Shown piece after piece: positions 1 through 64,000 of a stretch of 64,000 nucleotides of DNA. The notes under the pieces were generated by a model. That model was not told the DNA's origin. It made no database searches and worked only from the letters and a program-made list of their open reading frames with translations. The position numbers were made by a program, and so were the translations under genes. The DNA is from Reyranellaceae bacterium (GTDB lineage: Bacteria; Pseudomonadota; Alphaproteobacteria; Reyranellales; Reyranellaceae). Location of the stretch: assembly GCA_022844045.1 (NCBI GenBank), contig JALHMM010000005.1:62001-126000 (forward strand), written 5' to 3'. Each line of letters opens with the position of its first letter. Within the stretch, counting starts at the first letter, position 1.

Positions 1-917
1 CTGTAGGTGTAGAACATGGGCGCGTCACCGATGCGCGCCAGCGGCTCGGCGACGCGGTCCGAGGCGAACAGGCCGCCGATCGGCGCGTAGCCGCCGCTCA
101 TCCCCTTGGCCGAGACCATGACATCAACCTCGATGCCCTCGGCCTCGTGCGCGAAACGCGGGCCGGTGCGGCCAAAGCCCGAGATCACCTCGTCGGCGAT
201 CAGCACGATGTCATGGCGATCGCAGATCTCACGCAGGCGCTTCCAGTAGCCCTGGGGCGGTACCAGCGCGCCGCCGCTGCTGCCCACGACAGGCTCGGCG
301 ATGATGCCGGCGATAGTGTCGACCCCCTCGCGCTGGACGATGGCCTCGATCTCATCGACGCAGGCTACGTCGCAGGTCGGGTAGGTCTTGCCCAGCGGGC
401 AGCGCAGGCAGTAGTGCGCCGGCGCCTTGGGCGTCTCGCGCGCCATGCCCTTGATCGCCGCGCGCCTGGCCGTGTGGCCGCCGATCTCCAGGGTCGCCAC
501 GGTCGCGCCGTGATACGAGAAGCTGCGGCCGATCACTTTCCAGCGCGAGCTGTTGCCCTTCGCCACGTGATACTGCCGCGCCAGCTTCACCGCCGCCTCG
601 ACCGCTTCCGACCCGCCGCTGGCGAGGAAGACGCGCGTCAGGTTCTTGGGCAGCCAGTCGCGCTTGAGCCGCTCGACCAGTCGGGCGCGCTCCGGCGTCA
701 CGAACGGCGGAATCGCATAGGCCAGCGCCGACGACGCCTTGGCCATCGCCGCGCCCGGCTCGGGCCGGCCATGGCCGATATTGACCAGCATCGCGCCGCC
801 GCCAGCATCGAGGATACGCCGGCCATCCGACGTGATCAGATGACAGCCCTCGGCGCCGACAATCTCCAGCGCCATCGGCCAGGGCGTGAACGGCCAGGCG
901 GGTTTGGTGTCAGGCAT
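1..917 (-). CDS. Class III (omega) aminotransferase, C-terminus cut by window edge
   Basis: PLP-dependent enzyme that moves an amino group from an amine or omega-amino acid to a keto acid. About 305 residues are visible of a family usually near 430-460; the C-terminus lies left of base 1. Family marks seen are ASGGSEAVEAAVKLAR, the SYHGAT loop, ADEVISGFGRTG (the aspartate that contacts the PLP ring nitrogen) and the Schiff-base lysine in SAKGMSGGYAPIGG. The ATG at 917 is preceded by AGGAGG on the minus strand. It follows the succinate-semialdehyde dehydrogenase gene in the same direction, which suggests omega-amino acid breakdown such as GABA to semialdehyde to acid. That substrate is inferred from context only. 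A palindromic repeat separates the two genes. Confidence 0.88.
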   Translation of the reverse strand, partial: MPDTKPAWPFTPWPMALEIVGAEGCHLITSDGRRILDAGGGAMLVNIGHGRPEPGAAMAKASSALAYAIPPFVTPERARLVERLKRDWLPKNLTRVFLASGGSEAVEAAVKLARQYHVAKGNSSRWKVIGRSFSYHGATVATLEIGGHTARRAAIKGMARETPKAPAHYCLRCPLGKTYPTCDVACVDEIEAIVQREGVDTIAGIIAEPVVGSSGGALVPPQGYWKRLREICDRHDIVLIADEVISGFGRTGPRFAHEAEGIEVDVMVSAKGMSGGYAPIGGLFASDRVAEPLARIGDAPMFYTY

Positions 918-930
918 GGCGGAGCCTCCT

Positions 931-1073
931 ACCTTCCCCCGCTCTGCGGGGGAAGGTGCCCGACGGGCGGATGGGGGTGCCGGTATAGCGGTCAGTCACG
1001 ACGATGGGAGTCGTCGCACCAGCCACCCCCATCCGGCGCTTCGCGCCACCTTCCCCCGCCAGCGGGGGAAGGT
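931..1073. repeat. Large intergenic palindrome, family 1 copy A
   Basis: A three-hairpin element. Both ends carry short hairpins of the type ACCTTCCCCC-loop-GGGGGAAGGT, and the inner arms (GGATGGGGGT near 968 and ACCCCCATCC near 1025) pair with each other. It lies between two same-strand genes. Related copies are at about 34841, 42005, 52190 and 57755. This copy is the most diverged and has a longer central loop. Confidence 0.9.
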
Positions 1074-1088
1074 AGTCGGGGGTAGCCA

Positions 1089-2579
1089 TCACATGCCACC
1101 AATGCAGAGGTACTTCGACTCCAGGTACTCGTCGATGCCGTACTTCGAGCCTTCGCGGCCCAGGCCCGACTCCTTGACGCCGCCGAACGGGCCGACCTCG
1201 TTGGAGATGATGCCGGTGTTGATGCCGATCATGCCGCTCTCGATCGCCTCGGCGACGCGCCAGACGCGGCCGATGTCGCGGCTGTAGAAGTACGCGGCGA
1301 GGCCGAACTCGGTGGCATTGGCGAGACGCACCGCGTCGGCTTCGGTTTCGAACTTCACCAGCGGCGCCACCGGCCCGAAGGTCTCCTCGCGCATGATCAG
1401 CATCGACTCCGTGACGTTGGTCATCAGGGTCGGCTCGAAGAACGTACCGCCATTGCCGTGGCGATGGCCGCCGACCACGACCTTGGCGCCTTTGCCCAGC
1501 GCGTCGGCGACATGCTGCTCGACCTTGGCGACGGCGGCATCGTCGATCAGCGGGCCCTGGTTGACGCCAGCCTCCAGCCCGTCGCCGACCTTGAGCTTGC
1601 GCACCGCCACGGCGAGCTTCTCGGCGAAGGCGTCGTAGACGCCCGCCTGGACGAAGAAGCGGTTGGCGCAGACGCAGGTCTGTCCTGTGTTGCGGTACTT
1701 CGACAGGATCGCGCCCTCGACCGCGGCGTCGAGATCGGCGTCGTCGAAGACGATGAACGGCGCGTTGCCGCCCAGCTCGAGCGAGATCTTCTTCACCGTG
1801 CCGGCGCAGGCCGCCATCAGCTTCTTGCCGATCTCGGTCGAGCCGGTGAAGGTCAGCTTGCGCACCGTCGGGTTCGACGTCATCTCGTTGCCGATCTCGC
1901 CGGCGTCGCCGGTGACCACCGACAGCAGCCCCGCCGGCACGCCGGCGCGCTCCGCCAGCACCGCCATGGCCAGCGCCGAGAACGGCGTCAGCTTGGCCGG
2001 CTTGACCACCATGCCGCAGCCGGCGGCCAGCGCCGGGCCGGCCTTGCGGGTGATCATCGCCGCCGGGAAGTTCCACGGCGTGATCGCCGCGCAGACGCCC
2101 ACCGGCTGCTTGAGCACGACGAGCCGGCGGTCACGCGCCGGGCTCTGCAGCACGTCGCCGTCGACGCGCTTGGCCTGCTCGGCGAACCACTCGATGAACG
2201 AGGCGGCATACGCGACTTCGCCCTTGGCTTCGGCCAGCGGCTTGCCCTGCTCGCTGGTCATGATGACGCCGAGGTCATCGACATTGGCCATCATCAGGTC
2301 GTTCCAGCGCCTCAGGATGATGGCGCGCTCCTTGCCGGTCATCGCCGCCCAGCTCTTCATCGCGGTCTCGGCGGCAGCGATGGCGCGGCGTGTCTCGGCC
2401 GCGCCCATGCGGGGCACGGTGCCTAGCGGCGCACCGGTCGCAGGATTGCGCACGGCGTGCGTGCGCCCGTCATCGGCATCGATCCACTTGCCGGCGACAT
2501 AGGCCTGCTCACGGAACAGGTCGGCATCCTTCAGCCGCGCGCGCAAGCCGCCATCGGCCTTGGTCAAGGTGTCGGGCAT
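1089..2579 (-). CDS. gabD: NAD(P)-dependent succinate-semialdehyde dehydrogenase
   Basis: Aldehyde dehydrogenase superfamily protein of 496 residues, the usual length for GabD. It oxidises succinate semialdehyde to succinate. Seen in order: the cofactor-binding TPWNFP near 168-172, FTGSTEIGK near 244-252, the general-base glutamate in LELGG (about 268), the catalytic cysteine in GQTC (about 302), EETFGPV, and a C-terminal FGGVKESGLGREG. The ATG at 2579 is chosen because AGGAGG lies 6 bases upstream; the reading frame stays open 22 codons further but with no ribosome site. It lies between the helical protein/SDR pair upstream and the aminotransferase downstream, all leftward. Related semialdehyde dehydrogenases cannot be excluded, but the C-terminal motif is GabD-like. 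Confidence 0.9.
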   Translation of the reverse strand: MPDTLTKADGGLRARLKDADLFREQAYVAGKWIDADDGRTHAVRNPATGAPLGTVPRMGAAETRRAIAAAETAMKSWAAMTGKERAIILRRWNDLMMANVDDLGVIMTSEQGKPLAEAKGEVAYAASFIEWFAEQAKRVDGDVLQSPARDRRLVVLKQPVGVCAAITPWNFPAAMITRKAGPALAAGCGMVVKPAKLTPFSALAMAVLAERAGVPAGLLSVVTGDAGEIGNEMTSNPTVRKLTFTGSTEIGKKLMAACAGTVKKISLELGGNAPFIVFDDADLDAAVEGAILSKYRNTGQTCVCANRFFVQAGVYDAFAEKLAVAVRKLKVGDGLEAGVNQGPLIDDAAVAKVEQHVADALGKGAKVVVGGHRHGNGGTFFEPTLMTNVTESMLIMREETFGPVAPLVKFETEADAVRLANATEFGLAAYFYSRDIGRVWRVAEAIESGMIGINTGIISNEVGPFGGVKESGLGREGSKYGIDEYLESKYLCIGGM

Positions 2580-2628
2580 GGCATCCCTCCTGAACTGGTC
2601 TTGCGCCGCACTATAGGGCAGCGTCGGT

Positions 2629-3765
2629 TCAACCGGAAACGTCACCCAGCAACGTCAGAATGCGCCGACGCTGCGTTTCGTTGATCATCGACGCCAGCAG
2701 GCGCCGTGCTCGATCAGGGTCACCGGCAAGCACCAGACAGCACGCCACATTGGCCGCGATCTCCTCGCGCAGCGGACGCGCGACGATCAGGCCGGCGAGA
2801 TCGAGCACCCGCTCGATCGTGACGGGGCTTAGCGGCACCAGGCGCAGAAAGCCCGCCAGCTCGTGGTCGAAGCGCGGCGGCAGGCGGCCGCTGTCGAGCA
2901 GGCGATGCACGGCCGCGTCGGCGATCTCGAGCGCGCGCGGCGCATTCGTGTGCAGCAGACGCCCGGCACGATCGAGCTCGCTGCGCAGCTGGTCGATCGG
3001 CGCGCTGAGACGCTCGGCCAGAACGGCGGCGGCGGCGGCGTGCCCGGCCTGACGAAGCTCGGCGATCATCGTCACGGGCTCGACGTCCGCGTTGTGGTCG
3101 GCCAGCGCGTCGATGATGACCCGCGGCACCGATTCGATATGGCCCGCGCGCAGCAGCTCGAGGAAGGGCCAGGTCATGCCCGATACGATGGCCTGCTGCA
3201 GCAGCGCCATCATCCGCTCCGTCTGACCCAGCACGGCATAGCCGGCGATCAGCGAGGCGATGACCGGCTCAACCCCGTCGGGCAGATCCCGCAGCAGCAG
3301 TTCCGTCGTCTCGAGCAGGCCGAGGTCGCGGTCCGCGCAGGCGATCGCGATGAACTCCTGGGCGATCTCGAACCGGCCGCGCCGCACCTTGCGCACCGTG
3401 AAGGCGCGCTCGATCATCGCCTGGCGATGGGCGGGATGCGCCGCCAGGCGTCCGATCAGCAGCGGCCGCCATTGCTTCAGGTCGCGGTGGCCGAGCAGGC
3501 CGATGGCCGCTTCCGGCCACTCGGCGATCCGCTCGATAATCCGGCGCATCTGCGCGCGAACCTCGCTCCGCTCTGACTGGCGCGCCTCCTCGGCGCTGGC
3601 CAGATGCCGCACATTCACCCAGCGCCGGTCGATGCGGTCGAGCGCGCCGACGATGCGCCACCACTGCATCATCACCGCGCGCTGCGCGCTCTCGATGTCG
3701 CCGGCCGCGCGCGCCGCGGCGAGCTCGCGCTCGAACACGGCATCCCACGGCTCGTCGCGGATCAT
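2629..3765 (-). CDS. Unrecognised all-helical protein, translationally coupled to upstream SDR
   Basis: A 378-residue protein I do not recognise. It has no signal peptide or membrane segment. The composition is rich in Ala, Leu, Arg and Glu with regularly spaced helices (for example RIIERIAEWPEAAIGLLGH, then LLRDLPDGVEPVIASLIAGY), which looks like an alpha-solenoid of TPR or HEAT type. No catalytic motif is apparent. The ATG at 3763-3765 overlaps the SDR stop as TGATG, so translation is probably coupled. The frame stays open about 105 codons further upstream, but that stretch is antiparallel shadow of the SDR gene with arginine-rich nonsense composition. It is therefore excluded. A role in a complex with the SDR or GabD is only a guess from the overlap. 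Confidence 0.75.
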   Translation of the reverse strand: MIRDEPWDAVFERELAAARAAGDIESAQRAVMMQWWRIVGALDRIDRRWVNVRHLASAEEARQSERSEVRAQMRRIIERIAEWPEAAIGLLGHRDLKQWRPLLIGRLAAHPAHRQAMIERAFTVRKVRRGRFEIAQEFIAIACADRDLGLLETTELLLRDLPDGVEPVIASLIAGYAVLGQTERMMALLQQAIVSGMTWPFLELLRAGHIESVPRVIIDALADHNADVEPVTMIAELRQAGHAAAAAVLAERLSAPIDQLRSELDRAGRLLHTNAPRALEIADAAVHRLLDSGRLPPRFDHELAGFLRLVPLSPVTIERVLDLAGLIVARPLREEIAANVACCLVLAGDPDRARRLLASMINETQRRRILTLLGDVSG

Positions 3766-4529
3766 CACACCCTGCCGGCGTCGACGACGTAGAGCTGGCT
3801 GGTACAGGCCGCCGCCTCGTCGCTGGCGAGGAAGACCGTGACCTTCGCCAGATCGTCGGGGACCAGCCAGCGCTTGAGGCACTGTATTTCCATCTGCCGC
3901 TCGTCTGAATCGGGCTTGATCCAGAGCTTCTCCTGGCGCTCGGTGCGCACCCAGCCCGGCGCGATCGAGTTGGCGCGGATGTTGAACGCGCCGTAGTCGC
4001 GCGCCAGTGAACGCGTCAGGCCGATGATCGCGGATTTCGCCGCGGTGTAGATCGCCATGCCACCCATCCCGCTCATCCACGAGACCGAGGAGTAGTTGAC
4101 GATCGCCCCACCGCCCGCCGCTTTCATGTCGGGCAGCACGGCCTGGGCGGCGAAGAACTGGTGCTTGAGGTTCACCGCGATGCGCTGGTCGAAGTACTCC
4201 GGCGTCACGGTCTCGGTGGCGTGCCGGTCGTCATGCGCGGCGTTGTTGACCAGCACGGTGATCGGCCCGAAGGCGCCGCGGACCTCGCCGATGGCCCCGC
4301 GCAACGCCTCCGTGTCGGTGACGTCGGCATGGACATACTTCACCGTCGCGCCACCCTTCGACAACTCGTCGGCGAGCGACCGCGACGGCGTGTCGGCGAT
4401 ATCGATGAATCCGACCTTCGCCTTCTGCCGCGCGAAGGCGCGCACGATCGCGGCACCGATGCCGCTGCCGCCACCGGTGATCAGCACCGCGCGCCCCTCC
4501 AGATCGGGATAGATCGCACCGCCGGCCAT
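3765..4529 (-). CDS. Short-chain dehydrogenase/reductase (SDR)
   Basis: Classical NAD(P)-dependent oxidoreductase of 254 residues. Seen: the nucleotide-binding TGGGSGIG near 18-25, NNAA near 95-98, the catalytic serine in NYSSVS (about 148) and YTAAK (Tyr161, Lys165). After the catalytic segment comes PGWVRTERQ. The usual C-terminal VDGG is VVDAGRV here, a small departure from most family members. The ATG at 4529 is taken because GGGAGGG lies just upstream; an alternative in-frame ATG is 6 codons further upstream. First gene of a leftward group that continues into the helical protein and gabD. The substrate is unknown and is probably a hydroxy or keto acid intermediate of the same pathway. 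Confidence 0.88.
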   Translation of the reverse strand: MAGGAIYPDLEGRAVLITGGGSGIGAAIVRAFARQKAKVGFIDIADTPSRSLADELSKGGATVKYVHADVTDTEALRGAIGEVRGAFGPITVLVNNAAHDDRHATETVTPEYFDQRIAVNLKHQFFAAQAVLPDMKAAGGGAIVNYSSVSWMSGMGGMAIYTAAKSAIIGLTRSLARDYGAFNIRANSIAPGWVRTERQEKLWIKPDSDERQMEIQCLKRWLVPDDLAKVTVFLASDEAAACTSQLYVVDAGRV

Positions 4530-4587
4530 GCCGCCCTCCCTGTCCACGAGGCACAGGCTAGAGCATATCCCCGCGAGGCGGAATCAC

Positions 4588-4624
4588 GCCGTCATGCCGA
4601 GCGAGGCGAAAGACCTTCGGATCG
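4588..4624. repeat. Half REP-like palindrome (family 3 remnant)
   Basis: The stretch CGTCATGCCGAGCGAGGCGA followed by AAGACCTTCGG resembles one arm of the REP-like palindromes at 32161 and 48671. The matching second arm is missing. It sits in the spacer between the divergent SDR and PQ-rich genes. Likely a decayed copy. Confidence 0.5.
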
Positions 4625-4702
4625 CCGCATTGTGGTGACATCAGGTGCTTGTCGAGGGTGACGTGGCGCGGCATCCTTGCCGCGTCCGAGCGGGAGGTCC
4701 GC

Positions 4703-5281
4703 GTGTTTCGTCCCATACGATCCCTGATCGCGCTGGCGCTGCTGCTGGCGACGGCTGGCGCCGCGCTGGCCCAGTTCGGCCCGTCGCCGCAGGTGCAGCC
4801 CTATCCCCAGCAGCCCTATCCACAGTCGCCCGGCGGCAACCGCAACACCGGCCCGTTCGGTCCGTCACCGCAGGCGCAGCCCTACCCGCAACAGCCGTAC
4901 CCGCAGCGGCCCTACTACCCTCAGCAACCGTACCAGCAACCCTATCCGACGCAGGTGCAGGTACTCGTCGGCGTATGGAGCACGACGCTGCGTGACACGC
5001 AGGGCCGCGCCATCGCCTCGATCTTCATCCAGTTCATGCCCGATGGCCGCTTCCACAGGCGGATGTTGGTGCCGGCCGGCCAGACCGACGTCTTCGGCGT
5101 TTGGCAGTACGATGCGCAGAATTCGATCCTGCACAGCCAGGCGCAGGACTACGCGCCCAGGAACCTGCCGCCGAGCGAGCCGTTGGGCCACACCTACTCA
5201 CTGCGCGTGCAGTGGGTCAGTTCCAACCACTTCGTCACCCAGGACGCCAGCGGCCCGATCCGCTGGGTACGTCAGCAGTAG
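4703..5281 (+). CDS. Secreted protein with Pro/Gln/Tyr-rich repeat linker
   Basis: A 192-residue exported protein of unknown function. The GTG at 4703 is preferred: GGGAGG lies 5 bases upstream, and the protein then starts directly with a signal peptide (RPIRSLIALALLLATAG, cleavage near ALA-Q). A low-complexity region of repeated YPQQPYPQ and FGPSPQ units follows. The C-terminal half is a compact domain of about 110 residues beginning LVGVWSTTLRDTQG, with FGVWQYD and a GPIRWVR end. This resembles small lipocalin-like beta domains that measure deviation from a reference state, though I cannot name the family. It is convergent with the OmpA-like gene, with 3 bases between the stops. Periplasmic or surface location is likely. 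Confidence 0.78.
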   Translation: MFRPIRSLIALALLLATAGAALAQFGPSPQVQPYPQQPYPQSPGGNRNTGPFGPSPQAQPYPQQPYPQRPYYPQQPYQQPYPTQVQVLVGVWSTTLRDTQGRAIASIFIQFMPDGRFHRRMLVPAGQTDVFGVWQYDAQNSILHSQAQDYAPRNLPPSEPLGHTYSLRVQWVSSNHFVTQDASGPIRWVRQQ

Positions 5282-5284
5282 CGC

Positions 5285-5815
5285 TCAGCGCCCGAGATTG
5301 GTGATCTGCACCCGGCGATTGAGCGGGTCGCTGGGACTGCCGGCGTTGAGCGGCTTGCTGCTGCCGTAGCCCATGGCGGCCAGCCGCTCCGGCGCGATGC
5401 GGTACTTTGCGATCAGATAGTCGCGCACGGCGTTGGCACGCTGCGTCGACAGACGCAGGTTGTACTCGCCATCGCCAGTGGCATCGGAATGGCCGGCGAT
5501 CTCGAAGCGATAGTCAGCGAGCTTGGGGTCGGTCAACGCGGCGCCCAGCTTGTCGACCATGGCGATGCCGACAGCGTCGAGCTTCGCCGAATCGATCTCG
5601 AACTGGATGCGCATGTCGATGGTCGGCGGCCCCTCGATGGTGACGCGACCGCGGGTCAGCGAGCGCGGCGTGCCGCCGGGCGGCGGCGGGGTCAGCTTGT
5701 CGACGATGTCGGACGAACTCGGCGACGGCGGCGCCGGCTTGGCGCTGCCCTGTGCGAACGCGCCCGACGCCATGACAAGCAGCAACGGTACAACGAGCGC
5801 AAAGATACGGCGCAT
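5285..5815 (-). CDS. OmpA-family peptidoglycan-associated protein
   Basis: A 176-residue envelope protein. The N-terminus is a signal peptide (MRRIFALVVPLLLVMASG, cleavage at AFA-Q), followed by a Pro/Ser-rich linker and a C-terminal OmpA-like domain. That domain has the typical order IQFEIDSAKLD, then GHSDATGDGEYN and LSTQRANAVRDYL, GYGSSKPL and NRRVQI. The aspartate and arginine in these motifs bind meso-diaminopimelate in known members. It has no beta-barrel and no lipobox, so it is probably a soluble periplasmic or loosely membrane-bound anchor. The ATG at 5815 has GGGAGA upstream; a longer frame upstream has no support. Confidence 0.88.
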   Translation of the reverse strand: MRRIFALVVPLLLVMASGAFAQGSAKPAPPSPSSSDIVDKLTPPPPGGTPRSLTRGRVTIEGPPTIDMRIQFEIDSAKLDAVGIAMVDKLGAALTDPKLADYRFEIAGHSDATGDGEYNLRLSTQRANAVRDYLIAKYRIAPERLAAMGYGSSKPLNAGSPSDPLNRRVQITNLGR

Positions 5816-5881
5816 GGGTTCTCCCGGGATGTAACGGAGCCGTATTATACCACAATCCCGGGCGATGCGCACCGCCCGCTG

Positions 5882-6823
5882 TCAGGGATAGGTCAGCAGC
5901 GTATCGACCACCCGATCGATCAGGGCGCGTGCGTCCGATTGGGTCGCCAGCCGCACCGGCGGTACGGCCATGCGGCGTGCGCCGCGCAAATCGCAGACCG
6001 TGGCGCCCCTTGTATGGATGCCGGCGCATTCGACGTGGACGATGGCGCCATCGGTCTCGAGCAGGGCCTCGTCGACATAGGGTACCAGCGCGCAGACATC
6101 GTGCATCGAGGCCACGGCGCGCGCGAACACCGCGCGCTGCCGCGCGAGGTAGAACGACACCAAATCGGCGATCACCCCGGCGACCCGGCGGCCGCTGGCC
6201 CGCAGCCGCGCGATGTCCGCGTCGTCAAAGCCGGTGCGGCGGGTGACGTCGAGGCCAACCATGCGGATGGGCACGCCGCAGCCGAACACCACGGCCGCGG
6301 CTTCGGGGTCGCAGTAGATGTTGAACTCCGCCGCGGCCGTGACATTGCCGCCGGCGGCCGAGCCGCCCATGACGGTGATCTCGCGCAGCCACGTCCTGAG
6401 CTTCGGCTCGCGCTTGAGCGCGACCGCGACATTGGTCTGCGGGCCGATCACCGCGAGGATCAACTCGCCCTGATGGCGCCGCGCGCTCTCGATGATGAAG
6501 TCGACGGCGTGCGCGTCGATCGGCCTACGCGTCGGCGGCGGCAGGTCGTGGCCGTCGAGCCCGCTCTTGCCATGGACATGCGCCGCATCGACGGTCGCGC
6601 CCACCAGCGGCTGGGCGAAACCTTCGGCGAGCGGCACGTCGATGCCGCCGAGCTCGAGCAGGGCGAGCGCGTTGCGCGTGCTGTTGGCCAGCGAGCTGTT
6701 GCCGTGGCTCGTCGTCACGCCGACGAGATCGAAATGCCGCGCGCCGAAGAGCAGCGCCACGGCGTCGTCGTGGCCGGGGTCGCAGTCGATGAGGAGTTTC
6801 GGCTTGGTCGATGGCACGGTCAT
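5882..6823 (-). CDS. Inosine-uridine-preferring nucleoside hydrolase
   Basis: Hydrolyses the N-glycosidic bond of ribonucleosides in purine/pyrimidine salvage; cytoplasmic. The protein has 313 residues, the normal size. The calcium-binding signature DCDPGHDDAVALL lies at the N-terminus, and the family motif VMGGSAAGGNVTAAAEFN with NIYCDPEAA is in the middle. The ATG at 6823 begins right before this conserved N-terminus; the open frame extends 123 codons further upstream only as a shadow through the tRNA region. No transporter for nucleosides is adjacent, so the preferred substrate is not indicated. Confidence 0.88.
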   Translation of the reverse strand: MTVPSTKPKLLIDCDPGHDDAVALLFGARHFDLVGVTTSHGNSSLANSTRNALALLELGGIDVPLAEGFAQPLVGATVDAAHVHGKSGLDGHDLPPPTRRPIDAHAVDFIIESARRHQGELILAVIGPQTNVAVALKREPKLRTWLREITVMGGSAAGGNVTAAAEFNIYCDPEAAAVVFGCGVPIRMVGLDVTRRTGFDDADIARLRASGRRVAGVIADLVSFYLARQRAVFARAVASMHDVCALVPYVDEALLETDGAIVHVECAGIHTRGATVCDLRGARRMAVPPVRLATQSDARALIDRVVDTLLTYP

Positions 6824-7047
6824 CGGATCGCCCCGGCGCGTCGCCACGAACCCGCGAGCAAGAGAGTCTGTCCCCGCTTCATGCCAGCCTTCGCCCCCTC
6901 GCCCCGACGTGGCGCGCTTGGCGACTCTGCCCGGATTCACGGCCGGCCAAAAGCGTCCATCAGGCGCGTGCGTGGCGTGGCGCGGCCGGAAAAACCGCGT
7001 GCCTGAACAGAAAAATGCTGGGGTGCTTCGGCCCGGCGGCGGAGCGA

Positions 7048-7122
7048 TGGTGGGCGCGGCAGGGATTGAACCTGCGACCCCACCCATGTCAAGGGTGTGC
7101 TCTCCCGCTGAGCTACGCGCCC
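7048..7122 (-). tRNA. tRNA-Val (anticodon GAC)
   Basis: Folded by eye on the minus strand as a complete cloverleaf of 75 bases including encoded CCA. The acceptor arms are GGGCGCG and CGCGCCC, the D stem is GCTC/GAGC, the anticodon arm is CACCC-TTGACAT-GGGTG with anticodon GAC, and the T arm is GCAGG-TTCAATC-CCTGC with discriminator A. It reads GUC and GUU codons. It stands alone between the nucleoside hydrolase and the formylglutamate amidohydrolase-like gene. Confidence 0.97.
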
Positions 7123-7164
7123 CCAAGGGGCATGCTCCACCCCGCCGGACCGAAGCGGGCGGTG

Positions 7165-7192
7165 CTGTAACGCATCGCTTCCGGGTTGGCAA
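7165..7192 (-). promoter_or_regulatory. Probable promoter of tRNA-Val
   Basis: On the minus strand, TTGCCA (7187-7192) is followed after 16 bases by TTACAG (7165-7170). This would start transcription near 7158, about 36 bases before the mature tRNA 5' end. Inferred from sequence match to sigma-70 elements only. Confidence 0.4.
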
Positions 7193-7252
7193 GTCGCGCC
7201 CCTTGGGCGCGTCTCGGATGACGGCGCCGCCGATTCAGTCTAATCAGGTCAC

Positions 7253-8140
7253 ATGGAATCGAGTCCCGCCGCGCAGCCATCGCCGCCGATAGAGATCGAC
7301 CGTCCGGTGGCCCAGACGCTGCCGGTGGTGCTGGCCTCACCGCACAGCGGACGTGCCTATCCCGCTGATTTCCTGCGCCAGACCCATCTCGACGTATCCG
7401 TGCTGCGGCGCGCCGAGGACGCCTATGTCGACGACCTGTTCGCGCTGGCGGCGAAATCCGGCGTGCCGATGCTCAAGGCGCTCTATCCGCGCTCCTTCGT
7501 CGATGCCAATCGCGAACCCTACGAGGTCGATCCGGCGATGTTCGAGGGCGCCCTGCCCGGTCACGCCAACACGCGCTCGCCGCGCGTCGCCGCCGGCCTG
7601 GGTTGCCTGCCGCGCGTCGCTTTCGATGGCCAGCCGCTCTATCGCCGGCGCCTGCCGGTGGCCGAACTGGAGCGCCGACTGGCCTGGTACTATCGGCCCT
7701 ACCACGCCGCGCTGCGCAAGCTGATCGACGAGACGCTGGAGCGCTTCGGCCATTGCATCCTGGTCGATTGCCACTCGATGCCGTCCAACTCCCCGGTCGG
7801 GCTGGGCGGCAAGGGCGGCCGGGTGGATTTCGTGCTCGGCGACAATCACGGCGCCGCCTGCGCGCCAGCGCTGATCGGCCTGGCCGAGAGTTGGCTGCGG
7901 GTGCGCGGCTATCGGGCCATGCGCAACCAGCCTTATGCCGGCGGCTTCACCACCCAGCACTACGGCGCGCCCGGTCGGGGCGTGCATGTCCTGCAGGTCG
8001 AGATCAACCGGGCGCTCTATATGGACGAGGCGGCGATGCGCCCGCATGCCGGCTTCGCCGCGCTGTCGCGCCACCTCGCCGAATTCATCGAGGATGTCGG
8101 CCACGCCACCCTGGGCCATTCGGCCTTCGCCGCCGAGTAG
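7253..8140 (+). CDS. N-formylglutamate amidohydrolase family protein (HutG-like)
   Basis: A 295-residue zinc-dependent amidohydrolase that in characterised members releases formate from N-formyl-L-glutamate, the last step of one histidine pathway. Family marks are LASPHSGRAYP at the N-terminus, DAYVDDLF, the central VDCHSMPS and the late VHVLQVEINRALYMDE. No other hut gene is in the window, so the true substrate may be another N-acyl amino acid. The ATG at 7253 has no clear ribosome site; TAATCA lies 6 bases before it, which would fit a very short or absent leader. It is the leftmost gene of a region rich in amide- and peptide-cleaving enzymes. Confidence 0.85.
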   Translation: MESSPAAQPSPPIEIDRPVAQTLPVVLASPHSGRAYPADFLRQTHLDVSVLRRAEDAYVDDLFALAAKSGVPMLKALYPRSFVDANREPYEVDPAMFEGALPGHANTRSPRVAAGLGCLPRVAFDGQPLYRRRLPVAELERRLAWYYRPYHAALRKLIDETLERFGHCILVDCHSMPSNSPVGLGGKGGRVDFVLGDNHGAACAPALIGLAESWLRVRGYRAMRNQPYAGGFTTQHYGAPGRGVHVLQVEINRALYMDEAAMRPHAGFAALSRHLAEFIEDVGHATLGHSAFAAE

Positions 8141-8168
8141 CCGTCGCCCCGTTTCGTCCTCCCAGGCG

Positions 8169-8269
8169 AAAAAAAGGCGGTGTCAAAGACACCGCCCGAG
8201 TTTTAGGGAGGAAACGCCCAAGACGGGCATTACGACAAACAAAGAGGCCGTCGAAACGACGTTTGCCGC
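8169..8269 (-). ncRNA. mmgR: alpha-r8 (MmgR) family small RNA
   Basis: Read leftward, this spacer holds the parts that define the alphaproteobacterial alpha-r8 sRNA family. An upstream stem (GCCC-GTCTT-GGGC, 8216-8228) comes first, then the single-stranded decamer TTTCCTCCCT (complement at 8205-8214), and finally a perfect 9-bp terminator hairpin (GGCGGTGTC-TTT-GACACCGCC, 8176-8196) ending in seven T. An additional hairpin CGTCG-TTT-CGACG (8249-8261) lies near the 5' end. A sigma-70-like promoter places the start near 8269, giving about 100 nt. Known members are trans-acting and linked to growth and polyhydroxybutyrate storage in Sinorhizobium. The function here is inferred by family. The surrounding spacer is clearly more AT-rich than the genes. 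Confidence 0.8.
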
Positions 8270-8275
8270 ACGCCA

Positions 8276-8304
8276 AATATGGTGCATATGCGAAGAGCAG
8301 GCAA
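8276..8304 (-). promoter_or_regulatory. Promoter of the alpha-r8 sRNA
   Basis: On the minus strand TTGCCT (8299-8304) and CATATT (8276-8281) are separated by exactly 17 bases. The start would fall 6-7 bases downstream, near 8269. This is one of the best sigma-70 matches in the window. Confidence 0.6.
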
Positions 8305-8504
8305 GAGAAAAATAATGCTTTAGTTTCAAGATATAAACGCCTGTTTACCGTGCAGGCCCTGTGTTTTATTTTTGCAACGCAGCAGGATTTCTCGTGCGAG
8401 CCCTGCGTGGTTTCGTACGACCCATGCCGGCGTGAGGCTGTTCGCCGGCCGCTGGTCCGGGCACGATTGGCCGCGATTTCGCCGACCGATCAAGGAGTTC
8501 GCGG

Positions 8505-10004
8505 ATGGCCCGCAAGATCGTCATCGCCATGATGATGCACGAGACCAACACCTTCTCGCCGGTGCCCACGCCGCTGAGTTCGTTCGGGCCTAGCGGGCCG
8601 CTGGTCGGAGCGGCGGCGGTCGCCGAGGCCGAAGGCACCAACACCACGATCGGCGGCTTCATCAAGGTGGCGCGGCGGATTGGCGCGGAGATCGCCGTGC
8701 CAATGTCGGCCAGCGCCCATCCCTCGGGCTTCGTCGACAAGGGAGCCTACGAGCGGATGAGCGCGGCGATCCTCGAGGGGATCGGCAAGGGCTGCGACGC
8801 GGTGTTCCTCGCGCTCCATGGCGCCATGGTCGCCGAGCATTTCGACGATGGCGAAGGCGAGCTGCTGCGCCGTATCCGCGCCCTGGCGCCCAGCCTGCCC
8901 ATCGCCGTCGGACTGGATTTCCATACCCAGCTCACGGCGGCGATGGTCGAGAACTGCGATGTCATCGCCGGCTACCGCACCTACCCGCATATCGACATGG
9001 GCCATACCGGCGAGCGCGCCGGCAACACGCTGGTGCGCATGCTCGACGGCGAGGTCGCGCCACGCATGGTCTGGGGCGTGCGGCCGATGCTGACCAGTTC
9101 GCTGGTCCATACGCCCTCGCGCCAGCCCATGAAGGACATCATGGACATGGCCAACGCGGCCGAGGACTCCGGTCGGGTGCTCAACGCCTCGGTATTCGGC
9201 GGCTTCCCGCAGGCCGACATCCCGCACCTGTCGTGCTCCGCCGTCATCGTCTGCGACAAGCGCACGGCCGAAGGCGAGATCCTGCTCAACCGCCTGCTCG
9301 ACATGGCCTGGGACCGTCGCGAGGCCTTCCTTTACCGAGGGGCGCCGTTGGCCGAACAGGTCGCCGGCGCGAAGACGCTCGAGGGCGGGCCGATCATCCT
9401 CGCCGACCACGGCGACAACACCGCCTCGGGCGGCACGCAGGACGTGATGAGCGTGGTCGAGGAGGCGCAGCGGCAGGGTCTCGAGGATGTCTGCGCCGGG
9501 CCGATCTGGGATCCCGCAGCGGTCGCCAAGATGATCGAGGCCGGCATCGGTGCGACGGTGAGCCTCGAGCTCGGCGGCAAGGTCGACATGCCGCAGCTCA
9601 ACCTCAAGGGCAAGCCGCTCAAGGTCAGCGGCAAGGTCAAGTGCATCACCGACGGCGAGTTCGTCGTCACCGGGCCGATGGCCACCGGCACCAAGGTGCG
9701 CATGGGCCGCACCGCCGTGCTCGACACCGGCACGATGCAAATCGTCGTCTCGGAGAAACGCAGCGAGCCTTACGACCTGGGTGTCTTCACCCACTGCGGA
9801 ATCGATCCAAGGCGCAAGAAATACGTCATTATTAAGTCGCGCCAGCACTTCCGCGCTGGCTTCGAGCCAATCGCCAAGCACATTGTGATGTGCGACGGTG
9901 ATGGCTGCACCAGTTCCGACCTGGCGCTGTTCACCTATGTCAATCGGCGCAAGCCGATGTACCCCTTCGAGCCCGATCTACAGCTTGGCCGCAACGAGGC
10001 GTGA
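8505..10004 (+). CDS. M81 family metallopeptidase (MlrC-like), copy 1
   Basis: A 499-residue protein of the family named after MlrC, the enzyme that cleaves linearised microcystin peptides; other members probably act on small amide or peptide substrates. The N-terminal DUF1485 domain starts with HETNTFSP and has LALHGAMVAEHFDDGEGE and GLDFHTQ. The C-terminal MlrC domain includes ADHGDNTASGG and the end motif KSRQHFRAGFEPI. AAGGAG lies 9 bases before the ATG. A small secreted protein gene overlaps the stop codon (TGATG), with a D-aminoacylase next. A second, diverged M81 gene lies at 12.7-14.2 kb. The cytoplasmic location follows from the absence of a signal peptide. Confidence 0.9.
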   Translation: MARKIVIAMMMHETNTFSPVPTPLSSFGPSGPLVGAAAVAEAEGTNTTIGGFIKVARRIGAEIAVPMSASAHPSGFVDKGAYERMSAAILEGIGKGCDAVFLALHGAMVAEHFDDGEGELLRRIRALAPSLPIAVGLDFHTQLTAAMVENCDVIAGYRTYPHIDMGHTGERAGNTLVRMLDGEVAPRMVWGVRPMLTSSLVHTPSRQPMKDIMDMANAAEDSGRVLNASVFGGFPQADIPHLSCSAVIVCDKRTAEGEILLNRLLDMAWDRREAFLYRGAPLAEQVAGAKTLEGGPIILADHGDNTASGGTQDVMSVVEEAQRQGLEDVCAGPIWDPAAVAKMIEAGIGATVSLELGGKVDMPQLNLKGKPLKVSGKVKCITDGEFVVTGPMATGTKVRMGRTAVLDTGTMQIVVSEKRSEPYDLGVFTHCGIDPRRKKYVIIKSRQHFRAGFEPIAKHIVMCDGDGCTSSDLALFTYVNRRKPMYPFEPDLQLGRNEA

Positions 10005-10399
10005 TGAGGAAAGCCTGGCGACTGTTCGGTGCGGTCCTATTGCTTCTGGTGACGGCTGAGGCAGCCGCCCGGAGCGAGCGATGGGCCGGGATATCGTCAG
10101 CCGACCATTTCGGCCTCGGCCCCTGCCCGATGGTCGCGTTCACGCTCTATGTCGACGGCGTCGCGGTTGACGGTTCGGCAGAGTCCGAGTCAACGAGCGG
10201 CAAGGTCAGGTGGACTGTCTACGGCACGCGATCGCACGGCTTCATTCAGATCGAGATGAGCCATCGCCCCTGGATCTGGACACCCAGAGTCCGCGTGCAG
10301 TGGACAGGATTTCAGCGCCACGGTCTTATGCAGTTGACGAGTAGTCGTGGCGAGTCCTGTCGCCAGCCCCGGTCGGTGAACCTGAGGCGAATCGATTGA
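10004..10399 (+). CDS. Small secreted protein of unknown function
   Basis: A 131-residue protein I do not recognise. It begins with a signal peptide (MRKAWRLFGAVLLLLVTA, cleavage near AEAAA-R). The mature part is short and Ser/Arg/Trp-rich, with cysteines in GLGPCPMV and GESCRQP that could form one disulfide, and a beta-rich pattern (FTLYVDGVAV, VRWTVYG). The ATG at 10004 overlaps the stop of the M81 gene as TGATG; a GTG one codon earlier is possible. Coupling suggests co-expression with the peptidase and the downstream D-aminoacylase, but nothing in the sequence gives a function. Confidence 0.65.
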   Translation: MRKAWRLFGAVLLLLVTAEAAARSERWAGISSADHFGLGPCPMVAFTLYVDGVAVDGSAESESTSGKVRWTVYGTRSHGFIQIEMSHRPWIWTPRVRVQWTGFQRHGLMQLTSSRGESCRQPRSVNLRRID

Positions 10400-10423
10400 G
10401 ACCGAGCGTCCAGGAGCACCTTC

Positions 10424-11884
10424 ATGACCGCCCCTGATCTTGTTCTTCGCAACGGCACGCTGATCGACGGCAGTGGCGAACCGCGCCGCGCCGCCGACAT
10501 CGCCATCAAGGGCGATCGCATCGTCGCGATCGGCGCGCCCGGGACGCTGAGGGGCGACAACGAGATCGACGTATCAGGCAAGGTGGTGGCGCCGGGCTTT
10601 ATCGACGTGCACACACATGACGACACGGCGCTGATCGAGAATCCCTCGATGGCGATGAAGGCCAGCCAAGGCGTGACGACGGTGGTCTGCGGCAATTGCG
10701 GCTTCAGCCCGGCGCCGTACAGCGGCCCCAAGCCGGCGCCGCACAACCTCTCGCTGATCGTCAAGCAGGAGCGGTTCCTGACGCAGAGCTTCGCCGCCTT
10801 CGCCGAGTTGGTCGAAGCCGCGCGGCCCTCGATCAACGGCGCCTTCCTGATCGGCCACGCCACCTTGCGCTACAGCGTGCTGGGCGCCGATCTCGACCGC
10901 GCGGCGAGCGCCGCTGAGACGACGCGCATGCGCGACATGCTCGACAACGCGCTCAGCGACGGCGCGATCGGCATGTCGAGCGGCCTGTTCTATCCGCCGG
11001 CGGCGCATGCCACGACCGACGAGGTGGCCGAGGTCGCGGCACCACTGGGCCGGCACGGCGCGGTCTACACCGCGCATATGCGCGACGAGGGCAACGACAT
11101 CCTGGCGGCGATGGACGAGACCTTCGAGATCGGCCGGCGCGCCGGCGCGCAGGTGGTGGTGTCGCACCACAAATGCGCCAGCCGGCAGAACTTCGGCCGC
11201 ATGCGCGAGACGCTGCCGAAGTTCGACCAGGCGATGAAGGACTGGCCGATCGCCTTCGACGTCTACCCCTATGTCGCGGGCTCGACCATCCTGCGCAAGC
11301 AGATGCTGGACCGCGCCGACAAGGTGATGGTCACCTGGTCGGAGGCGATGCCCTCGGCGGGTGGTCGCGACCTGAAGGATATCGCCGCCGAGCTCGGCTG
11401 CTCGATCTACGAGGCGGCCGATCGCCTGCAGCCGGCCGGCGCGATCTACTGGCAGATGAGCGAGGACGACGTGCGCAAGGCGCTGTCGCATCCCCAAGCG
11501 ATGATCGGCAGCGACGGCCTGCCGCTCGACCAGCATCCGCACCCGCGCCTCTGGGGGACTTTCCCGCGCGTGCTCGGCCACTACAGCCGCGACCTCGGCC
11601 TGTTCTCGCTCGAGGAGGCGGTGCGGCGCATGACGTCGCTGTCGGCCCGGACCTTCGGGCTGGCGAAACGTGGTCTGGTACGCGAGGGTCACTACGCGGA
11701 TATCTGCGTCTTCGATCCCGCGACGGTGATCGACACGGCGACGTTCGAGGAGCCGATCAAGCCGGCGCAGGGCATCGTGCTCACGCTGTGCAACGGCGTG
11801 GTGGCGTGGCAGGGCGGGCATCCGGCGCTAGGCGGCGGCGGCCGGGTCCTGCGCCTGCAGGAACTGAAGAAGGAGGCGGCCTGA
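10424..11884 (+). CDS. N-acyl-D-amino-acid deacylase (D-aminoacylase) family amidohydrolase
   Basis: A 486-residue metal-dependent amidohydrolase. Seen: the beta-sandwich start LVLRNGTLIDGSGEPRRAAD, the metal-binding HTHDD, VVCGNCGFSPAP typical of the D-aminoacylase/dihydroorotase-like subgroup, SSGLFYPP, the second metal ligands around TAHMRDEG and SHHKCAS, and GSDGLPLDQHPHPR late in the protein. The C-terminus returns to the small sandwich domain. Known members remove the acyl group from N-acyl-D-amino acids. AGGAGC precedes the ATG. It lies between two small secreted protein genes and next to M81 peptidase genes, consistent with breakdown of peptides containing D-residues. Substrate specificity is not proven by sequence. 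Confidence 0.88.
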   Translation: MTAPDLVLRNGTLIDGSGEPRRAADIAIKGDRIVAIGAPGTLRGDNEIDVSGKVVAPGFIDVHTHDDTALIENPSMAMKASQGVTTVVCGNCGFSPAPYSGPKPAPHNLSLIVKQERFLTQSFAAFAELVEAARPSINGAFLIGHATLRYSVLGADLDRAASAAETTRMRDMLDNALSDGAIGMSSGLFYPPAAHATTDEVAEVAAPLGRHGAVYTAHMRDEGNDILAAMDETFEIGRRAGAQVVVSHHKCASRQNFGRMRETLPKFDQAMKDWPIAFDVYPYVAGSTILRKQMLDRADKVMVTWSEAMPSAGGRDLKDIAAELGCSIYEAADRLQPAGAIYWQMSEDDVRKALSHPQAMIGSDGLPLDQHPHPRLWGTFPRVLGHYSRDLGLFSLEEAVRRMTSLSARTFGLAKRGLVREGHYADICVFDPATVIDTATFEEPIKPAQGIVLTLCNGVVAWQGGHPALGGGGRVLRLQELKKEAA

Positions 11885-12231
11885 TGCGAATCATCCCTCT
11901 GACACGCGTGGCCATAGCCCTGCCGATTCTGCTGTGCGCAGCCCCGGCCCTCACCCAGCCGACTCCGACGCCGGTCCAGGCGCAGCCGCCGGCGGCCCGG
12001 CCGCTCGAACTCCAGCGCCCCGATGATCTCGATGCCCCGACGCTCGCCGCCAGCCTGCGCGCCGGCTACCAGATCCGAACCGCCGTGCAGACCGTCGAGG
12101 CCAACCCGCTGATCTTCATCCAGAAGGACAGTTCGGCCCGGGTCTGTCGCGCGGCCATACCGCGCGAAGGCGCGATCGCCCCCCGTTACAGCGCTGATTT
12201 CGGCAGCTATCGCTGCAGCGAAATCAAATAG
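11884..12231 (+). CDS. Small secreted protein with Pro/Thr/Gln-rich segment
   Basis: A 115-residue protein of unknown function whose ATG (11884) overlaps the D-aminoacylase stop as TGATG. The signal peptide (VAIALPILLCAAPALTQ) is followed by a short PTPTPVQAQPP linker and a domain of about 80 residues. That domain has RPDDLDAPTLAASLRAGY, IRTAVQTVEANPLIFIQ and two cysteines (VCRAAI, YRCSEIK). No family is recognised. It is probably periplasmic and co-translated with the enzyme before it. Confidence 0.65.
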   Translation: MRIIPLTRVAIALPILLCAAPALTQPTPTPVQAQPPAARPLELQRPDDLDAPTLAASLRAGYQIRTAVQTVEANPLIFIQKDSSARVCRAAIPREGAIAPRYSADFGSYRCSEIK

Positions 12232-12235
12232 GCAG

Positions 12236-12308
12236 TTGACAGTTAACTGACTATTCCCGGTGGGTTGGTAAATCGAGCCTACTAGATATCGTGGATTCTT
12301 GGTATAGT
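12236..12308. promoter_or_regulatory. Possible promoter/operator region before the DUF805 gene
   Basis: The spacer holds a perfect 10-bp palindrome CAGTTAACTG (12240-12249) overlapping TTGACA (12236-12241), and a TATAGT (12303-12308) before the ribosome site. The spacing between TTGACA and TATAGT is too long for one promoter, so the elements may serve different roles. Weak support. Confidence 0.25.
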
Positions 12309-12367
12309 TCGGCGAGTGACCGGCCTCGCAGTGGGGCTCGGTGCGTACCCTCGGGGGAGAAGATCCA

Positions 12368-12724
12368 ATGAAAGACCTGCTGTTCAGCTTCGACGGCCGG
12401 ATCAATCGCGCCAAGTTCTGGCTTGGCACGGCTTGCTTGTTCGTGGGTTACCTCGTTCTCGCCGGCATCAGCGCCGCGACGATGAGCCCGGACGGCAGCA
12501 TGGGCGTCGTCGGCATTATCGTCCTGATCATCTACCTCGCGATGATCTGGCCGTCAGTGGCCATCGGCGTGAAGCGCTTCCATGATCGCGACAAGTCGGG
12601 CTGGTGGGTGCTGATCGCCCTCGTGCCGTTCATCGGCGGCCTGTGGTACCTGATCGAGTGCGGCTTCCTCGAAGGCACCAAGGGCCCGAACAAGTTCGGC
12701 CCCGACCCGCTGGCGACCGCCTAG
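12368..12724 (+). CDS. DUF805 family small membrane protein
   Basis: A 118-residue inner-membrane protein of the DUF805 family (YhaH/YhaI type). Typical marks are FSFDGRINRAKFW at the N-terminus, GVKRFHDRDKSGWW in the middle and GPNKFGPDP at the C-terminus. Three to four membrane segments are predicted by eye (LFVGYLVLAGISA, GIIVLIIYLAMIW, VLIALVPFIGGLWYL). The molecular role of the family is unknown. The ATG at 12368 follows GGGGGAGAAG. The stop codon TAG shares the four bases CTAG with the stop of the convergent M81 gene. Confidence 0.88.
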   Translation: MKDLLFSFDGRINRAKFWLGTACLFVGYLVLAGISAATMSPDGSMGVVGIIVLIIYLAMIWPSVAIGVKRFHDRDKSGWWVLIALVPFIGGLWYLIECGFLEGTKGPNKFGPDPLATA

Positions 12725-14190
12725 GCGGCGAACGGATCCGGCACGAAGGGCCACTGCTTCCTGGGCGCCTTCGTGTAGGTCATGGAGCGGAAGTCCGGCG
12801 CCACGGCGCCGGGCACCGCGACGTAGAGAATCTCCGATGCCACCGGCGCGTACTCCGCGTGGAAGTGCTGCATCGACTTCACCACCACCACTTTGCGCAT
12901 CGATGGATCGACACCCACATTGGTGAAGGCGTCGACGCTCTTGCACTGCGCGCGTAGCGTGCTGCAGACGATGGCGATGCCGTCGGCCTCGAAGGCCGCC
13001 ATGTCACCCATTGGCACACGCGAGCCGCCGAAGCCGTGCGTGGTGGCATCGCGCTTCAGGCCGATTACCTTGGCGCGCAGATCGAGCGCCGGGCCCGACA
13101 TCGGCCCCAGCTTGCCGCCGATCCGCACATCGACCTCGGCGCCCTCGCCGACCTCGAAGGCGATGCGCACCGCCATCGGATCCCAGAAAGTGGCGATGGC
13201 GCCGTCCTTGATGCCGCGCTCGCGCATCGCCTGCAGGATGAAGGTCGAGTCGCTGGCGCCGCCGCCGCCGGCGTTGTCGGAGACGTCGGCGATCACCAGC
13301 GGCTTGGGCAGGTTGTGCGAGGCGGCGCGCGCCATCGCCTGGTCGAGCGTGGCGTAGGGCGGCTGCGTCTCGGCGCGCATGGCGTAGAACTCGCGGCCCA
13401 GCTCGGCGGCCAGTCGCTCGGCCTTGCCACGGTCGCCATCGGTCACCACCAACAGCTTGCTGCCCATGTCGGGGACATCGGCCCACGGGAAACCGTGGAT
13501 CACCGAGACCGACAGCACGCCATCCTTGCCCTCGAGCGCCGCGCACTTGTCGACGAAGCCCCGCATCGGCTGGCGCGTGGTGTGGAACAGGCCGACGGTG
13601 CGGCAGTCGTACCAGCCCATCACCGGCGTCGCGCCGCGATCGAACACCGCCTCGAGGATGGTGAAGACTTCCTCGGCGCGCTCCTTCACGTCGATGTGGG
13701 GATACTCCTTGAACAGCACGATCCAGCTGGCGTTGTCGAGCTTGAGCGGGCCGACATTGCCATGCAGGTCGAGCTCGACGCCGATCGGCACGCCGGGACC
13801 GACGACGCGTCGGACATGCGCCAGCAGGTCGCCTTCGGCGTCGTCATAGCCCTCGGCCACCATCGCGCCGTGCAGCGACAGCAGCACAGCGTCGACCGGC
13901 AACGCCGCCCTGAGATCGGCGACGATCTCGTCGCGAAACGATTCGTAGACCTTCTTCACCGTCTTGCCGGCGGGCTGGGCGAAGGCGCACAGGCTTTCCA
14001 CGATGGTCCAGCCGCGCGCCTCGGCGCGCCGGCGCCACACCGCGAGCGGCAGACCGAACATCGGTACCGTCGCGCCGTAGCTCGCCTTACGGAAGAGGCA
14101 GGTCTCCTCGAACAGGCGAAGCCCGGTGGGCAGCGAGGAGAAGGTGTTGGTCTCGGTGCCGAGCGTGGCGGTGAAGATCTTGCGCGTCAT
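12721..14190 (-). CDS. M81 family metallopeptidase (MlrC-like), copy 2
   Basis: A 489-residue paralog of the 8.5-kb gene with the same two-domain order. The N-terminal motif reads GTETNTFSSLP, so the histidine of the usual HETNTF is replaced by threonine. SLHGAMVAEGYDDAEGD, VELDLHGN, KEYPHIDV, ADVSDNAGGGG and VVVKSMQHFHAEYAPVA are kept. It is the last gene of the leftward peptide ABC transporter operon, which points to processing of an imported peptide or amide. The ATG at 14190 follows GAGAAG; a start 5 codons upstream is possible. Whether the changed N-terminal residue alters metal binding is not known. Confidence 0.88.
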   Translation of the reverse strand: MTRKIFTATLGTETNTFSSLPTGLRLFEETCLFRKASYGATVPMFGLPLAVWRRRAEARGWTIVESLCAFAQPAGKTVKKVYESFRDEIVADLRAALPVDAVLLSLHGAMVAEGYDDAEGDLLAHVRRVVGPGVPIGVELDLHGNVGPLKLDNASWIVLFKEYPHIDVKERAEEVFTILEAVFDRGATPVMGWYDCRTVGLFHTTRQPMRGFVDKCAALEGKDGVLSVSVIHGFPWADVPDMGSKLLVVTDGDRGKAERLAAELGREFYAMRAETQPPYATLDQAMARAASHNLPKPLVIADVSDNAGGGGASDSTFILQAMRERGIKDGAIATFWDPMAVRIAFEVGEGAEVDVRIGGKLGPMSGPALDLRAKVIGLKRDATTHGFGGSRVPMGDMAAFEADGIAIVCSTLRAQCKSVDAFTNVGVDPSMRKVVVVKSMQHFHAEYAPVASEILYVAVPGAVAPDFRSMTYTKAPRKQWPFVPDPFAA

Positions 14191-14207
14191 GACTGCTTCT
14201 CTCACCT

Positions 14208-14234
14208 GTCATCCCTCGCCGCGCTCGGGACGAC
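14208..14234. repeat. Miniature REP-like palindrome (family 3)
   Basis: GTCATCCC (14208-14215) pairs with GGGACGAC (14227-14234), allowing G-T pairing, around TCGCCGCGCTC. It looks like a shortened version of the GTCATCCCGAGCG repeat seen in full at 32161. It sits between the ATPase and M81 genes of one operon. Confidence 0.5.
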
Positions 14235-14244
14235 AACGGGGCGG

Positions 14245-15888
14245 TTAGGCCGCCTCGAACTTGCCGAATTCCCAGTCGCGGCCAGGCGCGGCGGCGAGCA
14301 GCGCCTTGGTATAGGGATGCTGCGGGCGCAGGAAGACGTCGGCGACCGGCCCGTACTCGACGACGATGCCCTTCTCCATCACCGCCACCTCGTGGCAGAC
14401 CTGCGCCGCGACGCGCAGGTCGTGGGTGATGAACAGCATGGCGAGGTTGAGCCGCTGGCGGATCTCGTCGAGCAGATCGAGCACCTGCGCCTGCACCGAG
14501 ACGTCGAGCGCCGAGACCGCCTCGTCGGCGATCAGCAGCTCGGGCTCCATGGCGAGCGCGCGCGCGATGCAGATGCGCTGGCGCTGGCCACCCGAGAACT
14601 GGTGCGGATAGCGATCGAGCGAATCAGGATCGAGCCGCACCGTCTCCATCAGCTTGCGCGCCCGCGCCCAGGCCTCGGACCGCTCCATGCCGAAATTCAT
14701 CGGCCCCTCGATGATCGAGTCGCCGACCGTGCGCCGGGGATTGAGCGAGCGATAGGGATCCTGGAAGACGATCTGGATGCGCCGGCGGTGGCGGCGCAGC
14801 AGACGCTGCGGCATCAACGCCACGTCGTCCTCGCCGAGCCGCACGCGGCCCTCGGTCGGATCGATCAGGCGGGCGATGCAGCGCGCCACAGTCGACTTGC
14901 CCGAGCCCGACTCGCCGACGATGCCCACCGATTCGCCCTGACGGATCTCGATGTTGACCTTGTCGGCCGCCTTCACGGAGTGGCCTTTGCCGAACAGGCT
15001 GCCGCCGCCATAGATCTTGGTCAGGTTCTCGGTGCGCAGCACCAGCTTCGAGCCGGTGGCGCGCGGCCGGTCGGCGGGATGCATGCTGGGCACTGAGGAG
15101 ATCAGCATGCGCGAATAGGGGTGCTTGGGCCGCAGCAGGATATCCTCGGTCGGCCCCATCTCGACGAGTTCGCCCAGGCGCAGCACGGCTACTCTATGGG
15201 CGATCTCCCGTACGACGCCGAAGTCATGCGTGATGAACAGCACGCCCATGCCCTTGTCGCGCTGGATGTCCTTGATCAGCTGCAGGATCTGCGCCTGGGT
15301 CGTGACGTCGAGCGCCGTGGTCGGCTCGTCGGCGATCAGCAACGCCGGCTCGAGCACGAGGGCCATGGCGATCATCACGCGCTGGCGCTGGCCGCCGGAG
15401 AGCTGGTGCGGATACGACGCGTAGATGCGCGGCGGATCGGGCATGCGCACCTGCTCGAAGATCTGGATGATCTTGCTCTTGCGCTCCTCCGCCGACATCT
15501 GCGTGTGCTCGCGCAGCACCTCGTCGATCTGGTCGCCGCAGGTCATGACCGGATTGAGCGCGGTCATCGGCTCCTGGAAGATCATCGCCATGCGCACGCA
15601 GCGTAGCTCACGCAGCCGCGACTCGGTCGCCTTGGCGACATCCTCGCCGTCGAGCAGCATCTGGCCGCCGGCCACCGGCAGCGCCTTGGGCAGCAAGCCC
15701 ATCACGCCTTGCGCGATCACCGACTTGCCGGATCCCGACTCACCCACCAGGCAGACGATCTCGCCGGTCTTGACGGTGAAGTTCACCTTCTCGGCGGCGA
15801 ATGGCCGGTCGCCGCCCTTGGGCAAGGCGATCGACAGATCACGCACGTCGAGGACCGGACGCCCTACTCCAACACCGCTGGCGTTCAT
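14245..15888 (-). CDS. Peptide ABC transporter ATP-binding protein, fused DppD-DppF type
   Basis: A 547-residue protein with two complete ABC ATPase domains in one chain, energising peptide or opine import at the inner membrane. The first domain shows the Walker A GESGSGKS, the signature LSGGQRQR and Walker B LLIADEP. The second repeats [16 protein letters not shown] and LLIADEA. Each domain is followed by the oligopeptide-type C-terminal extension ([25 protein letters not shown]). In most relatives these are two genes, but fused forms are well known. The ATG at 15888 lies 3 bases after the permease stop. The gene belongs to the five-gene transporter operon followed by the M81 peptidase. Confidence 0.92.
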
Positions 15889-15891
15889 GGC

Positions 15892-16827
15892 TCAGACCCG
15901 CTTGCTCATCTTGGGATCGAGCGTGTCGCGCAGCCCGTCGCCCAGCATGTTGACCGCCAGCACCGTCACCGCGAGGAAGATCGCCGGGTACAGGATGTTG
16001 TGCGGATGGACGCGGAAGAACTGGCGTCCTTCGGCCATGATGTTGCCCCAGGTCGGCGTGTCGGTGGGAATGCCGATGCCGAGGAAGCTCAAGGTCGCCT
16101 CGGCGAGGATCGCCGAGCCGCAGATGAAGGTGCCCTGCACGATCACCGGCGCGATAGTGTTGGGCAGGATGTGGCGCCACAGGATCTTGGGCATTGGTGT
16201 GCCGACCGAGATCGCCGCCTCGACATAGGGCTCCTCGCGCACCGACAGCACGACCGAGCGCACCAGGCGCACGACGCGCGGAATCTCGGGCACGACGATG
16301 GCGAAGATCACGGTGCCTAGCCCCGCGCGGAACAGCGACACCAGGCCGATCGCCAGCAGGATGCCGGGGATCGCCATCAGCCCGTCCATGATGCGCATGA
16401 CGATGCCGTCGAGCCAGCGGATGTAGCCCGAGACCAGGCCGATGAAGACGCCGATGACGATGCTGAGCGAGGCGACCGAGATGCCGACGATGAGCGAGAC
16501 CCGCGCGCCGTAGAGCACCCGGCTGTAGATGTCGCGGCCCAGGCTGTCGGTGCCCATGTGCACCGTGCGCGTCGTGCGCGTGCCGTCGTCATTGCGCACC
16601 GTGACCTCGACGCCCGGCTTGCGGTTGCGCGTGGTCGGATCGATGCGCGCCGGATCGATGGTGCCGAGCAACGGCGCCGCGAGCCCGATCAGCATCATGA
16701 TCAGCACCATGATGCCGCCGATGCGCACGCTGGTGTTGCGCGACAGGCGTTTCCAGACGCTGGGACGGGCGACGGCCGCTGCGCGTGCCGCGGCGGCGTC
16801 GACTTCGTTTTCGAGCGCGATAGTCAA
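15892..16827 (-). CDS. Peptide ABC transporter permease, DppC type
   Basis: A 311-residue inner-membrane permease. Seen: an N-terminal anchoring helix (IGGIMVLIMMLIGLAAPLLG), a periplasmic insert carrying a short charged stretch (VRNDDGTRTTRTVHMG), the family motif GTDSLGRDIYSR, and the cytoplasmic EAA-type loop YVEAAISVGTPMPKILWRHILPN that contacts the ATPase. It ends LGDGLRDTLDP. No ATG is available at the right place. The best start is TTG at 16827, overlapping the stop codon of the upstream permease (TATTGA). The frame open further upstream is shadow of that permease gene. Confidence 0.88.
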   Translation of the reverse strand: MTIALENEVDAAAARAAAVARPSVWKRLSRNTSVRIGGIMVLIMMLIGLAAPLLGTIDPARIDPTTRNRKPGVEVTVRNDDGTRTTRTVHMGTDSLGRDIYSRVLYGARVSLIVGISVASLSIVIGVFIGLVSGYIRWLDGIVMRIMDGLMAIPGILLAIGLVSLFRAGLGTVIFAIVVPEIPRVVRLVRSVVLSVREEPYVEAAISVGTPMPKILWRHILPNTIAPVIVQGTFICGSAILAEATLSFLGIGIPTDTPTWGNIMAEGRQFFRVHPHNILYPAIFLAVTVLAVNMLGDGLRDTLDPKMSKRV

Positions 16828-17765
16828 TAGCGGATCCTCGGATCGAAGAAGCTGTAGGCGATGTCGATCAGCAGGTTGATCAGCACGTAGACGAAGCTGA
16901 ACATCAGGATCACGACCTGGATCACCGGGAAGTCGCGCGCCAGCACGGCGTCGACGGTGAGCCGACCGACGCCGGGGATATTGTAGACGCTCTCGGTCAC
17001 CACCACGCCGCCGATCAGCAGCGCGATACCGATGCCGATCACCGTGATGATCGGGACCGCCGCGTTGCGCAGCGCGTGGCGTAGCAGCACGGTGCGGCCC
17101 GGCAGGCCCTTGGCCCGGGCGGTGCGGATATAGTCCTCGCCCAAGGTCTCGATGACACTGGCGCGGGTGATGCGCGAGATCAGCGCGATATAGACGACCG
17201 CCAGGGTGATGCTGGGCAGGATCAACCTGATGATGAACTCGCCGAAGCCCTCGGCGATGCGGCGATAACCCTGTACCGGCAGCAGGCCGAACTGGATGGC
17301 GAAGAGGTAGATCAGCAGATAGCCGATGACGAAGGTCGGTACCGAGAAGCCCATCACCGAGAAGCCCATCACCACCCGGTCGACCCAGCCGCCCTGCTTC
17401 GCCGCGGCGAGCACGCCCAGCGGCACGGCGATCGAGACCGCCAGGATGAGCGTGCACAGCGCCAGCATGGCGGTGGGCTCGATGCGCTGGGCGATCAGCT
17501 CGGCCACCGTCTTCTTGAAGAAGAACGACTCGCCGAAGTCGCCGCCCAGCGCCTTGCCCGACCAGATGAAGAACTGCGTGTAGATCGGCTCGTTGAGGCC
17601 GAGCTTGGCGCGGATCGCCTCGACCTGATCGGACGTGGCGTTGTCGCCAGCGATGACCGCCGCCGGGTCACCCGGCGTCAGCCGCAGCAGCATGAAGACG
17701 AAGATCGCCACGAACAGAAGCACGGGGATCGTGGCGACCAGGCGCCTTGCGATGAACGCGAACAT
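16824..17765 (-). CDS. Peptide ABC transporter permease, DppB type
   Basis: A 313-residue inner-membrane permease with about six membrane helices. It has the usual DppB N-terminus (FAFIARRLVATIPVLLFVAI), the LRLTPGDPA motif, a periplasmic region after it, and the EAA loop DYIRTARAKGLPGRTVLLRHALRN. The C-terminus is YSFFDPRIRY, typical of this permease type. The ATG at 17765 starts the first helix directly; the upstream open frame is not credible. Partner of the DppC-type gene whose TTG start overlaps this stop. Downstream of the binding-protein gene by 31 bases. Confidence 0.92.
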   Translation of the reverse strand: MFAFIARRLVATIPVLLFVAIFVFMLLRLTPGDPAAVIAGDNATSDQVEAIRAKLGLNEPIYTQFFIWSGKALGGDFGESFFFKKTVAELIAQRIEPTAMLALCTLILAVSIAVPLGVLAAAKQGGWVDRVVMGFSVMGFSVPTFVIGYLLIYLFAIQFGLLPVQGYRRIAEGFGEFIIRLILPSITLAVVYIALISRITRASVIETLGEDYIRTARAKGLPGRTVLLRHALRNAAVPIITVIGIGIALLIGGVVVTESVYNIPGVGRLTVDAVLARDFPVIQVVILMFSFVYVLINLLIDIAYSFFDPRIRY

Positions 17766-17796
17766 GTATAACCGGACCGATAAATGCGAAGACCGG

Positions 17797-19389
17797 CTAC
17801 TTGCCGGTCTTCTCGATATTCCAGAACACGGGGACCGGCGCTTTGAGCCAGCCGGTGACGTTGCTGCGGCGCGCGCCTGGGCCGTACCACTGGCCGATCC
17901 AGCCGAACTGCGCGGTCTCCAGCGCACGCAGCTGCACCTTCTCGGCGAGGTCCTTCTGCTTCACCGGATCGGTCTCGCGCGCGTAGGCGTCGCGCAGCTT
18001 CTCCATCTCGGGATCGACCGGCCAGCCGAACCACTGCTTGCCATCGGCGGCGACGAAGTAGGAATTGGAGATCGGGTTCATCGCGTCGGCCGACACGGAG
18101 TACGTGTGGAAGACGTTCCAGCCGCCCTTGTCGGCCGGATCCTTCTTGGTGCGACGCGCGACCAGGGTCTGCCAGTCCATCGACTGCATATCGACCTTGA
18201 AGCCGCCCTTCTCCAGCAGCGCCTTGGTCACCGGCGCGGTGTTGGTCAGGACCGCAAGCGTGGTCGACTGCATCAGCACGATCGGCGTGCCGTCGTAGCC
18301 GGCCTCCTTGAGCAACTCCCTGGATTTCTCGAAGTTGGACTTGATCAGGATGTCGCTGCCCTTCTCGGTGCCGTTGGGCGTGCCGCAGATGAAGGCGGCG
18401 CCGCACACCTTGTAGTACTTGGCATCGCCGATCGTGGCCTTGAGGTAGTCCTCCTGGTTGATGGCGTAGAGCGCGGCCAGGCGGACCTTGGGGTTGTCGA
18501 ACGGCTTGACCACGTGGTTGAAGCGGATGATGAAGACGTGGCCCAGCGGGTTCCAGTCATCGAGCACGATGGCCTTGTCCTTGGCGAGCACCGGCAGCAG
18601 GTCGTGCGGCGGCGCCTCGACGATGTCGATCTCGCCGGCAAGCAGCGCATTGGCCTGGGTCTGCGTGTCGGGCATCTCGATCAGCTCGACGCGGTCGACC
18701 TTGACCACCTTGCCGCCGGCCAGACCCGAGGCCGGTTCGGATCGCGGCTTGTACTTCGGGTTCTTCAGATAGACGTGCTTGTCGCCCGGCTTGGACTGCG
18801 CCGTCTGGTAGATGAACGGGCCGGAGCCGACATACTCCTTGATCTGCTGGAAGGCGTCGGTCTCGGCGATGCGCTTGGGCATCATGAACGGCGTGTTTGA
18901 CGACGGCTTGCCGAGCGAATCGAGCACGAGGCCGTAGGGTTCCTTGAGGATGATCTGGAAGGTCTTGTCGTTGACGACCTTCAGCTCCTTGACGAAGTCG
19001 AAGAGCTTCTGGCCCATCGGGTCGCGCTTGGACCAGCGCGTCAGCGAGACGGTGCAGTCCTCGGCCTTGACCGGCTGGCCGTCATGCCACTCCAGCCCGT
19101 CGCGCAGGGTGAAGGTCCAGGTCAGCTTGTCGGCGCTGACCTCGTACTTGTCGACCATCTGCGGCTTGATCTCGAACTTCTCGTCGGCCGCGAACAGCGT
19201 GTCGTAGATCAGGTAGCCGTGGTTGCGCGTGACGTAGGCCGTCGTCTGGATCGGATCGAGGATGGTGAGGTTGCCGTGCTGCACGACGCGCAGCGTGTTC
19301 TGCGCTTGGGCCGCGGCGCCAAATGCCAGCGAGCCGGCGACCAGCGCCGCACCGAGAACCGCGGCCCTACGGGTCGATTTCATCGTCAT
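17797..19389 (-). CDS. Peptide ABC transporter substrate-binding protein 1 (SBP family 5)
   Basis: A 530-residue periplasmic binding protein that captures the ligand for the adjacent permeases. The Sec signal peptide (VLGAALVAGSLAFGAAAQA-Q) is followed by family-5 landmarks: the early DPIQTTAYVTRNHGYLIYDTL, TFTLRDGLEWHDGQPV, VGSGPFIYQ, and FNHVVKPFDNPKVRLA. It is about 60 percent similar by eye to the next upstream paralog at 19.6-21.2 kb. GGGAGGGG lies before the ATG; a second ATG two codons later is equally plausible. No lipobox is present. The ligand may be a peptide, opine or glutathione-like molecule; the sequence does not decide. Confidence 0.9.
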   Translation of the reverse strand: MTMKSTRRAAVLGAALVAGSLAFGAAAQAQNTLRVVQHGNLTILDPIQTTAYVTRNHGYLIYDTLFAADEKFEIKPQMVDKYEVSADKLTWTFTLRDGLEWHDGQPVKAEDCTVSLTRWSKRDPMGQKLFDFVKELKVVNDKTFQIILKEPYGLVLDSLGKPSSNTPFMMPKRIAETDAFQQIKEYVGSGPFIYQTAQSKPGDKHVYLKNPKYKPRSEPASGLAGGKVVKVDRVELIEMPDTQTQANALLAGEIDIVEAPPHDLLPVLAKDKAIVLDDWNPLGHVFIIRFNHVVKPFDNPKVRLAALYAINQEDYLKATIGDAKYYKVCGAAFICGTPNGTEKGSDILIKSNFEKSRELLKEAGYDGTPIVLMQSTTLAVLTNTAPVTKALLEKGGFKVDMQSMDWQTLVARRTKKDPADKGGWNVFHTYSVSADAMNPISNSYFVAADGKQWFGWPVDPEMEKLRDAYARETDPVKQKDLAEKVQLRALETAQFGWIGQWYGPGARRSNVTGWLKAPVPVFWNIEKTGK

Positions 19390-19597
19390 AGACAGCCCCT
19401 CCCTGTGCGCGGCCCGGCCGCGTCATCCGTCCCGGAGCGGAATGAGCAACAATCGTGCCTACGGTGCCTCGTCATGCAGGCCTGACCGCCGGCTGATCTT
19501 TCCGCTTCCTGGTTGATCAGACCCTACCATCGCGGTCATCCAGCACAAGGGAAATGCCGAAGGAATAGGCAGCGGCGCCCTCGCCCGCCACAAATGA

Positions 19598-19623
19598 GAA
19601 CGGCGGCCCAAGGGCCGCCGTTC
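19598..19623 (-). terminator. Intrinsic-terminator-like hairpin after SBP 2
   Basis: A perfect 12-bp inverted repeat, GAACGGCGGCCC and GGGCCGCCGTTC with two bases between, lies just downstream of the SBP 2 stop. On the minus strand it is followed by CTCATTTGTGG, which is only moderately T-rich. It could separate SBP 2 expression from, or reduce read-through into, the transporter genes. Confidence 0.6.
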
Positions 19624-19648
19624 GGTCGCCGCGCGCGAGGCGCGTCGG

Positions 19649-21235
19649 CTACTTCTTGGTGACGTTCCAGAACACCGTGACCGGCGCCACCAGGTTGCCC
19701 TCGAGCTTGGTGCTAAGCGCGAAGGGCGCGTACCATTGGCCGAGATGGACGTGGGTCGGATACTCCGCCCAGCGCCGCTGGATCGCCTCGACGATCGACT
19801 TGTGCTTCGCCGGATCGGTCTCCTTGGCGAACTGATCGCGCAGCCTCTCGATCTGCTCGTCGCACGGCCAGCCGAACATCGCCTTGTCGCAGGCCGAGTT
19901 GAAGAAACCGGCCATGACCGGGTTCAGGATGTCGGCCGCCACCCACGAGGTGAGGAAGGCGCTCCAGCCGCCGGCGTTCAGCGGATCCTTCTTGGTGCGA
20001 CGCGACACCAGGGTCTGCCAGTCCATCGATTGCATGTCGACCTTGAAGCCGGCCTTCTCGAGTTGGGCCTTGGCGACCGGCGCGAGGTTGGTCAGCACCT
20101 GCAGATCGGTCGACTGCATCAGCACGATGGGCGTACCGTCGTAGCCGGCTTCCTTGAGCAACTGCGCGGCCCTGGCCGAGTCGCCGTTGAGCAGGCCGTC
20201 CATGCCGGCCATGGTCTCGAGCGGCGTGCCGCAGATGAACATCGCCTTGCAGGTCTTGTACCACTGGGCGTCGCCGACCACGGCCTGCAGGAACGGCTCC
20301 TGGCTCATCGCCACGACCGCGGCGTGGCGGATCTTAGGATTGTCGAACGGCTTGTGCAGCACGTTGAAGCGGAACGTGAACTGGTTACCGGTCGGATTCG
20401 AGTTGAACAGCCTGACGTTCTTCTCCTTGGCCAGGATCGGCAGCAGATCGTGACCGGGCGATTCGATCATGTCGATCTCGCCGGCGATCAGCGCGTTGGT
20501 CGAGGTCTGCACGTCGGCGATCCACACCCACTCGACGCGGTCGACCTTGACCACCTTGCCGCCCGCGAGGCCCGAGGGGGGCTCGTTGCGCGGCTTGTAC
20601 TTCGGGTTCTTGACGTAGACCACCTTCTCGCCCGGCTTCCACTCGGCCGGACGGAACATGAACGGGCCGGAACCGATGACGTCGGTCGGCTTGATTTGCG
20701 TGTTGGGATCCGTCGCGGCCACGCTCGCGGGCATCATGAACGGCACGTTCGACGACGGCTTGCCTAGCGACTGCAATACCAGGCCGTAGGGCTCCTTGAG
20801 TACCAAGGTGAAGGTCTTGGCATCGACAGCCTTCAGCTCGGCGGTGACGCCCAGCAGCTTCTGGCCCATCGAGTCCTTGGCGCCCCAGCGCTTGATCGAA
20901 GCGACGCAGTCCTCGGCCGTGACCGGCTTGCCGTCATGCCACTCCAGGCCGTCGCGCAGGGTGAACGTCCAGGTCAGCTTGTCGTCGCTGACCTTCCACG
21001 TGTCGACCATCTGGGGCTTGACGTCGAACTTCTCGTCCATCGCGAACAGCGTGTCCCAGACGAGATAGCCGTGATTGCGCACGATGTAGGCGGTGGTCCA
21101 GATCGGATCGAGGATCTTCAGATCCGAATGCATGACCACGCGCACCGTCTGCGCCTGTGCCGCCGGCGCGCTCGCCAGCGACATCGCGCCGGCCATCGCC
21201 ACCGAGGCGAGCAGCGCTTTCCAATGTTTCACCAT
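19649..21235 (-). CDS. Peptide ABC transporter substrate-binding protein 2 (SBP family 5)
   Basis: A 528-residue periplasmic binding protein, paralog of the 17.8-kb gene with the same length and landmarks. These are a signal peptide ending APAAQA-Q, DPIWTTAYIVRNHGYLVWDTL, TFTLRDGLEWHDGKPV, GSGPFMFRPAEW, and VLHKPFDNPKIRHA. The two genes are clearly a tandem duplication. The ligand-pocket regions differ (for example FNSNPTGNQFTFRFN here against LDDWNPLGHVFIIRFN), so they may capture different ligands for one permease. The ATG at 21235 follows AAGGAG closely. First gene of the leftward transporter group; a hairpin lies after its stop. Confidence 0.9.
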   Translation of the reverse strand: MVKHWKALLASVAMAGAMSLASAPAAQAQTVRVVMHSDLKILDPIWTTAYIVRNHGYLVWDTLFAMDEKFDVKPQMVDTWKVSDDKLTWTFTLRDGLEWHDGKPVTAEDCVASIKRWGAKDSMGQKLLGVTAELKAVDAKTFTLVLKEPYGLVLQSLGKPSSNVPFMMPASVAATDPNTQIKPTDVIGSGPFMFRPAEWKPGEKVVYVKNPKYKPRNEPPSGLAGGKVVKVDRVEWVWIADVQTSTNALIAGEIDMIESPGHDLLPILAKEKNVRLFNSNPTGNQFTFRFNVLHKPFDNPKIRHAAVVAMSQEPFLQAVVGDAQWYKTCKAMFICGTPLETMAGMDGLLNGDSARAAQLLKEAGYDGTPIVLMQSTDLQVLTNLAPVAKAQLEKAGFKVDMQSMDWQTLVSRRTKKDPLNAGGWSAFLTSWVAADILNPVMAGFFNSACDKAMFGWPCDEQIERLRDQFAKETDPAKHKSIVEAIQRRWAEYPTHVHLGQWYAPFALSTKLEGNLVAPVTVFWNVTKK

Positions 21236-21391
21236 CCCCAACTCCTTGGTAAACGGCCCCACCCTCCGGTCCCGGGGGGCCACGATGAGCGAACAGTATC
21301 ACCAGCCCAGCGCCGCACAAGCACGCGTGATGCCAAGCACCGACTGGCCGCTGCTAGACTGCCGGGACTGAGGCATTTCGGGACGGCAAGC

Positions 21392-21877
21392 ATGTGGCGC
21401 GGCATCGCGATCTTCCTGATCGGCGGCATTCTGGGCACGGCCTTCGGCGTCGCCGCGGGCTTTTTCGCCTATCCCTATGTCTTCCCGCCGCCCGAGGCGA
21501 TGGACACGCTGACCGACCAGGACCGCGCTGGCTTGGCCGCGCGCGGCCGTTTCATCCACGCCAATCCCGCCGACCCGATCCACTACGGCAAGGGCGATGT
21601 CACGGTCTATCGCCGGGTCGTGCACCTCAACACCAATTTCGAGGTCGGGCCGGGCCCGGCCTTTCACGTCTATCTCGTGCCGAAGGCGAAGATCCGGCAG
21701 ACCGCCGACGTGCGCGACGCCATGTTCGTCGACCTTGGCAAGTTGCGTTCGTTCAAGGGCAGCCAGAAATACACCATCCCCGATGGCGTCGATCTCAAGG
21801 CCTATCCCAGCGTGGTGATCTGGTGCGCCCAGTTCGGCGTGCTGATCTCGCCCGCCGATCTGGTGTTTGAGCAATAG
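21392..21877 (+). CDS. DM13 domain protein with N-terminal membrane anchor
   Basis: A 161-residue protein with one N-terminal membrane segment (GIAIFLIGGILGTAFGVAAGFFA) and a DM13 domain filling the rest. DM13 landmarks are GPGPAFHVYLVP, VDLGKLRSFKGSQKYTIP and the conserved cysteine in SVVIWCAQFGVLIS. The domain has been proposed to have a redox or electron-transfer role in extracytoplasmic proteins, and no enzyme activity is established for bacterial members. The ATG at 21392 sits about 31 bases after CTAGACT, a possible -10 element. It is divergent from the SBP 2 gene and convergent with the LLM gene. Confidence 0.85.
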   Translation: MWRGIAIFLIGGILGTAFGVAAGFFAYPYVFPPPEAMDTLTDQDRAGLAARGRFIHANPADPIHYGKGDVTVYRRVVHLNTNFEVGPGPAFHVYLVPKAKIRQTADVRDAMFVDLGKLRSFKGSQKYTIPDGVDLKAYPSVVIWCAQFGVLISPADLVFEQ

Positions 21878-21905
21878 CAGAGCTGGAGGCGCGTCACGCC
21901 CCGAC

Positions 21906-23168
21906 CTATTCCGCCGCCTTGCCGTAGTCGGCGACCTGGCTGCCCAGCGTCGGACTGGCCGAGGGTGGCGAGCCGGCGACGACCTGGCGCCCCAGCGCGG
22001 CGTAGCTCGGCACCTCGGCGTCGCGTAACTCCGCCCGCTTGACCTTGCGCGCCATCGCCCGCTCGAGATAGGGCGCCAACTCCGCCATCTTGCGCGCCTC
22101 GCGTTCGGCGGCCTTCTCCTTGAACTCGGGCTGGATGTCGCGCGCGAACAGCTCGAGCGACTCGCAGATGTGGTCGTGCCGGTTGCGCCCGCCCTGCTGC
22201 ACGAAACAGACTTGATCGACGCCGGCCTCGGCGAAGTTGCGCAGGTGCTGGCGCACCTCGTCGGTCGAGCCGATGCCGCGCGCGGGGTTGGGCGGCAGAT
22301 GCGCCCGCGCCTTCTCGTAGCGGCTCCACACGTCGGTGCGGCCGGGTTTGTGCTCGCCGAAGACGTAGAAGTGGCCCAGCGCGAAGCCGAAGAACATGAA
22401 GCCGTCGAGCCCGCGGCGCCGTGCCTCCTCGCGATCGGGATGCACCGAAAAGCCGCTCACCATGCAGATGTTGGGATTGATCGCGTGGCCGATCGGCACG
22501 CACTCGGTCTTGAGGATGCGATAGTAGTCGTCGACCCACTGCTTGGCCTCGGCCGCATCGACGAAGGCGAAGGTCAGCGCGCCGATGCCGCAGCGCGCGG
22601 CGAGATGGATGGTCTCGCGCTTGGAGCACGCCACCCAGATCGGCGGATGCGGCTTCTGCAGCGGCTTCGGCACCACGTTACGGCAGGGCATTGAAAAATA
22701 GCGCCCCTCGAAGCCGGGATAGGGGTTCATCACCATCATGTCGGCGGTCTGCTCGACGGTCTCGCGCCACATCTGGCGCTTCTCCGCGACAGGCACGCGG
22801 AAGCCGCCCAGCTCCATCAGCGACGACGATTCACCGGTGCCCCAGTCGACGCGGCCCTTCGAGACGATATCGAGCGTCGCCAGGCGCTCGGCGACACGGG
22901 CGGGATGATTGTACTGCGGCGGCGAGAGGCAGATGCCGTGACCCAGCCGGATGCGCTTCGTGCGCTGCGAGGCGGCGGCGAGGAACACCTCGGGCGCGGA
23001 GGAATGCGAATACTCCTCGAGGAAGTGATGCTCGACCTCCCAGGCGTAGTCGATGCCCAGCCGGTCGGCCAGCTCGACCTGCTCCAGCGCCTCGTGGAAC
23101 AGGCGCGCCTCGTCGCCTTCCGCCCAGGGCTTGGGCAGCTGATGCTCGTAGAAGATGCCGAATTTCAT
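21906..23168 (-). CDS. LLM class flavin-dependent oxidoreductase
   Basis: A 420-residue member of the bacterial luciferase-like monooxygenase family, which uses FMNH2 or F420. Seen: MKFGIFYEHQLPKP at the first strand, WEVEHHFLEEYSHSSAPEVF, GHGICLSPPQYNHPARVAE, and the family hallmark DIVSKGRVDWGTGESS. The protein is longer than many members because of a charged C-terminal tail with no clear function (AAEREARKMAELAPYLERAM). No dedicated flavin reductase is adjacent. The start ATG at 23168 has no strong ribosome site. Substrate unknown. Confidence 0.87.
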   Translation of the reverse strand: MKFGIFYEHQLPKPWAEGDEARLFHEALEQVELADRLGIDYAWEVEHHFLEEYSHSSAPEVFLAAASQRTKRIRLGHGICLSPPQYNHPARVAERLATLDIVSKGRVDWGTGESSSLMELGGFRVPVAEKRQMWRETVEQTADMMVMNPYPGFEGRYFSMPCRNVVPKPLQKPHPPIWVACSKRETIHLAARCGIGALTFAFVDAAEAKQWVDDYYRILKTECVPIGHAINPNICMVSGFSVHPDREEARRRGLDGFMFFGFALGHFYVFGEHKPGRTDVWSRYEKARAHLPPNPARGIGSTDEVRQHLRNFAEAGVDQVCFVQQGGRNRHDHICESLELFARDIQPEFKEKAAEREARKMAELAPYLERAMARKVKRAELRDAEVPSYAALGRQVVAGSPPSASPTLGSQVADYGKAAE

Positions 23169-23236
23169 ATCGATGACGCTCCGTGATCGGCGGCGACCCT
23201 AGCAGTGCGGTTGATCGCTCGGCTAGACTGGCGGCC

Positions 23237-23674
23237 GTGAAGCTCCAGAACCCGATCCTCAACGCCGGGCTGGTGCCGGTGATCGGCGCCTCGCGCTACT
23301 TGTTGACGCTCGCCGCCCTGCTCGCGCTGTGGTGGTTCGACGCGCGCCTGATGAATCGCGGCTTCGATGCCAACCTCTCGCTGATCAAGTCGCTGAGCAA
23401 CGCGCTCGACAGCAGCGGCAAAGTCGAGGCCGCGTTGCGCGCTTTCGCGGCCGAGAAGATGCTGCTGTTCGCCGAGATCAGCATCGTCATTTGGCTGATC
23501 GGCAAGGCGCTGTGGTGGCTGATCGGCCTGCCCTTCCGACGCCGCGCCGCCGCCAAGGCCGCGACGCCGGCCGCACCCAACCCCGCCGACGATCTCGCCG
23601 CCCGTATGGAGTCGCGCAGCGGCCCATCGCTGAAGGTCTCGGACGAAACAACCGGCGTTCGCGCCGAACGATAG
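23237..23674 (+). CDS. Small membrane protein of unknown function
   Basis: A 145-residue protein with two hydrophobic segments (ASRYLLTLAALLALWWF and LLFAEISIVIWLIGKALWWL) separated by a polar loop of about 50 residues, and an Ala/Arg-rich cytoplasmic tail. I do not recognise the family. The GTG at 23237 is chosen because KLQNPILNAGLVPVIG looks like a natural N-terminus and the upstream ATG gives an unlikely hydrophilic lead. TAGACT ends 7 bases before this GTG, so the message could be leaderless. Next to the DJ-1/PfpI gene in the same direction with a 23-base gap. Confidence 0.65.
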   Translation: MKLQNPILNAGLVPVIGASRYLLTLAALLALWWFDARLMNRGFDANLSLIKSLSNALDSSGKVEAALRAFAAEKMLLFAEISIVIWLIGKALWWLIGLPFRRRAAAKAATPAAPNPADDLAARMESRSGPSLKVSDETTGVRAER

Positions 23675-23697
23675 ACATCGCCCCGCAGGAGATCGAC

Positions 23698-24390
23698 ATG
23701 ACCGCCGCCCCCTTCCGCATCGGCTTCCTGGTATTCCCCGACATCACCCAGCTCGACATGACCGGGCCGTGGGAGGTGCTGAGCAAGCTGCCGAACTCGC
23801 AGACGTTCCTGATCTGGAAGAGCCGCGAGCCGGTGATCGCCGGTGGCGGCTTGAAGCTGGTCCCCGATATGACCTACGCCGAGTGCCCGCAGCTCGACTT
23901 GGTTTGCGTGCCCGGCGGCGCCGGCATGAACGCGCTGCTGGAGGATGACGAGACGCTGGCCTTCCTGCGCCGCCAGGCGGCGGGCGCGCGCTATGTCACT
24001 TCGGTGTGCACCGGCTCGCTGGTGCTGGGCGCCGCCGGCCTGCTGAAGGGCAAGCGCGCGGCGACGCACTGGATGTCGATGGACATGCTCAAGGAGTTCG
24101 GCGCCACGCCGGTGCACGAGCGCGTGGTGGTCGATGGCAACACCATCACCGGCGGCGGCGTCACCGCCGGCATCGATTTCGGCCTGAAGGTCGCGGCCGA
24201 GGTCGCGGGCGAGGCGGTCGCGCGCGGCATCCAGCTCAGCATCGAGTACGACCCGCACCCGCCGTTCAACGCCGGCTCGCCCCAGGGCGCCGGGCCGGAG
24301 CTCACGGCGCGCATGACCGAGATGGCGGGCCCGCGCCAGGCGCAGCGCGCCGAAGCGGTAAAGCGCGCGGCGGCGCGATTGAACGCGTGA
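23698..24390 (+). CDS. DJ-1/PfpI family protein, isonitrile hydratase-like
   Basis: A 230-residue protein of the DJ-1/PfpI superfamily closest in motif to isonitrile hydratase (InhA). FPDITQLDMTGPWEVL holds the aspartate (about Asp20) and TSVCTGSLVLGAAGLL the nucleophile cysteine (about Cys104), matching the Asp/Cys pair of InhA. THWMSMDML and TGGGVTAGIDFGL follow, both standard in this branch. There is no AraC-type DNA-binding domain, so it is an enzyme rather than a regulator. AGGAGA precedes the ATG at 23698. The natural substrate is unknown; InhA hydrates isocyanides to N-formamides. The racemase-like gene downstream is in the same direction. Confidence 0.87.
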   Translation: MTAAPFRIGFLVFPDITQLDMTGPWEVLSKLPNSQTFLIWKSREPVIAGGGLKLVPDMTYAECPQLDLVCVPGGAGMNALLEDDETLAFLRRQAAGARYVTSVCTGSLVLGAAGLLKGKRAATHWMSMDMLKEFGATPVHERVVVDGNTITGGGVTAGIDFGLKVAAEVAGEAVARGIQLSIEYDPHPPFNAGSPQGAGPELTARMTEMAGPRQAQRAEAVKRAAARLNA

Positions 24391-24432
24391 TGGTGCTGCC
24401 GTACCCTCACCCGAGAGGGACGGGGAGATCGC

Positions 24433-25179
24433 ATGCGTGACGCACTCGGCTGGCGGCGGAAGCTGGCGATCATGGCGCCGTCGACCAACACCATCGTGCA
24501 GCCCGATTGCGACGACATGCGTCCGCTTGGCGTCACCAATCACTACAGCCGCATCTTCACGCCCAACAGCAAGGGCATCGGCAACGACAGCTTCAAGGCC
24601 GGCATCCAGGTGATCGGCGGCAACGTCATGGACGCGGTCAACAGCGCCATGACGATGGAGCCCGATTACCTCGTCATGGGCATCTCGGCGCTGTCTTTCT
24701 TCGGCGGGCTGAAAGGCGCCAACGCCTTCGTGACGCGCATCGAAGAAGCCACTGGGCTGAAGATGACCGTGGGCAGTCACGCCACCGCGGCGGCGTTGGA
24801 GGCCTATGGAGGCGTCAAGCGCATCGCCGTGCTGACGCCCTATTGGCCTGTCATGAACGCCGAGGTCAAAGGCTACTTCAGCGACATCGGCATCGAGGTC
24901 GTGCGCGACGTCGCCTTGCAGTGCACGTCGTGGACCGGCATCGCCGAGGTGACAGCCGCGCAATGCCGCGAGGCGCTGCGCAAGCTCGACGGCGACGATG
25001 TCGACGCGCTGGTGCAGGTCGGCACCAACCTGTCGATGGTACGCCTGGCGGCGGCGGCCGAGCTATGGCTGGGCAAGCCGGTGATCGCCATCAACACCGC
25101 GACCTACTGGCACGCGCTGCGTGCCAACGGCATCCAGGACAAAGTGCCGGGCGTCGGGCGATTGCTCGAGGAGTTTTGA
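24433..25179 (+). CDS. Maleate isomerase/arylmalonate decarboxylase-like protein lacking both cysteines
   Basis: A 248-residue protein of the Asp/Glu racemase superfamily, maleate cis-trans isomerase branch. The N-terminal MAPSTNTIVQPD and the late GKPVIAINTATYWHALR are diagnostic. Active members use two cysteines in CTS- and CTN-type motifs. Here the first site reads MGISALSF (about residue 84) and the second VGTNLSM (about 197), so both cysteines are absent although the surrounding residues align. The remaining cysteines (PDCDD, LQCTS, AQCRE) are not at these positions. It may be a non-cysteine enzyme or a binding protein. Follows the PfpI gene by 42 bases. Confidence 0.8.
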   Translation: MRDALGWRRKLAIMAPSTNTIVQPDCDDMRPLGVTNHYSRIFTPNSKGIGNDSFKAGIQVIGGNVMDAVNSAMTMEPDYLVMGISALSFFGGLKGANAFVTRIEEATGLKMTVGSHATAAALEAYGGVKRIAVLTPYWPVMNAEVKGYFSDIGIEVVRDVALQCTSWTGIAEVTAAQCREALRKLDGDDVDALVQVGTNLSMVRLAAAAELWLGKPVIAINTATYWHALRANGIQDKVPGVGRLLEEF

Positions 25180-25186
25180 TCCCCCT

Positions 25187-25206
25187 CGTCGTCCTCAGGA
25201 TGACGG
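25187..25206. repeat. Short palindrome between convergent genes
   Basis: CGTCGTCCTCAGGATGACGG forms a near-perfect inverted repeat in the 33-base gap between the convergent racemase-like and glucan synthase-like genes. It resembles the tip of the larger REP-type repeats (GTCGTCCTGAG) and could act as a weak bidirectional stop. No T-run is present. Confidence 0.4.
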
Positions 25207-25212
25207 TGGTCG

Positions 25213-27909
25213 TTACTGCGCCGGCTGGACGATCGGGCGTTCGCCGGGGACTGGCGCTTCGGGTTCAGGCGCCACCAGCATACGCGACTGGCGCACCTGC
25301 TCCATGGCGTTGACCAGCGAGACCCAGACGGCGGCGGCGTAGGGCAGCGACTGCACGACAAGCAACCCGGACCACAGCCGCGCGTCGGGATCGATGCCGC
25401 CGAGCTTCAGCCAGATTCCCAGGGAAGCGAGCAGCAACAGGCCGGCCAAGGCCGCCTCGCCGCGCGCCATCGCCAGCGCCTTGCCGATGGTGGCGCGCGA
25501 ATCCATCTTCGGCGTGCGCATGAACGGCAGCTTGCTGGTGAACAGGCCGTAGAGCACGGCGCGACCCACCGTGTAGGTCAACGACAGGCCGGCGAGCGAG
25601 GCGCCGACGCTCTGCCTGAACGTGCAGTCGACCCGGTTGCCGTAGAGCGCGAACGAGTACAGCAGCTTGAAGATGAACAGCGCCAGGGTCGGGATCAGAA
25701 ACGAGTCGGGCGGCAGCGGGAAGAAGCGTGGTGCCACCATGACGCCAGCCGCCCAGAAGATGGCGGTGACGGTGAAGATCACGTTCAGCGCATCGGCGAA
25801 CCACGGCAGCCAGCCGGCGACGAAGTGGTACTTCTGCCAGAAAGTCAGCTGGGTGCGCTTCGACAGGATCTCGCGCGCGTGGCCCTTGAGGATCTGCATC
25901 GCGCCGTAGGCCCAGCGGAAGCGCTGTTTCTTGTAGCCGGCGAAATGGTCGGGCGTGAGCCCGTGTCCGAAGCGCTCGCGGCTGTAAGTGGCGCCGTAGC
26001 CCTTCTGCATCATGCGCAGGCCAAGCTCGGTGTCCTCGCAGATGCACCAGGTCGCCCAGCCGCCCAGCTCGTCCATCAGCTTGCGGCGGATCAACGTCAT
26101 CGTGCCGTGCTGGATGATCGCGTCGTACTCGTTGCGCAGGCACATGCCGATGTCGAAGAAGCCGGCGTACTCCCAGTTCAGCATTTCCTTGAACCGGTCG
26201 TCGTGCCAGTCGCGGTGGTCCTGTGGCGCCTGCACGAATCCGATCTTGGGATTGTCGAACTGCGGCACCAGCGAGCGCAGCCAGTCCTTGCGCACGACAT
26301 AGTCGCTGTCGATCACCGCCACGATCTCGGCGTCGGGCGCGGTCTGGCTCAGCACGTAGTTCAGCGCGCCGGCCTTGAAGCCCTTCATCTCGTCGAAGTG
26401 GAAGAAGCGGAAGCGCTCGCCCAGGGTCTTGCAATAGTCCTGGACCGGTCGCCAGACCGCCGGATCGCGGGTGTTGTTGTCGATGACGATGACTTCGAAA
26501 TTCGGGTAGTCGAGCGCCGCCAACGAATCCAGGGTTTGCATCACCATCGCCGGCGGCTCGTTGCAGATCGCCACGTGCAGCGAGACCTTGGGCCACGCAC
26601 GGTTGGCGTTCGCGACCGCCCGCGGCAACGGCACCTCGCGCTTCCAGCGCCGCGTCCAGATGGTCTCGACCAGCTCCAACGCCTGCGCCATCACCATCAC
26701 AAGGCTCAGCAACAGGAAGCCCAGCAGGAAGGTCCAGCCCACAACCTGCAAGGTGGTCATGTAGATGCCGAATCCGGCATAGACGGCGTAGACCATCCCC
26801 GAAGCGATGCCGACGGTGAGCCCGGCGAAGACCAGCTCGCCCACGGGCTTCAGGCCGCGCCACATCCAGAGGAAGCCCAGGATGATCGGCAGCGCCACCG
26901 CCAGCGACCACGACGCGAGCTTCCACCATTCAGGGAAGGCGACGATCGGGCCGGTCCAGTCGAATTTCTGCTGGCGATCGGCGTCCCACAGGCCCCAGTA
27001 ACCGCCGGCCATGCCTTCGAGGTCGTGGCTCTTCCACGGTTGGTCGAAGGCCTCGATGACGAAGTGGTCGACCTTCTCGCGGCGCAGGAAATCGACCGCG
27101 TCGCGCACGTTCTTGGCCTGCAGCGCCGGGCTGGCGCGCTTGACCACAGGATCGCCTTCCCGGCCGCGGCTGATGCGCGACGCGCCGTTCGAGGGCCAGC
27201 CGACCTCGGTGACGATGATGTTCTTGGTCGGGTAGGTCTTGCGGACCTCGTCGATCTGCCGCTGCAGATAGGCGACGTGCTCCTCGTTGGACTTCTCGTC
27301 CCAGTACGGCAGCGGATGGATGGCGATGTAGTCGACCTCTTTCGCCAGCTCCGGATAGCGCAGCCAGACGAACCAAGGCTCGGCGGTCGACACCGGCACC
27401 TTGACGTTGCGCTTGACGTGCCGGATGTGGCGGATCAGCTGCTGCGGGTTCATGGCGCTGACGTCGTCGGCCTTGCCGATCCAGCGGAACAGCGCCTCGT
27501 TGCCGACCATGACGCGCTCGACGTTGGCGTTGGCGTTGGCCATGCGGATCAGGCCGGCGATCTCGCTTGTCGTGCGCTCGGTCTCGCCCTGCGCCACCCA
27601 GGCGCCAGCGATGACACGGATGCCGTACTGGTCGGCGATGCGCGGGATCTGCTCGTGCGCATCGAGCGTCGAGTAGGTGCGGATGTAACGCACGCGGCCG
27701 GCCATGGTGCGCATGTCGCGCTCGATCTGCTCGACCCTGGGCTTGTCGCCGCGGATCGAGCTCTGATCCTTGCCGATCGGCGTATAGGTCACGCCGTGCA
27801 GCAGCCCGTCCATGGGCGGCGCGTCGTAGGTGCGGGTGAACAGGCTCCACGCGCCGAAAGTGGCGGCGACGGTGAGCACGATGGTGAGGAGTGCGGAGAG
27901 ACGCGGCAT
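25213..27909 (-). CDS. GH17-GT2 fusion, beta-glucan synthase candidate (NdvB-like)
   Basis: An 898-residue membrane protein. After one N-terminal helix comes a periplasmic glycoside hydrolase family 17-like domain (residues ~35-330) with the acid glutamate in VGNEALF and the nucleophile glutamate in IVTEVGWPSNG. Then two or three helices lead to a family 2 glycosyltransferase domain with all processive-type motifs: VIDNNTRD, VIDSDYV, CEDTELGLR and QRFRWAYG. Several C-terminal helices follow. The pairing matches NdvB-type enzymes of Pseudomonas and Bradyrhizobium that make beta-1,3/1,6 glucans, with the hydrolase part acting as a transglycosylase. No PilZ domain is seen. Product and regulation here are inferred. 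Confidence 0.87.
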   Translation of the reverse strand: MPRLSALLTIVLTVAATFGAWSLFTRTYDAPPMDGLLHGVTYTPIGKDQSSIRGDKPRVEQIERDMRTMAGRVRYIRTYSTLDAHEQIPRIADQYGIRVIAGAWVAQGETERTTSEIAGLIRMANANANVERVMVGNEALFRWIGKADDVSAMNPQQLIRHIRHVKRNVKVPVSTAEPWFVWLRYPELAKEVDYIAIHPLPYWDEKSNEEHVAYLQRQIDEVRKTYPTKNIIVTEVGWPSNGASRISRGREGDPVVKRASPALQAKNVRDAVDFLRREKVDHFVIEAFDQPWKSHDLEGMAGGYWGLWDADRQQKFDWTGPIVAFPEWWKLASWSLAVALPIILGFLWMWRGLKPVGELVFAGLTVGIASGMVYAVYAGFGIYMTTLQVVGWTFLLGFLLLSLVMVMAQALELVETIWTRRWKREVPLPRAVANANRAWPKVSLHVAICNEPPAMVMQTLDSLAALDYPNFEVIVIDNNTRDPAVWRPVQDYCKTLGERFRFFHFDEMKGFKAGALNYVLSQTAPDAEIVAVIDSDYVVRKDWLRSLVPQFDNPKIGFVQAPQDHRDWHDDRFKEMLNWEYAGFFDIGMCLRNEYDAIIQHGTMTLIRRKLMDELGGWATWCICEDTELGLRMMQKGYGATYSRERFGHGLTPDHFAGYKKQRFRWAYGAMQILKGHAREILSKRTQLTFWQKYHFVAGWLPWFADALNVIFTVTAIFWAAGVMVAPRFFPLPPDSFLIPTLALFIFKLLYSFALYGNRVDCTFRQSVGASLAGLSLTYTVGRAVLYGLFTSKLPFMRTPKMDSRATIGKALAMARGEAALAGLLLLASLGIWLKLGGIDPDARLWSGLLVVQSLPYAAAVWVSLVNAMEQVRQSRMLVAPEPEAPVPGERPIVQPAQ

Positions 27910-28265
27910 GCTGGTGGGCGATCAGATCAGGCGTCCGTACAAGGAGCGCGCCCGCGGGCAACGTCCGCTCGCCTCCATCGAGCCCGCCTCGCTTGCGCGA
28001 ACGGACGGCGACAGGGCGGTGCGTCGGTGCCGGGGCCGTGCCACCAGCGACGTGCTGCCAGACCTCTTCGAGGCTCTTCCCTGCGCCTGTTTCCTCGACG
28101 CCGACCCTCTTCGGCGCCGATCGGGCGTGACGCTTCTATAACCGCTCGCCAAGGCTGCGGACAAGGCCCATAACGCCTTGAAATAAGGAATCATTTCGGC
28201 GCCGGCGCCGAGCGCTGCGACAATGCGGCGAAGGTTTGGTCAAGGATGTGTGACAAATTACGCCG
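27910..28265. other. 356-base divergent spacer, long leader of the glucan synthase-like gene
   Basis: No credible gene. Most of the spacer would be a leader of over 200 bases for the leftward GH17-GT2 gene if the promoter at 28135-28164 is used. A GC palindrome CGGCGCCGGCGCCG lies near 28198. A GAAAT-N8-ATTTC inverted repeat (around 28180-28197) precedes the rightward iron permease gene but does not match a Fur box. Confidence 0.5.
28135..28164 (-). promoter_or_regulatory. Candidate promoter for the GH17-GT2 gene
   Basis: On the minus strand TTGTCC (28159-28164) and TATAGA (28135-28140) are 18 bases apart. The start would be near 28128, giving a leader of about 220 bases. Match to sigma-70 elements only. 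Confidence 0.4.
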
Positions 28266-29945
28266 ATGAGTGTCGACGCCTCCATTGCGATCCCAAGTCG
28301 CCGCCGGCCGAGCCTGCTGACGCTGGTCGCCTGTGCCATCGGCGTGGCGGTGGCGATCCCGATCCTCGGCGTGCTGGTGCACCTGCTGCGGCCCAGTGGC
28401 ACCGAGTGGCGCGAGACCGCCGGCATCGTGCTGCCGGACTTCCTGCTCAACACCGCGGTATTGCTGGCGTCGGTCGCCATCGGCACGACGATCATCGGCA
28501 CCGCCACCGCCTGGCTGGTGGTGATGTGCCGTTTCCCCGGCCGCCGCCTGTTCGAATGGGCGCTGGCCCTGCCGCTGGCGGTGCCGGCTTACGTGATGGC
28601 CTATACCTGGACCGACCTGCTGCAGTTCGCCGGCCCGGTGCAGACGGCGCTACGCGAGATCTTCGGCTGGGGCGCGCGCGACTACTGGTTCCCCGAGATC
28701 CGCTCGGTCGGCGGCGCGGCGACGATGTTCGTCTTCGTGCTCTACCCTTATGTCTACCTGCTGGCGCGCACCGCCTTCATCGAGCAATCGGTCTGCGCGC
28801 TCGACGCCGGGCGAATCCTGGGCAACGGCCCATGGCGCAACTTCGCGCGCGTGGCCCTGCCGCTGGCCCGTCCCGCCATCGCCGCCGGCGCGGCGCTGGC
28901 GCTGATGGAGACGCTCGCGGATTTCGGCACGGTCGCCTATTTCGAGGTCCAGACCTTCACCACGGGCATCTACCGCGCCTGGTTCACCTTCAACGACAAG
29001 GTGGCCGCGGCCCAGCTCGCCAGCCTGCTGCTGGTTTTCGCGCTCACCCTGCTGGTCATCGAGCGCCGCTCGCGCGCCGACCGCCGCTTCCACCACACCA
29101 CGCCGCGCTACCGTCCCCTGCCCGCCCATCGCCTGACCGGTTGGCGCGCCGCCGCCGCGACGCTCGCCTGCGCTATCCCTTTGGCGATCGGCTTCGCGAT
29201 CCCCGCCCTCGTCCTGCTGCGCTTCTCGCTGTTCTCGGGCGATGCGCAATGGGGCGCGCGCTACGTCAGGCTGGCGCTCAACAGCGTCACGGTGGCGGCG
29301 CTGGCCGCCATCGTCACCGTGGTCGTGGCGCTGGGCCTAGCCTATGCCGCGCGGGTCACGCGCCGCGGCCCGGCGGTCTGGGTCGCGCGCTTGGCCGGGC
29401 TGGGCTACGCCGTGCCGGGCATCGTCATCGCCGTCGGCGTGCTCGCGCCGGTGGCGGCCTTCGACAACGCGCTCGACGCCTGGCTGCGCGCCAATTTCGG
29501 CGTCTCGACCGGCCTGCTGATCACCGGCACCATCGCCGGCGTGGTCTACGCCCTGGTCGTACGCTTCCTCGCCGCCGCGCTGCAGCCGATCGAGGCCGGC
29601 CTCACCAAGGTCACGCCCAATCTCGACGGCGCCGCCCGCACGTTGGGCGCCGCGCCGGGCGAGACGCTGCGCCGCGTGCATGCGCCGATGCTCAGAGGTG
29701 CGCTGGCGACGGCTGGCCTGATTGTTTTCGTCGACGCGATGAAGGAGCTGCCGGCGACCTTGATGCTGCGGCCCTTCAACTTCGACACCCTGGCTGTGCA
29801 GGCCTACAACCTGACCCGCGACGAGCGCCTGGCCGAAGCCTCGACCGCGGCGCTGACCATCGTCGCCGTCGGCCTGCTGCCGCTGATCATCCTCACCCGC
29901 ACCATCCTCGGCGCCCGGCCCGGCAGCGCCGAGCCACCACTGTGA
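28266..29945 (+). CDS. Iron(III) ABC transporter permease, two-domain FbpB/SfuB type
   Basis: A 559-residue inner-membrane protein with two copies of the permease core, as in Fe3+ transporters of the FbpB/SfuB group. About twelve helices are visible. The two EAA-type loops are ALDAGRILGNGPWRNFARVALPL and LDGAARTLGAAPGETLRRVHAPML, each followed by a helix. FADFGTV-like ETLADFGTVAYFEVQTFTTGIY and the late DAMKELPATLMLRPFNFDTLA are typical of iron permeases. The ATP-binding and binding-protein genes are not adjacent; a matching iron-binding protein lies about 10 kb away at 39.8 kb and no matching ATPase is in the window. The stop codon starts the first of two large hairpins. Confidence 0.88.
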   Translation: MSVDASIAIPSRRRPSLLTLVACAIGVAVAIPILGVLVHLLRPSGTEWRETAGIVLPDFLLNTAVLLASVAIGTTIIGTATAWLVVMCRFPGRRLFEWALALPLAVPAYVMAYTWTDLLQFAGPVQTALREIFGWGARDYWFPEIRSVGGAATMFVFVLYPYVYLLARTAFIEQSVCALDAGRILGNGPWRNFARVALPLARPAIAAGAALALMETLADFGTVAYFEVQTFTTGIYRAWFTFNDKVAAAQLASLLLVFALTLLVIERRSRADRRFHHTTPRYRPLPAHRLTGWRAAAATLACAIPLAIGFAIPALVLLRFSLFSGDAQWGARYVRLALNSVTVAALAAIVTVVVALGLAYAARVTRRGPAVWVARLAGLGYAVPGIVIAVGVLAPVAAFDNALDAWLRANFGVSTGLLITGTIAGVVYALVVRFLAAALQPIEAGLTKVTPNLDGAARTLGAAPGETLRRVHAPMLRGALATAGLIVFVDAMKELPATLMLRPFNFDTLAVQAYNLTRDERLAEASTAALTIVAVGLLPLIILTRTILGARPGSAEPPL

Positions 29946-29982
29946 GGCAAGACGCGAAGCCCCAGCGCAGCGTCTTGCCTCA
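29943..29982 (+). repeat. Hairpin overlapping the iron permease stop codon
   Basis: TGAGGCAAGACGC (29943-29955, beginning with the TGA stop) pairs perfectly with GCGTCTTGCCTCA (29970-29982) around a 14-base loop. It could protect the 3' end of the message. It lacks a terminator T-run. Confidence 0.7.
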
Positions 29983-29984
29983 TT

Positions 29985-30018
29985 GCTATCCCCACCCCCC
30001 TAAGGGGGTGGGGATAGC
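29985..30018. repeat. Perfect 15-bp inverted repeat
   Basis: GCTATCCCCACCCCC and GGGGGTGGGGATAGC flank CTAA. It directly follows the hairpin at the permease stop and precedes the GTTGG array. A strong hairpin on either strand. Confidence 0.8.
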
Positions 30019-30025
30019 AGGGGAC

Positions 30026-30130
30026 GTTGGCACCCCGTTGGCAGGGGGTTGGCACCCCGTTGGAAGCCCCCGTTGGAAGGGGGTTGGAAGGCGTTGGCAC
30101 CCCGTTGGTACCCCGTCGGAAGACCGTTGG
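30026..30130. repeat. Degenerate GTTGG short tandem array
   Basis: Nine GTTGG pentamers and one GTCGG, spaced roughly 7-23 bases apart and joined by CACCCC, CAGGGG, AAGCCCC or AAGGG linkers, fill about 105 bases. TTGGCACCCCGTTGG occurs three times. The spacing is irregular, so it is neither a CRISPR nor a simple microsatellite. It lies in the 342-base spacer between the iron permease and transhydrogenase genes. Confidence 0.75.
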
Positions 30131-30254
30131 AAAATTGTCCGTGTCGGCGCTCACGCTCCGGCTCTTCCGACACGAACGGGATGATACGCGATCGCGGGCG
30201 AAAAGTCGATTTCCGGCGCTACGTTTTGCGTCGCGTTTTGTTGATCGACACCCC

Positions 30255-30260
30255 TAGACT
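30255..30260 (+). promoter_or_regulatory. Possible -10 element before sthA
   Basis: CTAGACT, with TAGACT at 30255-30260, lies 28 bases before the ATG and ahead of the ribosome site GGGGGAG. The same heptamer precedes the DM13 gene and the small membrane protein gene. No clear -35 is seen at proper spacing. Confidence 0.3.
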
Positions 30261-30287
30261 GCGGCCGGGCGTCGGGGGAGATCACGG

Positions 30288-31688
30288 ATGGCGTATGACT
30301 TCGATCTGGTGGTGATCGGCTCGGGGCCGGCCGGTCAGCGCGCCGCGATCCAGGCGGCCAAGCTCGGCAAGACGGTGATGCTGGTCGAGCGCCAGGACGT
30401 CGTCGGCGGCGTCTGCATCAACACCGGCACCATCCCGTCGAAAACCTTGCGCGAGGCGGTGCTGCATCTGAGCGGCCATCGCGAGCACGGCATCTATGGC
30501 GCCTCCTACCAGGTGAAGCAGAACATCACCGTCGAGGACCTGCACTTCCGCACCGAGCACGTCATCCGCCACGAGATCGACATCACGCGCCACCAGCTGC
30601 AGCGCAACCGCGTCGAGGTCGCGATCGGCAACGCCGTCTTCGCCGACCCGCACACCGTGCGGATCGAGGACGTGCCGGGCCGCAACGTGCGCAGCGTCAC
30701 CGCGGCGCATATCGTCGTCGCCACCGGCACGCAGGCGACGCGCGACGGGCGCATCCCCTTCGACGGCCAGCGCATCATGATCAGCGACGACGTCATGACG
30801 CTCAAGAAGCTGCCGCGCACGCTCACCGTGATCGGCGCCGGCGTAATCGGCATCGAGTACGCCACGATCTTCGCCGTGCTCGGCGTGCGCGTCACCCTCG
30901 TCGACAAGCGCGACCGGCTGCTGCCCTTCATCGACCGAGAGATCACCGACTCGCTGGCCTACCAGATGCACGAGCGTCGCGTGACCCTGCGGCTCGGCGA
31001 GGAGGTCAAGGGCATCGAGCCGTTCACCGAAGAGCGCGGCGAGCGGGTGCGCGTCAGCCTGGTCTCGGGCAAGCAGGTCGTCAGCGAGGCGGCGCTCTAC
31101 TCGATCGGCCGCACCGGCGCGACCGCGACGCTCGACCTCCCGGCCGCCGGCGTGCTCGCCGACGAGCGCGGCCGGCTGAAGGTCAACGAGCACTACCAGA
31201 CCAACCAGCCGCATATCTACGCCGTGGGCGACGTGATCGGCTTCCCCAGCCTGGCCTCGACCTCGATGGAACAGGGCCGCCGCGCCGCCTGCCATGCCTT
31301 CAACGTCACCGCCGAGAGCGTGCCCTCGCTGTTCCCCTACGGCATCTACACCATCCCCGAGATCTCCACCGTCGGCCGCACCGAGGAGGAGCTGACCCAG
31401 GAAGGCGTGCCCTACGAGATCGGCAAGGCCAACTACCGCGAGATCGCCCGCGGCCAGATCATCGGCGACAGCTCGGGCCTCTTGAAGCTGCTCTTCCACC
31501 TCGAGACGCGCGAGCTGCTCGGCGTGCACATCATCGGCGAAGGCGCCAGCGAGCTGATCCACATCGGCCAGGCGGTGCTCGCGCACAAGGGCACGATCGA
31601 CTACTTCGTCAACACGGTGTTCAACTATCCGACGCTCGCGGAGTGCTACAAGACCGCGGCGTTCGATGGGATCAACCGGCTGGGGTAG
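30288..31688 (+). CDS. sthA: Soluble pyridine nucleotide transhydrogenase (Si-specific)
   Basis: A 466-residue FAD enzyme of the disulfide-reductase fold that converts NADPH and NAD+ into NADP+ and NADH without energy coupling, balancing the two pools. The FAD site GSGPAGQRAAIQAAKLG is at the N-terminus. The redox-disulfide position reads GGVCINTGTIPSKTLREAV, so the second cysteine of true disulfide reductases is threonine, as in SthA. The NAD-binding VIGAGVIGIEYATIFA and the second FAD contact IYAVGDVIGFPSLAST follow. The C-terminal dimer domain is complete. GGGGGAG precedes the ATG. No neighbour is functionally linked. Confidence 0.92.
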   Translation: MAYDFDLVVIGSGPAGQRAAIQAAKLGKTVMLVERQDVVGGVCINTGTIPSKTLREAVLHLSGHREHGIYGASYQVKQNITVEDLHFRTEHVIRHEIDITRHQLQRNRVEVAIGNAVFADPHTVRIEDVPGRNVRSVTAAHIVVATGTQATRDGRIPFDGQRIMISDDVMTLKKLPRTLTVIGAGVIGIEYATIFAVLGVRVTLVDKRDRLLPFIDREITDSLAYQMHERRVTLRLGEEVKGIEPFTEERGERVRVSLVSGKQVVSEAALYSIGRTGATATLDLPAAGVLADERGRLKVNEHYQTNQPHIYAVGDVIGFPSLASTSMEQGRRAACHAFNVTAESVPSLFPYGIYTIPEISTVGRTEEELTQEGVPYEIGKANYREIARGQIIGDSSGLLKLLFHLETRELLGVHIIGEGASELIHIGQAVLAHKGTIDYFVNTVFNYPTLAECYKTAAFDGINRLG

Positions 31689-31698
31689 GCGCGTGTCG

Positions 31699-32133
31699 AT
31701 GAGAATGGCCGCCGCGATCGCGATCGCCACACTGGGCTTCTCGATGCCCGCGAGCGGCCAGCCCACGATCAAGGATCCCGCGTTCAAGGACATCGTCGGC
31801 TGCTGGGAGACCTACGGCCACCCGCGCGACTCGCGCAGCCTCTGCATCCACGCCGATGGCACCGCGCACGTCGTCACGCACCGATACGCCGGCGGCGGCA
31901 AATGCGCCTCCTATCCGACGGGCCGGCTGCGGTTCACAGGCGACACGATCGCCTTCGACCTGCCGCCCGGCAGGCGCAACTGCGCGCTGACCGACGGAAC
32001 GCACGGCGATTCCGCGCACGGCACGTTCGTCTGCGAGATCCTCAATCCCCAGAGAATCGCCTGTCACGTCGTCTGGCAAGGCTGGGAACCGACCACCGAA
32101 CTCTATCGACGCATGCAGGACAAGGTCAGCTAG
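31699..32133 (+). CDS. Small secreted protein of unknown function
   Basis: A 144-residue protein with a signal peptide (MRMAAAIAIATLGFSMPASG-Q). The mature part has six cysteines (GCWETY, SLCIHAD, GKCASYP, NCALTD, VCEIL, IACHVV), which suggests disulfides in the periplasm. VGCWETYGHPRDS and WQGWEPTTELYRRM are its most distinctive parts. I do not recognise the family; the opening WETY pattern resembles small beta-barrel domains that begin with GxWxxY. The start is uncertain between ATG 31699 and an in-frame GTG at 31693. It follows sthA by 10 bases and may be co-transcribed. Confidence 0.7.
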   Translation: MRMAAAIAIATLGFSMPASGQPTIKDPAFKDIVGCWETYGHPRDSRSLCIHADGTAHVVTHRYAGGGKCASYPTGRLRFTGDTIAFDLPPGRRNCALTDGTHGDSAHGTFVCEILNPQRIACHVVWQGWEPTTELYRRMQDKVS

Positions 32134-32160
32134 AGCATCGAGCGGCTAATCAGACGCATC

Positions 32161-32226
32161 TGTCATCCCGAGCGCAGCGAGGGATCTAGGCATGCCACTA
32201 GATCCCTCGCTGCGCTCGGGATGACA
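32161..32226. repeat. Large perfect REP-like palindrome, family 3 full copy
   Basis: Two perfectly complementary 29-base arms (32161-32189 and 32198-32226, starting TGTCATCCCGAGCGCAGCGA) surround the loop GCATGCCA. CTAGAGC at about 32130 and GCTCTAG near 32251 extend the symmetry outward. The arms resemble widespread alphaproteobacterial intergenic repeats. The element lies between convergent genes and probably also ends transcription. Confidence 0.92.
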
Positions 32227-32285
32227 GGGTGGTGCCGATTTCGGGCTCGTCGCTCTAGAGCGCGCTCAGATATGTCCGCGCCGCC

Positions 32286-32915
32286 TCAACGCCGCAAACC
32301 CAGCATGCCGGCGGCGGCGAAGTAGACCGTGCCGCTGAACAGATGCAGCCAGCGCGTCGCCGATGAATGGCGCACATACTGGCGGATCATCGCGCCAAGC
32401 ATGGCGTAGGACAGGAACGCCACCAGCCAGCAGCCGCAGAAGGTGACGTAGAGCAGCGTGACCTGCGGCATGAGGGCTACGTCGGCGGCGATAAACTGCG
32501 GAAAGATGGCGGTGAAGAACAGCACGGCGTTCAGGTTGCTCATGCTCATGAGGAAGCCGTGGCGGAAGAACGAGCTGCTCCGCTCGGCCGCGCGCACGGC
32601 CTCGGCCAGCGCCGGCCCCGATGTGGCGGCCCAGAAGCGCCGGTAAGCCTTGACGCCGAGCCAGACAAGATAGGCGACGCCGAACCAGCGCAGCACTGTC
32701 AGCACCGTCGGCTCCGCCAGCACCAGCGCGCCGATGCCGCTCAACGACAGCAACGCGAAGAGCGAGAAGGCGGTGAGGACACCCGCCCCGACATAAAGGC
32801 TGCGCCGCACGCCGTGCTGGGTGGCGATCGCCAGGCCAAGCAGCATGGCCGGCCCGGGCGTCGCCATCACGACGAAGATCGTGATCGCCGCGTACCACCA
32901 GTCGCTCAGGATCAT
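32286..32915 (-). CDS. LysE/RhtB family amino-acid exporter
   Basis: A 209-residue inner-membrane protein, the standard length for RhtB-type exporters of amino acids such as homoserine or threonine. Family marks are the N-terminal VMATPGPAMLLGLAIATQHGVRRSL, YLVWLGVKAYR after the third helix, and the central GFLMSMSNLNAVLFFTAIFPQF. Six hydrophobic segments are seen. It is convergent with the small secreted protein and upstream, in the same direction, of nothing related. Exported substrate cannot be told from sequence. Confidence 0.9.
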   Translation of the reverse strand: MILSDWWYAAITIFVVMATPGPAMLLGLAIATQHGVRRSLYVGAGVLTAFSLFALLSLSGIGALVLAEPTVLTVLRWFGVAYLVWLGVKAYRRFWAATSGPALAEAVRAAERSSSFFRHGFLMSMSNLNAVLFFTAIFPQFIAADVALMPQVTLLYVTFCGCWLVAFLSYAMLGAMIRQYVRHSSATRWLHLFSGTVYFAAAGMLGLRR

Positions 32916-33030
32916 GGCTGGCCTCCCCGACGGCCACCGTATGGCCCCGGCAACGGGAGATCAACATGCGCAACGCATCGTGCTTCGGCTTGCCCTGATC
33001 CTGCTCGCTTGTCCGACGTGCGCAGCCACC

Positions 33031-34818
33031 TCAGCCGCGCAGCGACGCCGTAGCCGTCACGTCGAGCGTCATGTCGGCGCCGATCACCACACCGTAGTCG
33101 CGCTTCGCCGTCTCGACCGAGACCAGCCCATCAAGCACGTCGTCGAGCACCGCCTGCGGATCGCGCTTGAGCGGATCGCCGTAGCCGCCGCCAGCCGGGC
33201 CGTAGCAGACGAAGCGGTTGCCATCGAGCATCGTCATGTGCGGCACCTTCGAGGGTAGCGCGCGCGCTGCGCCCGACGGCGGCACGAGGTCGAGCTTGGC
33301 CGGCCAGCCTTCGCCGCCGCCCTTGAAGCCCCAGGGGCGATAGCGATGGCCCTCGCCTTCGACCGACGCGCCGCCATCGCACAGGAAGGCGAACTCCCGT
33401 ACCGAGCCCAGGCCACCGCGCCACTGTCCCGCGCCGGCGACATCCTCGCGCAACTCGTAGCGCAGCACGCGCAGCGGCAGATGGGTCTCGATGTCTTCGA
33501 TCGGATTGTTGCGGGTGTTGGCGTAGAGCGTATCGACGGCGTCCATGCCGTCCTTGCCGTCGCGTCCGCCATAGGAGCCCTCGAAGATCTCCATGTGCAC
33601 CCAGTGGGTGTCGTTCTTCAGGCCGGAGAAAGCGATGACCTTCAGGTTGCCGATACCGGCCGAGACGCTCGACGGCGCGGCCTGCGCCAGCGCCTTCATC
33701 ACGGTGTCGGCCAGCTGGTTGCCCGGACAGAAGCGCGCGATGGTCGGCGCCGGAAAGGTCGGGTTCGCCAGGCAGCCTTTGGGGGCGATGATGGTGATCG
33801 GCCGGATCAGGCCGTTGTTCACCGGGATGTGGCCATGCACCTCGGTATCGAGCAGCACCGAGCGGATGGTGAGCCAGATCGCGATGTCGGCGGTGCCCTC
33901 CAGCGGCATGTTGATCGGCCGGTCGGGTACCTGCGGCGCCGTGCCGGTGAGGTCGACCACCATCTCGTCGCCGGTCTTGGTGATGGTGACGACGATCGGC
34001 AGCTCCTTCTTGTTGGCGTCGGGACTGTCGAGATAGCCGTCGATCGCCGTCTCGGCGCGATAGACCCCGTCGGGCAGCTTGGCGATCGCCCGGCGCATCA
34101 GCCGCTCGGCGTGGTCCATCAGCGCGGCGCAGGCCTGCTCGTAGAGCTCCAGGCCATAGCGGTTGACCAGCTCGATGAGACGCTCAGCGCCGATGCGCGA
34201 AGCGGCGACCTGCGCTTCCATGTCGCCGACCACGAGGTTCGAGGCGCGGATGTTGTCGCGCACGATCTGCCACACCGCGTCGTTGCGCACGCCCCTGTCG
34301 TAGACCTTGATCGCCTTGAACTGCAGGCCCTCGGCATAGGCGTCGATCGCCTCGACGATGCCGCACGAGCCCGGCGACAACGCGCCGATGTCGAGATGAT
34401 GCGCCGTGGTCGCGGCGAAGCCGATCAGCCGCGCGCCGATGAACACCGGCACCAGGAACGCGACATCGGGACCATGACTGGCGCCCGAATACGCGTCGTT
34501 GTGCATGATCACATCGCCGGGGCGGATCACCTCGCCGCGCTCCGCCAGGATTCGCTGCACGCCTTTCACGTAGCCCGGGATCGGCCCCGATTGCAGCGGC
34601 GTCGATTGCGCCGACTCGGCCAGCCCCCGGCCCTCGGCATCGACCAACGCCGCGCCGAAATCCTCGGACTCGCGGATGATCGAGGAGTAGCTCATGCGCA
34701 TGAGCTTGTAGCCCATCTCGATCGCGATGTTCTCCAGCGCGCCCTGGATCACGCTGACGGTGATCGGATCGATGCGATCGGGCTTGGTGGCCGGTTGGCG
34801 GCGGGTGGCGACACTCAT
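33031..34818 (-). CDS. hyuB: Hydantoinase/oxoprolinase subunit B
   Basis: A 595-residue subunit of the ATP-dependent hydantoinase/5-oxoprolinase/acetone-carboxylase family. With subunit A it opens five-membered cyclic amides or carboxylates ketones. Landmarks are ITVSVIQGALENIAIEMGY at the start, SSIIRESEDFGAAL, DVIMHNDAYSGASHGPDVAF, HHLDIGALSPGSCG, GKDGMDAVDT and the Gly-rich GPAGGGYGDPLKRDP near the end. The ATG at 34818 is followed directly by the family N-terminus. It is the second gene after hyuA, with a 127-base palindrome between them. The specific substrate (hydantoin, oxoproline or N-methylhydantoin) is not resolved. Confidence 0.9.
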   Translation of the reverse strand: MSVATRRQPATKPDRIDPITVSVIQGALENIAIEMGYKLMRMSYSSIIRESEDFGAALVDAEGRGLAESAQSTPLQSGPIPGYVKGVQRILAERGEVIRPGDVIMHNDAYSGASHGPDVAFLVPVFIGARLIGFAATTAHHLDIGALSPGSCGIVEAIDAYAEGLQFKAIKVYDRGVRNDAVWQIVRDNIRASNLVVGDMEAQVAASRIGAERLIELVNRYGLELYEQACAALMDHAERLMRRAIAKLPDGVYRAETAIDGYLDSPDANKKELPIVVTITKTGDEMVVDLTGTAPQVPDRPINMPLEGTADIAIWLTIRSVLLDTEVHGHIPVNNGLIRPITIIAPKGCLANPTFPAPTIARFCPGNQLADTVMKALAQAAPSSVSAGIGNLKVIAFSGLKNDTHWVHMEIFEGSYGGRDGKDGMDAVDTLYANTRNNPIEDIETHLPLRVLRYELREDVAGAGQWRGGLGSVREFAFLCDGGASVEGEGHRYRPWGFKGGGEGWPAKLDLVPPSGAARALPSKVPHMTMLDGNRFVCYGPAGGGYGDPLKRDPQAVLDDVLDGLVSVETAKRDYGVVIGADMTLDVTATASLRG

Positions 34819-34840
34819 GGCGTTGCTCCTTGTTCGCTTC

Positions 34841-34967
34841 CCTTCCCCCGGAGGGGGAAGGTGGCGCGCGCAGCGCGACGGATGGGGGATGTCGAAGACG
34901 AACGCAGGAGTCCGTCTTCGACATCCCCCATCCGCCCTTCGGGCACCTTCCCCCTCCGGGGGAAGGT
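34841..34967. repeat. Large intergenic palindrome, family 1 copy B
   Basis: Same three-hairpin plan as the other copies. CCTTCCCCCGGAGGGGGAAGG stands at the left end and CCTTCCCCCTCCGGGGGAAGG at the right. The long inner arms around GGATGGGGGATGTCGAAGAC and its complement leave a central loop of about 10 bases. It lies inside the hyuA-hyuB transcription unit. Confidence 0.92.
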
Positions 34968-34980
34968 ATGGGGCATGCCG

Positions 34981-37050
34981 CTACGCACGGCGGATGATCA
35001 GGTTGCCGGCCACGTCGGCCTCGACGGTGTGGCGCGGCGGCACGACGGTGGTGGAGTCCATCTGCAGCACGATGGCCGGGCCGTGGATCGGCTGGCCCAC
35101 CGGCAGCTTGTCGCGCAGCAGGAACGCCGTCTCGTGATCCGACAGCTCGCCATCGACGCGGAAGGTGCACAGGCCGGTGCGGATGCGCGCGGCATCCAGC
35201 GAACCGCCCGAGGGCGTCGCCGGCCGCGCGATCTCGGCCGAGCTGGCGGCGCCGATCAGACGGATGTTGACGATCTCGATCGCGCTGTCGGCGAAGTGAT
35301 GGCCGTACTCGCGGCGATGCGCCTCGTGGAAGGCCTCGAAGACCGCCGCCAGCGCTTTCTCATCGAGCGCGCCGTCGGGGAAAGCGACGCGCAGCTCATA
35401 GCCCTGGCCGACATAGCGCAGGTCGCCGCGTCGGCTGAACGTCACACGCGCCAGCTCGACATCATCGGCGGTGAAGCGTGCCTCCAGCTCGCGCGCCATC
35501 GAGCCGAAGCCCTGGTTCAGCCGCGCGAGATCGGGCGCGGTCGAGACCTGGAAGGCGGTGCGGATGGCGTCATAGCGCAGGTCGCTGATCAGCAGCCCCA
35601 CCGCCGACGTGATGCCGGGATGCGGCGGCACGATCACTTCGGGCACACCCAGCATGTCGGCGACCTCGGCACCGTGCAGCGGGCCGGCGCCGCCGAAGGC
35701 CACCAGCGTGAAGTCGCGCGGATCGATGCCCTTCTGCACCGTGCGCGAGCGAATCGCGTTGGCCATGTTGGCGTTGAGCACGGTGATCACGCCCTCGGCC
35801 GCCTCGCGTTCCTCCATGCCGAGCTGGCGCGCCAGCTCGCCGATCACGCGGCGCGCCGCCACCTCGTCGAGCGGCATGCCGCCGCCGAGGAAGTGCCTGG
35901 CGTCGAGCCGGCCGAGCACGACGTTGGCGTCGGTCACCGTCGGCTTCGCGCCGCCGCGTCCATAGGCGGCCGGACCGGGCACCGCGCCGGCCGAGCGCGG
36001 GCCTACCTTGAAAGCGCCGGCGCTGTCGACGAAGGCGATCGAACCGCCGCCCGCGCCGATGGTGTGCACGTCGATCATCGGCACCAGCACCGGGAAACCG
36101 GCGATCCAGGTGTCGCGCGCCGTGGCCTCGCCGAACGTGCCGGCCGAGACGATGCCGATATCGGCCGAGGTGCCGCCAACGTCGAAGGTGATCAAGTTGC
36201 GCCGCTGCGAGAGCGCGCCGGCCCAGTCGCCACCGATCACGCCGGCCGCCGGCCCCGACAGCAGGGTCAGCACCGGCCGCTCCGCCACCATCGACGGCGT
36301 CGCCACACCGCCGTTCGAGGCCATGATGCGCAGGTCGGCGGAGAAGCCCGACGCGAGGATGTCGCCTTCGAGCTTGGAGACGTAGTCGCGCACCTTCGGT
36401 CCGACGAAGGCGTTCATCGCCGTCGTCGTGAAGCGTTCGAACTCGCGGAACTGCGGCGACACCGACGCCGAGGTCGTCGCGAAGCAGCCGGGATATTCCT
36501 CGGCGACGATCTGCCGGGCGCGCTCCTCATGCGCCGGATCGAGATAGGAGAACAGAAAGCAGATGGCGATGGCCTGCACGCCGGCGTCTTTCAGTTCACG
36601 CACGGCCTGGCGCACGCCCGGCTCGTCGAGCGTCTCCAGCACCTCGCCCCGGGGCGGGATCAGCCGTTCGCGTACGGTCTTGCGGTGGCGGCGGCGCACC
36701 AGCGGACGGTCCTGCCAGGGGATGTCCTGCATGATCGAGTAGTGCTGCGGCCGCTGGTGGCGGCCGATATGCAGGATGTCGCGGTAGCCACCCGAGGTGA
36801 TCATGCCGGTGACCGCGCCGTCGTGCTCGAGGATGGCGTTGGTGGCGATGGTCGTGCCGTGGAACACCACGTCGACCGCCTCACGCGTGATGCCATATCT
36901 GTCGCAGAGCGCGACAAGCCCCGACACGACGCCGCGTGAGGGATCGTCCGGCGTTGTCGGTACTTTATGAATCAGCGTGCTGCCGGCCTCGGTGTCGGCG
37001 AACACCAGATCGGTGAACGTGCCACCGACATCGACTCCGATCAGCTTCAT
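34981..37050 (-). CDS. hyuA: Hydantoinase/oxoprolinase subunit A
   Basis: A 689-residue subunit A, ATP-binding partner of HyuB. The actin-like ATPase fold begins with IGVDVGGTFTDLVFADTEAG. VVFHGTTIATNAILEHDGA, MITSGGYRDILHIGRHQRP, SNGGVATPSMVAERPVLTLLSGPAAGV and ITFDVGGTSADIGIV complete the signature, and GAGGGSIAFVD and ALVAFGGAGPLHG follow. It covers the full family length. The ATG at 37050 follows GAGGTGG; 13 more codons upstream are open but unsupported. The short LysR regulator gene lies upstream in the same direction, and the thiazoline-hydrolase pair lies beyond that in the opposite direction. Confidence 0.92.
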   Translation of the reverse strand: MKLIGVDVGGTFTDLVFADTEAGSTLIHKVPTTPDDPSRGVVSGLVALCDRYGITREAVDVVFHGTTIATNAILEHDGAVTGMITSGGYRDILHIGRHQRPQHYSIMQDIPWQDRPLVRRRHRKTVRERLIPPRGEVLETLDEPGVRQAVRELKDAGVQAIAICFLFSYLDPAHEERARQIVAEEYPGCFATTSASVSPQFREFERFTTTAMNAFVGPKVRDYVSKLEGDILASGFSADLRIMASNGGVATPSMVAERPVLTLLSGPAAGVIGGDWAGALSQRRNLITFDVGGTSADIGIVSAGTFGEATARDTWIAGFPVLVPMIDVHTIGAGGGSIAFVDSAGAFKVGPRSAGAVPGPAAYGRGGAKPTVTDANVVLGRLDARHFLGGGMPLDEVAARRVIGELARQLGMEEREAAEGVITVLNANMANAIRSRTVQKGIDPRDFTLVAFGGAGPLHGAEVADMLGVPEVIVPPHPGITSAVGLLISDLRYDAIRTAFQVSTAPDLARLNQGFGSMARELEARFTADDVELARVTFSRRGDLRYVGQGYELRVAFPDGALDEKALAAVFEAFHEAHRREYGHHFADSAIEIVNIRLIGAASSAEIARPATPSGGSLDAARIRTGLCTFRVDGELSDHETAFLLRDKLPVGQPIHGPAIVLQMDSTTVVPPRHTVEADVAGNLIIRRA

Positions 37051-37228
37051 GGCACCACCTCCGGCCTGAGCCGACAGAACGCAAGACACGAGCCAACCAC
37101 GCCGCGCGAAGCATGGGCGACAAACCCGGCGGCGTCACGCTTGGGTTGGGGGCGAGCGACTGCCGATGTGTTGTGCACCCTGCCCAATTCACAATCGGAA
37201 TCACAGGAAGGTGCCGCAGGGTGCGGCG

Positions 37229-37825
37229 CTAGGCGCCCCGCGCCCGATGCAGCGCGCGCACGACGGCCTCGTGCTCGCGGCAGCCCGCCAGGCCGGGCAC
37301 GCTGACCAGGTCGGCGCTCTCACGGCCGCCCTTCGCCGTCGAAATCTCGACGCGCAGGGCGTGAAATCCCGGATAGGTGCCGCCGGCGGGACGCAGCAGC
37401 GCGTCGAGCTTGCCCGCCATCAGCGCCGCGACGTCATCGCTGGCCCTGACGTCGACGAGCGTCCTCGCCTTTGCGGTCGACAGCCAGTCGATCGCCGGGC
37501 CGCCGGCGCTCATCAGCTTGCGCGCGACACCCAATCGCAACCGGCGGCCCTTGAGCGCCGGCGCCACCGTCTCCATGGCTTTGGAGATCGTGTGGAAGGC
37601 CGTGGTGATCGGCGGCACGAGCGCCTCGCCGGCCGGTGTCAGCACCAGCGCACGATGCAAGCGACGGAACAGCGTCACGCCCATCGCCTGCTCGAGCGCC
37701 TTGACCTGCTGGCTCACCGCCCCTGGTGTGACACTGAGTTCGTCGGCGGCGCGCTTGAAGCTGAGATGACGCGCGGCCGCCTCGAAGGCGCGCAGGCCGT
37801 TGAGCGGCGGCAATCGGTGGCTCAT
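37229..37825 (-). CDS. Short LysR-type regulator (GcvA-like), possibly truncated
   Basis: The first 60 residues are a clear LysR winged helix-turn-helix (LNGLRAFEAAARHLSFKRAADELSVTPGAVSQQVKALE, with LFRRLHRALVLTPAGE). The remaining effector-binding part is only about 110 residues, so the protein has 198 residues against the usual ~300; roughly the second ligand-binding half is missing. It may be a shortened but working regulator or a decaying one. No frameshifted remainder is visible downstream before hyuA. The ATG at 37825 is preferred; an earlier in-frame ATG at 37864 would place the start inside the inverted repeat at 37857-37882. Likely controls hyuAB and/or the divergent hydrolase pair. 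Confidence 0.75.
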   Translation of the reverse strand: MSHRLPPLNGLRAFEAAARHLSFKRAADELSVTPGAVSQQVKALEQAMGVTLFRRLHRALVLTPAGEALVPPITTAFHTISKAMETVAPALKGRRLRLGVARKLMSAGGPAIDWLSTAKARTLVDVRASDDVAALMAGKLDALLRPAGGTYPGFHALRVEISTAKGGRESADLVSVPGLAGCREHEAVVRALHRARGA

Positions 37826-37856
37826 GCCGGCACTGTCTTGCAATAGATTTTCTGCG

Positions 37857-37882
37857 TCAACCATCGAGATCAAATCGGTTGA
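37857..37882. promoter_or_regulatory. Candidate LysR operator
   Basis: TCAACC-N14-GGTTGA, an interrupted inverted repeat, lies in the short divergent spacer between the LysR gene and the thiazoline-hydrolase pair. Position and symmetry fit a LysR-type binding site; the spacing is slightly longer than the classical T-N11-A core. Confidence 0.35.
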
Positions 37883-37935
37883 GCCACGCGACACATCGCG
37901 CACATAAGGCGCCGGATCGAAGAAGGAGACATCCG

Positions 37936-38412
37936 ATGACCGCAGAACAAGAGATCCCGATCAGCCATCTGCAGCGGCGCAAGATCGAGGGCCGCGTGCT
38001 GATCCCGTTCATCGAGGCCTGCCGCGAGCGCCTTGGCGACGCGGTCGCCCACGAGCTCGTCGCCGCGACCATCCGGCGCCTCGCCGCGGCGGATGGTGCG
38101 CGTTGGGCCGAGACCTTCGGCACCTCGATCGCCGGCCTGCGCAAGGTCGCAGAAGATGTATGGGCCGGCGGCGGCAGCCTGGCGGTCGACGTGACGGCGG
38201 AGACCGCCGATCGGCTGGAGTTCAACGTCACGCGCTGCCGCTATGCCGAGTTCTACCAGGAGCTCGGCCTGGCCGATCTTGGCGCGCTGATCCATTGCAG
38301 CCGCGACCACGCGATGATCGCCGGCTTCAACGACGGCCTCGAGCTGGAGCGGACGCAGACCCTGATGGGCGGCGCCTCGCACTGCGACTTCCGTTTCCGG
38401 CGCAAGTCATGA
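37936..38412 (+). CDS. L-2-amino-thiazoline-4-carboxylate hydrolase family protein, copy 1
   Basis: A 158-residue protein of the small ATC hydrolase family. Characterised members open the thiazoline ring of 2-amino-thiazoline-4-carboxylate to S-carbamoyl-cysteine on the way to L-cysteine. Conserved parts seen in this and the next gene are an N-terminal helix pair, the middle motif NVTRCRYAEFYQELG, CSRDHAMIAGF, and the C-terminal ERTQTLMGGASHCDFRFR. AAGGAGA precedes the ATG at 37936. Its stop overlaps the start of the paralog by four bases (ATGA), so the two are co-translated. Real substrate unproven. Confidence 0.82.
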   Translation: MTAEQEIPISHLQRRKIEGRVLIPFIEACRERLGDAVAHELVAATIRRLAAADGARWAETFGTSIAGLRKVAEDVWAGGGSLAVDVTAETADRLEFNVTRCRYAEFYQELGLADLGALIHCSRDHAMIAGFNDGLELERTQTLMGGASHCDFRFRRKS

Positions 38413-38876
38413 CCATCTCCATTCTCGAGCAGGCGAAGATCCAGGCGCGGATCCTGGTACCGCTGGTCAAGGCGCTACAGGCCGAACTGGGCGAGGCCCG
38501 CGCCAACGATCTCGTGCGTCGCGCGCTGGGCGACACCTACCGCCGACACGGCGAAGCGTTCCGGCGCACGAAGCCCGAGGCGGATGTCGGCACGATCATG
38601 GCGTCGGCGTTCAAGACGTATGCGCGCGACGGAGCGCTCGACTACGACGTGGTCGAGCACTCGCCAGAAACGTTCGCGATCGACGTGACGGCGTGCCAGT
38701 ACGCGGCGTTCTACAAGGCGCTGGGTGAACCGGAGCTGGGCTTCCTGCTGGTCTGCGTCGCCGACTTCGCCGTGGCCGAGGGCATCGGCGGCGGCATCGC
38801 GCTCGACCGCACGCAGACCATCATGCAGGGCGCCAGCCACTGCGACTTCCGCTATCGCCGTCGGGCCCCAGTCTGA
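38409..38876 (+). CDS. L-2-amino-thiazoline-4-carboxylate hydrolase family protein, copy 2
   Basis: A 155-residue paralog of the previous gene, in an overlapping tandem arrangement. It keeps DVTACQYAAFYKALGEPELG, VCVADFAVAEGIGGG and the C-terminal DRTQTIMQGASHCDFRYR, so the core is intact in both copies. The N-terminal half differs strongly (TYRRHGEAFRRTKPEADVG), suggesting different roles or a two-subunit enzyme. The stop TGA abuts the stop of the convergent NHL gene as TGATCA, leaving no spacer. Confidence 0.82.
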   Translation: MTISILEQAKIQARILVPLVKALQAELGEARANDLVRRALGDTYRRHGEAFRRTKPEADVGTIMASAFKTYARDGALDYDVVEHSPETFAIDVTACQYAAFYKALGEPELGFLLVCVADFAVAEGIGGGIALDRTQTIMQGASHCDFRYRRRAPV

Positions 38877-39722
38877 TCAGTCCAGCCGTTCGAGCTTGGT
38901 GATCTCCTGCGGCGGCAATTCTGCGAGGTAGAGATTGCCTTGCGCGTCGCCGGCGATGCCGTGCGCGCCGTTGATCGCGCCGCGGCAGCGGCCGATCAGC
39001 TTCCCTTCGGGCGATAGCAGGCTGATGCGCGGGATCTGGTCAGTGACGAAGACGTAGTCGCGATCGTCCACCCAGATCTGCATGGGGTGATAGAAATCGC
39101 CCCACGCCGAGAGGAAGTCGCCGGCGCGGTCAAAGACCTGGATGCGGTTGTTCTCGCGATCGCCGACCAACACCCGCTCGAAGCGGTCGACCCAGATGGC
39201 GTGCGGCGTGGTGAAGGCGCCGGACTGATCGCCGTGCCCGCCCCAGGTGCGGATCAGCGTGCCGTCGGCGGCGAAGCGGTGGACACTGGAATTGCCATAG
39301 CCGTCGGCGACGTAGATCTCGCCATCGGCCGCCTCGGCCGCCGCTGTCGGATGATTGAAGGGCGCGTCGAGCGACGGGTCGTGACGTCGGCCGAGCGCCT
39401 GCATGAGCTTGCCGGCGGGATCGAAGCGCAGCACCTGGTGCGCGTCGCGATCGGCCACCAGCATCGTGCCGTTGGCCGCGGCGCTGATGTAGTGCGGTTC
39501 GGCGAGTTGGCCTTCGCCCCATGTTCCGATGAGCCGTCCGTCGCGCTCGAAGACGAGAACCGGCCGGTCGGTCCCGCGCTGCGCGACATGCACGCGGCCG
39601 GCATGATCGACCACGAGGTCGGAGATGAAGCCGAAGCTCTCGCCGTCGGGCAGCCGCGCCCATTTGCGATGGACGGCATAGCGGCGGTCGCCGAGCAGCA
39701 CGACATAGCGTTCGTCCGACAT
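38877..39722 (-). CDS. NHL-repeat beta-propeller protein
   Basis: A 281-residue protein built of NHL/SMP-30-like blades, related in pattern to peptidyl-alpha-hydroxyglycine alpha-amidating lyase domains and 6-bladed propellers. Repeats of the type DGRLIGTWGEGQLAEPHYIS, ADRDAHQVLRFDPAGKLM, VADGYGNSSVHRFAADGTLI and VGDRENNRIQVFDRAGDFLS are evident. There is no signal peptide and no additional domain. ATG at 39722; a second start six codons upstream is open. Function unknown: such propellers serve as lactonases, lyases or binding scaffolds. Convergent with the thiazoline-hydrolase pair. Confidence 0.82.
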   Translation of the reverse strand: MSDERYVVLLGDRRYAVHRKWARLPDGESFGFISDLVVDHAGRVHVAQRGTDRPVLVFERDGRLIGTWGEGQLAEPHYISAAANGTMLVADRDAHQVLRFDPAGKLMQALGRRHDPSLDAPFNHPTAAAEAADGEIYVADGYGNSSVHRFAADGTLIRTWGGHGDQSGAFTTPHAIWVDRFERVLVGDRENNRIQVFDRAGDFLSAWGDFYHPMQIWVDDRDYVFVTDQIPRISLLSPEGKLIGRCRGAINGAHGIAGDAQGNLYLAELPPQEITKLERLD

Positions 39723-39774
39723 GGCGTCAGCACAGCACAACGCCTGTCACAGTCAAATGGAAACGGGCAGCGGC

Positions 39775-40794
39775 CTACTTCCAGCCGACCTTGTCCATGA
39801 TCGCCTGCGCCTTGGCCTGGTTGCGGCCGAGCTCGGCGACGTTGACCTGGTCGCGCTTGAAGTTGCCCAGCGAGGCCAGGCCCTTGTTGTCAACGGGCAC
39901 TTCCGTCACCGGCCACTCGTTGTTGCCGTTGGCGAAGTAGAGCTGCGCGGAGTCGCTGGCGAGATACTCGAGGAACTTCACCGCCGCCTCACGATGCGGC
40001 GCGTTCTTCGCCACGCCGCCACCCGAGACGTTGACGTGCGTGCCGCGGTTGCCCTGGTTGGGGAACACGACGGCGGTCTTGGCCACCACCGCTTTCTCCT
40101 CAGGCTTCTCGGAGTTGATCAGGCGCACGTAGTAGTAGCTGTTGGTGATCGCCACGTCGCACTGGCCGGCGGCCACCGCCTTGATCTGGTCCGTGTCGCC
40201 GCCCTGCGGCGGGCGCGCGAGGTTCTCCTTCACGCCCTTGGCCCAGGCTTCGGCCTTGGCCTCGCCCATGGTGGCGATCATCGAGGACAGCAGCGACAGG
40301 TTATAGATATGGCTGCCGGAGCGGGCGCAAACGCGCCCCTTCCATTCCGGCTTGGCGAGATCCTCGTAGTCCTTGAGCTCGCCCGGCTTGACCTTGTCCT
40401 TGGCGATCACCAGCACGCGCGCGCGCGCCGAGAAACCGAACCACTTGCCCTCAGGGTCGCGCAAATAGGCGGGCACAACCCGGTCCAACGCCGCCGACAT
40501 CACCGGCTGGAGGATGCCGGCCTGCTCTGCCTTCCAGATCCGGCCCATGTCGACCGTGATCATCACATCGGCCGGGCTGTTGGCGCCCTCCTGCCGGATG
40601 CGCTCGATGATCTCGTCTTCCTTGGCGTCGATGCGGTTGATCTTGATGCCGGTCGCCTTGGTGAAGTCGTCGTACAGCTTCTCGTCGGTCTGGTAGTGGC
40701 GGGCCGTGTACAGGTTGATCTCCTGCGCCATCGCGGGCGCGGCGGCCACGCTTGCGAACAGCGCGGCGGCGAAAATCACGGTCCTGGCGGTCAT
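39775..40794 (-). CDS. Fe(3+) ABC transporter substrate-binding protein (FbpA/FutA type)
   Basis: A 339-residue periplasmic ferric-ion-binding protein. The signal peptide (TVIFAAALFASVAAAPAMA-Q) is followed by INLYTARHYQTDEKLYDDF, the family N-terminus. The iron-ligand tyrosine region is NSYYYVRL, and DVMITVDMGRIWKAEQAG and GGGVAKNAPHREAAVKFLEYL are also typical. GGAGAG precedes the ATG at 40794; the longer open frame is rejected. Two Fur-like boxes and a promoter lie directly upstream, so iron-dependent repression is likely. The permease at 28.3 kb is a plausible partner. Confidence 0.9.
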   Translation of the reverse strand: MTARTVIFAAALFASVAAAPAMAQEINLYTARHYQTDEKLYDDFTKATGIKINRIDAKEDEIIERIRQEGANSPADVMITVDMGRIWKAEQAGILQPVMSAALDRVVPAYLRDPEGKWFGFSARARVLVIAKDKVKPGELKDYEDLAKPEWKGRVCARSGSHIYNLSLLSSMIATMGEAKAEAWAKGVKENLARPPQGGDTDQIKAVAAGQCDVAITNSYYYVRLINSEKPEEKAVVAKTAVVFPNQGNRGTHVNVSGGGVAKNAPHREAAVKFLEYLASDSAQLYFANGNNEWPVTEVPVDNKGLASLGNFKRDQVNVAELGRNQAKAQAIMDKVGWK

Positions 40795-40831
40795 CAGCTC
40801 TTCTCTCCAGCGCGGTCGGCGGCGCGCATAC

Positions 40832-40844
40832 GCGACTAAGTCGC
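40832..40844. promoter_or_regulatory. Fur-like box 1 (perfect palindrome GCGACT-A-AGTCGC)
   Basis: A 13-base perfect palindrome in the leader of the iron-binding protein gene, downstream of its putative -10. With flanking bases it reads TTGCGACTTAGTCGCG on the minus strand, close to alphaproteobacterial Fur-type TGCGANT-NATTCGCA sites. Confidence 0.55.
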
Positions 40845-40849
40845 AATAG

Positions 40850-40878
40850 TAGATGACCGATTCTTTGGAGGTGGTCAA
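40850..40878 (-). promoter_or_regulatory. Candidate promoter of the iron-binding protein gene
   Basis: On the minus strand TTGACC (40873-40878) and CATCTA (40850-40855) are 17 bases apart. It is flanked on both sides by Fur-like palindromes, which supports it as the regulated promoter. Confidence 0.45.
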
Positions 40879-40882
40879 GGCA

Positions 40883-40901
40883 AATGCGAACGACTCGCAT
40901 T
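40883..40901. promoter_or_regulatory. Fur-like box 2 (AATGCGA-N5-TCGCATT)
   Basis: A 19-base palindrome with 7-base arms just upstream of the -35 element of the iron-binding protein gene. It fits the TGCGA-N5-TCGCA form of alphaproteobacterial Fur/iron-responsive sites. It could also affect the divergent hydrolase gene, whose start is 77 bases away. Confidence 0.65.
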
Positions 40902-40977
40902 AACGCTAACTTGCCCCCAGCGGCAACAGGGACGTTGTTTCGGTCGGCAAGTGTTGTTACCGCTCATTTTGTACACA

Positions 40978-41991
40978 ATGGACGCCGTGACCGGATACGC
41001 CCCCCTCCTGGCCGACGAGCCCGATCCCGACGCCACGCCTCGGGCAGTGCCGGAAGTCGTGCGACAGATGTATGTCGCCGCCGACCGCTACGACTTCGTG
41101 ACCGCGCCTGATGGCGCCAAGCTGCGCTACGCCTTCTGGCGGGCCCGCACCGAGCGGCCGCGCGGCACCATCATGCTGCTCAACGGGCGCGGCGAGTTCA
41201 TCGAGAAATACGCCATCGAAATCGTCCCCGAGCTGCGCGCCCGCGGCTTCGCCATCTGGACCATGGACTGGCGCGGCCAGGGCTTGTCGGCGCGCTCGCT
41301 GCCCGACTCGCAGAAGGGTCATATCGACAGCTACGAGACCTACCTCGCGGACCTCGCCGCCTTCATCGACTTCGTCGCCGCCAGCGACACGCCCCGGCCG
41401 ATCGTGGCGCTGACCCACTCGATGGGCGCCCACAACCTTCTGCGCCATTTCGCCGAGCGCGGCGCCGGGCCGATCAAGGCCGGCGTCATGGTGGCGCCGA
41501 TGACGGGGCTGCGCAGCGAAGCGATCATCCGCGTGCTGCTCAGCATGCTGCCGGCCAAGCCGGCGATCGATCAGCGCTATTTCTACGGTGGCGCGCCGTT
41601 CCGCCTGGTCGGCCGCGAGTTCATCGGCAACAAGGTGACGCACGACCAGCGCCGCTTCCGCTTCGCCGAGGCGTGGTACGTCACCGATCCGCGCCTGCCG
41701 ATCGGCGGCCCGACCATCGGCTGGCTGCGCCAGTCGGTGAAGTCGATCCGTCAGCTGGTCGAGCCCAGCTACCTCGCGCGCATCACGACGCCGATGGTGA
41801 TCCTCAGCGCCAAGCAGGATCTGCTGGTCGACAGCCGCACTCACGCCGCGCTGGCGACGCGGCTGCCCAACGCCCAGGTCATCGATTTCCAGGGCGCGCG
41901 GCACGAGATCATGATGGAGACAGACAAGGTCCGCGCCCGATTCTGGACGGAGTTCGACCGCTTCACCGCCAAGCACGCGCCGCTGCGGTGA
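40978..41991 (+). CDS. Alpha/beta hydrolase, lysophospholipase/monoacylglycerol lipase type
   Basis: A 337-residue serine hydrolase of the Hydrolase_4 (PldB-like) group. IMLLNGRGEFIEKYAIEI forms the oxyanion region. The nucleophile elbow is LTHSMGAHN (Ser in GxSxG-like HSMGA), the aspartate lies in ILSAKQDLLVD and the histidine in FQGARHEIMME. No signal peptide. The ATG at 40978 has no ribosome site; a GTG nine codons upstream is open. It is divergent from the iron-binding protein gene and is followed by a large palindrome. Likely cleaves glycerolipid esters. Confidence 0.87.
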   Translation: MDAVTGYAPLLADEPDPDATPRAVPEVVRQMYVAADRYDFVTAPDGAKLRYAFWRARTERPRGTIMLLNGRGEFIEKYAIEIVPELRARGFAIWTMDWRGQGLSARSLPDSQKGHIDSYETYLADLAAFIDFVAASDTPRPIVALTHSMGAHNLLRHFAERGAGPIKAGVMVAPMTGLRSEAIIRVLLSMLPAKPAIDQRYFYGGAPFRLVGREFIGNKVTHDQRRFRFAEAWYVTDPRLPIGGPTIGWLRQSVKSIRQLVEPSYLARITTPMVILSAKQDLLVDSRTHAALATRLPNAQVIDFQGARHEIMMETDKVRARFWTEFDRFTAKHAPLR

Positions 41992-42004
41992 GGCCCACGC
42001 AATT

Positions 42005-42127
42005 ACCTTTCCCCCGGAGGGGGAAGGTGCCCGAAGGGCGGATGGGGGATGTCGAAGGCGAACTCCGAGTGCGTTGAGGCATCCCCCTTCCGGCGCTCCG
42101 CGCCACCTTCCCCCTCCGGGGGAAGGT
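42005..42127. repeat. Large intergenic palindrome, family 1 copy C
   Basis: The left end is ACCTTTCCCCCGGAGGGGGAAGGT and the right end ACCTTCCCCCTCCGGGGGAAGGT. Inner arms GGATGGGGGATGTCGAAGGC and GCATCCCCCTTCCGGC pair imperfectly. It lies between the convergent hydrolase and csoR genes. Confidence 0.92.
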
Positions 42128-42138
42128 AGAGCTTCGGC

Positions 42139-42414
42139 TCAGCGCTTGCGGCTGTCGAGCACGGCGATCAGTTCGTCGATGGTGCGCTGGCGCTCTTCCT
42201 TCGAGCCCTTGCCCATCGCGTGCGCCACGCAATGGCCGAGATGGTCGCGCAGGATCTCCTGCTCGACCTTGTCGAGCGCGGCGCGCACCGCGCCGATCTG
42301 CGTCAGCACGTCGATGCAGTAGCGGTCGGCCTCGACCATGCGCGCCACGCCGCGCACCTGGCCCTCGATGCGCGCCAAGCGCGCCAGACTCGATGTCCTG
42401 ACCTTGGCATCCAT
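42139..42414 (-). CDS. csoR: Copper-sensing repressor CsoR
   Basis: A 91-residue all-helical regulator of the CsoR/RcnR family that releases DNA when it binds Cu(I). The copper ligands are present in the CsoR C-H-C pattern: Cys33 (DRYCIDV), His58 and Cys62 (RDHLGHCV). RcnR or FrmR would need different residues. The N-terminal [12 protein letters not shown] is the family hallmark. Its ATG lies at the predicted transcription start of a promoter that shares its operator with copA, so it should repress itself and copA. Divergent from copA with 38 bases between the two start codons. Confidence 0.93.
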
Positions 42415-42416
42415 CC

Positions 42417-42445
42417 TTGTACTATACCCCCGTAGGGTATATATC
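42417..42445 (+). promoter_or_regulatory. copA promoter
   Basis: TTGTAC (42417-42422), 17 bases, TATATC (42440-42445). The start would fall 7-8 bases later, at or next to the copA ATG (42453), predicting a leaderless message. The CsoR operator fills the spacer. Confidence 0.6.
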
Positions 42446-42449
42446 GCAA
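42421..42449 (-). promoter_or_regulatory. csoR promoter
   Basis: On the minus strand TTGCGA (42444-42449), 17 bases, TATAGT (42421-42426). The start would fall at or next to the csoR ATG (42414), again predicting a leaderless message. It overlaps the copA promoter almost completely in the opposite direction. Confidence 0.6.
42423..42441. promoter_or_regulatory. CsoR operator
   Basis: TATACCC-CCGTA-GGGTATA, a 19-base palindrome with the G/C tracts flanked by TATA that is typical of CsoR sites. It lies in the spacer of both divergent promoters. Confidence 0.8.
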
Positions 42450-42452
42450 GCC

Positions 42453-44740
<2,288 letters not shown>

Positions 44741-44744
<4 letters not shown>

Positions 44745-45031
44745 CGCAATTCAAGATGCAGCTTGCGGCCGACTGCCCGCGCCGCCCGCACCAGCGTGTC
44801 GAGAGTCACCGAGCTGTTGGCGGGATCCAGCAAACGGTCTAGCTGCGAACGGCTGGTATGCATGCGCTCCGCCAGCGCTGACTTGCTCAGCCCCTGCTCC
44901 TTCATCATCGAGTCCAGGGAACGCGCAAGAACGCGCTTGATCGCCTGCGCCGTCACCTCCGCATGGGTGCCGTCCTCGCGCAGGAAATCGTCGAACGACG
45001 ATCCGATCCGCCCCTTCGCCCTGCTGGTCAT
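44741..45031 (-). CDS. XRE-family antitoxin (HigA-like)
   Basis: A 96-residue protein with a helix-turn-helix of the Cro/XRE type near the C-terminus ([37 protein letters not shown], in two overlapping helices). The N-terminal ~40 residues include the segment [11 protein letters not shown] and probably bind the toxin. It overlaps the toxin gene by four bases (ATGA). It neutralises the partner toxin and is expected to bind the operator upstream of it. Toxin-first order is typical of higBA-like modules. Confidence 0.85.
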
Positions 45032-45366
45032 TCCCGCAACTCCTTCATGCGCTTCGCGGCCAATGCCAAATCGGCCGCCGGGGTCTTCTGCGTCTTCTTG
45101 ATGAAGGCGTGCAGCAACACCATCCGCCCATCAGCGACACAGAAGATCGTCCGCGCGATGCGCCCACGAACCAGGTCGCTGCGCACCTCCCACAACCCGC
45201 CACCCAACGCCCGGCAAAGCGGCATGCCGATCGGCCAGGAAAACTCGACATCCTTGATATCGACACCGATCCGGCGGCGATCCTCGATGTCGAGTTCACG
45301 CAACCAATCGCGGACGGGTTCCCGGCCGCTCGGCAAGGCGTAGAACGCCGCTGGAAGGCGCTTCAT
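45028..45366 (-). CDS. RelE/HigB-type toxin (Gp49-like, DUF891)
   Basis: A 112-residue protein of the phage-derived Gp49-like HigB toxin family, thought to cleave mRNA at the ribosome. Landmarks are LPSGREPVRDWLRELD, GGGLWEVRSDLVRGRIARTIF and VLLHAFIKKTQKTPAADLALA, with the late basic/aromatic residues of the RelE fold. Starts at ATG 45366 or 45375 are both possible, and a TTG at 45390 is open but unlikely. First gene of the pair; the antitoxin overlaps by four bases. A palindromic operator lies directly upstream. Confidence 0.85.
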   Translation of the reverse strand: MKRLPAAFYALPSGREPVRDWLRELDIEDRRRIGVDIKDVEFSWPIGMPLCRALGGGLWEVRSDLVRGRIARTIFCVADGRMVLLHAFIKKTQKTPAADLALAAKRMKELRE

Positions 45367-45383
45367 CGCCACCATGTGCGCTT

Positions 45384-45399
45384 GTACCAATTATGGTAC
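45384..45399. promoter_or_regulatory. Toxin-antitoxin operator overlapping -10
   Basis: GTACCA-ATTA-TGGTAC, an inverted repeat, lies 9-18 bases before the toxin start. On the minus strand it contains CATAAT, a good -10 hexamer, so bound antitoxin would block the promoter. Confidence 0.55.
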
Positions 45400-45426
45400 G
45401 AACGGGCAAGAGCAATCGAGCGCCCG

Positions 45427-46077
45427 CTAACGCAGGCGCACCAGCGTCTCGGCGTGGCGGACGGCGCAGGCAACGCCGTCGAGTATCGGTACGGGAATGC
45501 CGGCACGGAAGCTGTCGGCGAGGCCGGCGAGCGGACCGCCGCCCAGGATGATCGACGAGACCTCGCCGCGCGCGGCGATATCGCGACACGCCACCTCCAG
45601 CGCCGCGCCATGATCGATTGGCATCCGCGCGATATCGGTGACCGGCGCATCGAGGAAGAAACTGGTCGCCAGTCGCTCGGTCAGGCCGAGGCGACGCGCC
45701 ATCGTCTGGAACACGGGCAGCAGGGTCGAGGCCATCGACACGACGGCGAATCGATCGCCCATCATCGCGGCCGTCAGCAGCGCGCTCTCGGCGATGCCGA
45801 GGACCGGCCGCTTCGACAGGGCGCGCGCCTGCAGCAATCCCGGATCGGCGAAAGCGGCGACGATGATCGCGTCATAGGCCGGCCATTCGCGCGCGACGAC
45901 CTCGAGCGTGACGGCCTCGGCGGCGGCGGCCTGCTCGGGCAGACTGATATAGGGCACGCCGCGCGGCGCGCTGAGGCCCACGATCTCGGTGTCGGCCGAG
46001 GCATGGCGGCGCGCCTGCGCCACCATGCGATCGGTCACCGCCTGCGTCGTGTTGGGATTGTAGATCAGCAGCCGCAC
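45427..46077 (-). CDS. Asp/Glu/hydantoin racemase-family protein lacking both cysteines
   Basis: A 216-residue protein of the Asp/Glu/hydantoin racemase family. The N-terminus LLIYNPNTTQAVTDRM and the FxDPGL segment are diagnostic. Active hydantoin racemases use a cysteine just before FxDPG and another in a VLGCAGM motif. Here these read IIVAAFADPGLL (Ala at about residue 75) and SIILGGGPLAGL (Gly at about 180), so both are missing. A cysteine at GVACAVRHAE is elsewhere. Start is GTG at 46077, just after the SDR stop. It ends the leftward TauD-hydrolase-SDR group. It may be a non-racemising relative. Confidence 0.82.
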   Translation of the reverse strand: MRLLIYNPNTTQAVTDRMVAQARRHASADTEIVGLSAPRGVPYISLPEQAAAAEAVTLEVVAREWPAYDAIIVAAFADPGLLQARALSKRPVLGIAESALLTAAMMGDRFAVVSMASTLLPVFQTMARRLGLTERLATSFFLDAPVTDIARMPIDHGAALEVACRDIAARGEVSSIILGGGPLAGLADSFRAGIPVPILDGVACAVRHAETLVRLR

Positions 46078-46082
46078 GGCGC

Positions 46083-46868
46083 TCAGGCGCCCAGCAGCTG
46101 GCCACCGTCGACGGCGATCATCTGGCCGGTGACCCAGTTGGCCAGCGGCGAGGCGAGGAACATCGCGACGCTGGCGATCTCCTCGGGAAGGCCCAGGCGG
46201 CCGAACGGGATGCTCTTGTGGATCGCATTGTAGAGCTGTGGCGCATCGGTCTTGCGTTTGTCCCACACGCCACCGGGAAACTCGATCGATCCCGGCGCGA
46301 TGCAGTTCACCCGGATGTTCTTGCGCGCCAAGGTCGCCGCCTGCGAGAGCGTGTAGTGGATCATCGCCGCCTTCACCGCGCCGTAAGGCGGCTGGCGGCC
46401 CGCCGGCCGCAGGCCGGAGATCGACGACATGTTGATGATCGAGGCGCCGGCCTTGCCGCCATTGACGTCGTTTGCCGCTCCGGCCTTCTCAAGGTACGGC
46501 AGCGCCGCGTGCGAGGCGCGCACCATCGCCATGACGTCGACGTTGAGACCGACGGCCCAGCCCGCTTCGTCGTCGGTCGAGCCGAAGCCCGAGGCGTTGT
46601 TGACCAGCACGTCGATGCCGCCCAGCGCCTTGGCCGCGGCCTCGATGTATCCCTTGATCGCCGCGGCGTCGCCGAGATCGCAGCTCGCCGCGTGCGCTTT
46701 GTGTTTGGACTTCGCGATCTCCGTCCGCGTTTCCTCCAACGCCTTGGGTTCGCGCGCGCAGATCGAAACGTCGGCGCCCGCCTGCGCGAAGCCCAGCGCG
46801 ATCGAACGGCCAATGCCGCGTGAACCGCCGCAGACGACGACGCGACGGCCAGTGAAATCGAAACTCAT
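46083..46868 (-). CDS. Short-chain dehydrogenase/reductase (SDR)
   Basis: A 261-residue NAD(P)-dependent oxidoreductase. Seen: GGSRGIGRSIALGFAQAG at the N-terminus, NNASG, the catalytic serine in NMSSISG, and PYGAVKAAM containing the Tyr-x-x-x-Lys pair. NCIAPGSIEFPGG and the terminal VTGQMIAVDGGQ follow. A short insert (EKAGAANDVNGGKAGAS) before the active serine is longer than usual. Downstream of the alpha/beta hydrolase by 9 bases and followed 5 bases later by the racemase-like gene, so co-transcription is likely. Substrate unknown. Confidence 0.88.
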   Translation of the reverse strand: MSFDFTGRRVVVCGGSRGIGRSIALGFAQAGADVSICAREPKALEETRTEIAKSKHKAHAASCDLGDAAAIKGYIEAAAKALGGIDVLVNNASGFGSTDDEAGWAVGLNVDVMAMVRASHAALPYLEKAGAANDVNGGKAGASIINMSSISGLRPAGRQPPYGAVKAAMIHYTLSQAATLARKNIRVNCIAPGSIEFPGGVWDKRKTDAPQLYNAIHKSIPFGRLGLPEEIASVAMFLASPLANWVTGQMIAVDGGQLLGA

Positions 46869-46877
46869 GATGGTCCT

Positions 46878-47636
46878 CTACTTGAGTCCGCCGAGGAAGC
46901 TCTCGACGGCACGGTTGAACGCAGCGGGCTGATGCAGATTGGCGGCGTGGCCGGCGGCGGGGATCACGACCTTCGACGCGCCGGGGATCTTGGCCGCCAT
47001 GTAGTCGGTGGCGGCGAGGAAGTTGGTGTCGTCGGCGCCGACCAGCACCAAGGTCGGGACCTTCACACTGTCGAGCGAGCGGATCACGCGATCGTTCTCT
47101 TGCGCCAGCATGCCGCGCGCCGCGCCGGCGAGGCCCGAGGCGTCGCGATGTTGGCTCAGGCGCACCTCGTCGCTGCCGCCCAAAGCCGCCAGCCCACGCG
47201 CATCGAGATCGGCGGCGCGCTTGTGCGCCGTGGCGTTCCACGCCGCGCGCGCCTCGTCCTTCTTGAAGCCCGGGCCGGTGTCGAAGAGTATCAGCGCGCG
47301 CGTCATGCCGGGATGCGTGGCGTGGAAGGCGAGCGACATGTAGCCGCCCAGCGACAGGCCGGCGATCACCGCGCTCTTCTCGCCGCAGGCCGCGAGGATC
47401 GCCGCCATGTCGCCGACCGTCAGCGCTTCCGAGTACTTCGCGCCATCGGTCGGGTAGTCGCTCTGGCCATGCCCGCGCATGTCCCAGACGATGACCTTGT
47501 AGCGGTCCTTCAGCGCCGCCACCTGACCGTCCCACATCTTCGACGTGGCGCTGTAGCCATGGCTCAGCAGCACCGCCGGCCCGGCGCCGTGCACCTGATA
47601 GTGGAGCTTCACGCCGTCGCGATCGAGCGTCGCCAT
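46878..47636 (-). CDS. Alpha/beta hydrolase
   Basis: A 252-residue soluble hydrolase. VLLSHGYSATSKMW is the oxyanion loop, IAGLSLGGYM holds the nucleophile serine (about Ser95), VLVGADDTNF the acid and PAAGHAANLHQP the histidine. The N-terminus MATLDRDGVKLHYQVHG is typical of the 3-oxoadipate enol-lactonase/epoxide hydrolase-like group. The ATG at 47636 follows GGGAGGGAAG; the upstream open frame is shadow of the dioxygenase. It is the second gene of the TauD-hydrolase-SDR-racemase group. Confidence 0.88.
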   Translation of the reverse strand: MATLDRDGVKLHYQVHGAGPAVLLSHGYSATSKMWDGQVAALKDRYKVIVWDMRGHGQSDYPTDGAKYSEALTVGDMAAILAACGEKSAVIAGLSLGGYMSLAFHATHPGMTRALILFDTGPGFKKDEARAAWNATAHKRAADLDARGLAALGGSDEVRLSQHRDASGLAGAARGMLAQENDRVIRSLDSVKVPTLVLVGADDTNFLAATDYMAAKIPGASKVVIPAAGHAANLHQPAAFNRAVESFLGGLK

Positions 47637-47656
47637 CGGTCTTCCCTCCCCTTCGA

Positions 47657-48520
47657 TCACTGCGGCACGGTCGGCTGGTCGCCGGCGATCGTCGTGCGCT
47701 GCATCAGCCGCTTGTGCTTGATCGTGTCGTACTTGGTGGCGCGATGCACCACGGCACGATTGTCCCACAGCACGCTGTCGCCCTCGCGCCACTTGTGGGC
47801 GAAGCAGAATTCGGGCTTCAGGGCCGTCGCCGTCAGCTCGTTGAGCAGCGCGCGGCCCTCTTCGATCGGCCAGCCGACGACATGCGAAGCGTGCGCGCCG
47901 AGATAGAGCGCCTTGCGGCCGTTGATCGGATTGATGCGCCACATGCGCTGCTTGGCGCCCGGCAACTCGGCGCGCATCTCATCGGTCAGCACCGAGGCGT
48001 CGACCAAGCCGCGGGAATGGATCAGGGAATGCTCGACCACCAGCGGCTCGATCTTCGCCTTCATCTCCGCGCTGAGCGAGTCATAGGCCGCGCGCATGCT
48101 GCAGAACTCGGTGTCGCCACCCTCCGGCGGCACGATGCGCGCCGTCAGCATCGAGCACAGCGAGGGGATGTGCTTGAACGAGCTGTCGGAGTGCCAGAAG
48201 TAGTTGGCGAGCTGGTAGATCATGCGGCGATCCTCCGGCGGGATCACCGTGCCGGTCTTGATGTCGAGGTTGGATTGGCGCGCGAAGGGCGTGCCGACGC
48301 CGGGGTTGGCCTTGCCGGCGATCTCCAGCGGACCGAACATCTCGCTGAAGCGGATCTGTCGCTCATCGTCCATCGGCATGTCGCGGAAGATCAGCACCGA
48401 GTGCTCTTCGAAAGCGGCACGGATCTCGCCGAACTCGCGGGCGGAAACCGGCTCGCGGATGTCGACGCCGGAAACCTCGGCGCCGAACAGCGGGTGGATC
48501 TTGCGAACGGTGACGGGCAT
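47657..48520 (-). CDS. TauD/TfdA family 2-oxoglutarate-dependent dioxygenase
   Basis: A 287-residue non-heme Fe(II) oxygenase. The metal triad is visible as the HxD of FWHSDSSFK and the late histidine in NRAVVHRATKYD, with the 2-oxoglutarate-binding arginine in the final KRLMQRTTIAG. The N-terminal HPLFGAEVSGVDIREP and VLIFRDMPMDDERQIRFSEMFG are family standard. Closest in motif to 2,4-D/alpha-ketoglutarate (TfdA-like) enzymes, which open ether or sulfonate substrates. First gene of the leftward group. ATG at 48520 has GAGGAACG upstream. Substrate is not indicated. Confidence 0.9.
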   Translation of the reverse strand: MPVTVRKIHPLFGAEVSGVDIREPVSAREFGEIRAAFEEHSVLIFRDMPMDDERQIRFSEMFGPLEIAGKANPGVGTPFARQSNLDIKTGTVIPPEDRRMIYQLANYFWHSDSSFKHIPSLCSMLTARIVPPEGGDTEFCSMRAAYDSLSAEMKAKIEPLVVEHSLIHSRGLVDASVLTDEMRAELPGAKQRMWRINPINGRKALYLGAHASHVVGWPIEEGRALLNELTATALKPEFCFAHKWREGDSVLWDNRAVVHRATKYDTIKHKRLMQRTTIAGDQPTVPQ

Positions 48521-48670
48521 GCGGGCGTTCCTCAGCCGCGCTCTGCGGCGCGCGGGCGGCAGTGAACCACCCGACGGCCGGCGCCACAACTCGCGCGGCA
48601 CAGGTCTGCCCTGCGAACCGGCGGCCTCGACGGCGGCCGGCTGGCATGGAACCATCCCGGCAGCAGGGTT

Positions 48671-48771
48671 GTCGTCCTGAGCGAAGCGAAGGACCTTGCG
48701 GTGGCGCCAACGGATATGGCGCATCGATCTGGCCGCGATACCGCAAGGTCCTTCGCTCCGCTCAGGACGAC
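48671..48771. repeat. Large REP-like palindrome, family 4
   Basis: Arms of 31 bases (48671-48701 and 48741-48771, beginning GTCGTCCTGAGCGAAGCGAA) match with one mismatch around a 39-base loop. It lies in the 275-base divergent spacer between the dioxygenase and serine hydrolase genes; no small gene is seen there. Confidence 0.9.
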
Positions 48772-48795
48772 GCTGTTTGAAGAAGGACTCACATC

Positions 48796-50019
48796 ATGAA
48801 CATGGCCAGCGGCATCGCGCCCGAGGACACCGGTCTTTCCAGCAAGCGGCTGAAGCTCATCGAGGGTTGGGCCGACGCGCTCGTGGCGAGCAAGAAGCTC
48901 GCCGGCCTGACCACCGTGGTGGCACGGCGCGGCAAGATCGCCCATCACCACATCGCGGGCGTCGCCGACATCGCGCGCGGCACCAAGATGACGCCGGACA
49001 CCATCTTCCGCATCTACTCGATGACCAAGCCGCTGACCTCGGTCGCGATCATGACGCTGTACGAGGAAGGCCGCTTCCAGCTCGACGACCCGATCAGCAA
49101 GGTCGCGCCGATGTTCAAGAACCCGCGCGTCGCCGCCGGCGGCATGCGCGGCAAGATCGACACCGTGCCGGCCCAGCGCGAGATCACCTACCGCGACCTG
49201 CTGACGCACACCTCGGGCATCACCTACGGCTTCATGGAGGCCAACACGGTCGACGCGGTCTATCGCAAGGTCGGCATCGACTTCCAGACCGCCAAGGTCA
49301 GCCTCGAGGAGATGTGTGCCCGTCTCGCCGGCATCCCGCTGATCGCGCAGCCCGGCGCCGAGTGGAACTACAGCAACGCCACCGACGTGCTGGGTTATCT
49401 CGTGCAGGTGATCTCGGGCCAGCGCTTCGATGACTTCCTCGCCGAGCGCATCATCAAGCCGCTGGGCATGGTCGACACCGCCTTCTACGTGCCCGAGGAC
49501 AAGCTCGGCCGCTTCGCCGCGAACTACAACGTCGAGGCCGACGGCTCGCTGAAGCTGATCGACGATCCGCAGAAGAGCTCGTTCGCCGTGAAGCGCGACA
49601 TCGTCTCGGGCGGCGGCGGCCTGTGCTCGACGGCGTCCGATTACATGCGCTTCGCCCAGATGATGCTGAACAAGGGCGAGCTGAACGGCGTGCGCCTGCT
49701 GGGCCGCAAGACGGTCGAGCTGATGACCGCCAACCATCTGCGCGGCGACATGGCCGACATGGGCCAGCCGCGCTTCAGCGAGTCGAGCTACGAGGGCATC
49801 GGCTTCGGCCTGGGCTTCTCGGTCATGCTCGATCCGGCCAAGGCGCAGATCCTCGGCACGCCGGGCGAATACGCCTGGGGCGGTGCCGCCAGCACCGCCT
49901 TCTGGGTCGATCCCGCGGAGGAGATGATCGTGCTGCTGATGACGCAGGCGATGCCGTCCTCCGCCTACGCGATCCGCCGCGAGCTGCGCGTGCTCACCTA
50001 CCAGGCGGTGATCGACTGA
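48796..50019 (+). CDS. Serine hydrolase of the class C beta-lactamase/EstB family
   Basis: A 407-residue cytoplasmic enzyme with the penicillin-binding fold. The catalytic serine and lysine are in YSMTK (about Ser75, Lys78), the tyrosine motif is WNYSNATDVLGYL, and the C-terminal third motif is around EYAWGGAASTAFWVDP. This pattern is that of EstB-like esterases rather than of true beta-lactamases, and no signal peptide is present. RDLLTHTSGITYG is also diagnostic. Followed by an alpha/beta hydrolase and an LLM enzyme in the same direction, with one repeat between. Confidence 0.9.
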   Translation: MNMASGIAPEDTGLSSKRLKLIEGWADALVASKKLAGLTTVVARRGKIAHHHIAGVADIARGTKMTPDTIFRIYSMTKPLTSVAIMTLYEEGRFQLDDPISKVAPMFKNPRVAAGGMRGKIDTVPAQREITYRDLLTHTSGITYGFMEANTVDAVYRKVGIDFQTAKVSLEEMCARLAGIPLIAQPGAEWNYSNATDVLGYLVQVISGQRFDDFLAERIIKPLGMVDTAFYVPEDKLGRFAANYNVEADGSLKLIDDPQKSSFAVKRDIVSGGGGLCSTASDYMRFAQMMLNKGELNGVRLLGRKTVELMTANHLRGDMADMGQPRFSESSYEGIGFGLGFSVMLDPAKAQILGTPGEYAWGGAASTAFWVDPAEEMIVLLMTQAMPSSAYAIRRELRVLTYQAVID

Positions 50020-50027
50020 CACACTCA

Positions 50028-50137
50028 CCTCATGCTGAGGAGGCCGCAACGCGGCCGTCTCGAAGCATGGGCAACAGACTCGGTGCGGATGCCCACCCTT
50101 CGAGACGCGTCGCCGCGCGACGCTCCTCAGGGTGAGG
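50028..50137. repeat. Large intergenic palindrome, family 2 copy 1
   Basis: Starts CCTCATGCTGAGGAGGCCGC and ends CTCCTCAGGGTGAGG. Inner arms CGTCTCGAAG(CATGGG) and CCCACCCTTCGAGACG pair. It lies between serine hydrolase and alpha/beta hydrolase genes. A second copy is at 53156. Confidence 0.88.
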
Positions 50138-50153
50138 TTGGAGCGGAAGGCGA

Positions 50154-50912
50154 ATGCTGAGCGTATCAGGCGTGGATCTCGACATAGTGGAGCGCGGCCA
50201 GGGACGGCCGCTGCTCTTCCTGCATGCCGGCGAAGGGTTGTGGCCGGAGCGGCCATGGCTCGACGCGCTGGCGCAGCGCTTCCGCGTCATCGCGCCGGTG
50301 CATCCCGGCTGGGGCCGCTCGGCGCTGCCGGACTGGATGTCCACGGTCGACGACATCGCCTACCTCTATCTCGACCTCGCCAAGCAACTCGACCTCAAGG
50401 ACGCGATCCTCGTCGGCAATTGCTTCGGCGGCTGGGTCGCGGCCGAGATGGCGGTGCGCGATACGCGGCGCTTCGGCAAGCTCGTGCTCGCGGCACCGCT
50501 GGGCGCCAAGTTCGGCGGCCTGCACGATCGCGACATCGCCGACATGCATGGCATGGCGCGTGCCGAGGTCGAAAAGCTCGCCTGGGCCGATCCGGCGCGC
50601 GGCGCGGTCGATCACACCAAGATGCCGGAGACCGAGATCGCCGGCATCGTGCGCGGACGCGAGGCCTTCGCGCTGTTCGGCTGGAAGCCCTACATGCACA
50701 ATCCCAGGCTCACGCGCTGGCTGCATCGCATCGATATCGCGACGTTGGTGCTCTGGGGCGAGCGGGATCGGATCGTGAAACCCGAGCTCGGTGCCAAGTG
50801 GCGCGAAACGATCGAGGGCGCCAAGCTCGAGTCGATCGCCGATGCCGGCCACTTCCCGCACTGGGAACAGCCCAGGGCTTTCGCCGACCGCATCACGGCC
50901 TTCGCGCAGTAG
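50154..50912 (+). CDS. Alpha/beta hydrolase with cysteine nucleophile
   Basis: A 252-residue alpha/beta hydrolase. The nucleophile elbow reads VGNCFGGWVA, so the usual serine is cysteine (about Cys90), as in dienelactone hydrolase. The rest is normal: LFLHAGEGLWPER as the oxyanion region, VLWGERDRIVKP with the acid and ADAGHFPHWEQP with the histidine. It sits 11 bases before the LLM flavin enzyme gene, so the two are surely co-transcribed. A cysteine nucleophile favours lactones, thioesters or C-C bond cleavage over ordinary esters; which applies here is unknown. Confidence 0.87.
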   Translation: MLSVSGVDLDIVERGQGRPLLFLHAGEGLWPERPWLDALAQRFRVIAPVHPGWGRSALPDWMSTVDDIAYLYLDLAKQLDLKDAILVGNCFGGWVAAEMAVRDTRRFGKLVLAAPLGAKFGGLHDRDIADMHGMARAEVEKLAWADPARGAVDHTKMPETEIAGIVRGREAFALFGWKPYMHNPRLTRWLHRIDIATLVLWGERDRIVKPELGAKWRETIEGAKLESIADAGHFPHWEQPRAFADRITAFAQ

Positions 50913-50923
50913 AGGAGAACACC

Positions 50924-52132
50924 ATGCGCGTCTGGTACTTCTCGGAGATGGCCTATCACCCGGCCTGGGACGAAGGCCTGAAACGCGGCTCGCTGCGCGT
51001 CGTGCTGCCCAGCGACAACGTCGATCCGCAGGTCGCGCACGGCCTGCTCAACCGCTACCTCGACGAGTTCGCGCTGTGCGACGAGGTCGGCCTCGACATC
51101 ATGATCAACGAGCACCACAGCACGGCGACCTGCATGACGGTGTCGGCGCCGATGGCGCTGGCGGTGATCGCGCGCGAGACCAAGAAGGCGCGTCTGCTGT
51201 CGCTAGGCTCGCCGATCGCCAACCGGCCCGATCCGGTGCGCGTCGCCGAGGAGATGGCGTGGCTCGACGTGCTGAGCGGTGGCCGGCTGGAGATGGGTCT
51301 GGTCAAGGGCGCGCCCTACGAGATCGCGCCGGCCAACAGCAACCCGGCGCGCCTGATGCGGCGCTACTGGGAAGCGCACGACCTGATCCTCAAGGCGCTC
51401 AGCACGACGGATGGGCCGTTCAACTGGGAAGGCGAGTTCTTCCACTATCGCAACGTCAACATCTGGCCGCGGCCGATCCAGCAGCCGACCCCGCCGGTAT
51501 GGATGACGGGGCTCAGCGTCGAGACCGGCCGGCTCGCGGCCGAGCGCGGCCATGTCGTGGGCACGCTTTTGTCAGGCGGCGTCGCCAAGCCGATGTACGA
51601 CGCCTATCGCCAGCGCGCGCAGGAGCTTGGATGGACCGCGGGACCGGATCGCTTCGCCTACGCCGTCTGCATCGGCGTCGGCAACACGCGCGCCGAAGGC
51701 CTGCGCCGCGCCGACCTCATCGCCGGCTATGTGCGAACGGCCGGTGTCGTGGCCGAGCCGTTCACCAACCCGCCGGGCTACAACTCGCTGGGCGCCAACG
51801 TGGCGATGCTGAAGAACGGGCCGGGCAAAGGCGGCTTCGTCAAGGACCGCGCCGGCAATCCGGTCGACGCGACCAAGGCCACGGTCGAGCAGTTCATGGA
51901 GACCGACACGGTCTTCGCCGGCACGCCCGATGACGTCGTGCAGCAGATCACCGCGTTCAACCAGCGCATGGGCGGCGTCGGCCATCTGCTGTTCTTCGGC
52001 CAGGGCGGCTTCCTCGACCACAAGGACACCGCCGACAATATCCGGCTCTTCGCACGCGAGGTCTTCCCGAGGATCCAGCACCTCAACGCCGACAAGCCCG
52101 CGAGCAGCCGCCGGCCGGTCGCGGCGGAGTAG
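50924..52132 (+). CDS. LLM class flavin-dependent oxidoreductase
   Basis: A 402-residue luciferase-like flavin enzyme. Seen: VWYFSEMAYHPAW at the start, DIMINEHHSTATCM, LSLGSPIANRPDPVRVAEEMAWLDVLSGGRLEMGLVKG (in two adjacent parts; the family hallmark), and PPVWMTGLSVETGRLAAERGHVVG. TDTVFAGTPDDVVQQI near the C-terminus is also standard. AGAGGAGA precedes the ATG at 50924. It forms a tight pair with the cysteine-nucleophile hydrolase upstream, suggesting a flavin oxygenation followed or preceded by hydrolysis. Substrate unknown. Confidence 0.88.
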   Translation: MRVWYFSEMAYHPAWDEGLKRGSLRVVLPSDNVDPQVAHGLLNRYLDEFALCDEVGLDIMINEHHSTATCMTVSAPMALAVIARETKKARLLSLGSPIANRPDPVRVAEEMAWLDVLSGGRLEMGLVKGAPYEIAPANSNPARLMRRYWEAHDLILKALSTTDGPFNWEGEFFHYRNVNIWPRPIQQPTPPVWMTGLSVETGRLAAERGHVVGTLLSGGVAKPMYDAYRQRAQELGWTAGPDRFAYAVCIGVGNTRAEGLRRADLIAGYVRTAGVVAEPFTNPPGYNSLGANVAMLKNGPGKGGFVKDRAGNPVDATKATVEQFMETDTVFAGTPDDVVQQITAFNQRMGGVGHLLFFGQGGFLDHKDTADNIRLFAREVFPRIQHLNADKPASSRRPVAAE

Positions 52133-52189
52133 CTCTTCCCTTCCCCCAGAGAGCAGGGCTATCGCATATGGCCGGTCTGACTCGATGTT

Positions 52190-52315
52190 ACCTTCCCCCG
52201 GAGGGGGAAGGTGCCCGAAGGGCGGAAGGGGGATGTCGAAGACGGACACCGAGTGCGTTGAAACATCCCCCATCCGTCGCGCTTCGCGCGCCACCTTCCC
52301 CCTCCGGGGGAAGGT
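52190..52315. repeat. Large intergenic palindrome, family 1 copy D
   Basis: Ends ACCTTCCCCCGGAGGGGGAAGGT and ACCTTCCCCCTCCGGGGGAAGGT, with inner arms GGATGTCGAAGAC and ACATCCCCCATCCGTCGCGC. Loop includes ACACCGAGTGCGTTGAAA, shared almost exactly with copy E. A partial CTTCCCTTCCCCCAGAGAGC fragment lies at about 52134. Confidence 0.92.
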
Positions 52316-52329
52316 AAGGCTCTGGACAG

Positions 52330-53130
52330 TCAGCCCCGTACCGCCTGGGTCATCGCGCCGCCGACGGCGGTGCGGCCGCCATCGACCACCCATTGCGCGC
52401 CGCTGATGTTGCCAGCGAGGTCGGAGCACAGGAACAGCACCACGTCGGCGATCTCCTGCGCCGTCGCGTAGCGGCCGGTGGGTATCACCATTCGATAGGC
52501 GGCGACGACGCTGGCGGGGTCGTCGGGCCGCAATTGCTTGGCGATGTCCTGCGTCATGCGCGTCTCGACCGGGCCGGGGCACACCGCGTTCACCCGCACG
52601 CCCATCGGCCCGACCTCGCCCGCCGCGGTCTTGGTCAGGCCGATCACCGCGTGCTTGGAGGCGACATAAGCCGGCATGCCCGGCGTGCCCACCAGGCCCG
52701 CCACCGAGGCGGTATTCACCACCGCGCCGCTCTTCTGCTTGATCATGACCGGCAGCACGTGCCGCAGGCCGAGGAACACGCCCTTGACGTTGACATTGAG
52801 CACCTGGTCGAACATCGCCTCATCGTAATCGGCGGTGTGCGCGACCTTGCCCTCGATGCCTGCGTTGTTGAAGAAGCAGTCGATGCGGCCATAGGCGTCG
52901 AGCGCCGCCTTCACATAGGCCTGCACCTCCGCCGACTTCGTCACGTCAGCCATCGTGGCCTTCGCGTCACCACCCTGCTGCCGGATCGCGCCGGCCACCG
53001 CCTCGGCCGCCGCGCCATCGCGATCGACCACCACGACCTTGGCGCCGCGCCCGGCGAAGCTCATCGCCGCCGCCTTGCCGATACCGTTGCCGCCACCGGT
53101 GATCAGCGCGACCTTGCCCTTGAAATCCAT
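52330..53130 (-). CDS. Short-chain dehydrogenase/reductase (SDR)
   Basis: A 266-residue NAD-dependent oxidoreductase. Landmarks are ITGGGNGIGKAAAMSFAGRG, NNAGIEG, the serine in NTASVAGLVG, PAYVASKHAVIG with the Tyr-x-x-x-Lys pair, NAVCPGPVETRM and WVVDGG. The aspartate in VVVDRDG after the second strand favours NAD(H). The ATG at 53130 follows GGAGGACGC. Last gene of the leftward MFS-esterase-LLM-SDR run; a family 2 palindrome separates it from the LLM gene. Probable role is oxidation of an alcohol released upstream in the pathway. Confidence 0.9.
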   Translation of the reverse strand: MDFKGKVALITGGGNGIGKAAAMSFAGRGAKVVVVDRDGAAAEAVAGAIRQQGGDAKATMADVTKSAEVQAYVKAALDAYGRIDCFFNNAGIEGKVAHTADYDEAMFDQVLNVNVKGVFLGLRHVLPVMIKQKSGAVVNTASVAGLVGTPGMPAYVASKHAVIGLTKTAAGEVGPMGVRVNAVCPGPVETRMTQDIAKQLRPDDPASVVAAYRMVIPTGRYATAQEIADVVLFLCSDLAGNISGAQWVVDGGRTAVGGAMTQAVRG

Positions 53131-53155
53131 GATGCGTCCTCCACCTTCAACCTCG

Positions 53156-53261
53156 CCTCGTCCTGAGGAGCGCGCGAAGCGCGCGTCTCGAAGGACAGGC
53201 CACACACCCAGTGGCCGCCCACCCTTCGAGACGGCCGCGATGCGACCTCCTCAGGGTGCGG
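53156..53261. repeat. Large intergenic palindrome, family 2 copy 2
   Basis: Starts CCTCGTCCTGAGGAGCGCGC and ends CCTCCTCAGGGTGCGG. Inner arms GCGTCTCGAAGG and CCCTTCGAGACGG pair. Same plan as the 50028 copy with a different central loop. It lies between two genes of one direction. Confidence 0.88.
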
Positions 53262-53267
53262 TCGCTG

Positions 53268-54656
53268 TTACTCCGCCGCTTTCCTGAGCTTCGACAGATC
53301 GCGATACGTGCTGCCGATATGCGTCGCCTTCAGCCGCGGCCCCTGCCCGAACAGCTTCTCGCGCATGGTGCCCGCCGCGTAGTCGCGTTTGTAGACGCCG
53401 CGCTCCTGCAGCTCGGGAATCAGCAACGCGACGATGTCCTCGAACTGGCCCGGCGCGATGGCGTAGGACAGATTGAAGCCGTCGCAATCGCCGTCCTCGA
53501 ACCATTCCTGGAGTTTGTCGGCGACGGTCGTGGGCGAGCCGACCAGCACCGGCCCGCGTCCGCCGACCGCGCACCATTCCGCCAGCTCACGGATCGTCCA
53601 GCTGCGCGCCGGGTCGGCGGTGCTGAAGCCCTCGATCGCCGACTGGCCGGCATTGGTCTTCACGTAGCGCAGCGGCTCGTCCGGCCGGTACTTGCCGAGG
53701 TCGATGCCGGTCCAGCCCGACAGTAGGGTGAGCGCGCCGTCGTAGCTGAAGAACTCCTTGTACGCCTCTGCCTTGCGCTCGGCCTCGGCGTCGGTCTCGC
53801 CCAGGATCACGGTCTGCATGTTGAACACCAGCATGTCGCGCGGGTCGCGGCCTTCCGCCGCCACCAGATCGCGCAATCGCGTGGTGTAGGATTTCAGGAT
53901 CGGAATCGTTGCCGCGCCGACGAAGACGCATTCAGCGTGCCGGGCCGCGAATTGCCGCCCGCGCGAAGAGGCGCCGGCCTGGTAGATCACCGGCGTGCGC
54001 TGCGGCGAGGGCTCGGCGATGTGGAAGCCCGGAACCGTGTAGTGCTTGCCGGCATGGGCGATGGCATGGACCTTGGCCGGATCGGCGTAGACGCCCGTTC
54101 GACGATCGCGCGTGCTGGCGCCGTCCTCCCAGCTGCCCTCCCAGAGTTTGTAGCAGACCTCCATGTATTCGTCGGCGACGTCGTAGCGATCGTCGTGCGC
54201 GCCCTGCGCGGCGTGCCCGGTGTTCTTCGCGCCGCTCTCCAGATACGAGGTCACGACATTCCAGCCGGCGCGGCCCTTGGTCAGATGATCGAGCGTCGTC
54301 ATGCGCCGTGCGAAGGGATAAGGATGCTCGAACGCCGTCGAGCAGGTCACGCCGAAGCTGAGATGCTCCGTCACCATCGCCATCGGCGGGATGATCAGCA
54401 GCGGATCGTTGCACGGCACCTGCGCGGCGTGGCGCAGGGCGTGGTCGGCAGTGCCGCCATAGACGTCGTAGACGCCCAGCACGTCGGCCAAGAAGATACC
54501 GTCGAACTTGCCGCGCTCCAGCAGCTTCGCCAGCTCGGTCCAGTAGTCGAGGTCGGTGTAGCGGTCGGTGCGGTTGTCGGGGTGACGCCACAGACCCGGC
54601 GCCAGATGGCCGGGCGTGTTCATCGAGAAGGCGTTCAGCCGGATCTGGCGCGCCAT
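53268..54656 (-). CDS. NtaA/SnaA/DszA-type LLM flavin monooxygenase
   Basis: A 462-residue FMNH2-dependent monooxygenase of the nitrilotriacetate/dibenzothiophene-sulfone monooxygenase branch. Landmarks are IRLNAFSMNTPGHLAPGLWRHP, FLADVLGVYDVYGG, FGVTCSTAFEHPYPFARR, the hallmark DHLTKGRAGWNVVTSYLESGAKN (two adjacent parts), and YQAGASSRGRQFAARHAECVF. The late YRPDEPLRYVKT and VGSPTTVADKLQEWF are typical. Starts at 54656, five bases after the carboxylesterase stop, so the genes are co-transcribed. A separate flavin reductase must serve it; none is visible nearby. Confidence 0.9.
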   Translation of the reverse strand: MARQIRLNAFSMNTPGHLAPGLWRHPDNRTDRYTDLDYWTELAKLLERGKFDGIFLADVLGVYDVYGGTADHALRHAAQVPCNDPLLIIPPMAMVTEHLSFGVTCSTAFEHPYPFARRMTTLDHLTKGRAGWNVVTSYLESGAKNTGHAAQGAHDDRYDVADEYMEVCYKLWEGSWEDGASTRDRRTGVYADPAKVHAIAHAGKHYTVPGFHIAEPSPQRTPVIYQAGASSRGRQFAARHAECVFVGAATIPILKSYTTRLRDLVAAEGRDPRDMLVFNMQTVILGETDAEAERKAEAYKEFFSYDGALTLLSGWTGIDLGKYRPDEPLRYVKTNAGQSAIEGFSTADPARSWTIRELAEWCAVGGRGPVLVGSPTTVADKLQEWFEDGDCDGFNLSYAIAPGQFEDIVALLIPELQERGVYKRDYAAGTMREKLFGQGPRLKATHIGSTYRDLSKLRKAAE

Positions 54657-54661
54657 GACAG

Positions 54662-56245
54662 TCAGCCGGTCGCCGCCTTGCGCCACAACGGCCGGACCTC
54701 GGCGTCGGGATCGTTCACGACGCGGCACTCGTCGTTGAACACCATGGTCGCGCGCGACCTGGTGTCGTAGGCCGGCCATACCGGGATCAAGTCGTTCGAT
54801 GGGTTGCCGGTACGCGCAAACGTCGCCCAGGTCTTCGACATGCGATCGGCAAGCGCCTGCGCACCGGGCTTCTGGTGCTGCGCGCCGATGACATGCAGCG
54901 TGTCGAAGATGAACGGCACATCGACGGAGTGCGGCGCCTTCAGCTTGCCGCCATAGGCCGGCGTTTCCCAATCGAGGCGATAGGTCCACACCGGCGCCTT
55001 GCCGCGTGTCGCCTTGGCCTCGGCCTGGATGATGGTGCGCACACCGAAATTCGACGTGGTCAGCGCCGTGATCAGCCGGTCACTCGGGCTCGCCTCGGGA
55101 TCGCGCTTCTTGTAGTAGGCAAGCACCGCATCGGTCTGGCCGCCGGCGACGGCTGAGACGCGCTCCCGCAGGTCATCCTCGGTGATGGCACGGCTCCACA
55201 CCTTGTTGTCGGGCGCCAGGAAGATCGCCGACTCGTCCTTGGTGTCGCCGACCATGATCGGGACGTCGTCCGAGATCGACGGTGCATCGGCGAAGAACGG
55301 ATGCTGTGGCAGCAGCGCGCCGTCGATGACTGGCCCGAAATTGTAGCGGTCGAGCAGCGGATAGCGTGGCTTGGGTAGGCTGCGCTGCGCCGTGTCGACT
55401 GCCTGCAGCATCTTGTCGATCGGCGTCGACTGCAGGGTAGCGATACCATCCTTGCCCAGGCCGAAGGATTTCAACACCGCCTCGGCGAGCTGATTCGTAC
55501 GCTCCCGTTCGGCGAAGCGGATGCTGCTGCCGCTCTGCACGATGCCCTTGTGGAATAGCCCCTTCGCATCGGGCATCGCCAGCAGCGCGCTGACTTTGCC
55601 GCCGCCGCCGGACTGGCCGAAGATGGTGACGTTGCCCGGATCGCCGCCGAAGCGCGCGGCGTGCTCGCGCACCCATTTCAGCCCCTCGACGAGATCGAGC
55701 ACGCCGAGATTGCCTGATTGCGCGAAGCGCTCGCCGCCGATCTGCGACAGGTCGAGATGGCCGAAGATATTGAGGCGATGGTTGATCGCGACGACGACCA
55801 CGTCGTTGCGCCGCGCCAGGTTGACACTGTCGTAGCGCGGCGAGTTGGCCGAGCCGTAGGAGAAAGCGCCGCCGTGCAGCCAGACCACCACCGGCCGCTT
55901 GGCGCCATCGCAGCCCGGCGTCCAGACGTGGAGCGTCAGGCAGTCCTCACCCACCGGCAGCGTGTCGACCGGCCCCCAGACCGTGGCCAGCTCGGGCCGC
56001 TGCGGCGACGCGGCGGCTTGCGGCGAGCGTCCGGCGTAGTTGATCGCGTCGCGCACACCGTTCCACGGCTCGGGCTTGCGCGCGGGGCGAAAGCGGTTGG
56101 TGCCGGCGGTCGAGGCGCCGTAGGGGATGCCCTTGAAAACGTGCACGCCGTTTGTCGCGAGCCCCTGCACCTTGCCTGATGCGGTCTCGACGACGGCCGA
56201 ACGCGTCACTTTCTTTTGGGTCAGGGACTCCACGTCGCCGGCCAT
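54662..56245 (-). CDS. Type B carboxylesterase
   Basis: A 527-residue carboxylesterase/lipase of the type B group. Landmarks are VFKGIPYGAS, EDCLTLHVWTPG, the oxyanion hole WLHGGAFSYGS, the nucleophile elbow TIFGQSGGGGKVS, the acid region VGDTKDESAIF, and the histidine in KAPHSVDVPFIFD. No signal peptide is seen, so it is intracellular. Second in the leftward group after the MFS transporter. It hydrolyses carboxylic esters or carbamates; with the neighbours it could release a substrate for the flavin monooxygenase. Confidence 0.9.
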   Translation of the reverse strand: MAGDVESLTQKKVTRSAVVETASGKVQGLATNGVHVFKGIPYGASTAGTNRFRPARKPEPWNGVRDAINYAGRSPQAAASPQRPELATVWGPVDTLPVGEDCLTLHVWTPGCDGAKRPVVVWLHGGAFSYGSANSPRYDSVNLARRNDVVVVAINHRLNIFGHLDLSQIGGERFAQSGNLGVLDLVEGLKWVREHAARFGGDPGNVTIFGQSGGGGKVSALLAMPDAKGLFHKGIVQSGSSIRFAERERTNQLAEAVLKSFGLGKDGIATLQSTPIDKMLQAVDTAQRSLPKPRYPLLDRYNFGPVIDGALLPQHPFFADAPSISDDVPIMVGDTKDESAIFLAPDNKVWSRAITEDDLRERVSAVAGGQTDAVLAYYKKRDPEASPSDRLITALTTSNFGVRTIIQAEAKATRGKAPVWTYRLDWETPAYGGKLKAPHSVDVPFIFDTLHVIGAQHQKPGAQALADRMSKTWATFARTGNPSNDLIPVWPAYDTRSRATMVFNDECRVVNDPDAEVRPLWRKAATG

Positions 56246-56306
56246 CGGGCATTCCTCCAGGTTCGTTGGCCCGGAGCGTGCGCCCGCGAGCGACCACGCG
56301 TCAATG

Positions 56307-57695
56307 TTATGGACCCCGCGCGCGTCCCGTCAGCCGCAACCCTGATGTGGCGATGCCGAGGATCGCGAAGCCGGCGCCAATGAGGAGGGCGACGGTCGGC
56401 GCGGTCGAGGATGAGGCGACCAGGCCGAAGACCATGGCGACGATCGCGGCGCCGAAGGTCTGCCCCATCAGGCGCGCCGTCGACATGATGCCGCCGGCGC
56501 TGCCGCTGCGCTCGCGCGGGATGTTCGACACCATCAGCCGATTGTTGGGCGTCTGGAACAGCGCGAAGCCGATGCCGCAGAGCGCCGTGCGCCAGGCGAT
56601 GTTCCAGCTCGCGGGATCGGCTGGCAGCAGCGCCAGCGAGACCAGCCCGCCGCACATGCAGGCCAGCCCGATCGCGCCCAGCAGGCCGGCGGGATGACGA
56701 TCCGCGAGGCGTCCGGCGATCGGCGCGGCGAGCGCCAGGCCGACCGGCCACGGCGTCATCAGCAGGCCGGTCTCGACCTGCGAGCGGCCCAGCACATCGT
56801 GCAGATAGAACGGCAGCGCGACCACGCCGCATCCCTGCGCGGTGAAAGCAAGTGTCGAGGACAGTACCGAGAGCGCGAAGACCGGCCGCTTGAAGAGGTC
56901 GATCGGCAGCATCGGCGTCGCCAGCGCCTTCTGCCGGCGCAGGAACAGCCAACCGAAGATCAGCGCCGCCAGCAGGACGCCCAGGATCACCGGCAGGCGC
57001 TGGCCGTGACCGATGCCATCGACGCCGAAGATCAGCAAGCCGAAGGTCAGGCCGCTCAGGACGGCGCTGGGCCAGTCGAAGGGGTAGCGCGGCACGCGCA
57101 CGCGCGGCAGCGTCCAGATTGACAGGATCAGCGCGGCGAGACCGATCGGCAGGTTGAAGGCGAACAGCCACGGCCAGGGCGCCACCGCGAGGATCGCCGC
57201 GGCGATGGTCGGCCCCGAGGCGGAGGAGCCGGCGACGATCAGCGTGTTGACACCCATGCCGCGGCCGAGCTGCGCGCGCGGGTAGGTGAAGCGCACCAGC
57301 GCGGCGTTGACCGCCATGATGCCGGCGGCGCCGAGGCCCTGGAACACACGCGCGATGACCAGCGTCTGCAGCGAGTCGGCCAGCGCGCAGGCCAGCGAGG
57401 CCAGCAGAAAGACGGCGATGCCGGCGCGATAGACGCGCGTGTAGCCCAGGATGTCGCCCAGTGACGACAACGGCAGCAGCGCCACCGTGACGGCGATCTG
57501 ATACGCCGTGACGATCCAGATCGAGGTCGCCGGATCGACGCCGAGGTCTCTGCCCATCGCTGGCAGTGCAACGTTGGCGATGGCGGTGCTCAGCACCGAC
57601 AGCGACAGGCCCAAGGTGATGGTGGCGACCGCCCAGTAGCGGCGTGGGACGGGCAGACCGTCCTGCGCCTCAAGCGCGGCGCGAACGTCGGTCAT
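56307..57695 (-). CDS. MFS transporter, DHA2 drug/solute exporter-like
   Basis: A 462-residue inner-membrane carrier of the major facilitator superfamily, probably 14 helices (DHA2, EmrB/QacA type). LSTAIANVALPAMGRDLG and WIVTAYQIAVTVALLPL are the DHA2 first-helix signatures, and the helix 2-3 loop motif A appears as GDILGYTRVYRAG. ARVFQGLGAAGIMAVNAAL and GGIMSTARLMGQTFGAA are also characteristic. First gene of the leftward cluster with the esterase, 61 bases upstream. It may import the pathway substrate or export a toxic product. Confidence 0.9.
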   Translation of the reverse strand: MTDVRAALEAQDGLPVPRRYWAVATITLGLSLSVLSTAIANVALPAMGRDLGVDPATSIWIVTAYQIAVTVALLPLSSLGDILGYTRVYRAGIAVFLLASLACALADSLQTLVIARVFQGLGAAGIMAVNAALVRFTYPRAQLGRGMGVNTLIVAGSSASGPTIAAAILAVAPWPWLFAFNLPIGLAALILSIWTLPRVRVPRYPFDWPSAVLSGLTFGLLIFGVDGIGHGQRLPVILGVLLAALIFGWLFLRRQKALATPMLPIDLFKRPVFALSVLSSTLAFTAQGCGVVALPFYLHDVLGRSQVETGLLMTPWPVGLALAAPIAGRLADRHPAGLLGAIGLACMCGGLVSLALLPADPASWNIAWRTALCGIGFALFQTPNNRLMVSNIPRERSGSAGGIMSTARLMGQTFGAAIVAMVFGLVASSSTAPTVALLIGAGFAILGIATSGLRLTGRARGP

Positions 57696-57754
57696 TCTCC
57701 TTCTCCCCGCCCGCGTGGCTGGGTGATCACCGATGATCGAGTTGCAATGGCCTT

Positions 57755-57880
57755 ACCTTCCCCCGGAGGGGGAAGGTGCCCGCAGGGCGGATGGGGGATG
57801 TCGAAGACGAACACCGACTGCGTTGAAACATCCCCCATCCGTCGCGCTTCGCGCGCCACCTTCCCCCTCCGGGGGAAGGT
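57755..57880. repeat. Large intergenic palindrome, family 1 copy E
   Basis: Same plan and almost the same loop as copy D (GAACACCGACTGCGTTGAAAC). Ends ACCTTCCCCCGGAGGGGGAAGGT and ACCTTCCCCCTCCGGGGGAAGGT. It lies between the MFS and dehydrogenase genes, which point the same way. Confidence 0.92.
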
Positions 57881-57918
57881 AAACCTCGATCGCTGAGGCC
57901 TTCGCGAAGAGGTGGGAA

Positions 57919-58806
57919 TCAGATCCGCACCTCGCGCTTCAGCGCCGTCTCGTAGACCCGCATCATCGAGGCGGTGTCCGACGGGCCCAGGCCCATGCCG
58001 CGCGCCAGGCGCATCAGGGTGTGCGTCGCCGCCGCCAGTGGCGTGGGCGCGCCGAGCTGATCGGAGAGCTCGAGCGCGAGGTGCATGTCCTTGTAGGCAA
58101 GGTCGAGCGCGAAGGAGGCCTTGAAGTTGCCGTTCATCACGCGCTCCGAGAACATGCGGTAGGCGTTGGAGTTGCCGCTGCTGTTGGAGATCACCTGCTG
58201 CAGCTTGGCCGGATCGATGCCGGCCATGGCGCCCAGCATCATGCCCTCGGCCGCCGCCGCCATGTTGCAGAAGGCCATCATGTTGTTGACCAGCTTGGCG
58301 ATGGTGCCGGTGCCGAGCTCGCCCATGTGCAGCACATTGGCACCGAAGGATTGCAGCATCGGCAGGTTGGCGTCGAAGACCGCCTTGTCGCCACCGACCA
58401 TGATGGCGATGGTGCCGGCCTCGGCGCCGACTACACCGCCGCTGACCGGCGCGTCCAGCATGATGATGCCCTTCTCCTTCAGCTTGGCGGCGATCGCCCG
58501 CACATTGGTCAGCGCGTTGGTGCTGAGGTCGAAATAGACCGTGCCCGGCTTGGCGTTCTCCAGGATGCCGCCCGGCCCCAGCGTCACCGCCTCGACGTCC
58601 TTGGGCATCGGCAGCGAGGTCATGATCACCTCGTTGCCGGCGGCGACCTCGGCGACGCTCTTGCCGGCGGTGGCGCCCAGGTCGGTGCACGCCTTGACGC
58701 TCGCCGGGTTGAGGTCGAACACCGCGACGGTGTGGTTGGTCTTCTTGATGATGTTCCGGCACATGGGCCCGCCCATGTTGCCCACGCCGATGAATCCGAT
58801 CTTCAT
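57919..58806 (-). CDS. 3-Hydroxyisobutyrate dehydrogenase-like NAD(P) oxidoreductase
   Basis: A 295-residue beta-hydroxyacid dehydrogenase (3-hydroxyisobutyrate/tartronate semialdehyde reductase group). Landmarks are the dinucleotide site IGFIGVGNMGGPM, FDLNPASVKAC, the substrate motif LDAPVSGGVVGAEAGT, and the catalytic lysine region GTIAKLVNNMMAFCNMA. The C-terminal helical domain KDMHLALELSDQLG is complete. GGAGGGG precedes the ATG at 58806; the long open frame upstream is shadow. Likely oxidises a beta-hydroxy acid such as 3-hydroxyisobutyrate, or reduces tartronate semialdehyde. Divergent from the GT87-like genes. Confidence 0.9.
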   Translation of the reverse strand: MKIGFIGVGNMGGPMCRNIIKKTNHTVAVFDLNPASVKACTDLGATAGKSVAEVAAGNEVIMTSLPMPKDVEAVTLGPGGILENAKPGTVYFDLSTNALTNVRAIAAKLKEKGIIMLDAPVSGGVVGAEAGTIAIMVGGDKAVFDANLPMLQSFGANVLHMGELGTGTIAKLVNNMMAFCNMAAAAEGMMLGAMAGIDPAKLQQVISNSSGNSNAYRMFSERVMNGNFKASFALDLAYKDMHLALELSDQLGAPTPLAAATHTLMRLARGMGLGPSDTASMMRVYETALKREVRI

Positions 58807-58974
58807 GCCCGTCCCCTCCTGGTGTCGACTCGTGCGTCCGCCGCCAAATGTAGCGAAAGATTCCACGCCGCGCTCGCAATGACAGCTTCCTCCCTCTCCC
58901 AGCAGGCGGGGAGATGGAGTCAGACGCAGTGCGCGGCTTGCCTCCCGCGATGATCGCGACCACACTTCGCCGGC

Positions 58975-60135
58975 GTGAGAATCGGGGACCTGTTCACGGA
59001 AGAGCGCGTGGCGCGCGTGGCGAAGTTCGCCGCGCTGGGCTTCGCCATCGCCTTCGCCGCGCTGCTCACCCAGTCGCGCGACCTGGTCTATCCGTCCGGC
59101 CGCGCCGTGGGCGCCGACTTCGTCACCTTCTGGGCGGCCTCCGACCTGGCGCTGTCGGGTCGGCCGGCCTGGGCTTACGACGAAGCCGCCATCGTCGCCG
59201 CCGAGCGCGAGGCGCTGCCCAAGGCCGAGGACGTTTACCTCTGGCACTACCCGCCGCCGTTCCAGCTCGTGGTGTTGCCGCTGGCGCTGGTGCCCTATCT
59301 CTGGGCCTATGGTCTGTGGCTCGCCGCGTGGCTCGCGATCTATGCCGCGACGTTCCGCGCCGCGTTCCGCGAACCGGCGCCGTTCTGGCTGGCGATTGGC
59401 GCCTCGGCCGTTTACGTCAACGCCCTGCACGGCCAGAACGGGCTGATGACGGCCGCCCTCGCCACCGGCGGACTCCTGCTGCTCAACCGCGCGCCGCTGC
59501 TGGCCGGCATCCTGATCGGCGCGCTTTGCTACAAGCCGCATCTCGGCCTGCCGCTGGGCCTGCTGCTGCTCGCCGGCGGCCATTGGCGCGCCGCCTTCGG
59601 CGCGGTGCTGTCGGTGATGGCGTTGTGCGGCCTCTCCGCGTTGCTGTTCGGCACCGACACCTGGCGGGCCTTCCTCGCCAACGCCTCGACGGCGCGCGCC
59701 GTGCTCGAAAACGGTGCCGTGCCCTGGCACAAGATGGCCTCGTTTTTCGCCAGCGTGCGGCTCGCGGGTGGCGGCATCGGACTCGCCTACCTCGTGCACG
59801 GGCTCGTGGCGATCACCGTTCTGGCGCTGACCATGCTGGCGTGGCGACGAGCCGGCCCGTTCGAGCTGAAGGTCGCGCTCGGCGTGCTCGCCGCGCTGCT
59901 GGTCTCGCCCTACCTGTTCGACTACGACCTCGCGGTCACCGTGCTGGCGCTGGGCCTGCTGCTGCGCGACGGCTTCGCGCGCGGCTGGCGGCCCGGCATG
60001 AAGCCGGCGATCGTCGCGCTATGGTTGGCGCCGGCGGTGCTGTCCTGGGTCGCCGAGGCGACGCGCATCCAGTTGCATCCCGTCATGCTGCTGGTGGTCT
60101 GGGCCCTGACATGGCAGAGACTGCGCGCCGCATGA
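58975..60135 (+). CDS. DUF2029/GT87-like membrane glycosyltransferase, copy 1
   Basis: A 386-residue polytopic membrane protein of the GT87 (DUF2029) group, polyprenol-phosphate-sugar-dependent transferases in characterised actinobacterial members. Seen: GADFVTFWAASDLALSGRPAWAYD with the early acidic residues of the GT-C fold, WHYPPPFQLVVLPLA, NALHGQNGLMTAAL and IGALCYKPHLGLPLGLLLL, followed by several helices including SPYLFDYDLAV. The start is GTG at 58975. Overlaps the paralog downstream by four bases. The sugar, lipid carrier and acceptor are unknown. Confidence 0.83.
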   Translation: MRIGDLFTEERVARVAKFAALGFAIAFAALLTQSRDLVYPSGRAVGADFVTFWAASDLALSGRPAWAYDEAAIVAAEREALPKAEDVYLWHYPPPFQLVVLPLALVPYLWAYGLWLAAWLAIYAATFRAAFREPAPFWLAIGASAVYVNALHGQNGLMTAALATGGLLLLNRAPLLAGILIGALCYKPHLGLPLGLLLLAGGHWRAAFGAVLSVMALCGLSALLFGTDTWRAFLANASTARAVLENGAVPWHKMASFFASVRLAGGGIGLAYLVHGLVAITVLALTMLAWRRAGPFELKVALGVLAALLVSPYLFDYDLAVTVLALGLLLRDGFARGWRPGMKPAIVALWLAPAVLSWVAEATRIQLHPVMLLVVWALTWQRLRAA

Positions 60136-61316
60136 ATGCCCTGTTCACCGAGGCGCGCGTCGCGCTGTTCGCCAAGGCGATCGCCGTGGCCTTCCTGCTC
60201 GCCTTCATCGCCACCCTGACCTCGATGCGCGACATGATGCTGTCGCCCAATCGCGGCTTCGGCGGCGACTTCATCGCCTTCTACGCCGCCGGCACCCTGG
60301 CGCGCGAGGGTCGGCCGCAAGCCGCCTATGACATCGCCGCGATCACCGAGGCCGAGAAACGCGCGCTGCCGCAGATCACCTACGCGCTGATGTACGCCTA
60401 CCCGCCGGTGTTCCAGATGGTGCTGAAGCCGCTCGCCGGCCTGCCCTATGTCTGGGCTTACGTCGTGTGGGCCGCTGTGCTGTTCGCGCTGCACGTCGCG
60501 GTGTGGCGCATCGCCTTCGGCAACACGCCGGCCTTCTGGGCAGCGCTGGGCTGCTCCGCGGTCTATCTCAACGTGCTGCACGGCCAGAACGGCCTGCTGA
60601 GCGCCGCGCTGCTGGGCATCGGCCTGCTGACGCTGCGCACCCGACCACTGCTCGCGGGCATCGCCATCGGCGCGCTCTGCTACAAGCCGCAGCTCGGCAT
60701 CTCGGTCGGCCTGCTGCTGATCGCCGGCGGTCAATGGCGCGCGGTCGGCGGCGCCGCCTTGTCGGTCGCCGTGCTGTGCGCCGCGTCGGCCCTCGTGCTG
60801 GGCCCCGATATCTGGCGCGCCTTCATCGAGCTCGGCGGTGGCGCCCGCGTCGTGCTCGAAGGCGATGGCGGGCCGCTCGACAAGATCGCCAGCATCTATT
60901 CCCTGGTGCGCAAGCTCGGCGCGCCGGTGATCGCCGCCTATGCGCTGCACGGCATCGTCGCGCTGACCGTAATGACGTTGGCGATCCGCGCCTGGCGACG
61001 CGGCGGCGAGGAGCTGCCGCGCATCGCCATGGCCGCGGCCACGGTACCGCTGGTCTCGCCCTATTTCTTCGACTACGACCTCGCGGTGATCGTGCTGCCG
61101 ATCGGCGCGCTGCTGATCGACGGATTCCGCAATGGCTGGATGCCCGGGATGCGGGCCATCCTGCTGATCGCCTGGTTCGCGCCGGCGATCGCGCCGAAGC
61201 TGGCGGAGCTCACCGGACTGCAGATCATGCCGCTGGCCAGCATCGCGCTCTTCTGGGTGGCGTGGCGGCGTTGCGAGTCGAGAGCAGAGGCGAGCGGACA
61301 AGCGCGATGGACCTGA
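60132..61316 (+). CDS. DUF2029/GT87-like membrane glycosyltransferase, copy 2
   Basis: A 394-residue paralog of the preceding gene with the same landmarks: GGDFIAFYAAGTLAREGRPQAAYD, YAYPPVFQMVLKPLAGLP, NVLHGQNGLLSAAL, IGALCYKPQLGISVGLLLI and SPYFFDYDLAV. The two are a tandem duplication. ATG at 60132 overlaps the stop of copy 1 (ATGA); an upstream ATG at 60111 is also open. Co-translation suggests a two-protein unit or two successive transfer steps. It overlaps the TSUP gene start by ten bases. Confidence 0.83.
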   Translation: MNALFTEARVALFAKAIAVAFLLAFIATLTSMRDMMLSPNRGFGGDFIAFYAAGTLAREGRPQAAYDIAAITEAEKRALPQITYALMYAYPPVFQMVLKPLAGLPYVWAYVVWAAVLFALHVAVWRIAFGNTPAFWAALGCSAVYLNVLHGQNGLLSAALLGIGLLTLRTRPLLAGIAIGALCYKPQLGISVGLLLIAGGQWRAVGGAALSVAVLCAASALVLGPDIWRAFIELGGGARVVLEGDGGPLDKIASIYSLVRKLGAPVIAAYALHGIVALTVMTLAIRAWRRGGEELPRIAMAAATVPLVSPYFFDYDLAVIVLPIGALLIDGFRNGWMPGMRAILLIAWFAPAIAPKLAELTGLQIMPLASIALFWVAWRRCESRAEASGQARWT

Positions 61317-62044
61317 CCTACTTCGCCATCGTGTTCGGCGCGTTCCTGATCGCCGGGCTGGTGAAGGGCACCGCCGGCATGGGCCTGCCACCCACCGCCA
61401 TCGCGCTCACGACGCTCGTCCTGCCGATGAGCGACGCGCTGGCGCTGATGACCGTGCCGACCCTGGCGACAAATGTCTGGCAGGCCTTCTGGGGTGGCCA
61501 TTTCCACACAATGCTGCGTCGCTTCTGGATCATGGGTGTGGCGATCGTCTCAGGCATCTTCGTCTCGGCCCTGACCTTGCGCAGCCTGGGCTCGCCGCTG
61601 TCGGTCGGATTGCTCGGCGTGATCCTCGTGATTTTCTCGTTAACCGCTTTCGTCGCGTGGCGTCCGCATGTGTCGACGCGTCACGAATGGTGGGCCAATC
61701 CGTTGAGCGGCGTGGCGACCGGCCTCATTGGCGGCGTCACCGGCATGGCCGCGGTGCCGTTCCTGCCCTACATGCAATCACTGTCGCTGACGCGCGATGA
61801 GTTGATTCAGGCGCTCGGCATTCTGTTCGTCGTGTTCACCGCCGCCTTGACGGTCGCGCTCGCCGACGCCGGCGCTTTCACGATCACGAACGGAATCGGT
61901 ACCATGGTCGCGACCGCGCCGACACTGTTCGGCATGTGGCTGGGACAGAAGCTGCGGCGCGCCGTGTCGCCTGAAGTATTTCGCAGGATTTTCCTCGCGG
62001 TGATGTTCGGCGTCGGGATTCATCTTTCGCGCAGCCTTTTCTGA
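61307..62044 (+). CDS. TSUP family transporter (TauE/SafE)
   Basis: A 245-residue inner-membrane protein of the TauE/SafE/TSUP family, which moves sulfite, sulfoacetate or other organic anions. Landmarks are FLIAGLVKGTAGMGLPPTAIAL at the N-terminus, TVPTLATNVWQAFWGG, and the second-half repeat GVATGLIGGVTGMAAVPFLPYMQ. About eight helices are seen. The ATG at 61307 lies inside the end of the GT87-like gene. A strong terminator lies about 140 bases after the stop. Confidence 0.87.
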   Translation: MDLTYFAIVFGAFLIAGLVKGTAGMGLPPTAIALTTLVLPMSDALALMTVPTLATNVWQAFWGGHFHTMLRRFWIMGVAIVSGIFVSALTLRSLGSPLSVGLLGVILVIFSLTAFVAWRPHVSTRHEWWANPLSGVATGLIGGVTGMAAVPFLPYMQSLSLTRDELIQALGILFVVFTAALTVALADAGAFTITNGIGTMVATAPTLFGMWLGQKLRRAVSPEVFRRIFLAVMFGVGIHLSRSLF

Positions 62045-62180
62045 GACAACTTTTCCACAACAGCACGCGTCGCAATCATCGCGCGTATCGTCAGCGTTCA
62101 ATCAGGATTCGCAGGCAAGGTGTTGCTCGCACACCGGCGGTTCTGCCCCAACGGGCCGACCGGTGGGCGACACACCCCCT

Positions 62181-62221
62181 TGGGCGCTCGTCTTTCCGTC
62201 AGACGAGCGCCCATTTTCTTT
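62181..62221 (+). terminator. Strong intrinsic terminator
   Basis: TGGGCGCTCGTCT (62181-62193), loop TTCCGTC, AGACGAGCGCCCA (62201-62213), then TTTTCTTT. A 13-bp perfect stem plus a T-run ends the rightward GT87-TSUP unit, or a small RNA in the 137 bases before it. Confidence 0.88.
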
Positions 62222-62265
62222 GCGCGCTAAGCGCGTAGGCTGCGGACGCCGAAGCGGAGCCGCAT

Positions 62266-63393
62266 ATGCCCGACGATCTGTCACCGGAAGCGCTGTCCAT
62301 CGAGCTCGATCTCGACGACGAGGCGACGAAGAAGAAGGCGATCCGCAATCTCTCGGGCGCCGCGTTCATCGGCGACAGCCTTTATCTCGCCAACGACGAG
62401 GGCAAGAAGCTGCTGCATCTGCGGCGCGACGCAGCCGCGGCGTCGCGCTACACGATGAAGAAGGCGATCGCGCTCAGCGATCTCCTGGCGCTGCGCAGCG
62501 AGGAGATCGACGAGGAACGCGAGTTCGATCTCGAGGCGCTTGCCGTCGACGGTGACCGCCTGTGGCTGATCGGCTCGCACGCGATGGGTCACACAGCGCC
62601 GGACGACTCGCATCCCAAGCAGCTGGGCTTGAAACGCGATCGCAACCGGCTGCTGTTCGCCTGCGTCGAAATCGAGAACGGCAAGATCAAGCCCGACAGC
62701 GGCCGTCACCTCCGCATCGAGCCGATCGGCGCGACATACACGACGGCGTTCCTCTCGGCGCTGCGCAAGGCGACACCACGGGCGCATGGCTTCGTGCGCG
62801 AGATCTCGGCGCTGGCGGGGATAGAAGCGGACTCGTTCGGCGATATCGGCTGGTTCACGCCCTACACGCTGGCCAGCACCAAGGAGAACGGTCTGGACAT
62901 CGAAGGCCTCGCCGTCCGCCGCCGCGCTGACGACGCATCCCGGTCGATCGCCTTTGTCGGCCTGCGCGGACCCGTGATCGACGGTCTCGCCGTCATCGTC
63001 GAGGTCACGATCCGCGAGCACCAGGATCGCGGCCTGACGGTCGACGGCGCACCGCGCTTCCATCTGCTCGATCTGGACGGATTTGGCGTCCGCGATCTGG
63101 AGTGGCGCGGCGCGGACCTGCTGATCCTCGCTGGCCCAACCATGACGCGGCAGAACGAATCGGCGCTGTATCGGTGGCGCGACGCCGGCGCATCGAACGC
63201 TGTCGAGCGCGTCGGTGGCCTGCCGATGCAGCCCGATGGCGGTGGGCCGGAGGTCATCGCCAGCATCGCGCCGGGATCGGGCCGGCTCATGCTGCTGCGC
63301 GACGGCATCAGCGGGCCGCGTCTGGTCGACCGCGACGGCGCTCCCTCGCAAGACGGGCCACGCTATCTCGCCGAGGTCTATCGCGTTCCATGA
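62266..63393 (+). CDS. DUF3616 domain protein
   Basis: A 375-residue protein of the DUF3616 family, function unknown. The pattern is of a beta-propeller-like repeat protein: NLSGAAFIGDSLYLANDEGKKLL at the N-terminus, FDLEALAVDGDRLWLIGSHA, GLDIEGLAVRR, AFVGLRGPVIDGLAVIVEV and HLLDLDGFGVRDLEW. No signal peptide and no recognisable catalytic motif. TAGGCT lies 25 bases upstream as a possible -10. It is followed 38 bases later by the phosphatase gene in the same direction. Confidence 0.85.
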   Translation: MPDDLSPEALSIELDLDDEATKKKAIRNLSGAAFIGDSLYLANDEGKKLLHLRRDAAAASRYTMKKAIALSDLLALRSEEIDEEREFDLEALAVDGDRLWLIGSHAMGHTAPDDSHPKQLGLKRDRNRLLFACVEIENGKIKPDSGRHLRIEPIGATYTTAFLSALRKATPRAHGFVREISALAGIEADSFGDIGWFTPYTLASTKENGLDIEGLAVRRRADDASRSIAFVGLRGPVIDGLAVIVEVTIREHQDRGLTVDGAPRFHLLDLDGFGVRDLEWRGADLLILAGPTMTRQNESALYRWRDAGASNAVERVGGLPMQPDGGGPEVIASIAPGSGRLMLLRDGISGPRLVDRDGAPSQDGPRYLAEVYRVP

Positions 63394-63431
63394 TGGTGGA
63401 CAGCGCGCACCGCGCTGGCTAAGCACGGCGC

Positions 63432-63998
<567 letters not shown>

Positions 63999-64000
63999 CT

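Follow-up and report, generated by a model that had tools for sequence, protein, structure and literature searches.

Members of the alpha-r8 family of small RNAs (sRNAs), which includes MmgR of Sinorhizobium meliloti and SisA (alpha-R8) of Caulobacter crescentus, are described as having a weak hairpin followed by a single-stranded 5'-UUUCCUCCCU-3', a Rho-independent terminator and, in most species, a neighbouring gene for N-formylglutamate amidohydrolase (FGase), which is the usual neighbour of alpha-R8 (PMC12559287). SisA of Caulobacter represses the mRNA of a TonB-dependent receptor together with a large set of others, likely via the same 10-mer (PMC12559287). At mmgR of S. meliloti, a site of the type YGCRNYGCR is bound by PhaR (PMC12542648), and a conserved dyad between the -35 and -10 elements of this gene is noted in a review (PMC8401924). 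The family has few studied members and gains from the present analysis an unstudied lineage, the Reyranellaceae; the one paper found on Reyranella and sRNA was unrelated, as judged by its title and the opening of its abstract.

Rfam analysis of the 64-kb window, i.e., the whole stretch of Reyranellaceae DNA under study, gave two matches over cut-off, one to a tRNA and the other to RF00519 (suhB/mmgR, i.e., alpha-r8). The latter match, on the minus strand at 8161-8235, was full-length (model positions 1-77) and scored 58 bits against a gathering cut-off of 41, a result that was repeated in a local covariance search. The assignment to alpha-r8 (MmgR), proposed in a first-pass annotation of this DNA, was thus borne out by the covariance model. 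Other elements named in that annotation were likewise found on the minus strand where it had put them, including the decamer TTTCCTCCCT (8214-8205), a GCCC/GGGC stem-loop (8228-8216), a terminator with a 9-bp stem (8197-8175) and seven T (8175-8169), and the hexamers TTGCCT (8304-8299) and CATATT (8281-8276) with 17 nt between them; its estimate of roughly 100 nt also agreed with the predicted length of 101 nt. The features of the locus are as follows.

8169-8269, minus strand: predicted alpha-r8 (MmgR/SisA-type) sRNA of about 101 nt, from RF00519 and the fold, with the 5' end deduced from the position of the -10 element
8232-8269, minus strand: 5' hairpin of 14 bp with a 6-nt 3' bulge (CUCUUU), from the fold, upstream of the Rfam-matched part
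8213-8231, minus strand: stem 1, from the fold, with the core GCCC-GUCUU-GGGC at 8228-8216 (core pairs invariant in 44 of 44 relatives)
8205-8214, minus strand: decamer seed UUUCCUCCCU, in which the model leaves CCUCCCU unpaired but usually pairs the first two U
8169-8197, minus strand: intrinsic terminator, from the fold and a terminator scan, with a stem of 9-10 bp (10 with a G-U pair), a 3-nt loop and seven T
8299-8304, minus strand: -35-like element TTGCCT (TTGnnn before CAT in 68 distinct loci)
8276-8281, minus strand: -10-like element CATATT, conserved among 68 relatives (column profile) and absent from the output of a consensus scan
8279-8294, minus strand: promoter element TTCGCATATGCACCAT, which reads TTCGCRNNYGCAYCAT in relatives, a likely operator conserved in 68 of 68 loci
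7253-8140, plus strand: FGase domain gene (PF05013, E = 9.5e-75), convergent neighbour and synteny marker
8505-10004, plus strand: M81 metallopeptidase/MlrC gene (PF07364, PF07171), divergent neighbour

The family traits listed above were present in the window, i.e., the predicted single-stranded UUUCCUCCCU at 8214-8205, the Rho-independent terminator at 8197-8169 and the adjoining FGase gene. The minus-strand RNA is thereby an unremarkable addition to an established family and can be detected by a standard Rfam search. Very probably, its gene is an intergenic one for a trans-acting alpha-r8 sRNA that has its own promoter (8304-8276) and terminator, that would be transcribed under the control of a regulator and would act through Hfq-dependent seed pairing to nutrient-uptake mRNAs.

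The decamer TTTCCTCCCT occurred once in the 64 kb, as opposed to 0.04 occurrences expected from shuffling. Folding of the 101-nt RNA from 8269 gave a structure of -41.6 kcal/mol (z = -5.4, with none of 200 shuffles equally stable) that consisted of the 5' hairpin and stem 1, followed by an open CCUCCCU and then the terminator. The unpaired probability of CCUCCCU was 1.0 for starts at 8269 and 8271, while that of its first base was 0.91 for a start at 8268 and 0.56 for a start at 8267. With a start at 8275, which adds six 5' bases, the best fold changed, canonical stem 1 was lost and part of the seed was paired. Thus, the structure model depends on the start site, which was itself inferred.

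The 5' hairpin had been described in the first-pass annotation as an extra one, not typical of the short Sinorhizobium form. It is indeed absent from that 77-nt form but is common in other alphaproteobacterial members, and the description needed correction in this respect. Conservation of the hairpin was assessed in 44 relatives, obtained from 66 distinct loci by reduction to 45 under 93% identity and removal of L030 (hairpin shortened, misaligned); three loci from other families (L008, L010 and L019) and loci short of flank were also left out, and the stems compared were named by the analyst. Across the 788 cells of the whole named structure, 99.9% were paired. Changes on both sides were noted in 8 of the 14 hairpin pairs, with double changes in 65 cells, and these pairing and double-change values were reached in none of 500 shuffles, while slid structures gave at most two such pairs. 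A covariation measure based on further pair types was not above shuffles (430/500), and stem 1, being invariant, provided covariation evidence neither way. In L030, as read from the sequence, the outer stem of the hairpin was kept and the inner stem was absent.

Folding of the 5' end was also examined across the class in 62 loci, drawn from the matches to RF00519 (approximately one per family and mostly best matches), that comprised two from the host's own family, one from f2 and 59 from others. The mean z of the 50 nt before stem 1 was -2.34, with z < -2 in 35 of the 62, whereas the corresponding values for a control stretch farther upstream were -0.32 and 6 of 62; for the window's own 5' hairpin, the 50-nt stretch alone gave z = -1.5. 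On the basis of the class-wide values, a 5' hairpin is a common feature of family members other than the short rhizobial form of 77 nt. The RNA itself is ordinary, but less has been described about its extra folded 5' end and conserved promoter switch.

The mature RNA might instead begin at stem 1 and resemble the 77-nt form, with the 5' hairpin either cleaved off or representing symmetry of promoter DNA. This explanation, although in keeping with the start of the Rfam model just before stem 1 and with the length of S. meliloti MmgR (PMC7143759), is unlikely, given that the double changes noted above, which include swaps of G-C to A-U, preserve the hairpin pairs, and that the column profile from 68 relatives puts the -10-like element approximately 6-8 nt before the hairpin. 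Transcription that starts from this element therefore includes the hairpin.

The rightward orientation of both neighbouring genes (7253-8140 and 8505-10004) agreed with the first-pass annotation. The RNA, which it had called antisense to the flanking genes, is intergenic, and since it overlaps neither flanking coding sequence, it runs in the opposite direction to both without being antisense to them. The gene at 7253-8140 scored 129 bits with the NCBIfam hutG equivalog model, which is below the cut-off of 278.75, and its stop is separated from the end of the T run by 28 nt. Upstream of the M81 gene, at 8339-8396 on the plus strand, the ClpQY_promoter family gave a weak match that did not reach its cut-off (18.1 bits vs 42) and is probably due to chance.

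Among 98 loci that carried GGGCGTTTCCTCCCT, 90 had FGase as the convergent gene downstream; the 98 include named as well as unnamed copies, and 74 were distinct in sequence. Of the eight loci without an FGase call, six had less than 400 nt of downstream DNA, and the other two (L007 and L103, on contigs of equal length and probably one locus) had no FGase gene within the 1.6-2.6 kb examined. A match to M81 was present in the fetched stretch, irrespective of position, for 86 of the 98 loci, one of these matches having only 29% identity. Across the class, a convergent FGase gene was close downstream in 42 of 62 loci and was not found close by in 20. The frequent position of FGase directly downstream speaks for an alternative in which the RNA works chiefly in cis, whether as convergent antisense RNA or through a shared terminator that controls the FGase gene. 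Such action is unlikely, however, for the RNA does not overlap the FGase coding sequence, from which it is 28 nt distant, it is retained in the 20 class-wide loci in which no FGase gene was detected nearby, and three Caulobacter paralogues encoded elsewhere than beside FGase have the same core and are bound to the same sponge (PMC12559287).

Membership in a related family of the CCUCCC type (AbcR/alpha-r15 or SorY) rather than alpha-r8 is highly improbable, for although SorY (RF02651) gave a weak match and alpha-r15 members are partly homologous to RF00519 (PMC7143759), the score of this match was 22.6 bits against a cut-off of 111, as opposed to 58 bits for RF00519, and the locus bears the marks of alpha-r8 in its exact decamer and its FGase neighbour.

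The distribution of the RNA was examined with RF00519. In the host's own 6.4-Mb assembly, where 150 of 270 candidates were scored, the six matches at E up to 1 included one over cut-off; the other five were considered as additional alpha-r8 copies and rejected, all being sub-threshold and none having the exact decamer, and one of the five (L002/L264) is a candidate for a different RNA, described below. Matches over cut-off were found in 46 of 61 genomes searched, including 36 of the 37 from the host's own family (the exception was G030), and, with strict filters, in 135 of 289 genomes across the class. An exact 28-base core pattern was present in 67 named stretches, largely labelled Reyranella, Enhydrobacter, Vineibacter or unclassified Alphaproteobacteria/Rhodospirillales; the few labelled Asaia, Rhizobium or Caenispirillum were taken for misnamed bins. 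Second alpha-r8 copies over cut-off, each with the full decamer, were noted in two genomes of the host's family (L273, G008:C3, 47.9 bits and L274, G023:C1, 41.5 bits). Separately, a second sRNA candidate, in which CUCCCAGACGUGAAGCCUCCCUGUUUGACUU is followed by a terminator-like stem, was present in 6 of 11 Reyranellaceae stretches fetched (L264 to L269). The G000 copy (L002/L264, G000:C28:10050-10350, minus strand) scored 27 bits with RF00519 and also gave weak matches to SorY and BjrC1505; it looks like another anti-Shine-Dalgarno RNA of the CCUCCC type and is possibly AbcR-like.

Conservation was also evident in the promoter region. The spacing from TTGnnn to CAT was 17 nt in 67 of 68 distinct Reyranella-type loci, including f2 locus L007, and 18 nt in the other. 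A consensus scan of 7900-8560 returned the terminator but no sigma-70 promoter; by hand count the hexamers match at 8 of 12 positions and the scan needs 9, so that the promoter call rests on conservation. The element TTCGCRNNYGCAYCAT was present in all 68 of these loci, i.e., those with enough upstream DNA, and was located by the column profile in the spacer between -35 and -10. The half-sites of this element are two bases apart, as opposed to one base in the PhaR motif, and a PhaR site of standard spacing was looked for in the window promoter and not found.

None of the 68 Reyranella-type loci carried the PhaR/AniA-type motif YGCRNYGCR at -75 to -20 from the GGGCG anchor. Among the 59 class-wide loci of other families, where positions -75 to -20 were counted from stem 1, the motif was present in 37, as compared with 0.6 expected when single bases were shuffled and 3 in a control stretch, and the two-base-spaced version was present in 8, as compared with 0.7 expected and 3 in the control. 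PhaR is encoded in the host genome. In an uncontrolled count, the standard motif was found between -350 and +60 of the crude start in 13 of 17 phasin loci of the host's family, the other four being without it. Since most of these loci keep the standard motif, changed PhaR specificity in the host's family looks unlikely. Two-base-spaced TTCGCAACTGCG or TTCGCATCTGCG was noted beside standard PhaR-type motifs upstream of second phasin genes from G002, G003 and G000 (L149, L150 and L151, respectively).

The promoter element appears to be an operator change in the Reyranella-type lineage that replaces the PhaR site. A wider scenario is possible and is offered tentatively. Alpha-r8 may be an old, class-wide output of the PHB-sensing repressor PhaR, with the operator at the promoter in most families; the Reyranellaceae, together with one related genome of the same order, may have lost this operator and gained the strictly conserved TTCGCRNNYGCAYCAT in the spacer between -35 and -10, so that a carbon-storage RNA would answer another metabolic signal, and the class-wide 5' hairpin, which lies outside the Rfam model, may be a functional domain.

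An NtrC site in the promoter was considered and rejected on spacing by inspection by eye against the consensus. A search of five genomes for the pattern TTCGCANNTGCGAA gave seven places in three of them, while the reversed control gave none. Three of these places represent one conserved site (L258, L256 and L259, near position 1500), where the palindrome separates a citrate synthase gene from a divergent gene for a helix-turn-helix/citrate synthase fusion, as identified by Pfam for L258 (G000) only. The other places adjoin frames that we take to be hisG-like and LysR/DinB-like. A looser pattern of the element occurred at 29 places in the host's own genome. The similarity of TTCGCANNTGCGAA to the element in the RNA promoter is a lead that points to the regulator of the latter.

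Sites complementary to the seed were sought in genomes G000, G002 and G003, with Hfq also being encoded in the assembly. The pattern GGGAGGAAACG occurred at 8, 7 and 4 places, respectively, counts that include the RNA gene itself at one place per genome, as compared with 2, 2 and 2 for the reversed control. Of these 19 places, 10 were just ahead of the start of an open frame and 9 were without one near, three of the latter being the RNA gene. Corresponding numbers for TAGGGAGGAAA were 3, 2 and 1, as compared with 1, 0 and 0 for the reversed control, and 2 of the 6 preceded a frame start. Part of this enrichment is expected without any RNA because GGGAGG is common in Shine-Dalgarno sites.

The leading predicted target was a gene for a family-5 ABC substrate-binding protein (SBP; PF00496) at G000:C2:9362, which carries GTTTTGGGAGGAAACGATG with 16 predicted pairs to the seed region. 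This sequence was identical in G002 and had one extra T in G007. The long pairing was kept in 3 of 8 orthologues, the five more distant ones keeping GGGAGG with shorter pairing, and 33 of 41 genomes were without an orthologue match at E <= 1e-60. The predicted energy of the pairing was -24.6 kcal/mol, as compared with -16.4 kcal/mol for the best of 42 crude ORFs in the window, a comparison in which region lengths were unequal and starts crude.

Based on the target complementarity and the precedent of SisA, repression of uptake genes by covering of the Shine-Dalgarno site is regarded as the most likely mechanism. A regulator bound to the conserved element in the -35/-10 spacer would control transcription. 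The transcript would fold into the 5' hairpin, stem 1, the exposed anti-Shine-Dalgarno seed CCUCCCU and the terminator with its U tail and, with Hfq, the seed would pair to the Shine-Dalgarno regions of nutrient-uptake mRNAs and thereby block translation, the best candidate being the mRNA for the family-5 SBP.

What merits further attention is the covariation of the 5' hairpin together with the operator pattern. Several predictions are testable, including the candidate target with its 16 pairs, a 5' domain that extends beyond the public model and an element that apparently stands in place of a PhaR site. Should this view of the operators hold, a conserved RNA would be wired to differing metabolic signals across lineages.

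Among known systems, AbcR (alpha-r15) and SorY also carry a CU-rich anti-Shine-Dalgarno seed but belong to different families. AbcR has ABC-transporter targets (PMC7143759), which resembles the predicted SBP target. The mark of AbcR/alpha-r15 is two unpaired CU-rich anti-Shine-Dalgarno motifs; 8169-8269 contains one CCUCCC and also the CU-rich hairpin bulge CUCUUU. MmgR of S. meliloti shares with the present RNA the RF00519 family, the decamer, stem 1, the terminator and a promoter of its own. It differs in length, being 77 nt (PMC7143759) as opposed to the approximately 101 nt predicted for the Reyranellaceae RNA with its covarying 5' hairpin, and in its promoter, where the PhaR/AniA site has the core TGCACCGCA (PMC12542648), whereas the window promoter is without that spacing and has TTCGCATATGCACCAT between -35 and -10. 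SisA of C. crescentus has the same decamer, a terminator and the FGase neighbour and pairs through its 10-mer with Hfq (PMC12559287), as we infer for the RNA described here. Caulobacter contains four siblings and the sponge CrfA, as opposed to the one copy over cut-off found in the host, where two exact searches for 11-base complements, a weak test, gave no CrfA-like sponge. As part of the preferred explanation, the RNA gene is regarded as the FGase-linked counterpart of Caulobacter SisA and as a relative of S. meliloti MmgR.
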